Shown in pieces: positions 1 to 33,691 of a stretch of 33,691 nt of DNA. A program made the position numbers and the translations under genes. Below the pieces are notes generated by a model. It made no database searches. It had not been told where the DNA came from and worked only from the letters and a program-made list of their open reading frames with translations. Origin of the DNA: Candidatus Fermentibacteraceae bacterium (GTDB taxonomy: Bacteria > Fermentibacterota > Fermentibacteria > Fermentibacterales > JCC-6); NCBI GenBank assembly GCA_030592635.1, contig JAUVIS010000010.1:1-33691 (forward strand), read 5' to 3'. The stretch's first letter is position 1, and each line of letters starts with the position of its first letter.

Positions 1-1
1 A

Positions 2-637
2 TTAAAGTATTCGATCTATGCAACCATCTTCTTTCTCAATCCATGGCTCAGCTTAAGACATGATATTTATCTTCCAATATTCATTTTTCAGATGATGCTT
101 GTCTTTAACCTGTACTTGAAGAATAGAATTACAGCATCCATGATTGCTTTTGCATGGGCTCTTTCTTCGTATCAGTTCAGCTGGATTATCTTTCCTCTTT
201 TTCTGATTCTACTCAGAAATAAACACGGTAAAAAAGCAGCAGTCAAGGCATCAATAATTGCAGGGATGGGATTCATTCTCTTTGTTCTTCCCTTCATCAT
301 ATGGTCTCCTTCCGGATTCTACAACGGGGTGTTCGGTACCTGGAGAACAGTGTTTCAAGTGGAAACATTTAACCTTTCATACTGGATACTGAGAATCTTA
401 CCGGTTCAGTACATTAAGTTCTTCCAGATACTCTGTCTGACCGGTTTCTACCTGTTTGCCCTTCCGGAATTGAAAAGTAACCGCCGGTTCTTCATGCTCT
501 CAACCTTCATCACATTGCTCTTCATGATGACCGGTCAACTGATATGGCATTACTTTTTTATCATGCCCCCAATCTATATGCTCTACTATGTGAGATCACT
601 CCCTGCTGACACAGAACTTAAAAGAGTAAAGGAATAG
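2..637 (+). CDS. Polytopic membrane protein, possibly glycosyltransferase-like (GT87/PMT-type), 5' truncated by the window edge
   Basis: Frame is open from position 2 (LKYSIYATIFFLNPWLSLRHDIYLPIFIFQMMLVFN...) through the 92..637 ORF; many hydrophobic helices; family call is weak. Confidence 0.6.
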   Translation, partial: LKYSIYATIFFLNPWLSLRHDIYLPIFIFQMMLVFNLYLKNRITASMIAFAWALSSYQFSWIIFPLFLILLRNKHGKKAAVKASIIAGMGFILFVLPFIIWSPSGFYNGVFGTWRTVFQVETFNLSYWILRILPVQYIKFFQILCLTGFYLFALPELKSNRRFFMLSTFITLLFMMTGQLIWHYFFIMPPIYMLYYVRSLPADTELKRVKE

Positions 638-680
638 TTGTTTTCTGTTAACGGTGCTGATATTGCATTTCGCCGATTGC

Positions 681-716
681 AAAAATAAGGAACCACCGAT
701 TTCCCGGTGGTTCCTT
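681..716 (-). terminator. Rho-independent terminator of the rnf operon
   Basis: Perfect 12-bp stem AAGGAACCACCG/CGGTGGTTCCTT (687-698/705-716) with a 6-nt loop; minus-strand tail ATTTTTGC just after the stem, just downstream of the rnfB stop. Confidence 0.85.
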
Positions 717-738
717 AATATTAACACAAACAGTGTCT

Positions 739-1797
739 TTACTGCCGGGAAAGAACCCCGCCCATCATTTTGATGGATTTTTTCGGACACTTTTCCACGC
801 ACTGACCGCAACCGATGCATTTATCGGCGATCACTGTGTGCTTCTCTTTCAGCGAACCCTCAATAGCGTCTGTGGGACAGACCCTGGTGCAGAGAGTACA
901 GCCAATACATGTCGTGTCAATAAATGCCTTGGGCCGCACCGGAATACCATCGATGATGGCTCCTGTTGGACACTCGGAGGCACAGAGTCCGCAGTTAATA
1001 CATTTGTCAGGATTAATTTTTGCCAGGAATCCATCAATGACAACAGCGTCAACGGGACAGACCTTTTCACACTTCCGGCAGCCAATGCATGCCACTGAGC
1101 ATGCTTTTCTGGCAATACCGCCTTTGTCCTTGCTGGAACAGGCAACTACAACCTTCCGACTTGCAGGCCAGAGAACGATTATGTCTCTGGGGCAGACTTC
1201 AATGCATTTCCCGCAGGCTACGCATTTCCCCTCGTCGATCAAAGGTATACCGTTGTCACCCATTGTCATGGCATCAAATGGACAGACATCAATACAGTCT
1301 CCGAATCCCAGACAGCCGTATGTGCACGCCTTTTGTCCGCCCATAATCATAGAGGCGGAAACACAGTTTGATGGACCGTTGTAGTTGAAGGCGTTTACAG
1401 CCGATTTGCCGCCATTGCAGAGAATGGTGGCAATCATTTTTTCCTTTTCCTCAGCTACGGTACCCATAATTTTCGCGATTTCTGAGTTTACAGCAGAACT
1501 TGCTACTGTACATCCAGTTACAGAAGTGTTCCCTTCAACAACAGCGATTGCAAAGGCAGCGCAGCCGGGGTAGCCGCAACCGCCGCAGTTGGCACTGGGA
1601 AGTACTTCAAGAATAGCTTCAACCCTTGGATCCTTCGGTACCGCGAACTTTTTTGCGGCGAACGCAAGACCAAGGCCAAGAAGAAGGCCGATTGAGCCCA
1701 TAGCTATAACAGGCCCGGTCATCGCCGAGAGAATGGAAGTATCCTGCTGCTGTGATACAAGTATCAGCGTTATCTGTGCTGCCAGTGTTATCATCAC
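739..1797 (-). CDS. rnfB: Electron transport complex subunit RnfB, multi-ferredoxin form
   Basis: N-terminal TM, CGGCGYPGCAAFA cluster, then six ferredoxin-like clusters ending in CP; last gene of the rnf operon. Confidence 0.93.
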   Translation of the reverse strand: MMITLAAQITLILVSQQQDTSILSAMTGPVIAMGSIGLLLGLGLAFAAKKFAVPKDPRVEAILEVLPSANCGGCGYPGCAAFAIAVVEGNTSVTGCTVASSAVNSEIAKIMGTVAEEKEKMIATILCNGGKSAVNAFNYNGPSNCVSASMIMGGQKACTYGCLGFGDCIDVCPFDAMTMGDNGIPLIDEGKCVACGKCIEVCPRDIIVLWPASRKVVVACSSKDKGGIARKACSVACIGCRKCEKVCPVDAVVIDGFLAKINPDKCINCGLCASECPTGAIIDGIPVRPKAFIDTTCIGCTLCTRVCPTDAIEGSLKEKHTVIADKCIGCGQCVEKCPKKSIKMMGGVLSRQ

Positions 1798-2442
1798 TTA
1801 TCCTCCCAGCCCGGCGAAGCCCAGAAAGGCAATGGACATAGCCCCCGCAATAAGGAAAGCCAGAGGTAATCCTCTGAGAGCCTCGGGAACATCCGCCGTT
1901 TCCATTCTTTCGCGGAGACCGGCCATCAGCACAAGGGCCAGCGTGAAACCTATGCCCGCAGCGACAGAGTTGACGAGTGAGTATCCCAGACTGAGTTTAT
2001 CGTCAATGTTCAGTACCGCCACGCCGAGAATAGCGCAATTGGTAGTGATAAGCGGCAGAAAAATACCCAGAGCATCATAAAGTGCCGGGCTGAATTTCTG
2101 AAGAATCATCTCCACAAGCTGTACAAGGCTGGCTATGATGATAATGAAGCTGATTGTACGGAGATACTCCATTCCATACGGAACCAGCACATGGTGATAG
2201 ACAAGCCAGGAACCCAGAGTGGCCAGAACCATTACAAACACCACTGCGGCACCCATTCCAACAGCACTGTCCAGCTGCTTGGAGACTCCGAGAAAGGGGC
2301 AGATACCCAGAAAGCGTGAGAGTACATAGTTGTTGATGAAGATAGCACTGACGATTATAGCCATCATCTTCGCGATGCTGAATGACGGTTCCCCGCCATC
2401 AGGCGCTGCGATAATGACAGACATGAGCATTGAATTGATCAT
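1798..2442 (-). CDS. rnfA: Electron transport complex subunit RnfA
   Basis: INNYVLSRFLGICPFLGVSKQLDSAVGMGAAVVFVM motif; polytopic; operon position. Confidence 0.95.
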   Translation of the reverse strand: MINSMLMSVIIAAPDGGEPSFSIAKMMAIIVSAIFINNYVLSRFLGICPFLGVSKQLDSAVGMGAAVVFVMVLATLGSWLVYHHVLVPYGMEYLRTISFIIIIASLVQLVEMILQKFSPALYDALGIFLPLITTNCAILGVAVLNIDDKLSLGYSLVNSVAAGIGFTLALVLMAGLRERMETADVPEALRGLPLAFLIAGAMSIAFLGFAGLGG

Positions 2443-3050
2443 CTGGCACCTCCCCTTTTGCGCTTCTCCATTATGTTGAAGAAGCCAAGTATGAATGCCA
2501 TAAGAATAAATGCTCCCGGAGCAAGAATGGCAATCAGCATTGGCTGGTTCTGGTAGGATTCACCCAGAAGATTGAAACCAAGCCAGCTTCCATTGCCGAG
2601 AATTTCTCTGAATGTTGCCATTATCACCATCGCGAGGGTAAACCCCAGACCCATTCCGATACCGTCAGCTATTGAAGGAAGAACCTTGTTCTTGTTGGCA
2701 AAACCCTCTGCTCTTCCCAGAATGATGCAGTTTACCACGATAAGGGGAATGAAGATGCCGAGGCTACTGTGCAGTGCGGGCAGGTAGGCATTCATAAGAA
2801 GGTCAACCAGTGTTACAAAGGTGGCAATAATGACGATGTAGCTTGGAATCCTGACCTTGGACGGTATCACCTTCCTGAACAGAGAAACCAGGAAATTGGA
2901 AAAGACCAGCACAAATGTAGCTGCTGCTCCCATTCCCAGGGCATTCTCTACACTGGTAGTCACCGCGAGGAAAGGGCACATACCCAGCGCCTGCTTGAAC
3001 ACGGGATTCTCTCTCATTATTCCTCGGGAAAAATCCTGCGCGATACTCAT
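2439..3050 (-). CDS. rnfE: Electron transport complex subunit RnfE
   Basis: RGIMRENPVFKQALGMCPFLAVTTSVENALGMGAAATFVL motif; 4-bp overlap with rnfA. Confidence 0.95.
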   Translation of the reverse strand: MSIAQDFSRGIMRENPVFKQALGMCPFLAVTTSVENALGMGAAATFVLVFSNFLVSLFRKVIPSKVRIPSYIVIIATFVTLVDLLMNAYLPALHSSLGIFIPLIVVNCIILGRAEGFANKNKVLPSIADGIGMGLGFTLAMVIMATFREILGNGSWLGFNLLGESYQNQPMLIAILAPGAFILMAFILGFFNIMEKRKRGGAR

Positions 3051-3649
3051 TGGGCACCTCCTGACACCGGGATAATACCAGCTGCGGAAAGAGCATCAAG
3101 CCCGTTTCTTACGGAGTTGGTAACAGCTCGTGAAGTGATAGTGCTTCCGGTAATGGCATCAAGATCTCCTCCGTCTTTTGACAGAAGGAGTGAAGAAGCA
3201 TTCAGCCCGTCAAACTGGTAAAGAAACCTGGCGGGATTGGATACATTGGCACCGAGTCCCGGGGTTTCCTGCTGATAGAGAACGGTGTTCCCGGTAAGAG
3301 TACCTGCCGTGTTCACAGCGATCATGGTCTGTACTGTGCTTGAGTAGCCCTTCCCGTAAGCGACAAAAAGATAACCCAGCTCAACTCCCGCAGAGTCATT
3401 TACAGAAACCACTGCAAGGGTCTCATCAACTTCTGCGTACGGGTTGGCAAGGTCAGGCACGGAAAGACTGTCAAACATAAGTTCTCCGGAAGCAAGGCTT
3501 CCCGCGACATCTATCATTGCGTCCAGCTTGGCCTGTTCCTTCTGTTCAGCGATGATCGGTGAAGTAACGGAGTTCACATACCCAAGTGCCACTGCCGCAA
3601 TTGCGGCAACCAGCATCAGCATGGATCCTACTCTGATAATCTCACCCAT
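3047..3649 (-). CDS. rnfG: Electron transport complex subunit RnfG (FMN-binding)
   Basis: Single N-terminal TM; C-terminal DAITGSTITSRAVTNSVRNG flavinylation-type motif. Confidence 0.9.
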   Translation of the reverse strand: MGEIIRVGSMLMLVAAIAAVALGYVNSVTSPIIAEQKEQAKLDAMIDVAGSLASGELMFDSLSVPDLANPYAEVDETLAVVSVNDSAGVELGYLFVAYGKGYSSTVQTMIAVNTAGTLTGNTVLYQQETPGLGANVSNPARFLYQFDGLNASSLLLSKDGGDLDAITGSTITSRAVTNSVRNGLDALSAAGIIPVSGGAQ

Positions 3650-4724
3650 TGCTCGACACCTCCCCGAAACTCTGTGGTCTGGTGTATCTGTCGATAAGAG
3701 GAGTGGCCAGATTCATCAGAAGAATTGAGTAACTGCATCCTTCCGGATAACCGCCCCACCTTCGAATTACCATGGTGAGCAGCCCGGCTCCTATACCGAA
3801 TATGATTCTTCCCTTCTTTGTCACGGGAGTTGTTACCATATCGGTAACCATGAAGAATCCACCCAGAATTACACCACCGGCCAGCAAGTGGAAAAGCGCA
3901 TTTCCGTCTAACCAGCCCGGGCCTCCGAACAGCCACCCGAAAAGGGCCACAGAGCCCAGATAGCTCAGGGGAAGCCGCAGTTCAAGAACTCCACGGAGAA
4001 TCAGGTATATGGCCCCGAGAAGCAGCATAATTACGCTTGTTTCACCGATGCAGCCTCCAATGCGGCCCATGAAAAGATTCTTCAGACTCTCTCTGGAAAA
4101 AAGCATGGATCTTACTTCTTCCGATCTCTCCGGATCGCCTTCCCATGTAAAAGTCTGCTTGAGAACATTCAGGGGAGTTGCGCCGGAAAGAGCATCAAGT
4201 TCGCCGGATTCGCTCAGTTGCGCAGTTGGCACGCCGCAAGCCTGAACATCAATTCTCTCGCCGTCCTTCCACTGCATGGGAGCGATCCATCCCGCAGTCA
4301 TAAGAACTGGAAAGCTGGCCATAAGAAAAGCGCGCCCCAGCAGTGCTGGATTCACGATGTTGTGGCCGAGACCTCCGAAAGCCTGCTTGGCGACAGCAAT
4401 GGCAAATGCGCTTCCCAGAACCGGTAGCCACCATGGTACTCCCGCCGGAACATTGTAGGCCAGCAGCAACCCTGTTACCACCGCGCTTCCGTCAAACGCG
4501 AAATTGACCGGTCTCTTCATAAACTTCAGGCAGAGCCACTCGGTAAGTACGGCCGCGCCAACACTGACACCCGCAAGCAGCAGAGCTCTCGGCCCGAAAA
4601 ACCAGAAAGCCGCGATGAGAGCCGGGATCAGCGCAATAACCACATCCCACATGACCCGTTTTGTTGTCTGTGAGGAGCCAATATGCGGTGAGACGGCAAG
4701 ATCAAATATTCTGCTTTCAGCCAT
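3642..4724 (-). CDS. rnfD: Electron transport complex subunit RnfD
   Basis: SPHIGSSQTTKRVMWDVVIALIPAL start; LSGATPL flavin-attachment-type motif; polytopic. Confidence 0.95.
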   Translation of the reverse strand: MAESRIFDLAVSPHIGSSQTTKRVMWDVVIALIPALIAAFWFFGPRALLLAGVSVGAAVLTEWLCLKFMKRPVNFAFDGSAVVTGLLLAYNVPAGVPWWLPVLGSAFAIAVAKQAFGGLGHNIVNPALLGRAFLMASFPVLMTAGWIAPMQWKDGERIDVQACGVPTAQLSESGELDALSGATPLNVLKQTFTWEGDPERSEEVRSMLFSRESLKNLFMGRIGGCIGETSVIMLLLGAIYLILRGVLELRLPLSYLGSVALFGWLFGGPGWLDGNALFHLLAGGVILGGFFMVTDMVTTPVTKKGRIIFGIGAGLLTMVIRRWGGYPEGCSYSILLMNLATPLIDRYTRPQSFGEVSSNG

Positions 4725-6038
4725 TTATGCCTCCCTCGCACGGATAATAGCACGAATCTCATTCTGTGCCCGTTTGATGTGATGAACAAGATACCTGCCG
4801 GCGGGACACACATAACTGCATGTTCCGCAGGCCATGCAGTTAAGGGCTCCAGCTTTTTCCGCGTCCTCCCATTTACCGTACTCGGACGCGGTGGCAATAA
4901 CACTTGCGCAAAGCCTTAAAGGACACACATCCACGCATTTCCCGCACCGGATACAAGGCCCTTCAGCGACATCTCTTACCTCATCGGGAGTAAGAGCGAG
5001 GATTCCGCTCATACCCTTGGTCGCGGGAGCAGCGTCGGTAAACATGGCCATTCCCATCATGGGTCCGCCGCTGATCAGCCTCTGCACATCTCCCCTGTAC
5101 CCGCCGGCTGCCTCGATAAGGGTGGAAACCGGAGTTCCAACACAGACATCAAAGTTACCGGGGCTGGTCACACCCAGACCGGAAACCGTTGTAATTCTTC
5201 TGATGCACGGCATACCCTTGCAGACAGCGTCGGCGACAGCAACACAGGTTCCTGCGTTCTGAACCACTACCCCCACATTCAGAGGAAGACCGCCTGCCGG
5301 CACTTCTCTGCCCGCAGCGGCATCAATAAGCTGTTTCTCTGCGCCCTGAGGATACTGCACTTTCAGACGAACAACCCTCGCGCCCTTCTTTTCCAGCAGC
5401 TTGATGGCGTCCGGTTTGTTAACCTCGATACCGATACACGGATCACTGACACCGAGTACACGGGCGAGAATGTTCATTCCTGTGATAAGGTCGTCAGCTC
5501 TCTCCAGCATAAGACGGTGATCAGCTGTGAGATAGGGCTCACATTCAACACCGTTGATTATCAGTGTATCAATCTTCACGCCCTCAGGAGGAGAAAGTTT
5601 CACATAGGTTGGAAACGACGCGCCGCCCATTCCGCAGACACCGGCTTCCTTTATCCTGTTTATAATCAGGGAAATATCTGCGTTCTTCCAGTCGGATATG
5701 GGCTCATAAACCTCTCCGCCATCCTCCGATTCAGTTTTGATTACAACCGCGGGGCCACTGCGCATGTGAGGCATCGGGGCATTCTCAACCCTGAGTACCT
5801 TTCCGTTAACAGGGGAATGGGTTGGCAAACTGATGAAACCGTTCTGCTCTCCGATTACTGAGCCCCTTTTTACCTCATCACCGGGTTTAACTACCGGTTT
5901 GGACGGGGCTCCAAGGTGCTGACAGAGAGGAACGGTAACAACCTCGGGAGCAGGGAGTCTCACTACGGCTGCACCGCTTGACAGGCCCTTGTTTCCCGGA
6001 GGGTGCGCACCGCCGGCAAAGCTCTTTACCTTGCTCAT
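4725..6038 (-). CDS. rnfC: Electron transport complex subunit RnfC
   Basis: GGAHPPGNKGLS N-terminus, GVCGMGGASFPTYVKL, two 4Fe-4S motifs (CIRCGKCVDVCP, CMACGTCSYVCP). Confidence 0.95.
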   Translation of the reverse strand: MSKVKSFAGGAHPPGNKGLSSGAAVVRLPAPEVVTVPLCQHLGAPSKPVVKPGDEVKRGSVIGEQNGFISLPTHSPVNGKVLRVENAPMPHMRSGPAVVIKTESEDGGEVYEPISDWKNADISLIINRIKEAGVCGMGGASFPTYVKLSPPEGVKIDTLIINGVECEPYLTADHRLMLERADDLITGMNILARVLGVSDPCIGIEVNKPDAIKLLEKKGARVVRLKVQYPQGAEKQLIDAAAGREVPAGGLPLNVGVVVQNAGTCVAVADAVCKGMPCIRRITTVSGLGVTSPGNFDVCVGTPVSTLIEAAGGYRGDVQRLISGGPMMGMAMFTDAAPATKGMSGILALTPDEVRDVAEGPCIRCGKCVDVCPLRLCASVIATASEYGKWEDAEKAGALNCMACGTCSYVCPAGRYLVHHIKRAQNEIRAIIRAREA

Positions 6039-6067
6039 GCTCCTCCATTGTTGGTGTTGGGTTCTAT

Positions 6068-6097
6068 ATTGTTATCTCACATCTAATTACATATCAA
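6068..6097 (-). promoter_or_regulatory. Candidate sigma70-type promoter of the rnf operon
   Basis: Minus strand TTGATA (6092-6097), 17/18-nt spacer, TAACAA/AACAAT, upstream of rnfC with GGAGG before the ATG. Confidence 0.4.
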
Positions 6098-6182
6098 TTC
6101 CAGCATACCGTCACTAAGACAGCAAAAGGATAATTGAAATACATCATGGATTCGTTGAATATACAAAATTGGAAGGCTTTTT

Positions 6183-6635
6183 TCAGCCCTTAAGGAGTTT
6201 GTCCAGTTCCTCACGAAACTGGGACACATCCTTGAACTGTCTGTAGACACTGGCAAATCGGACATAGGCTACCTCGTCAACATCCTGGAGCAATTCCATG
6301 ACGCATTCGCCGATGAATTTCCCCTCAACCTCATCAGGATACTCTTCGGTAACCCTGGAGATTATCTGCTCAACAAGTTCCCGGATCTGCTCGCTCGAAA
6401 CGGGGCGTTTCTCGCAGGATCGTACAATACCCTTTTCCAGCTTCTTGGGATCAAAAGGTTCCCGCTGCCCGTTTTTCTTGACAACCGAAGGATAACTGGT
6501 CTCAATGTACTCGTAAGTGGTAAAACGATACCCGCATTCATTGCATTCCCGCCTCCGCCTGGTTGCCCGGCCGTCCTTGACTGTGCGGGAATCAATTACC
6601 CTGTCGTTGCTGTTGGAACATCTTGGACATCTCAT
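6183..6635 (-). CDS. nrdR: Transcriptional repressor NrdR
   Basis: MRCPRCSNSNDRVIDSRTVKDGRATRRRRECNECGYRFTTYE zinc ribbon plus ATP-cone; start placed at the ATG before MRCPRC rather than the TTG at 6671. Confidence 0.95.
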   Translation of the reverse strand: MRCPRCSNSNDRVIDSRTVKDGRATRRRRECNECGYRFTTYEYIETSYPSVVKKNGQREPFDPKKLEKGIVRSCEKRPVSSEQIRELVEQIISRVTEEYPDEVEGKFIGECVMELLQDVDEVAYVRFASVYRQFKDVSQFREELDKLLKG

Positions 6636-6690
6636 ACGGATGTTACTACACACGAAATCGCTGTCCGTCAAGACCGAAGAATGTGAAAGC

Positions 6691-6719
6691 TTGACGAATT
6701 AAGACTGTATTCTTAGAAT
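6691..6719 (+). promoter_or_regulatory. sigma70-type promoter of the tRNA cluster
   Basis: TTGACG (6691-6696), 17-nt spacer, TAGAAT (6714-6719), 14 nt before the tRNA-His 5' end. Confidence 0.75.
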
Positions 6720-6733
6720 TGGGTCACTTCGGT

Positions 6734-6810
6734 GGTGGGTGTAGTTCAGTTGGTAGAGCCCCTGATTGTGGTTCAGGTGGTCGCCGGTTCAAGCCCGGTC
6801 ACCCACCCCA
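6734..6810 (+). tRNA. tRNA-His (GTG)
   Basis: Cloverleaf by eye; acceptor GTGGGTG/CACCCAC with G-1:C73, anticodon loop with GTG, T-arm GCCGG-TTCAAGC-CCGGT, encoded CCA. Confidence 0.95.
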
Positions 6811-6815
6811 TCGAT

Positions 6816-6891
6816 GCGCTCCTGGCTCAATTGGCAGAGCAACGGACTCTTAATCCGTGGGTTCCGGGTTCAAGTCCCGGGGGGCGTACCA
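6816..6891 (+). tRNA. tRNA-Lys (CTT)
   Basis: Acceptor GCGCTCC/GGGGCGT, anticodon arm ACGGA-CTCTTAA-TCCGT, T-arm CCGGG-TTCAAGT-CCCGG, encoded CCA. Confidence 0.95.
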
Positions 6892-6892
6892 G

Positions 6893-6916
6893 AGGGGACA
6901 TGCCCGCATGTCCCCT
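6893..6916 (+). other. Perfect hairpin in the tRNA-Lys/tRNA-Arg spacer
   Basis: AGGGGACATG-CCCG-CATGTCCCCT, 10-bp stem, no strong U-tract (followed by TTCATAAC). Confidence 0.8.
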
Positions 6917-6933
6917 TTCATAACAGCGTCGGT

Positions 6934-7010
<77 letters not shown>

Positions 7011-7029
7011 ATGAATTTACTTTCATCTC

Positions 7030-7060
7030 TTGACAACCGCTTTTTTTATTTGCAGATAGT
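7030..7060 (+). promoter_or_regulatory. Possible promoter of the sigma factor gene
   Basis: Consensus -35 TTGACA (7030-7035); -10 is poor (CAGATA or GATAGT). Confidence 0.3.
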
Positions 7061-7118
7061 AACGATACATGCTGTAGCAAGTTATCTGCTACTCCTGCCA
7101 TTGAAGGGGTGTGGTTTT

Positions 7119-7961
7119 TTGGGTATTCGAAGAGTTGAGGGGAAGTCTCTTGAGTTGTATCTCCGTGAGATCGGTTCTAAGGAATCTCTTACATCCGCCG
7201 AAGAAGCCGATCTTGCCCGAAAGATAAAAAACGATGACCGGGAAGCACAGGAAGTCCTCGTGGAGTCTAATCTCAGGTTTGTGGTAAGCATCGCCAAGCA
7301 GTACGCCAACCAGGGTGTAGCCCTGGAAGATCTCATCAGTGAAGGCAATGTGGGCTTGATCAGGGCAGCACGGGGCTTTGACGAAAACCGCGGTTGCAGA
7401 TTTATCACCTACGCTGTCTGGTGGATCAGACAGGCGATTCTTCAAACGCTCGCGGAGAATTCCAGAATTGTCAGGCTGCCTCTCAACAGGGTGAATGAAT
7501 TGTATCGGATGGGCAGAGCTTCCAGAGAGCTGGGGCATAACCTCGGTCGTACGCCCTCAACAGACGAGATTGCAGGCCAGCTTGATGTGCCGCGAAAAAA
7601 CATTGAAGGGATGCTCTCAATTCACAGCACACATCTTTCTCTGGACAGACCGGTTTACGATGGAAGCGACAAAACCTTCCAGGACATGATGCCTGCCAGA
7701 GGCAATGAGACCCCGGAAGATGCTGTAATAGAAGACTCTTTAAAGAAGAGTGTGCTTGAGATGCTTGAAACCCTGGATATTCGTGAGAAAACCATCATCA
7801 GCCTCTTCTTCGGGTTGAGTACGAACAGAAGACACACGCTGGCTGAAATCGGGCGAACCATGGGAATAAGCCGGGAACGGGTCAGGCAGTTAAAAAACAG
7901 GGCTATTGACAAACTTCAGCAACACTTCAGTTCAGATGCGATGCTGATGCTGCTTGACTGA
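7119..7961 (+). CDS. Primary-type RNA polymerase sigma factor (RpoD/sigma70 family, short form lacking region 1.1)
   Basis: Region 2 NLRFVVSIAKQYANQGVALEDLISEGNVGLIRAARGFDENRGCRFITYAVWWIRQAI; region 4.2 TLAEIGRTMGISRERVRQLKNRAIDKL; TTG start with AAGGGG 9 nt upstream preferred over the GTG at 7005 inside tRNA-Arg. Confidence 0.9.
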   Translation: MGIRRVEGKSLELYLREIGSKESLTSAEEADLARKIKNDDREAQEVLVESNLRFVVSIAKQYANQGVALEDLISEGNVGLIRAARGFDENRGCRFITYAVWWIRQAILQTLAENSRIVRLPLNRVNELYRMGRASRELGHNLGRTPSTDEIAGQLDVPRKNIEGMLSIHSTHLSLDRPVYDGSDKTFQDMMPARGNETPEDAVIEDSLKKSVLEMLETLDIREKTIISLFFGLSTNRRHTLAEIGRTMGISRERVRQLKNRAIDKLQQHFSSDAMLMLLD

Positions 7962-8219
7962 TCAGCTCGAATAACACCTGCTCTTAGGGCCGGAGCCCTT
8001 GTGTTCCTCCACCTTTTCAGGAGTCAGGCCCTTCTGCTTCACAACACTGAGAAAAAACCCGCCGTCTTCCGCTTTTACAGAAATACACATTCCGCAGTCA
8101 GTTGAAAGATTCCTGGGTATTGGAACCATTCTGCAGGAAATACCGCTCTTTCTGGCGGCCCTTTCAGCGGTGAGTACATGGGTCATTGATTTGAATATCA
8201 TGTACAGATAGTCACTCAT
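7962..8219 (-). CDS. DUF3343 (putative Se/S carrier-like) protein
   Basis: YLYMIFKSMTHVLTAERAARKSGISCRMVPIPRNLSTDCGMCISV resembles the DUF3343 pattern; 8-nt overlap with the desulfurase-like gene. Confidence 0.75.
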   Translation of the reverse strand: MSDYLYMIFKSMTHVLTAERAARKSGISCRMVPIPRNLSTDCGMCISVKAEDGGFFLSVVKQKGLTPEKVEEHKGSGPKSRCYSS

Positions 8220-9351
8220 GGAACATCCTCACGGCTTCAAGTGTGTTTTCTATGTCGCTGACGGTAGTGAATATTCCCGGGCTGAGCCTTACCGTGCCTC
8301 CCGGAAATGTACCTATTGTTCTGTGCGCGGACGCGGCGCAGTGAAAACCGTGTCGGCAGCAGATGTTGTGCTCCCGGGAAAGGTAATCAGCGATTGCTGC
8401 TGTACACGAATCCCTCAGTGTAAATGAGACAACAGCGGTCCAGAGCATGGCTGACGACGGTCTGTAAACTGTTGCGCCGTTGATTTCTTCAATACCTCTG
8501 GCGAGCATACCGGCGATCTTCATTTTTCTTCTGTATATCTCCTCAAGACCAATGGAATTCAAGTACTCAATTCCAGCAAGAAGACCGGCCAGCCCGGGAC
8601 CGTTCATAGTACCGGCTTCAAAACGGTCGGGAAGAAAATCCGGGTGCCTTGTCTTCTCGGACAGACTGCCTGTTCCCCCCTGAGCCAGAGATTGTATCTG
8701 ATCGGGATCAAAGCCGTCAGCAAATACCATCCCGCCAGTCCCGGGAACTCCAAGCAGACCCTTGTGCCCTGTGAACGCAATTATGTCTGCTCCCTGCAGG
8801 AAGCTTACCGGCACCATCCCGGCACTCTGAGCCGCATCCAGAAGAAAGACTGTCCCGCTGGAACGGCATATACTTGAAACAGCCGCCACATCCTGCACAG
8901 TTCCTGTAACATTTGATCCGTGATTGAGAACAGCAAGTTTTGCTCCGGCAATGTTTTTTTGAAAAGCCTGGAGATCAAGATGCCCCTGTCCATCGCAGGG
9001 AGAGTAAACCACATTCACACCTTTTTCCGAAAGCGCGGTAAGCGGGCGAGTTACAGCATTGTGTTCCATTGTGGAGGATACAACTTTATCTCCACGGTAA
9101 AGCATTCCGTGAAGAACTGTGTTGATAGCCCAGGTCACATTGTGAGTAAATATTACATTGAGAGGGTTATTGCCGCCGAAAAAAGATGAAACGGCCTCAC
9201 GGCAGTCAAGGACAACACCAAGAGCATCAAGAGCTGCTGAGCAGTTTCCTCTGGCAGGGCTGGCTCCCGTGTTTCTTATGTAGCTGGAAACAGCTTCAAC
9301 AACCGAATCCGGTTTAGGCCAGGAAGTGGAAGCATTGTCAAGGTAGATCAA
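8212..9351 (-). CDS. Class V aminotransferase, cysteine desulfurase family
   Basis: IYLDNASTSWPKP start, NHGSNVTGTVQD, FLLDAAQSAG, FTGHKGLLG PLP-Lys motif, late CCRHGFHCA; TTG start with AAAGGA upstream. Confidence 0.88.
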   Translation of the reverse strand: MIYLDNASTSWPKPDSVVEAVSSYIRNTGASPARGNCSAALDALGVVLDCREAVSSFFGGNNPLNVIFTHNVTWAINTVLHGMLYRGDKVVSSTMEHNAVTRPLTALSEKGVNVVYSPCDGQGHLDLQAFQKNIAGAKLAVLNHGSNVTGTVQDVAAVSSICRSSGTVFLLDAAQSAGMVPVSFLQGADIIAFTGHKGLLGVPGTGGMVFADGFDPDQIQSLAQGGTGSLSEKTRHPDFLPDRFEAGTMNGPGLAGLLAGIEYLNSIGLEEIYRRKMKIAGMLARGIEEINGATVYRPSSAMLWTAVVSFTLRDSCTAAIADYLSREHNICCRHGFHCAASAHRTIGTFPGGTVRLSPGIFTTVSDIENTLEAVRMFHE

Positions 9352-9493
9352 CAGAGTGTCCTTTCTTCGCCGGACAAATATACATTCAGCGGAGACACTC
9401 AATATATGTGTTTACAGAAAAAGGTCTCGCCGCACCGGAAAGATCGGGCAACCGGCTGTGCAGTTTCTTATGCCGCCACCGGACAAACTAATG

Positions 9494-9940
9494 TCAGGAG
9501 TACACGCAAGTTACCGTGGTTTCCCCCAGTATGTGGCCTTCCATGGCTGATTCAAGCATGGATGCCGTTACTTCCGCGTCTGGAATATTCAAACTCTGAT
9601 CAAGAGCATACAGCGAGAAGGTCAGCGAAAGATCCGGAAGCTTCTCTGCCGGGCCGGTCCATCCTGTGCCAAGAAGGTCATTTGTTCCCTGGCACATCCC
9701 GCCGGGAAGTACACGCTCGGCAGGAAGCCTGCCGTAGATCGTTTTCCTGCTGTTTGGAATATTCCACAACACCCAGAGAACCCTGCCTCTGGACGAGTGG
9801 CATATCAGAGCCAGACTTCCTGTTCCCTCGGGCTCTTCCGCCCATCCGAATGGAGGAGACGCATTGAGACCCGATGAAGCATACCAGCCGGGAAGATATC
9901 CGCCATCAGTGAAAGCACTACTGCAAATTTTAAACTCCAT
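9494..9940 (-). CDS. PEBP (YbhB/YbcL, Raf-kinase-inhibitor-like) family protein, divergent
   Basis: FKICSSAFTDGGYLPGWYASSGLNASPPFGWAEEPEGTGSLALI and LWNIP resemble PEBP; ATG at 9940 preceded by a G-rich SD. Confidence 0.65.
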   Translation of the reverse strand: MEFKICSSAFTDGGYLPGWYASSGLNASPPFGWAEEPEGTGSLALICHSSRGRVLWVLWNIPNSRKTIYGRLPAERVLPGGMCQGTNDLLGTGWTGPAEKLPDLSLTFSLYALDQSLNIPDAEVTASMLESAMEGHILGETTVTCVYS

Positions 9941-9978
9941 GGTAACTCTTTCTCCCCCCCTGTGAAGCAACATATTGA

Positions 9979-10938
9979 TTATTTTCTCTGTTGTAAATAC
10001 CCTTCCTTTTTCGGACTCCGGCAACTGTCGACATCTCCGCAGGGAGAGAACGGTTCCACCCGCGCGATTACATCCCTCACGGATGAATCACTGTCCATAA
10101 TACTTTCCTCCACCTGCCTGCTGATCATGTACCCCTGCGTAACAGAGTTGTCTCCTTCAACCTGAAGGTGAAGATCTACATAAATTCCTCCGCCCTGCAT
10201 GCGCGCTCTGAAACGGTGAATACTTATTACACCCTTCACCTGTTCAGCGGCTTTCCTCATCTTGTCAACGACCTCCACCGGTGGAGCAGAGTTGGTTACT
10301 TCTCCGAGAACCGGCTGCAGCACTTTCCATCCGGCCTTTACTATGAATACAGAGACAACGACGCCTCCAATACTGTCCAGAAACATCAGAGACCTGCTGA
10401 GCATTGAGGCAGTTACTGCGATGAGAACGGGGATTGAACTTAACCCGTCGGATCTGTGATGCCAGGCGTTCGCGGCAAGAGCGCCGGATCCGGTTTCCCG
10501 CGCCTTTTTCAGGGTCCAGCGAAACAGAAATTCCTTCGCGATAAGCGAGACAGCGGCGGCAAAAACTGCAAACAGGCCGGGTTTCACCGATGTCGCATTT
10601 CCTCCAAGCGCTTTCAGCGAGTCAAAAGCTATCCCGGTGCCGGTGAGTATAAGCATCAGCCCGATAAAAAGGCTGACAACAGTTTCAATGCCTTTGTGCC
10701 CCATTGGATGGCTGTCATCGGGGGGTCTGCACCAGTACCTGGCTCCGACTATTACCGCCATATCAGTTGTAAGGTCGGACAGGCTGTGTACAGCATCCGC
10801 CATAAGAGCCCTGCTTCCGGCCACAATGCCTGCATATCCTTTCAATGCAGTCAGGAGAACATTAACGATCAGGCCCGCAACAGCAGTTCGCTGTATGCGT
10901 TCAGCCTTCCGAAGAGACCCTTGAGATGTACTCTGCAT
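9979..10938 (-). CDS. Cation diffusion facilitator family transporter
   Basis: LMADAVHSLSDLTTDMAV and AWHHRSDGLSS metal-site motifs, C-terminal CDF domain; ATG at 10938 with GGAG upstream. Confidence 0.92.
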   Translation of the reverse strand: MQSTSQGSLRKAERIQRTAVAGLIVNVLLTALKGYAGIVAGSRALMADAVHSLSDLTTDMAVIVGARYWCRPPDDSHPMGHKGIETVVSLFIGLMLILTGTGIAFDSLKALGGNATSVKPGLFAVFAAAVSLIAKEFLFRWTLKKARETGSGALAANAWHHRSDGLSSIPVLIAVTASMLSRSLMFLDSIGGVVVSVFIVKAGWKVLQPVLGEVTNSAPPVEVVDKMRKAAEQVKGVISIHRFRARMQGGGIYVDLHLQVEGDNSVTQGYMISRQVEESIMDSDSSVRDVIARVEPFSPCGDVDSCRSPKKEGYLQQRK

Positions 10939-12184
10939 AGAACTCCACACACATTAAATAGTCCGTAATGGAAATGCTCTCATCAGCTGAATGAAGAGCT
11001 CCAACCCCCCTCCGGTCAAGATGAACAGGGAGAAATCGGTATGTATTTTTTGCGACCTGTGAGTACCTTCTTGAATCGGTGGCAGCCGGAAATACACCGC
11101 ATCTGAATCCGGTTCCGGGAGCAACGGTGTGGAGAATTGAGGTCTCAAGCGCGTTGAAATCCCCGGTTTGTCTGCTGGAAACAGTTGAGGGCTCTGAGAT
11201 ACTTGCATTGTCAAGAAGTTCAACGGTGATACCAAGAGGATCTGCAATACTGTGAATGAATTCAAAAACCTCAGCTACCGAACTGCCCGGAGATGGCCTC
11301 GTGTTGATAACAGCCTCTGCCGTTCCCGGAAGAACATTCTCCTTGTGTCCGGCTGAAAGGATCGTTGGCGCAAATGTGGTTGCGGCCCATCTTGAAGAAC
11401 TTATCCCGCCGGGTATATCAGGCAGGGACATAGAGGCATCATCAAGGGCCACAAGGCCTCTGGCGAGAGTTCCGATTGCAGTCCTGTCGGGAGGCACTGA
11501 GGAATGCCCCTGTACAGCATCAGCTTTGAGTCGAAAAGAAGCATAGCCCTTCTCAGCCAGGGCAACTTCAGCGGTAAAGCTGCCGTCCGATTCTGAATAA
11601 ATGTATCCACCTTCATCCAGAACACTGCTGCATACAATACCACTGTTTTTCAGGCTCTCTGTAATCGCTTTTGCGCCATGAAAACCGCCGACCTCCTCGT
11701 CGTGGCCAAACGCGAGAAACACAGTGCGCCGGGGTTTAAAGCCTCCGGCAAGAAGAAGAGAAACAGCCTCAAGCATTCCTCCATAGCCGCATTTGTAATC
11801 AATGGTTCCTCTGCCCCATATTCTGTTTCGGAATATCTCTCCTCCGAACGGATCATGAGACCAGTGTTTATGTTCACCAGCGGGAACAACATCCTGGTGG
11901 GCAGCAAGCATTACAGGTTCCAGGGAAGGATCGCCTGCCCATTTCAGCAGGATTGACGCGCCGCCAAGAAGCTCCATTTCAAGCACGGAAAATACTTTGC
12001 TCCATACCCTCGCAGAATAATCGCGCATATCATGAAAAGGCTCCAGAGAGAAATCCTCCGGCATTGATATCGTTGGGAATCTGATCGTTCCGGCAAATCG
12101 ACGGATAATACCGTTTTTTTCTTCCCCGGAGAGTTTCAAACCTTTCAGGGGGGCATCATAACTCAATTGGTAACATTTACCCAT
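10901..12184 (-). CDS. M20 family metallopeptidase (carboxypeptidase-like)
   Basis: MLAAHQDVVPAG, WGRGTIDYKCG, FGHDEEVGG, C-terminal GALHSADESI. Confidence 0.92.
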   Translation of the reverse strand: MGKCYQLSYDAPLKGLKLSGEEKNGIIRRFAGTIRFPTISMPEDFSLEPFHDMRDYSARVWSKVFSVLEMELLGGASILLKWAGDPSLEPVMLAAHQDVVPAGEHKHWSHDPFGGEIFRNRIWGRGTIDYKCGYGGMLEAVSLLLAGGFKPRRTVFLAFGHDEEVGGFHGAKAITESLKNSGIVCSSVLDEGGYIYSESDGSFTAEVALAEKGYASFRLKADAVQGHSSVPPDRTAIGTLARGLVALDDASMSLPDIPGGISSSRWAATTFAPTILSAGHKENVLPGTAEAVINTRPSPGSSVAEVFEFIHSIADPLGITVELLDNASISEPSTVSSRQTGDFNALETSILHTVAPGTGFRCGVFPAATDSRRYSQVAKNTYRFLPVHLDRRGVGALHSADESISITDYLMCVEFYAEYISRVSSEG

Positions 12185-13098
12185 CTGATGTTGAATCCTT
12201 CATATCCGAGAGAGTCGATTCTCACAAAAACGCTCTCGGCAATTTCCATTGCATCGCCGAAGGTGGATTCAGAAGGAAAAAGCAGAGTAACATGTACCGG
12301 TCTCTCGTCAGTGTTTCTTCTGCTTATGGTTCGCGCTGCCTGATTCATTCCGCTCCTGAAAACCCGTTCATCAAACCTGTAGCCACTGGCGGGTTCAACT
12401 ATATCCTTGTTGTATTCCTCGACAATGCATCTGAACCACTGATCAGTGAAGAGTATTTTCAGTTCCACGGGCTGAACCTCTGCGGAATCGTCCAGCAGGG
12501 CAAGTATAGGCACTGCGGTGTAGCTTGTTTCAGTTGAATCAGTCCAGGCATAAAGCGAATCCGGAGCCAGCATTCTGAAGTCATTACTGTTGATCTTCTG
12601 CAGCATATAGTTTACAACCGGTTGAATTGACATGGAGCCGCTGCCAAGGAAAGAGACCCCCGTACCCTCTGGAATCAGGGAAAGATCAACATTGGTTCTG
12701 GGTGAAGCCGATGTGCCTTCAGCGTTAAAGACATACACTATGTCAGTGCCCAGCATCAGTGGCAGCGAGTCAATCGAGATCTCCTCCTCAATCACTTCAC
12801 TTACCACATCCATTACAGGCTCATATTCCGCCCGGTCAAAGCTGCTGACAACAAATACAGCGCCTATGACACCCAGGATAAACACCGTCAGGCCGATAAG
12901 ATCGGCGTGCCTTTTTCTGGGGATTGTCAGCTCAATAGCTTTTCCGCTGCCATTCAGTTTCCCGTCGATAAGGGGTTTCTTTATAGCAGCTCTCTGATCC
13001 TTCATGGGGTCTGTCTGCGGCTCAAGCCTGAATCCGCAGATGTTGCACTTACCGGTGTTCCTCCCGTTATCGTGTCCGCAATTTCTACAGCGCATCAA
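12163..13098 (-). CDS. Zinc-ribbon membrane protein with extracytoplasmic domain
   Basis: N-terminal CRNCGHDNGRNTGKCNICG ribbon, one TM (LIGLTVFILGVIGAVFVV), then an exported domain. Confidence 0.7.
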   Translation of the reverse strand: MMRCRNCGHDNGRNTGKCNICGFRLEPQTDPMKDQRAAIKKPLIDGKLNGSGKAIELTIPRKRHADLIGLTVFILGVIGAVFVVSSFDRAEYEPVMDVVSEVIEEEISIDSLPLMLGTDIVYVFNAEGTSASPRTNVDLSLIPEGTGVSFLGSGSMSIQPVVNYMLQKINSNDFRMLAPDSLYAWTDSTETSYTAVPILALLDDSAEVQPVELKILFTDQWFRCIVEEYNKDIVEPASGYRFDERVFRSGMNQAARTISRRNTDERPVHVTLLFPSESTFGDAMEIAESVFVRIDSLGYEGFNIRWVNVTN

Positions 13099-14780
13099 AT
13101 GACCTCCATTGAACTTTCAGCGCTTGAGGCTGAATCCACCTCAGCAGGAGTGTAGAACTCCCTGAAGTACTCTTCATCAATGTAAGGACGATACACTCCC
13201 GACAAACTATCAACAAGTGCTTCTATTGCCTCTGTTTCAAATCTCTGATTAGCTTCAGCAACAACTCTTCCCCTGATATCATCAAAAGAAGGAATGTGCT
13301 CGGGATTAACATCAGTAAGACGGAACCACAACGCAGTTGAGTCAGAAAGAACAACAATTGCTTCTTCACCGGGAAGAAGACCGAAGAGGACATCTCTGTC
13401 ATTCTCCGGAATCATGGGCCTTCTCAAAGGAATTGTTATTGTCTCCTCACCCTCAGCCAGTATGGGAGGGAAGATTTCGAACTGGTCAATCGCAGCCAGA
13501 ACATCATCTCCTGAAGCCATCATCACTTCGACGGTTTCCATTCTGTCGGCGTTCTTGAGAAAAAGTACATGAAAAACTCGACTCTCCAGAACAGGGTAGT
13601 CATCCCGGATTTCCAGATAAACATCGTTCAGAGATGCTGAATCCGAGACAATCCTCACGGAAATTACAAACTCGTAGTATTTGTCAAGAACTGCTTCCCA
13701 GTGTTTCGCTTCCAGTCGGTTTGCCACATCAGGAACGGTATCGAGACCAAGCAGTATTGCTTCCTGCATCTCTATATCAAAAAGAGCAAGTCTCCTCGCG
13801 TAATCACCAAGCCACTTAATGTTGTCTGTGCTTCTGGGAAGATGCCCTGGAAGACCCATAATGTTTTCTGTCACGGAGAAAAGATTCCTTGATCCTCCAT
13901 CCCAGGATACGGCGACAAGATTTTCTTCCTCAGGCTGGAAAATACCGAACATCATACCACGGGCATCGGCATTCGCTGCCATGAGATGCATTACGTCCGG
14001 ATCAACCTGAACATTGTAGACTGTCTTCAGGCTGTCCTCCAGGAATATCTTTCTGGACTCTCTGGATCTTGCGAGCAGCATGGAAGCTATGCGCTGAGAG
14101 TCAACTTCAAATGGCTCAACAGCGTGTGTCCAGGTTGAATCAATCTGAAGCATTCGCCATCCCAGGGCAACCGGGAATGGATCAATAATGTCTCCGGCTT
14201 CAGCTGTAATCAGGTACCCGAAGTCCATGACATTGGAAAAATTCCTGTCAGCAAGAGTGATTTGACCCCTTGTCTGCCTGATGATTTCATCCATACCTAT
14301 TTCCACCGCGAATCCGGAGAGGTGCTCACCGGCTCTTACCATTGAAAGAACGCTGTCTGTAAGAAGACTGTCCTCATGGTAAAAGCAGGTATATGAAATT
14401 CCAGTACCCATTGTTTCCCAGAAATCTCTGACTACTTCATCGCTGATTTCCACCTGATCCAGAACAAAGGAAAGCCACTCCGCCTGAAGAATTTCTCTGG
14501 ATCTTTCGTGAGTTAACCGCACCACTTCCCTGTCGTTGTCAAGTCCAAGTTCAACGGCATGGGCAATGAACAGTTCTCTGGCAATGATGTTGTCTCTGAA
14601 CACATCCACCGAGAGTGTGTCTCCGCGATATCTCTCGAATGACTCGTTTACATTTTCCGGGTAAATATGTCTTTCCCCGACAGAGATAACAGCACCGTCA
14701 GCACCACCTTCAGGGACTGCCCCGCATGCGGAAAGCAATACTGCAGAACCGATCAGAAACAACATTGTAATCTTCTTCAA
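13095..14780 (-). CDS. Lipoprotein with SurA/parvulin-like PPIase modules
   Basis: MKKITMLFLIGSAVLLSACG lipoprotein signal from a TTG start with GGAG upstream; SurA-N-like helical region and parvulin-like segments; ATGA overlap with the next gene. Confidence 0.7.
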   Translation of the reverse strand: MKKITMLFLIGSAVLLSACGAVPEGGADGAVISVGERHIYPENVNESFERYRGDTLSVDVFRDNIIARELFIAHAVELGLDNDREVVRLTHERSREILQAEWLSFVLDQVEISDEVVRDFWETMGTGISYTCFYHEDSLLTDSVLSMVRAGEHLSGFAVEIGMDEIIRQTRGQITLADRNFSNVMDFGYLITAEAGDIIDPFPVALGWRMLQIDSTWTHAVEPFEVDSQRIASMLLARSRESRKIFLEDSLKTVYNVQVDPDVMHLMAANADARGMMFGIFQPEEENLVAVSWDGGSRNLFSVTENIMGLPGHLPRSTDNIKWLGDYARRLALFDIEMQEAILLGLDTVPDVANRLEAKHWEAVLDKYYEFVISVRIVSDSASLNDVYLEIRDDYPVLESRVFHVLFLKNADRMETVEVMMASGDDVLAAIDQFEIFPPILAEGEETITIPLRRPMIPENDRDVLFGLLPGEEAIVVLSDSTALWFRLTDVNPEHIPSFDDIRGRVVAEANQRFETEAIEALVDSLSGVYRPYIDEEYFREFYTPAEVDSASSAESSMEVI

Positions 14781-14875
14781 AACGGACTCCATTCCTTTTA
14801 TGATTTCAGGTTTTACAAGCACACACGATAGCATTATTGTTACCCCTTCAGGCCGAAATGTCAACAGGAGGTGAA

Positions 14876-16213
14876 ATGTTCTTTTCTTTACTGCTGATCT
14901 TGTCCGGTGTTCTCGGATCGGAAACAGTGCTGTACACTCCGTCCACCTGGGATTCCGGGATTTTTGCTGTGGATCCGGAGTCCGGAGATGTCCTGATCAG
15001 CGTTAACGCGGATACGCCGTTCAGACCTGCAAGTACCGTCAAGGCAGTGACTACCCTTACTGCCCTGAACACACTGGGGGCAGCTCATGTTTACTGCACC
15101 ACCATTGAGGTGGATACTCTCGCAAACAGTATTTTTCTCGTAGGGGCCGGAGCTCCACTGCTGTCCATAGAGGATGTGGCAAGAGCAGCGATGGAAACAG
15201 CAGCTGTTCTTCCTGAAAGAACAAATTGGAACCTTTTTCTGGATCCGTCGGCATTAACCGGGGAATCCCATCTGCCGGGCTGGGATGCCGCTGACTGGAA
15301 CAGAACCTACTGTCCACCGGTGGAACCCCTTTGCATCGGGGACAATGTACTTGAAATTGTTGTCGCGTCAGTAAACGGAACAATAAGACTTTTCACCTAC
15401 CCTCCGCTACCGGGACTCAGAGTATTCGCCGGGAATATTACAACAGGCAGCCTTACAGCACTAACTGCCACGGGCGGCAACTGGGAAACCGACCAGCCGG
15501 AAGTGACAGTTTCCGGAACTATCAGAACCGGCACACGGGAAATCCTTTATAAACCCTTTGCCGGAGCCCCTGACGAGCTGGCTCAGGTTCTGTGCGACGA
15601 ACTTGACCTCTGGGATGTTAATGTCAGCTACTCTGGAACAGGAAAAGCGGATTCTTCACTGCTTACCACAGCCGTAATGTATTCTGATCCGCTGTGGATG
15701 ATTCTGGGTTCCATGAACAAATGGAGCAGAAACATTGTAGCGGAACAGATACTCAGGACTGTGGCTAATGAAGAAACGGGGGAATCGGGTTCCACAAGAG
15801 CTGGATGCGATATCTCCGGTACGCTTCTTGACAGCCTGGTACCCGAAGCACGAGGCTGGCAACTCGCCGATGGATCGGGGCTTTCGAGATTCAACCTGCT
15901 CACCCCCAGACAACTCGCTGCTGTATTCACTGCAGGGGCGGGTTCACTTGAATTCGGACCGGAGTTCCTGGCTTCCTTCCCTGTCAACGGCGTGGATGGC
16001 ACACTTTCAGAACGAATGCGAAAATTGCCCGCCGGAGCTTTTCGAGGGAAAACAGGTTCTCTTAATGACACATGTGCCATCGCTGGAATTCTCACCGCCC
16101 AAAGCGGAAGAAGGATTGCTCTGGCAATACTCCTGGAATTTCCCCGGGGACAGATCTGGAGAGCCAGAGCCTGGCAGGACAGATACATTGAGTCAATGTA
16201 CTACAGCCTGTAG
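14876..16213 (+). CDS. dacB: D-alanyl-D-alanine carboxypeptidase/endopeptidase, PBP4 family
   Basis: Signal peptide; STVK (SxxK), SRN (SxN) and KTG motifs in order; GGAGGTGAA SD before the ATG at 14876. Confidence 0.85.
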   Translation: MFFSLLLILSGVLGSETVLYTPSTWDSGIFAVDPESGDVLISVNADTPFRPASTVKAVTTLTALNTLGAAHVYCTTIEVDTLANSIFLVGAGAPLLSIEDVARAAMETAAVLPERTNWNLFLDPSALTGESHLPGWDAADWNRTYCPPVEPLCIGDNVLEIVVASVNGTIRLFTYPPLPGLRVFAGNITTGSLTALTATGGNWETDQPEVTVSGTIRTGTREILYKPFAGAPDELAQVLCDELDLWDVNVSYSGTGKADSSLLTTAVMYSDPLWMILGSMNKWSRNIVAEQILRTVANEETGESGSTRAGCDISGTLLDSLVPEARGWQLADGSGLSRFNLLTPRQLAAVFTAGAGSLEFGPEFLASFPVNGVDGTLSERMRKLPAGAFRGKTGSLNDTCAIAGILTAQSGRRIALAILLEFPRGQIWRARAWQDRYIESMYYSL

Positions 16214-16220
16214 TAAAACC

Positions 16221-16781
16221 CTATTTCACCCGTTCCATGTACTGGCCTGTCCGGGTATCTACCCTGATTTTCTCTCCCTCTTTCACAAACAGAGGAACCT
16301 GCACCACAACCCCCGTCTCCAGGGTAGCGGGTTTTGTACCTCCTGTTGCTGTATCTCCCTTCAAACCGGGATCAGACTTTGTGATAAGTAGTTCAACGAA
16401 ATTGGGAGCTTCCACCATAATTGGCTTGTCGCCAACGGAAAGCACATCAACCTGACAGTTGTCAGTGAGGAAATCAGCTGCGTTACCCACCAGCCCCCCC
16501 GAAAGATCTATCTGTTCATAGGTTCCCGGATCCATAACAGTATATGAATCATCTGTGTGATATAAAAGCTGATAAACCCTTCTTTCCAGCCTGACCTCAG
16601 TAACTCTCTCCCCGGCGCGCCAGGTTTTCTCTATTACTTTCCCCTGAATCACATCTTTCATCTTTGATCGAACAAAGGCGGCGCCCTTGCCGGGATTTAC
16701 ATGCTGAAATTCTGTGATCTGATAGTATCTGCCATCGATATCCAGAACCATGCCTCTTCTGAAATCGTTAGATGTTGCCAT
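16221..16781 (-). CDS. efp: Elongation factor P
   Basis: FRRGMVLDIDGRYYQITEFQHVNPGKGAAFVRSKMKDV with loop Lys; C-terminal VDTRTGQYMERVK. Confidence 0.97.
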   Translation of the reverse strand: MATSNDFRRGMVLDIDGRYYQITEFQHVNPGKGAAFVRSKMKDVIQGKVIEKTWRAGERVTEVRLERRVYQLLYHTDDSYTVMDPGTYEQIDLSGGLVGNAADFLTDNCQVDVLSVGDKPIMVEAPNFVELLITKSDPGLKGDTATGGTKPATLETGVVVQVPLFVKEGEKIRVDTRTGQYMERVK

Positions 16782-16788
16782 CGATTGC

Positions 16789-17226
16789 TTACCTCCGCAA
16801 CAGTTCTTTTACTGTTTCAATTGCTGATAGATATCCATAAATGCCTGCTCCGGAGATAACCACTTCCGCGCCCCCGGCAGTCAGCATTCTGTGTCTGTAT
16901 GGTTCCCTTCTGTGTATCTGGGAAATGTGAACTTCCACCACAGGGCCGTTGAAGGCACGCATGGCATCAAGAACGGCAACAGATGTATGTGAAAACCCTC
17001 CGGGATTGATTATCAATGCATCCAGAGATTCAGAAGCATCGTTAATGGCAGTTACCATCTGCCCTTCCACATCAAACTGCTGAAAAAATACCACAAGCCC
17101 GACCTTCCTGCCCCAGGCAGCGAGCAGGGATTCAAGCTCCGATGCGGAAGTATCGCCGTAGATCATCGGCTCGCGCATACCCAGCGAAGCCAGATTGGGT
17201 CCGTTGAAAATGGCTATTTTGCTCAT
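16789..17226 (-). CDS. aroQ: Type II 3-dehydroquinate dehydratase
   Basis: NGPNLASLGMREPMIYG, INPGGFSHTSVAVLDAM, VEVHISQIHRREPYRH; ATGA overlap with the upstream TPR gene. Confidence 0.92.
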   Translation of the reverse strand: MSKIAIFNGPNLASLGMREPMIYGDTSASELESLLAAWGRKVGLVVFFQQFDVEGQMVTAINDASESLDALIINPGGFSHTSVAVLDAMRAFNGPVVEVHISQIHRREPYRHRMLTAGGAEVVISGAGIYGYLSAIETVKELLRR

Positions 17227-17876
17227 TTCTCGTACGCCGACAGCCCCAATTCCTCGCACTCTTCAGGAGTGAACAGGTTGAACAGACTTCTGGGAGCCCT
17301 GTTCGGGTGCTTAACAGAATCAGAAGCGATTTCGAAAGATTCCCGTGGTGTATCCGTATCGCTGTTCTCTTCAGTTTTCTTCTGTGCCGCAAGTATGGAA
17401 GCCATCCTGCCGGTTTCCGGATAAGTAACATCCTGTCCGGTTACCCTTGCTTCTCTTGCAGCTTCCTTCTTCTTCTCCCGGGATTTCTTCAGCATTTCCT
17501 CAATTTCGGGATCCCCGGGATACTCAAAGAGATACTCCTCAAACAATTCAATCGCACGGTTCCAGTTCCGATTTCCGTAATGGATCTCTGCGAGGCTTCT
17601 AATGGCAATCAGGTTGAGAGGATCAATAGAAATAACCTTCTCGAAGACCTCCAGAGCCTCATCCGTCAACTTCTCAGCAAGGGCGCATCTTCCGAAAACG
17701 ACATTGACTGAAATGTTGTCCGGCCAGCTGCCCAACCCATTTCTGGCCACTTCCAACGCTTCGGTATTTCTCTCAGAGTGACGGAGCTTTCCGGCTAATC
17801 TGACACAAAGAGCCGGCGTCGCTCCGGAAAGCCACTTCTGATATAAATCCTGAATATCACTTTCAATGTCAGGCAC
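17223..17876 (-). CDS. TPR repeat protein
   Basis: Degenerate TPR units (LEVARNGLGSWPDNISVNVVFGRCALAEKLTDEALEVFEKVISIDPLNLIAIRSLAEIHYGNRNWNRAIELFEEYL). Confidence 0.8.
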   Translation of the reverse strand: MPDIESDIQDLYQKWLSGATPALCVRLAGKLRHSERNTEALEVARNGLGSWPDNISVNVVFGRCALAEKLTDEALEVFEKVISIDPLNLIAIRSLAEIHYGNRNWNRAIELFEEYLFEYPGDPEIEEMLKKSREKKKEAAREARVTGQDVTYPETGRMASILAAQKKTEENSDTDTPRESFEIASDSVKHPNRAPRSLFNLFTPEECEELGLSAYEK

Positions 17877-17879
17877 TTT

Positions 17880-18839
17880 CTACTCCTTACGGAATGTATT
17901 CATGATAATCCAGCCCTCGCGCAGGTAGGGTTCCTTCTTGTAGCCCGGATTGTAAACCTCCATGTCGAGAATATACCATTCGCCGCCTGCGTCAAGGACC
18001 CTGGCAGTAAAGGAGCCGGCATTCAGGTATTCCGGATTGCGCCAGACTCCTGTAATTTCCCATCCAGGCAACCCGTTCTGATTAATCGGCGTAGTGATAA
18101 CACGCGCCCTGTCAACAGAATCGGCGGAAGCATCGTAGAAGAAGAGCCGTGCCATAGCCTCCCTGGCCAGAACAGCATTCGAATCGGTAAGCTCAGCTTC
18201 AGTAGTAAGCATCTGTATACTGAAAAGAAGCAGACACTCATCATCAGGATGTCTCTGGTATTGAATGAACCCATCCTCCGGAGTCCAGATCCTTATACTG
18301 AATGACTTCGGCATATTCAGAGTAAAGCCCAGTTCAGAGAGGCTGTCCATTCTTTCCGGCGAAGTCATACTGGTACTGACAAAACTTTCGTAGATGTAGT
18401 CGTGCATCTGATCTTCATATGCCGCCTCCAGCGCTTCGGACAACCCCACGGGAAGTTCCGGCGACTGCGGATCAACCACCACCGCAAATACCTGTTGATC
18501 CAGCGCCCAGACATCCGGACCGCTGTAAATGCCGGTATCGTCTTCTACCAGCCTACCCGGAATCTGATGGATTTCCGAGGGGTCAAGAAGAAGAAGAATT
18601 ACTCTTCGGGCCTTGAGTGTTCCATGAAACTCAGTTGTTTCCGCGAATGAAAAGCTGAAAACTTCTTCAGGATCTATCGTTTCCACAATGAGATTAAGAT
18701 CCTGAAGACCGCCACTGTCTATGAATTCAGTAAGAGAGGCGCTGTAAACAATCAAAACTCCATTGACAGGTCCAAGAGAGTCCTGCCTGCAGGAAACAGC
18801 GGAAAGCAGAAGAAGAGCAGCGAACAGACCTTTTTTCAT
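17880..18839 (-). CDS. Lipoprotein, DUF4837-like
   Basis: MKKGLFAALLLLSAVSC lipobox; overall layout resembles DUF4837. Confidence 0.55.
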   Translation of the reverse strand: MKKGLFAALLLLSAVSCRQDSLGPVNGVLIVYSASLTEFIDSGGLQDLNLIVETIDPEEVFSFSFAETTEFHGTLKARRVILLLLDPSEIHQIPGRLVEDDTGIYSGPDVWALDQQVFAVVVDPQSPELPVGLSEALEAAYEDQMHDYIYESFVSTSMTSPERMDSLSELGFTLNMPKSFSIRIWTPEDGFIQYQRHPDDECLLLFSIQMLTTEAELTDSNAVLAREAMARLFFYDASADSVDRARVITTPINQNGLPGWEITGVWRNPEYLNAGSFTARVLDAGGEWYILDMEVYNPGYKKEPYLREGWIIMNTFRKE

Positions 18840-19207
18840 TACTTCCTGCTCTTTCTTTTATCAAAAAGCGGCTTGACTATTTTCAGCACAGTCAGTACCG
18901 CCGGAAGGTAATTCACAGTATTGCTCACCACGGAAGCACCTGAACCGGCGTTAACCCTCTTTGTAAGAACTCTGACTTCGGAAGCAGTCTGTCCAACCTC
19001 CCGGCCTGTTTTCTCCATTTCAACAAGAGTGCCCGAGAGCACCGGCATCAGTTGTGAAAGATCACTTCGTACCCCGTCAAGTGTTTTCTCAGCACTTTCG
19101 AGAGCTTTCCTGGTTCTTCCAAAAAGAGCGGCCATCATTCCCGCGATAACCCAGAAGCTGACTACCCCCACCAGCAGTACAATCGATGTAGCATCCATAT
19201 AATTCAC
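18839..19207 (-). CDS. Small membrane-anchored coiled-coil protein (DUF948-like)
   Basis: N-terminal TM, then a heptad-rich segment (KALESAEKTLDGVRSDLSQLMPVLSGTLVEMEKTGREVGQTASEVRVLTKRV). Confidence 0.55.
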   Translation of the reverse strand: MNYMDATSIVLLVGVVSFWVIAGMMAALFGRTRKALESAEKTLDGVRSDLSQLMPVLSGTLVEMEKTGREVGQTASEVRVLTKRVNAGSGASVVSNTVNYLPAVLTVLKIVKPLFDKRKSRK

Positions 19208-19222
19208 TCCCCGTAATCGATC

Positions 19223-21196
19223 CTATCTCCTCAAAATGACGATTTCCACCCGCCTGTTCAGTGACCTTCCCTGTTCATCATCATTGGCCGCCGCCGGTCT
19301 TCTCTCTCCGAACCAGATCGGTTCTATCTCAATGTTGTAATCGCTGAGCTGAGCCTCAAGGTACGCAGCCACATTCAGCGCGCGTTCAGTTGAAAGATCA
19401 TCGTTAAAACCGAAGGTACCGTCGCTGTCCGCGTGGCCCTCAACGGAAACAAAAACCCCGGGATTGTTCTTCAATGTTTGAATCACTCTGTCCAGATCGG
19501 GGTATTGATCCTCCCTGATTTCGCCAACAGCATTGTCAAAAAATATTGTTGACATTGATAATCCCTCGCGTTCGCGGGCAACTATCATGAACTGGAAAAG
19601 ATTTACAGGATCAGTTTCGTAGTACAGATAGTTCAGATCCTCATTCATCTGTCTGCAGTTCACATCCAGAGGAATACCGCCTCTTACTCTCGTGAGTCCG
19701 AGAGTGGCTGGATTAATCCTGTTTCTGTCCATCCATACTTTGCTGACCCTGAAGCTCAGGCTGGCTTCAATAATATCTACACTGTCCACTGCTCCGTACA
19801 CCGTTTGCGGCTCAACCATGACCAGTTCAGCATGCCTTGCGGAAATAAGGAAATCGCCGATGTGATCCAGTGACGCTTCGAAATAGTAGTATCCCTCATC
19901 CTCGTCAATAATTGCCGCAGGCATTCTCACCAGAGAATTGTCTTCCTCAACTCTGTAAAGTCGAAGCAGCCTCAGCTCAAGGTTATTCTGTTCAAGCCAG
20001 TACCTCGGCACCCTGAATCCCACGGAAAGATCTCTGATGTCTTCCCCGGTGAAAGTGGCTCTGGACGGGAAGTAAGCATAAAGAACCTGCTTGTCATCAA
20101 GTTTAAGCGTACTGTTCAGTGGTATCTGGTCGTACTGTGCAATAATCAGTGAGTCATTCTGAACATCTCTGTTGGCCCAGAGACAAACCTCGTACATATC
20201 TGTTCCGGTTTCCCAGGTTCTTCGATCCACCAGAGGAGGAAGAGGAACCCTGGGTTCATCTTCCAGCCATTCAGTACCACCCAGTCTGAATGTAAGCCCT
20301 CCTCTGTGCCTGCCCCATGTTGATTGAAGATCGTTCATTGGAAGGGCAAAAGCATAGTCAAAAGAAACAGGAAGCGCACCCTCATACCTTGCGGACAATC
20401 CCGCCGAGAGTTCTGAAGTTTTTCCAAGGGTTCTGGCTCTGTAACCTGCCCTGAAACCCCATGTGGAAGCAACTCCAAACCACTTCTCCAGTCCTAATGC
20501 AAAGTCAATGTCTTTTTCTCCGTCAATATCATCCAGAGACCAGTCAACCTGAATAACGGGTGTGATGAATCTCGGATAGAACGCGGCTCCAAAGGAAATT
20601 TCTATTGGAAGAACATCCTCTTCCCCGATACCCATGTCGGGCGAAATGAGATTCCTGGCCACTCCTGCCAGAGTTACCCTTCTGCCAAGCTCCGCCTGAA
20701 AACCGAAATCCGCAGAAACAGCTTTTGCCCGAAGACCGTTGGCGGCGAAGAGCGGATCGTATGAAGTAAACTCGTTGTCCACATAGTCTCTGTACATGTA
20801 GCGTCCGGTGAAACCGAAAGAAACAGGGAATATTCCGGGCCTGAATGCCAGGGCTAGAAGCCCCTCCCCCTGAGTGCACTGGTCTGACGCGTTGAGGATA
20901 TCAGCGCCCAGACCGAAAGCGGAGAATCGGGTGACAGGTTGCACATACCCTAAAGCACCGTAGTTTATGGAATTCAGATCCATGTTCGGATAGAAACTGG
21001 TGTACTCGGTTCCCACCATCAGCCTGCCGGAGCGAAGAAGGCCGGCAGGATTCCACCAGGAAGCCCAGGCATCATCAGCAATGGCAATAAAAGCTCCGGC
21101 CATTCCCATGGCACGAGCGCCGGGATTGAGAACATCCGCGTAAACTGTTGATGTTAAGGCAAAAACCAGCGCGAAGATTATTATCTTGCTACACAT
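19223..21196 (-). CDS. PorV/UPF0164-like beta-barrel fused to two PGF-pre-PGF-like domains and a C-terminal OmpA domain
   Basis: LNPGARAMGMAGAFIAIADDAWASWWNPAGL; FRVPRYWLEQNN... and FRVSKVWMDRNR... units; IFFDNAVGEI...VEGHADSDGTFGFNDDLSTERALNVAAYL...GRSLNRRVEI. Confidence 0.8.
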   Translation of the reverse strand: MCSKIIIFALVFALTSTVYADVLNPGARAMGMAGAFIAIADDAWASWWNPAGLLRSGRLMVGTEYTSFYPNMDLNSINYGALGYVQPVTRFSAFGLGADILNASDQCTQGEGLLALAFRPGIFPVSFGFTGRYMYRDYVDNEFTSYDPLFAANGLRAKAVSADFGFQAELGRRVTLAGVARNLISPDMGIGEEDVLPIEISFGAAFYPRFITPVIQVDWSLDDIDGEKDIDFALGLEKWFGVASTWGFRAGYRARTLGKTSELSAGLSARYEGALPVSFDYAFALPMNDLQSTWGRHRGGLTFRLGGTEWLEDEPRVPLPPLVDRRTWETGTDMYEVCLWANRDVQNDSLIIAQYDQIPLNSTLKLDDKQVLYAYFPSRATFTGEDIRDLSVGFRVPRYWLEQNNLELRLLRLYRVEEDNSLVRMPAAIIDEDEGYYYFEASLDHIGDFLISARHAELVMVEPQTVYGAVDSVDIIEASLSFRVSKVWMDRNRINPATLGLTRVRGGIPLDVNCRQMNEDLNYLYYETDPVNLFQFMIVAREREGLSMSTIFFDNAVGEIREDQYPDLDRVIQTLKNNPGVFVSVEGHADSDGTFGFNDDLSTERALNVAAYLEAQLSDYNIEIEPIWFGERRPAAANDDEQGRSLNRRVEIVILRR

Positions 21197-24100
21197 ACTG
21201 TTCCCGTCACCTCCCCCGCAGAAGCTGAAGCATGGAAAATATAAACTCCTGACGGTACTGAATTCCCTGCATTGTCACGCCCGTCCCATACAGGTTCTGT
21301 ACCGGTGATGTTCCTCACAGGTACTCCCTCAATGTTCAGTATGACAAGAGTAATTGCTGCGTCCTCCGCCGCGGGCCAGACAAACGAAGCTGCATCATTT
21401 ATACCGTCGCCGTTCGGGGTGAAAGGAGTGGGTATTACAGTCATCCCAGGTGAAAAACTCCTCAGCAGGGAAATGTCGAATTCGGTATAGAGATCTTCCT
21501 CAACCATCGCGGTATCGGAAAACACAGCGTATGGATCCTGATCAACATAAACAGGCACATTTCCCACAGGCACCTCTTCGAAGTAGTAGTAACCAGTGTT
21601 GTCGGTAACAGATGTTATTCCCAGTCCCAGAATGGATACAACAATGTCCTCGAGATCCCGGCCTGTATAAACATCTGTTACAATACCTCCCAGAGATCCG
21701 CTGGGACCCTGCGCGGTGGCGGAAGCCATGTTACTGTACTGGCTCTCCCCGTCAGGATCCGAATAGACGCAGGTAGCCCAGTAGTAGTAACCGATTCCGT
21801 TCACAACCTGTGAATCTGCCCATGAGACCGTGTCCGTGCTGAATTCAGCAATAGGATCAGGTTCCGGAGAAAGTGGACTGATGGATCTGTAAATCCTGTA
21901 TGAAGTCAGCCCTTTACCGTCGGCGGAAGCCTCAGGAGGATCCCAGCTCAGCGGAATGAAACCGTCATTACCGCTGACAGCCGCCAGGTTCCGAGGCGGA
22001 GCAAGTTCGCCGATAACAGCAAATGGTCCGTAAGTGGAAGTATTGTTCGTTTCATCATGTTCAATAACAAGTGAGTCGGGATCTACCACGGATACCTGAT
22101 ACCTGTTGCCTATATCGAAATATGTGAATCTGTAGCCTCCCTTGAAAGAGGCTGTTTCCCCGCTTTCCAGTGGAGGCACATCAAGAAGCAGAACTGGCTG
22201 ATCCAGCGAGTCCGGATCATCTGTAATGTAGTAGGCAAGCTGAGTTGCAGACGATGGACCTTCACCGTCATTGCTGACAATAACGCTGAAACCAACAGTC
22301 TGTCCCACTTCGAAAGGAGGAGAGGCATCAGGAGATGCAATAGATACGGTCAGATCCGGATAAGCCAGAACAATGGTGAACTGACCGGAAGCATCGTCAA
22401 GCCCTCTGTTGCCCGCACCGGTAACCACATCAACGATGTGGGTTCCCGGCTGATCCGGACACTGCAGAGTGAATTCCGTCGATGCGCTGGAGTTCTTGTA
22501 TACCAGATTTCCCATAAATGCCGGTATGTTGACATCGCCGCTGAAAACACCGGGAGGATTAAGTGTGGCCCACGCTCCCACGGCAATGTATCCTCCTGTG
22601 TTGGCTATAGAAACTGGAATTATCAATTCGCCTCCGGGGGGCGCGTATATAGTGGTGTCCACGGGGAATGTTACCGCAAGCACCGGATCCCTGGCGAAGC
22701 GGTAGGCGGAGATGGCAAACTGCTGCTGCTCCAGCGGATCTCCGGGATCCGCCCACGATACACCGGTAACTTTCACATTCCAGGCGCCCGGCTCAGGAGA
22801 TTCCACGGCAATCCTTTCAACAGGACTCTGGGATGTTACACCGGCAGGAAGCGTATAGTTATACTCCACATTGGAGGGCGAAATCAGAGTTACATCAAGA
22901 TCCACCTGTATCCCCGGAGACACGGAAGGAACATCCGAATATCCCAGGCCTACGGACATCCAGCTGGTGTAAGCGGGAACATACATCATCCATTGTTTCG
23001 ATCCCGTTCCCTCCACAATTACGGAATTTATCCACAGCAGCCGCTCAACTTCTTCAGAGAAGTAAGTACCGGGAAGGTGATATCCGTCCAGAAGACCGAA
23101 ACCGCTTGCGGATGTCGCGTAGCCGGATTCGGGAGGCCCGGTGTTGCTCTTAAGGGGAATTGCGCAGGCTGTCATAATGGCCACCGCGTCTTCCGAACTG
23201 AAAAGATCCCCGTACTTCTCTTCACATATTGCCAGTGCCGCGGAAACAAAAGCAGCTGCCATGCTGGTGCCGGTAAAACGGGTATAGGAAGGTTCGCCCG
23301 GCCACCGGTTCACAGGATCATCAAGCCACTGGCCTCCATACTGCGCATTTGTTGTCGCAACTCCGTTCTGCATGGTAGACTGCAGAAACTCTCCTCCGGG
23401 AGCAAGTATCTCGGGTTTAAGCCGTCCATCAACAGTGGGACCTCTCCCGCTGTATGAGGCCAGAAGAAGATTCCCGTCATCGTCAGGCAGGAAGGTAACC
23501 GCCCCAACGGTAATCGCGTTCCTTGCAATCGCCGGGGAAGGAACAGCGCCGGGCGCGGGGTTGTTGCCGGAACTGAAAATTGAAAGTTTGCCGTTCCTTG
23601 ACCAGGTATCCACGACCTGGCAGAATCCATCGTATGAAGTTGATCCGTCAAAACCCCAGGAGTTATTCACAATATAACAGTCGTTTGAAAAGAATTCAGT
23701 GTAAAACCCGGCAAACTGAGCAGGCGTCATCGACTCAGGCCTCTGAATCACATAGAGCTGAGCATCCGGCGCGCCTCCGCGTCCATTGAATTCGCAATCG
23801 AGATCAACTTCTCCTCTTGAAGCAATAACACCGCAGACAGCGGTGCCATGGCCGGTGGGATCCGGATCTCCTGCCACCACCGCGCCTTCAAGATCCGGAT
23901 GTTCGGACCAGACTCCTGTGTCAAGAACGCCAACCCGTATACCCAGACCTGTGTAGTAGGTCCACAGATCCGGCAGACCGGTCACCTGACGACTGTCATC
24001 AGCCTGGTCGTTGAGAGCGTGGGCACGGGCAGTTTGCGGCCTGTCCGGAACAGCTGAAAGAACACCTGACTCCACCGGACCCGGAACCAGCCACCACTGT

Positions 24101-24603
24101 TCTGAAAAAGCAGTGCCTGTCGGAGGGATAAAGCCGGGAGCCATTCTGACAAGCCATCCGCCGGACCAGTAGCGATCCTCAAGTTGAACAGCATCCTGCC
24201 ATGACCACCGGGTAATGCTTCCGGCGAATCCCGAACCCCTGAGAGCATCCGGATCCGGATTCTCTCCGACTACAGCGACAAAACTGCTGCCGGTCGGAGC
24301 ATAGCCGGTTGGCCACAGCCCTGCCTGATCAAGAACGGCAAGATCGCGGGGAGTTAGATGTCTGTAAACTTGAATCAGCACAAGATCTCCCGTGGAACCG
24401 GGAATAAAATCAGTCATAAGCGGCCCTGATCCGTTACCTGCAGAGATATAGTAAGTGTCTGACTGCAGAAGCACACTCTGCCTGTCTTCATGATCCAGCA
24501 GGGTCAAATCCTCAAGGGCAGGCAGATCAACCGATTCAACAACAGGATAATCCGCGGTTGAAAAGAACGCCAGCAACAAAAGAGAAAACACAGTCATAGC
24601 CAC
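21181..24603 (-). CDS. Secreted S8 subtilisin-like serine protease with P-domain-like, CARDB-like, FN3, regulatory-like and T9SS/FlgD-type C-terminal domains
   Basis: Triad motifs VLDTGVWSEHPDL, GHGTAVCG, FTGTSMAAAFVSA; C-terminus PTPFTPNGDGINDAASF...WDGRDNAGNSVPSGVYIF. Confidence 0.92.
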   Translation of the reverse strand: MAMTVFSLLLLAFFSTADYPVVESVDLPALEDLTLLDHEDRQSVLLQSDTYYISAGNGSGPLMTDFIPGSTGDLVLIQVYRHLTPRDLAVLDQAGLWPTGYAPTGSSFVAVVGENPDPDALRGSGFAGSITRWSWQDAVQLEDRYWSGGWLVRMAPGFIPPTGTAFSEQWWLVPGPVESGVLSAVPDRPQTARAHALNDQADDSRQVTGLPDLWTYYTGLGIRVGVLDTGVWSEHPDLEGAVVAGDPDPTGHGTAVCGVIASRGEVDLDCEFNGRGGAPDAQLYVIQRPESMTPAQFAGFYTEFFSNDCYIVNNSWGFDGSTSYDGFCQVVDTWSRNGKLSIFSSGNNPAPGAVPSPAIARNAITVGAVTFLPDDDGNLLLASYSGRGPTVDGRLKPEILAPGGEFLQSTMQNGVATTNAQYGGQWLDDPVNRWPGEPSYTRFTGTSMAAAFVSAALAICEEKYGDLFSSEDAVAIMTACAIPLKSNTGPPESGYATSASGFGLLDGYHLPGTYFSEEVERLLWINSVIVEGTGSKQWMMYVPAYTSWMSVGLGYSDVPSVSPGIQVDLDVTLISPSNVEYNYTLPAGVTSQSPVERIAVESPEPGAWNVKVTGVSWADPGDPLEQQQFAISAYRFARDPVLAVTFPVDTTIYAPPGGELIIPVSIANTGGYIAVGAWATLNPPGVFSGDVNIPAFMGNLVYKNSSASTEFTLQCPDQPGTHIVDVVTGAGNRGLDDASGQFTIVLAYPDLTVSIASPDASPPFEVGQTVGFSVIVSNDGEGPSSATQLAYYITDDPDSLDQPVLLLDVPPLESGETASFKGGYRFTYFDIGNRYQVSVVDPDSLVIEHDETNNTSTYGPFAVIGELAPPRNLAAVSGNDGFIPLSWDPPEASADGKGLTSYRIYRSISPLSPEPDPIAEFSTDTVSWADSQVVNGIGYYYWATCVYSDPDGESQYSNMASATAQGPSGSLGGIVTDVYTGRDLEDIVVSILGLGITSVTDNTGYYYFEEVPVGNVPVYVDQDPYAVFSDTAMVEEDLYTEFDISLLRSFSPGMTVIPTPFTPNGDGINDAASFVWPAAEDAAITLVILNIEGVPVRNITGTEPVWDGRDNAGNSVPSGVYIFHASASAGEVTGTVCVAR

Positions 24604-24681
24604 TCCAATTGTAGTTAATCACATATTGTAGAGATACTATAAATTGTATTGGTTCGTCAACCGCCTATAAAACAACAGAAT

Positions 24682-24708
24682 CGGGGCAATTCGAACTTGA
24701 TTGCCCCG
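24682..24708 (-). terminator. Rho-independent terminator downstream of folD
   Basis: 9-bp stem CGGGGCAAT/ATTGCCCCG; minus-strand tail ATTCTGTTGTTTTA. Confidence 0.65.
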
Positions 24709-24731
24709 GCTCGAATATATGCGGAACAGGA

Positions 24732-25577
24732 TTACTCTGCCGACGATTTCGCTCTGGCTTTGAATGTATTTTCAAGAAGAAAAGCAATTGTGAGTGGTCC
24801 CACACCTCCGGGAACCGGAGTTATCGCGGAGCAGACATCAAAGACATCGTTGTAGGCGACATCTCCAACCAGTTTTCCGTTACTGTTTCTGTTCATTCCA
24901 ACATCCACAACAACTGCTCCCGGTTTAACCCAGTCCCTTTGAATCATTTCCGGTTTACCCACAGCGACAATGAGAATGTCGGCCTTTCTGCACTGTCCCA
25001 TGAGATCCACAGTACGGCTGTGCGCGACTGTCACTGTACAGTTCTCCCTGAGCAGAAGCGCTGCCATGGGTTTCCCAACAATGTTGGATCTTCCCACAAC
25101 AAGAGCATTCTTACCGCGCATGGAGATGTCATGATGGTGAAGAAGTCCAACAATGCCTGAGGGGGTACACGGGAAAAGACCTTCTTCACCTCTCCACAGT
25201 CTTCCCACATTCACAGGGTGAAAGCCGTCCACATCCTTTTCAGGCAGCACTGCTGAAGCTACCCGGTCAACAGAGATGTGATCAGGAAGAGGAAGCTGAA
25301 CCAGAATGCCGTGGACAGTATCATCGCAGTTCAACTCACCGACAAGCCCCAGAATATCCGCTTCCGATGTTTCAGCGGGCAGGCCGATTACACGGCTGTT
25401 AAAGCCCACCTTTTTACAGGCCTTTTCTTTAGCGCCAACATAAACCCTGCTGGCCGGATCATCGCCGACCATTATCACTGCAAGCCCCGGAGCTGATCCC
25501 TGAAGCTCACTGACCCGATCTCTCAGGGAAGCTCTGACAACCCTGGCGTATTTCCTGCCGGAAAGGACAAGAGCCAT
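24732..25577 (-). CDS. folD: Bifunctional methylenetetrahydrofolate dehydrogenase/cyclohydrolase
   Basis: VGDDPASRVYVGAKEKACKKVG, HGILVQLPLP, VVGRSNIVGKPMA, ITPVPGGVGPLTIAFLLENT. Confidence 0.97.
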   Translation of the reverse strand: MALVLSGRKYARVVRASLRDRVSELQGSAPGLAVIMVGDDPASRVYVGAKEKACKKVGFNSRVIGLPAETSEADILGLVGELNCDDTVHGILVQLPLPDHISVDRVASAVLPEKDVDGFHPVNVGRLWRGEEGLFPCTPSGIVGLLHHHDISMRGKNALVVGRSNIVGKPMAALLLRENCTVTVAHSRTVDLMGQCRKADILIVAVGKPEMIQRDWVKPGAVVVDVGMNRNSNGKLVGDVAYNDVFDVCSAITPVPGGVGPLTIAFLLENTFKARAKSSAE

Positions 25578-25578
25578 G

Positions 25579-25893
25579 TTATCCCTTTGTGATCTTCTCG
25601 ATCTCGACCCAGGTCTGGTTCTGTCTGTGACCGGTCTTCCGTTCGTATCCCTTGCGCCTCTTGCGTTTGTAAACCACGACTTTGGGTCCCCTTGATTGCT
25701 CTACAATCTTGGCCAGAACCTTTATCCCGTCGATAAACGGGTGTCCTACAACAACTTTATCATCTTTGGCAACAAGAAGCACTTCCTCAAAAGTGTGAGA
25801 AGCACCCTCTTCCCCGGTAAGACGGGGAACCATCAACTTCATACCCGGTTCAACTCTGAATTGAGTTCCACCTGTTTTAATAATCGCGTACAA
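25579..25893 (-). CDS. rplU: 50S ribosomal protein L21
   Basis: MYAIIKTGGTQFRVEPG...KVVVYKRKRRKGYERKTGHRQNQT. Confidence 0.97.
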   Translation of the reverse strand: MYAIIKTGGTQFRVEPGMKLMVPRLTGEEGASHTFEEVLLVAKDDKVVVGHPFIDGIKVLAKIVEQSRGPKVVVYKRKRRKGYERKTGHRQNQTWVEIEKITKG

Positions 25894-25990
25894 ACCGTAC
25901 CTCCATTTATATTAATCTAATTCACCAGTAATACGCAGCCTAATCACTTATCAGAACAGCGCAAACTTATACTATTTCAACCCTTCGAGG

Positions 25991-27538
25991 TCAAGTTCCG
26001 GCATCAGGTGAGTACAAGCCTGAAATATCTTCATGCGAGTCAAGAGAAAACACCTTGAACTCGGCCTGAAGCATTCTCTCATCCTCATGAATATGAACTG
26101 AAATTCTGTCACTTCTTGCGGTAAGATACTCAAGGCGTCTTCCGTCATCCTCCATGAGGTACTTTGCGACAATGGGATTAATGGTTACCACCATATTCGT
26201 GTGCTTCTTCCCGTTGGCGGCTCTCTCCAGGAAACGCTCTATTCCCGTGAGCACACTTACCGGTGTTTGAATTCTGCCGGTGCCCGCACAATGTTCGCAT
26301 ACTCCTGACATGGACTGAACAAGACTGGGTCTCACTCGTTTTCTCGTCATCTCCACCAGCCCCATGGGACTGACCTGACATGTTTTTGTGGGGGATCTGT
26401 CTCTCCCCAGCTCGCCTCTGAGACAGTTTACTACCTTATCTCGATGTGATGAATTATCCATGTCAATGAAGTCAATTACAATAATGCCGCCGAGATCCCG
26501 AAGGCGCAACTGGCGGGCAACCTCACTGGCAGCTTCCATATTTGTCTTCAGTATTGTGTCTTCCTGCCTCCTGCGCCCCACATACCTCTTTGTATTCACA
26601 TCTATGGCAACAAGAGCCTCGGTGTGATCAATTACAATTGATCCTCCGCTCTTAAGTAAAACTTCTCTGCGCACAAGACCGGATATTTCCTTCTCTATGC
26701 CATACTGATCGAATATCGGTGTCTTGCCCCTGTAGTATTTCACCTTGCCTGCGACACCGGGATCAAATGCCTTCAAATACCTTCTGATCTGCTTTGCGAC
26801 AATCCTTGAATCGCACACAATTGAGTTCATATCAGGAGTAACAAGATCCCGCACAGTCATTGTGATAAGATCATGCTCCTGATGAAGAAGAGCCGGTGCT
26901 CTGGACTTAACAGTAAGAGCGCCTATCTCTTTCCACTTGTTAACTATCCTGACAACATCAGTTCTAAAACTCTCCTCGTCCTTATCAACCCCGGCAGTTC
27001 TGGCTATGATGCCGAAACCCTCAGTCCTGACCTGTTGAACTATTTTTCTCAGCCGGCTTCTTTCCTGCCGGTCGGTTATCTTTCTTGACACTCCCGCGAC
27101 TGAATCTCCGGGCATGCTCACAACATACCTTCCCGCGATACTTATTCTGGTACTCACTCTGGCGCCTTTTGTACCTATAGGCTCCTTGGTAACCTGGACG
27201 AGAATTCTTTTACCCTTCTCCAGCACCTTCTCAATCGGTCTCCGGGTCTCATCCGCCCTGGGCGGTTTTCCTTCCATAAGAGCCCTGGCAAAGCTGTTTT
27301 CGTCCGCCAGCTTTTCTCTCACATCAGATACATGCAGGAAAGCACTTCTTTCCAGCCCGATATCCACAAAAGCAGCCTGCATCCCGGGGAGTACCGCGTT
27401 AATCTTTCCGAGGTAGATGTTTCCGACAATGTGCTTATCGTCTGCCATTTCGACAATAAGCTCCATAAGTCTGCCATCTTCCATAACAGCGATTCGAGTG
27501 ACTTCCGGATGCTGGTTGACTACAAAATCAACCTTCAT
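25991..27538 (-). CDS. rng: Ribonuclease G/E family protein
   Basis: GNIYLGKINAVLPGMQAAFVDIG S1 domain, DVNTKRYVG, IIVIDFIDMD, CEHCAGTG Zn-link. Confidence 0.93.
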   Translation of the reverse strand: MKVDFVVNQHPEVTRIAVMEDGRLMELIVEMADDKHIVGNIYLGKINAVLPGMQAAFVDIGLERSAFLHVSDVREKLADENSFARALMEGKPPRADETRRPIEKVLEKGKRILVQVTKEPIGTKGARVSTRISIAGRYVVSMPGDSVAGVSRKITDRQERSRLRKIVQQVRTEGFGIIARTAGVDKDEESFRTDVVRIVNKWKEIGALTVKSRAPALLHQEHDLITMTVRDLVTPDMNSIVCDSRIVAKQIRRYLKAFDPGVAGKVKYYRGKTPIFDQYGIEKEISGLVRREVLLKSGGSIVIDHTEALVAIDVNTKRYVGRRRQEDTILKTNMEAASEVARQLRLRDLGGIIVIDFIDMDNSSHRDKVVNCLRGELGRDRSPTKTCQVSPMGLVEMTRKRVRPSLVQSMSGVCEHCAGTGRIQTPVSVLTGIERFLERAANGKKHTNMVVTINPIVAKYLMEDDGRRLEYLTARSDRISVHIHEDERMLQAEFKVFSLDSHEDISGLYSPDAGT

Positions 27539-29879
27539 TAATTACTTCTCCTTCAGCCGCGGTAATGAGCGGTACAAGTCGTCCCGCCTGATCCGCAGCG
27601 TAAATGTTACTTCTTACAATGGATCCCCATCTCACGCCGGCAGCCTCCATAGCCCTGTCGGGCCTGGAAGCCCCTTTTCGAGGATCCGAGATCATACGCA
27701 CTTTATTCCCGTCAATAACCGAGATGGACAGCACAAGCCCGCTCCCTCTCAGGTAGTCAATCAGTTTATCGGCGTTTTCAACGCCATCAATAATATACTC
27801 CGCCGCAGCTGTTAAGGAACCGGGCGATCTGTACTTTCCCGAAATCTTCTTCATGGCAATGATCCTGAAACCCGCGGGAAGCACCTGAGAAAGAGATTTC
27901 AGTATCAAGTCAAGGTTCACAGATTCCATCAGTTGAAAATCCAGGTACTCGCTGTCACTGCCCATACCGAGAGGAATCGGCTGTGAAAAAACAAGTTTCA
28001 TCCGTCTTGCAAAACCGGAACTGTAATACACGGGAAGACCGCTTCTTCTCATCGCTCTTGTCCACATTCTTACCATATCAAGGTGTGAGGTGAATCGGGA
28101 GAGACCAGTCTTTGAATATCTCAGGCGTATTCTCTCGACAGGCAGACTTTCCGTAACGCGCCCGTTTATCCTGTCCTTGGAAATCAGAGAAGGGAAAGGC
28201 GGCACATTCCCGTCACAGGCACCGCAGTTACTGCAGCCGGCTGCTCTGCAATCAGAGAGTGTCTCCTCTCTGGAAGACCGCTCGTACTCGCGGATCAGCC
28301 ACTGCCTGCTTACACCCGTATCCACAAAATCCCAGGGAAGCGGATCTTCAATATGGAATCTGGCAAACTGTGTTTCGCTGATAAGCTTCTCCCAGATGTC
28401 CCAGCGGAAAAGATCACTCCACCCGTCGAAAACCGCACCCTCACGGTAAGCCCTCTCAAGAATATCCTGAGAATCTTTCCCGCCGGTACACAGAAAGTAT
28501 TCAACTGCGGAAACCTTTGGATCATTCCACGCCACCCTGGCTCTTCGGCAATTGCTCCTGACAAGCTGGATTCTTCTCCAGAGTTCTTCGTGCCCCGGCC
28601 GGGCAGCCCATTGGAACGGAGTGTGAGGTTTGGGGACAAAGGGTGAAATAGCTGCGGTAACCTTCCTTTTCTTTCCCATGATTTTCGCCACAGAGTCCGC
28701 AAGAGCGGCAATTGCCAGAATGTCCTCATCAGTCTCGCCCGGAAGGCCAACCATAAAGTAGAGCTTGATCCCGCGGGCGCCCATCCGCGAAGCCGTCTCA
28801 GCAGCCTTAAGAATTTCATCATTGGACAGGGGCTTATTGATAATTTTCCTCATCCGCTCACTGCCGGCTTCCGGTGCCATTGTCAGGTTGCCCTTGAAGA
28901 ATTTTCTGTTGCTGAGCCCCGGAAGAGTGTCCGGCCTCAGGGAGGGCTGGGATATTCTGAGATGCATCTCCTCTTCAAGCACATCAAAGCCTTCGAGCAG
29001 CTCATTCAATCTTGAGTAATCGCTGAAAGAAAGTGTAAGCACGCCCGCCTGCTCCCATCCTGTGCAGTTAACAGATTCTCTTATCAGCTCCAGAACATCC
29101 TCCGGACATCTTTCACGAACAGGCCTTGACAGCTGCGAGGCCTGGCAGAATCGGCAGCCGCGGGTGCAGCCCCTTGATATTTCCACAACCGCCCGGTCGT
29201 GAACCACTGTGGCCATGGGAACAATCTGCTTCACCGGAGCGTCTTCAATCCGCAACTTCTCAGATACCGCCCAGCGAACAGTCCCGCTGTCATGGTACGC
29301 GGGAACCAGCACTGAGGGCAGAGCAGAGACTCTGAGCAGTTTTTCGTTCCGATTCAGACTGGAACACAGAATTTTCATCAGAGGCAGAAGCCCCGCTTCG
29401 GCTTCACCGAGAAAAATGACATCCACAAAGGGCATCAGAGGAACGGGATTTGCCAACCCGCCACCACCGGCGAGAATGACCGGATCGTCGTCACGACGGT
29501 CTTCTGATCGTAATTCAAGCTTCATAAGATCAAGCAGTGAAAGAACATTAGTGTAAAGGATCTCTGTTGAAATACCGAATCCTACAACCGCGCGTTCAAA
29601 AACGGGATCTCCCGCTTCAAGGTCAAGCCACGGCAGATCCCTTTCCTTCATTATCCGATACATATCAGCCGCCGGATGAAATCCGCGCCTTACGGAGTAT
29701 TCCCCTGTTTCAAGCAGCAGATGCCGTACAACCCTGAGACCAAAGTTGGATGCTCCAAGCTCGTATGTGTCCGGATAAACAAGAGTAACTCTGGGGCCCG
29801 GCTCATCTGTTGAGGCGTTATACTCAAGTCCTATATACTGCTGGGGTCGATCCACTTCCTTCAATGCATCGAAAAACAA
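27528..29879 (-). CDS. TIGR03960-like radical SAM protein fused to a DUF2344/TIGR03936-type domain
   Basis: CTRGCRFCQAS radical SAM cluster; C-terminal RLRYSKTGLSRFTSHLDMVRMWTRAMRRSGLPVYYSSGFARRMKLVFSQPIPLGMGSDSEYLDF; next to rng-rplU. Confidence 0.88.
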   Translation of the reverse strand: MFFDALKEVDRPQQYIGLEYNASTDEPGPRVTLVYPDTYELGASNFGLRVVRHLLLETGEYSVRRGFHPAADMYRIMKERDLPWLDLEAGDPVFERAVVGFGISTEILYTNVLSLLDLMKLELRSEDRRDDDPVILAGGGGLANPVPLMPFVDVIFLGEAEAGLLPLMKILCSSLNRNEKLLRVSALPSVLVPAYHDSGTVRWAVSEKLRIEDAPVKQIVPMATVVHDRAVVEISRGCTRGCRFCQASQLSRPVRERCPEDVLELIRESVNCTGWEQAGVLTLSFSDYSRLNELLEGFDVLEEEMHLRISQPSLRPDTLPGLSNRKFFKGNLTMAPEAGSERMRKIINKPLSNDEILKAAETASRMGARGIKLYFMVGLPGETDEDILAIAALADSVAKIMGKKRKVTAAISPFVPKPHTPFQWAARPGHEELWRRIQLVRSNCRRARVAWNDPKVSAVEYFLCTGGKDSQDILERAYREGAVFDGWSDLFRWDIWEKLISETQFARFHIEDPLPWDFVDTGVSRQWLIREYERSSREETLSDCRAAGCSNCGACDGNVPPFPSLISKDRINGRVTESLPVERIRLRYSKTGLSRFTSHLDMVRMWTRAMRRSGLPVYYSSGFARRMKLVFSQPIPLGMGSDSEYLDFQLMESVNLDLILKSLSQVLPAGFRIIAMKKISGKYRSPGSLTAAAEYIIDGVENADKLIDYLRGSGLVLSISVIDGNKVRMISDPRKGASRPDRAMEAAGVRWGSIVRSNIYAADQAGRLVPLITAAEGEVINEG

Positions 29880-29887
29880 TCCCTTTT

Positions 29888-30400
29888 TCAGATCCAGAAA
29901 AAGACCTCCTGAGAAACAGGATTGCTGAAAAGACCGCCTGCTCTTGTGTGGCTCACAGAAAGATCCAGAGCCATTTTCTTTGTGAGTGCTTCATCAGTAT
30001 CCTTAAGGTATCCAAACCGCCAGAGAACACCGTAACGCAGCGATTCAACAGGAAAACCTCTCCGCTTCAGAAGTTCTGTCCAGTTCTCGCTGACACTGTC
30101 AATATGATCCCGAACAACAATTCCTACCCACTGCAATTCTGTATCCTCCTCTGTGAAAGAAGAATCCTCCCCGGGGAAGAACCACACCTGCTTATTGGGA
30201 TTAACAATGTCAGTAAAATGACCAATCAGTTCCGAAACAGTATCCCTTCCGCCTCTGGAGACTTCAAACTCCCAGAGATCATACCTCTGGAGTTTCAGCG
30301 GAGGAAGAAGAAGCCTCATTGCCTTGATCGCATTGAGTGCCGTTACCGCCTGGGGATCAGGTGTTTTCAACCGTACCGCGATCTGAACACTGTCCATCAT
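29888..30400 (-). CDS. PurS-like protein, probable tandem duplication of the PurS fold
   Basis: Directly downstream of purL-purQ; N-half VQIAVRLK-TPDPQAVTALNAIKAM...IVNPNKQVWFF and C-half VGIVVRDH...GFPVESLRYGVLWRF...LFSNPVSQEVFFW each resemble one PurS unit. Confidence 0.55.
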   Translation of the reverse strand: MMDSVQIAVRLKTPDPQAVTALNAIKAMRLLLPPLKLQRYDLWEFEVSRGGRDTVSELIGHFTDIVNPNKQVWFFPGEDSSFTEEDTELQWVGIVVRDHIDSVSENWTELLKRRGFPVESLRYGVLWRFGYLKDTDEALTKKMALDLSVSHTRAGGLFSNPVSQEVFFWI

Positions 30401-31209
30401 TCCACCCCCAGGTACTTCGCGAGACTCTTGAAAATAACAGCTCCCGGTCCGGGCTGATCTCCCAGACCCTTCAGAGATGAATTCCTCCTCATGTCGCCCC
30501 AGGGGCCCCGCAGATCCGGAGGAACCTGCCAGAGGTGGAAGCTCCGTTCAGGATGAGGCATCATGGCAAGAACATTGCCGTCAACATTCATAAGAGCCGC
30601 CACATCAAACGCTGATCCATTCGGGTTGGCGGGGTAGCCATCAGGATCAGAACCGTCAACAGCGCAGTAAGTAAGACCAATATGGCTCCTTACCCTCTCC
30701 ATGTCTTCTTTCCTGAAAGCGAATCTGCCTTCAGCATGGGCAAACGGCACAGGAATCGGCTCACCGTCCGCGGCACAAAGCCAGGGACACCTTTCAATTG
30801 CTTCAGGAGCAGGCCTCAGGTAAATCCATCCGGAAAGGTAACCGCTTCTGCCCGGTGCGAGATTTCCGGCAAGTGCTCCCTGAATGGATCCCGGCTTCCA
30901 TCCGGGAACCAGACCGCTTTCCAGTAATACCTGAGCGCCATTGCAAATACCGAGAATGGGTTTTCCGTTCACCGCCTCTTCAGAAATGAGATCCATAATG
31001 CTCTCCCGGGCAGCAATAACACCGGCCCTGATCCTGTCCTGAAAAGAAAAACCACCGGGAAGCACATAGGCGTCAGCTCTGTTGTCAGAAAGCAGTTCCA
31101 TTTCGTTCCAGTTGTAAATACGGGCACTAATGCCTGAATCCCTGAGTACTCTGGCGGTCTCGAGCTCACAGTTGGAGCCCGGGAATCTGATAACAGCCGC
31201 ATGGGACAT
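30397..31209 (-). CDS. purQ: Phosphoribosylformylglycinamidine synthase subunit PurQ
   Basis: IRFPGSNCELETARVL, YVLPGGFSFQDRIRAG, ILGICNGAQVL nucleophile, MMPHPERSF. Confidence 0.95.
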   Translation of the reverse strand: MSHAAVIRFPGSNCELETARVLRDSGISARIYNWNEMELLSDNRADAYVLPGGFSFQDRIRAGVIAARESIMDLISEEAVNGKPILGICNGAQVLLESGLVPGWKPGSIQGALAGNLAPGRSGYLSGWIYLRPAPEAIERCPWLCAADGEPIPVPFAHAEGRFAFRKEDMERVRSHIGLTYCAVDGSDPDGYPANPNGSAFDVAALMNVDGNVLAMMPHPERSFHLWQVPPDLRGPWGDMRRNSSLKGLGDQPGPGAVIFKSLAKYLGVE

Positions 31210-33488
31210 CAGATGCCCTCCTCTCTCCAGATAACCAAAGCCAGTTTATCCGACCACTCTTTTCTCAAAGTTTCCAGATCAACCGACCATCCGTTGCCCG
31301 AAACTGAGCACCCCTCGCAAACCCTTCCAGCCACGGAAACAAATTCAGGCAGAGTAACATCTTCAACGAAACGGGGATCAACTTCCATAAGATACCCCGG
31401 TGTCTCGGAGAAAAGAGTGACAGGATTTGAGTCAAGAGAAAATTCGATGCCAAGCTTTCCACTGGACAGAGCCATCTCGGCTCCGGCAATTGCAAGGCCT
31501 CCTCCGCTGATATCGTGTACCGAGTAAGCTCTACCGTCGTGAATCACCCCGAGAACCCAGTCTGCCATCTTCTTCTCCAGGGAGCCCCTGAAAGCTGGAA
31601 CTGTTCCGCCGTGATGATTGAGACAGCTGCGGTAGAAAAGACTTCCTCCCAGTTCATCCTTCCTGATACCGATGAGCAGAATAAGATTCCCTTCTTTCCT
31701 GAGTACAATATCGGTAGCTTTCCTGTGGTCGTGAATCTTCCCGAAAACCGCGACAATCGGAGAAGGGGGAATAGCCTTTCCGCCGGTAGACTGGTTGTAA
31801 AAACTCACATTGCCGGATACTACAGGCAATGGATAGTCGCCTCCGCTGAATCCCAGAAATCCGCAGGCTTCAACAATACCGGACACAGCCTGTTTGAATT
31901 GCCAGAAAGCTTTCGGATCCTCCGGGTTACCGAAATTCAGACAGTCAGTGGCGCATATTGGAGTGGCGCCGGTGGCAACAACATTTCTTACGGCCTCACC
32001 CACTGCGTGAGCTCCTCCCAGGAATGGATCAAGTTCCCCGTACCAGGGGTTACCGTCTCCGCTCACAGCCAGTCCGGCTCTGGAGCCCTCCACAGGAACG
32101 GAAACACAGGAATCCGCCTCTCCGGGTCTCAACCTGGTAACACCCTGCACCTCGGAATCATAGTAAGACCAGATGTGTTTTCTGCTGCATCCGGAAATTG
32201 AAGTCAGGATTCTGATTATATCTCTCGAAGGATCGCAGGGTCTTTCCGCAGGCTCGGGTACTCCGCTGTCCACCGGGCATTCTTCCCTCCGGTAAACGAC
32301 CCCCTCTGTAATGCAGTTGATGGGGGTTTCGGCTGCGTTTTCGCCCCTGCATGTCACACTGTATACAGGTTTGGATTTGAATTTTCCAATAACTGCCGCG
32401 CGACAGTGGGGAAAAAGCCTGGGCAGTTCAAACCTCTCATTGTACACAGCGAGAACATCATCCGCCACGGAAGCAGGCACAGCCAGTCCGTACCTTTCCT
32501 GGGTTTCGCTGCAGGCAATCACCTCCGGGGAAAGATTCTTTATTGAAACCGGCACCGCGTCCAGATCCACATCAATTCCCAGTCCTCCGTGGGCTGCCAG
32601 CTCACTGGTAACACATGCTATGCCTCCTGCGCCCAGATCCTTGAATCCGAACTTGACTCCCTTCTCAAACAGTATGTCAAGAACTGCCTGGTTAGCCTCT
32701 GAAAGCACTCGTTTAAGGAAGGGGTCAGCCACCTGGACAGATCCCATTCCCTGTTCACCATCCAGATCCGCGCTGGCAAAAGTGGCACCGCCAAATCCTG
32801 TGTCATCTGTGGGTTTGCCTGTAAGCACAAGAACATAAGGTTCCCTGTGTGCTTCTTCCGGAACAAAACTGTGTACGATCCTGTCATGAGGCACAACACC
32901 GAAAGCCACTACATTGACCAGACAGTTGTCATCGTACCCCGGGTGAAATTCTGTATCACCGCCCATGTTTGGAACGCCCAGAGCATTACCATACTTCCAG
33001 ATACCCTCTACAACTCCCCGGACAATACCCCGGATTGTTTCACCCCGGGCACCCTCCGGGTCGCCAAAGCGAAGAAGATCCATTGAGCCGGTAACCCTGG
33101 CGCCCATACAGTAGACATCTCTGACAATTCCACCTATGCCGGTAGCTGCTCCCTCAACGGGGAGAACCTGCGAAGGGTGGTTATGGCTTTCGTGAGCCAC
33201 AACAAGATCCCATTCCCGACCATCCTGATGGCAGAAACTCACTACACCGGCATCCTCTCCCGGACCTATGACAACTCCCGGAGAATCAGCGGACAGAGTT
33301 TTCAACACCGGCTTTGAGCTTTTGTATGAACAATGCTCGCTCCACATGGTGTCAAAGAGATGAAACTCCAGTGGAGTCGGCATTCTGTTCACATAGCCCG
33401 CAAGTTTTTCCGCTTCTTCAACCGTCATTGCCAGACCACGAGAGGAAATTTCTCTTTTCAGCTCTTCCCTGTCCGGTATTTTTGACAT
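31209..33488 (-). CDS. purL: Phosphoribosylformylglycinamidine synthase subunit PurL (small type)
   Basis: TMWSEHCSYKSSK, VVAHESHNHPSQVLPVEGAATGIGG, GGDTEFHPGYDDNCLVN; AGGAAGG SD before the ATG. Confidence 0.96.
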   Translation of the reverse strand: MSKIPDREELKREISSRGLAMTVEEAEKLAGYVNRMPTPLEFHLFDTMWSEHCSYKSSKPVLKTLSADSPGVVIGPGEDAGVVSFCHQDGREWDLVVAHESHNHPSQVLPVEGAATGIGGIVRDVYCMGARVTGSMDLLRFGDPEGARGETIRGIVRGVVEGIWKYGNALGVPNMGGDTEFHPGYDDNCLVNVVAFGVVPHDRIVHSFVPEEAHREPYVLVLTGKPTDDTGFGGATFASADLDGEQGMGSVQVADPFLKRVLSEANQAVLDILFEKGVKFGFKDLGAGGIACVTSELAAHGGLGIDVDLDAVPVSIKNLSPEVIACSETQERYGLAVPASVADDVLAVYNERFELPRLFPHCRAAVIGKFKSKPVYSVTCRGENAAETPINCITEGVVYRREECPVDSGVPEPAERPCDPSRDIIRILTSISGCSRKHIWSYYDSEVQGVTRLRPGEADSCVSVPVEGSRAGLAVSGDGNPWYGELDPFLGGAHAVGEAVRNVVATGATPICATDCLNFGNPEDPKAFWQFKQAVSGIVEACGFLGFSGGDYPLPVVSGNVSFYNQSTGGKAIPPSPIVAVFGKIHDHRKATDIVLRKEGNLILLIGIRKDELGGSLFYRSCLNHHGGTVPAFRGSLEKKMADWVLGVIHDGRAYSVHDISGGGLAIAGAEMALSSGKLGIEFSLDSNPVTLFSETPGYLMEVDPRFVEDVTLPEFVSVAGRVCEGCSVSGNGWSVDLETLRKEWSDKLALVIWREEGI

Positions 33489-33589
33489 ATTACCTTCCTA
33501 TGGAGTGTGACCGAGAATGAAGCATCCGCTAAGGCGGGATCTCGACAAGGTCTCGATTACGGCATAAAGGTTTCACAATCGGCTATAAT

Positions 33590-33691
33590 CCGTGCTGTCG
33601 CCGGGACGCCCTCAGTTACTGGCTCTGTTGCTTTCCGTGCTAACCGCTCGGGACACCCTCAGTTACTGGCTCTGTTGCTTTCCGTGCTGTC
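33590..33691. repeat. Tandem direct repeat array (40-nt core, about 47-nt period), truncated by the window end
   Basis: Core CGGGAC(G/A)CCCTCAGTTACTGGCTCTGTTGCTTTCCGTGCT at 33602-33641 and 33649-33688 differs at one position; partial core CCGTGCT at 33590; linkers GTCGC and AACCGCT. Confidence 0.92.

Follow-up and report, generated by a model that had tools for sequence, protein, structure and literature searches.

A PorV-family barrel joined to tandem PGF-pre-PGF-like units and an OmpA domain in Fermentibacterota: candidate carrier and anchor of a co-inherited S8 protease

Which task is served by a protein chain in which an outer-membrane barrel, two units resembling a domain known from archaeal surface proteins, PGF-pre-PGF, and a peptidoglycan-binding domain follow one another, and whose gene overlaps that of a protease? 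This question is raised by a reading frame in a 33,691-nucleotide stretch of DNA from Candidatus Fermentibacteraceae bacterium (contig JAUVIS010000010.1), the whole of which is called the window here. The frame and its parts are the following.

19223..21196, minus strand: open reading frame of 657 aa, PorV-like barrel plus two PGF-pre-PGF-like units plus OmpA (open frame, Pfam, NCBIfam, ortholog alignment)
21137..21196, minus strand: signal peptide, aa 1-20, without lipobox, cleavage between ...VYA and DVL (sequence inspection)
21026..21136, minus strand: PorV/FadL-type plug motif, aa 21-57 (PGARAMGMAGAFIAIADDAWASWWNPAGL; NF033709 aa 23-104, Pfam PorV aa 15-95)
20276..21025, minus strand: predicted outer-membrane beta-barrel, 14 strands, aa 58-307 (AlphaFold2, Foldseek)
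20084..20275, minus strand: predicted periplasmic linker between barrel and unit 1, aa 308-371 (PLPPLVDRRTW...)
19832..20083, minus strand: PGF-pre-PGF-like unit 1, aa 372-455 (TIGR04213, 40.6 bits; AlphaFold2 model)
19568..19828, minus strand: PGF-pre-PGF-like unit 2, aa 457-543 (TIGR04213, 32.4 bits)
19226..19546, minus strand: OmpA peptidoglycan-binding domain, aa 551-657 (PF00691, phmmer)

That a signal peptide, a barrel, two PGF-pre-PGF-like units and an OmpA domain are combined in this chain is near certain. The layout is kept whole in 15 full-length orthologs including that of the window, to which the other 14 are 59-94% identical; conservation is lowest in the signal peptide (20% identity to distant orthologs). 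An earlier note on this DNA had described a PorV-like barrel, two PGF-pre-PGF-like domains and an OmpA domain in one chain, and all three domain calls hold in HMM searches and AlphaFold2 modelling. Neither of the outcomes that would have spoken against it, a middle region unrelated to PGF-pre-PGF or an N-terminus other than a barrel, was obtained. The two sequences it quoted are present exactly as given (FRVPRYW...FLIS, aa 394-452, 19841-20017; FRVSKVW...FMIV, aa 482-539, 19580-19753), with unit coordinates off by at most about 30 bases.

The genes that surround the fusion gene turned out to be informative about its role.

24732..25577, minus strand: folD, left border of the cassette site (Pfam, locus comparison)
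21181..24603, minus strand: S8 subtilase-CARDB-CarboxypepD_reg-like protein, 1140 aa, with C-terminal sorting domain of CHU_C/T9SS (type IX secretion) type (Pfam)
21223..21435, minus strand: T9SS type-B-like sorting domain of the S8 protease, aa 1057-1127 (PTPFTPNGDGIND...; CHU_C PF13585)
18839..19207, minus strand: DUF948-like small membrane protein, fixed neighbour, kept where the cassette is absent (Pfam)
17880..18839, minus strand: DUF4837 protein, a constant neighbour (39 of the 42 genomes; Pfam)

The S8 gene lies upstream of the barrel gene and its stop codon falls within the start of the latter, so that the two genes share 16 nt. In all orthologous loci with DNA on both sides this overlap is kept, and the genes follow one another as RNaseE/G, small ORF, folD, S8 gene, barrel gene, DUF948, DUF4837, TPR. 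The S8 protein matches Peptidase_S8 (138.6 bits), CARDB (43.8) and CHU_C (32.4) in Pfam, and its catalytic motifs DTG/HGT/GTSMA are intact. Its sorting domain exceeds the cut-off of CHU_C PF13585 (27) and lies below that of TIGR04131 (31.6 bits, cut-off 35); it matches FlgD_ig as well, and may be of type A or of type B. The idea that every CHU_C-like protein of the phylum has a barrel partner was rejected because proteins of about 1207 aa (L088, L089) are without a barrel neighbour. The latter are conserved secreted proteins with a weaker type-B-like C-terminus (L088:3154-6774, L089:6585-10208, L090, L091), and a transposase-like ORF is found near the gene in L091 (G028).

A GTDB scan with the middle region of the orthologs, which distant PGF-like outer-membrane proteins of other bacterial phyla may escape, located fusion orthologs in named loci of Ca. 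Sabulitectum, Ca. Aegiribacteria and further members of Fermentibacterota (Hyd24-12); the host of the window is assigned to Ca. Sabulitectum. Of 42 Fermentibacterota genomes 19 encode the fusion, and 14 of the 24 good ones lack it. All 19 carriers also have the S8 gene, and both genes are missing in 22; the only S8 gene without a fusion, which brings the number of S8-bearing genomes to 20, is cut by a contig end in a genome that is 68% complete (G032). At the empty sites of 12 genomes folD and the DUF948 gene are immediate neighbours, with about 110-315 bp between match ends. A thirteenth empty site (L080 in G003) contains an insert of 1.5 kb between these two genes. It was considered as a decayed cassette and rejected, since its short ORFs are PIN-like and AbrB-like and match neither cassette gene; by inspection, this segment (L080:3405-4923) resembles a toxin-antitoxin pair. 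In the L064 locus of Ca. Sabulitectum silens (G021) both cassette orthologs and several neighbours contain frame breaks, which, affecting several adjacent genes, are probably sequencing errors.

In a tree built from RNaseE/G, FolD and DUF4837, at least six branches show a switch in the state of the cassette, an approximate number as several rows of this quickly searched tree are partial. The S8 gene always switches in the same direction as the fusion and never in the opposite one (sign test, p 0.03). Thus, the S8 and barrel genes are a two-gene cassette at one chromosomal site that is gained and lost as a unit. A barrel that is always inherited with a secreted protease is probably a dedicated carrier holding this enzyme on the surface of these little-studied bacteria, and we regard it as fairly likely that the fusion is dedicated to the S8 protease encoded next to it upstream, as its T9SS carrier and its anchor on the surface.

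As modelled, the barrel is a divergent 14-strand member of the PorV/PorQ family. It matches NF033709 (PorV/PorQ family, NCBIfam) with 72.9 bits (E 3e-20), under the cut-off of 90, as do the orthologs (42-51 bits), and Pfam PorV PF19572 with 23 bits (E 6e-5), under the cut-off of 27. Hence, of the PorV assignment in the earlier note the kinship stands, whereas identity with PorV itself does not. AlphaFold2, run with the 15 orthologs, folded the N-terminal part into a FadL-type barrel of 14 strands (aa 58-304) behind the N-terminal plug motif, with moderate confidence (pLDDT mostly 60-70); the whole-chain model is of low confidence (pLDDT 50) and places the periplasmic domains poorly. The plug motif is rich in invariant residues in the alignment of the 15 orthologs, and the barrel is 56% identical to that of distant orthologs. 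OmpG, T9SS PorV (8gl6_F and 6h3i_F), FadL/TodX and CymD are among the PDB structures matched by the barrel model in Foldseek; a barrel profile found no match among PDB sequences. Fourteen strands would leave both barrel ends in the periplasm, which places the PGF-like units and the OmpA domain there together. The linker in between is 62% conserved to distant orthologs, has low pLDDT and matches no family in Pfam or NCBIfam. Stand-alone PorV proteins separate from the fusion exist across the phylum, and the genome of the window itself encodes other PorV-family barrels lacking the extension, one of them scoring 233.9 bits with NF033709. The fusion is therefore an additional barrel and not the general PorV.

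The Foldseek matches to FadL, TodX and CymD, together with a plug motif that is common to the wider FadL superfamily, would also suit an uptake channel for hydrophobic compounds which is tied to the wall by its OmpA domain and has the protease merely as operon partner. We consider such a channel unlikely, however, because the sequence families favour PorV/PorQ, the Toluene_X/FadL family gave no match in Pfam and NCBIfam searches of the protein, and six joint gains or losses with a protease are unexpected for a general transporter. The earlier note had left the choice between "channel or shuttle"; a co-inherited, overlapping gene for an S8 protease with T9SS sorting domain argues for a dedicated T9SS carrier and anchor and against a solute channel.

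The middle region matches TIGR04213 (PGF_pre_PGF, NCBIfam) with 68.3 bits in two stretches (E 7e-19, cut-off 28), and the orthologs reach 55-67 bits. Taken singly, both units still exceed the cut-off, and they are the sole two matches in the whole genome. Across the phylum TIGR04213 matches occur in 19 of 42 genomes, always exactly two and always inside the fusion protein, and a profile built from the units themselves found no further copy in these 42 genomes. The PGF-pre-PGF assignment of the earlier note is thus borne out by scores over the cut-off but applies to part of the domain: the units cover positions 84-152 of the 153-position model, the best extension in an ortholog reaches position 54, and the archaeal signature TPGFS.FAI is absent. 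Likewise, the chain ends in the OmpA domain without a C-terminal hydrophobic segment and so does not place its units ahead of a PGF-CTERM, while the archaeal PGF-pre-PGF proteins found have a hydrophobic C-terminal tail, several of them with PGF.

Shuffle tests exclude chance as the source of these similarities. The Smith-Waterman score of unit 1 against unit 2 is 83 (2000 shuffles: mean 25, maximum 55), and those of the units against an archaeal PGF-pre-PGF domain are 115 and 107 (shuffle maxima 47 and 46). In hhalign, ortholog profiles aligned whole units to the C-terminal half of five archaeal domains with a probability of 96%. Modelled alone from an alignment of both units of all orthologs, unit 1 folds with pLDDT 90.1 and pTM 0.79 into seven strands and one short helix. 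We claim no fold family for it, as Foldseek found no significant match in the PDB (best E 0.095). When the middle region was compared with 72,556 plasmids by tblastn, the only match was archaeal and annotated as PGF-pre-PGF, and a Methanohalobium PGF-pre-PGF domain matched exclusively archaeal entries in the same set; neither the protein nor the archaeal domain had a match in IMG/VR, and searches of phage records gave none either.

The C-terminal domain matches PF00691 with 48.2 bits (E 1.4e-12, cut-off 27.2) as well as many OmpA-domain models in NCBIfam, and phmmer aligns it over its length to peptidoglycan-binding structures of OprF, Pal and OmpA. The alignment includes both peptidoglycan-site residues, the Asp in GH(A/T)D and the Arg in LSxxRA; Asp590 is present in 14 and Arg605 in all of the 15 orthologs. 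Judged by its sequence, the domain appears intact and has conserved peptidoglycan-site residues. For the linker tethered to peptidoglycan that the earlier note had envisaged, the PGF-like and OmpA domains have thus been identified, and tethering is their presumed role.

An intact OmpA domain would equally be expected of a structural tether between outer membrane and peptidoglycan in the manner of OmpA/OprF, with the PGF-like units as interchangeable linkers like the CarboxypepD_reg pairs of the phylum. Indeed, the plan of barrel, two beta-sandwich domains and OmpA recurs in L002 and L025. Such a purely structural role is improbable because the fusion, being absent from more than half of the good genomes, is not needed for envelope stability and is tied to the protease, and because unit 2, which is 73% identical to that of distant orthologs, is better conserved than the barrel and than any other part of the protein, unlike a passive spacer. 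The L002 and L025 proteins (L002:1486-3339, L025:1-1890) belong to OmpA proteins of the phylum in which a different N-terminal part precedes two CarboxypepD_reg domains and OmpA, and of which a genome encodes several copies. Least likely of all is a processing partner that regulates or matures the S8 protease by cleavage or release of its C-terminal domain instead of holding it on the surface, since the obligate pairing and the strong conservation of unit 2 are countered by the lack of any catalytic domain in the chain (Pfam, NCBIfam) and by PorU-like sortases elsewhere in the genome.

A T9SS carrier and anchor presupposes a translocon. The SprA family TIGR04189 is found over cut-off in 40 of 42 genomes, that of the window included; an example is a SprA-family translocon of about 1876 aa (G000:C167:1144-6774, L092). 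PorU-like sortases occur in 42 of 42 genomes and exceed the cut-off in ten, and in some relatives a PorV gene lies directly beside a PorU-like gene, e.g. in G030:C118 and G023:C107. The PorP/SprF family TIGR03519 has no match above cut-off in the 42 phylum genomes, none in the genome of the window and none to the fusion protein among the families listed. A partial PorP-family match at G023:C31:5399-5966 directly follows a 1885-aa ORF with a type-B-like sorting domain; the two could form a canonical type B cargo/PorP pair, or the match could stem from contamination. The search for GldM yielded no match, and neither did its controls; a complete energised T9SS in the phylum is putative. Work on T9SS rests almost wholly on Bacteroidota. 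A survey of 2016 found the system in no other clade (PMC4793230). The SprA-family translocon is nearly universal in Fermentibacterota, even though T9SS is restricted to Bacteroidota in the surveys cited.

We propose that the dedicated carrier and anchor works as follows. Both proteins, as their signal peptides suggest, would cross the inner membrane via Sec, and the PorV-family barrel would insert in the outer membrane such that its 14 modelled strands have both ends in the periplasm. The protease would be exported by the SprA-like translocon, and the fusion barrel, in place of the general PorV, may take over the C-terminal CHU_C domain of the enzyme. As in the analogous pairs SprF-SprB and PorP-PG1035, the protease would then stay bound to the barrel on the surface. 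The two periplasmic PGF-pre-PGF-like units could serve as a pair of spacers, while the clamp that holds the assembly to peptidoglycan would be the OmpA domain, the outcome being an immobile surface protease riveted to the wall. Type B carriers of Bacteroidota are PorP-like, not PorV-like. In that phylum type A cargo uses PorV, while every type B protein remains attached to a carrier of its own (PMC12635249). PorP of P. gingivalis binds the type B protein PG1035 and is itself likely connected to peptidoglycan by PorE; the authors of that work proposed a wall anchorage of immobile type B proteins through PorP-PorE (PMC9143113). In Fermentibacterota the gene of the presumed carrier lies beside that of its presumed cargo and is inherited with it, and by analogy the pair fits the type B scheme, with a single chain that would be both carrier and wall anchor.

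It is tempting to go further and to postulate that T9SS exists outside Bacteroidota and has a self-contained class of carriers there, i.e. PorV-family barrels with their own peptidoglycan anchor via tandem half PGF-pre-PGF domains, in cargo-plus-anchor cassettes that are gained and lost; this wider proposal is tentative, and we would not yet call it probable. If true, the PGF-type fold would be a general envelope module of archaeal surface proteins and bacterial periplasmic tethers. With SprA-like, PorU-like and PorV-family proteins across Fermentibacterota, a candidate cargo gene that overlaps, and is inherited with, the gene of a putative single-chain carrier and wall anchor offers a compact test case for the surface retention of T9SS cargo, and the PGF-pre-PGF fold now appears in a bacterial, predicted periplasmic setting with a confident half-domain model.

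How does the fusion compare with known proteins? With archaeal PGF-pre-PGF (TIGR04213) it shares the core FRVxKxWxxxNN...EDEGYYYFE, over the curated cut-off, and with the Methanohalobium domain 31-34% identity; unlike these, its units are bacterial, tandem, predicted to be periplasmic and confined to the C-terminal half, with neither a PGF-CTERM behind them nor the TPGFS motif. It resembles the L002 and L025 proteins in its barrel-like N-terminus, two beta-sandwich linkers and OmpA but differs in the N-terminal part, in the type of linker and in its tie to an S8 gene. Plug motif, 14-strand barrel and size of the barrel part are those of the PorV/PorQ family (NF033709, PF19572), from which it is set apart by a 350-residue extension, probably periplasmic, and by scores under the curated cut-offs. 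The closest functional parallel would be SprF-SprB and PorP-PorE-PG1035 (PMC9143113, PMC12635249), where a CHU_C-type cargo has its own 14-strand barrel of the FadL superfamily and, in the latter case, PorE supplies the OmpA peptidoglycan-binding domain. By contrast, the Fermentibacterota protein unites a PorV/PorQ-family barrel, PGF-pre-PGF-like spacers and OmpA in the same chain, and its presumed cargo is a subtilase.
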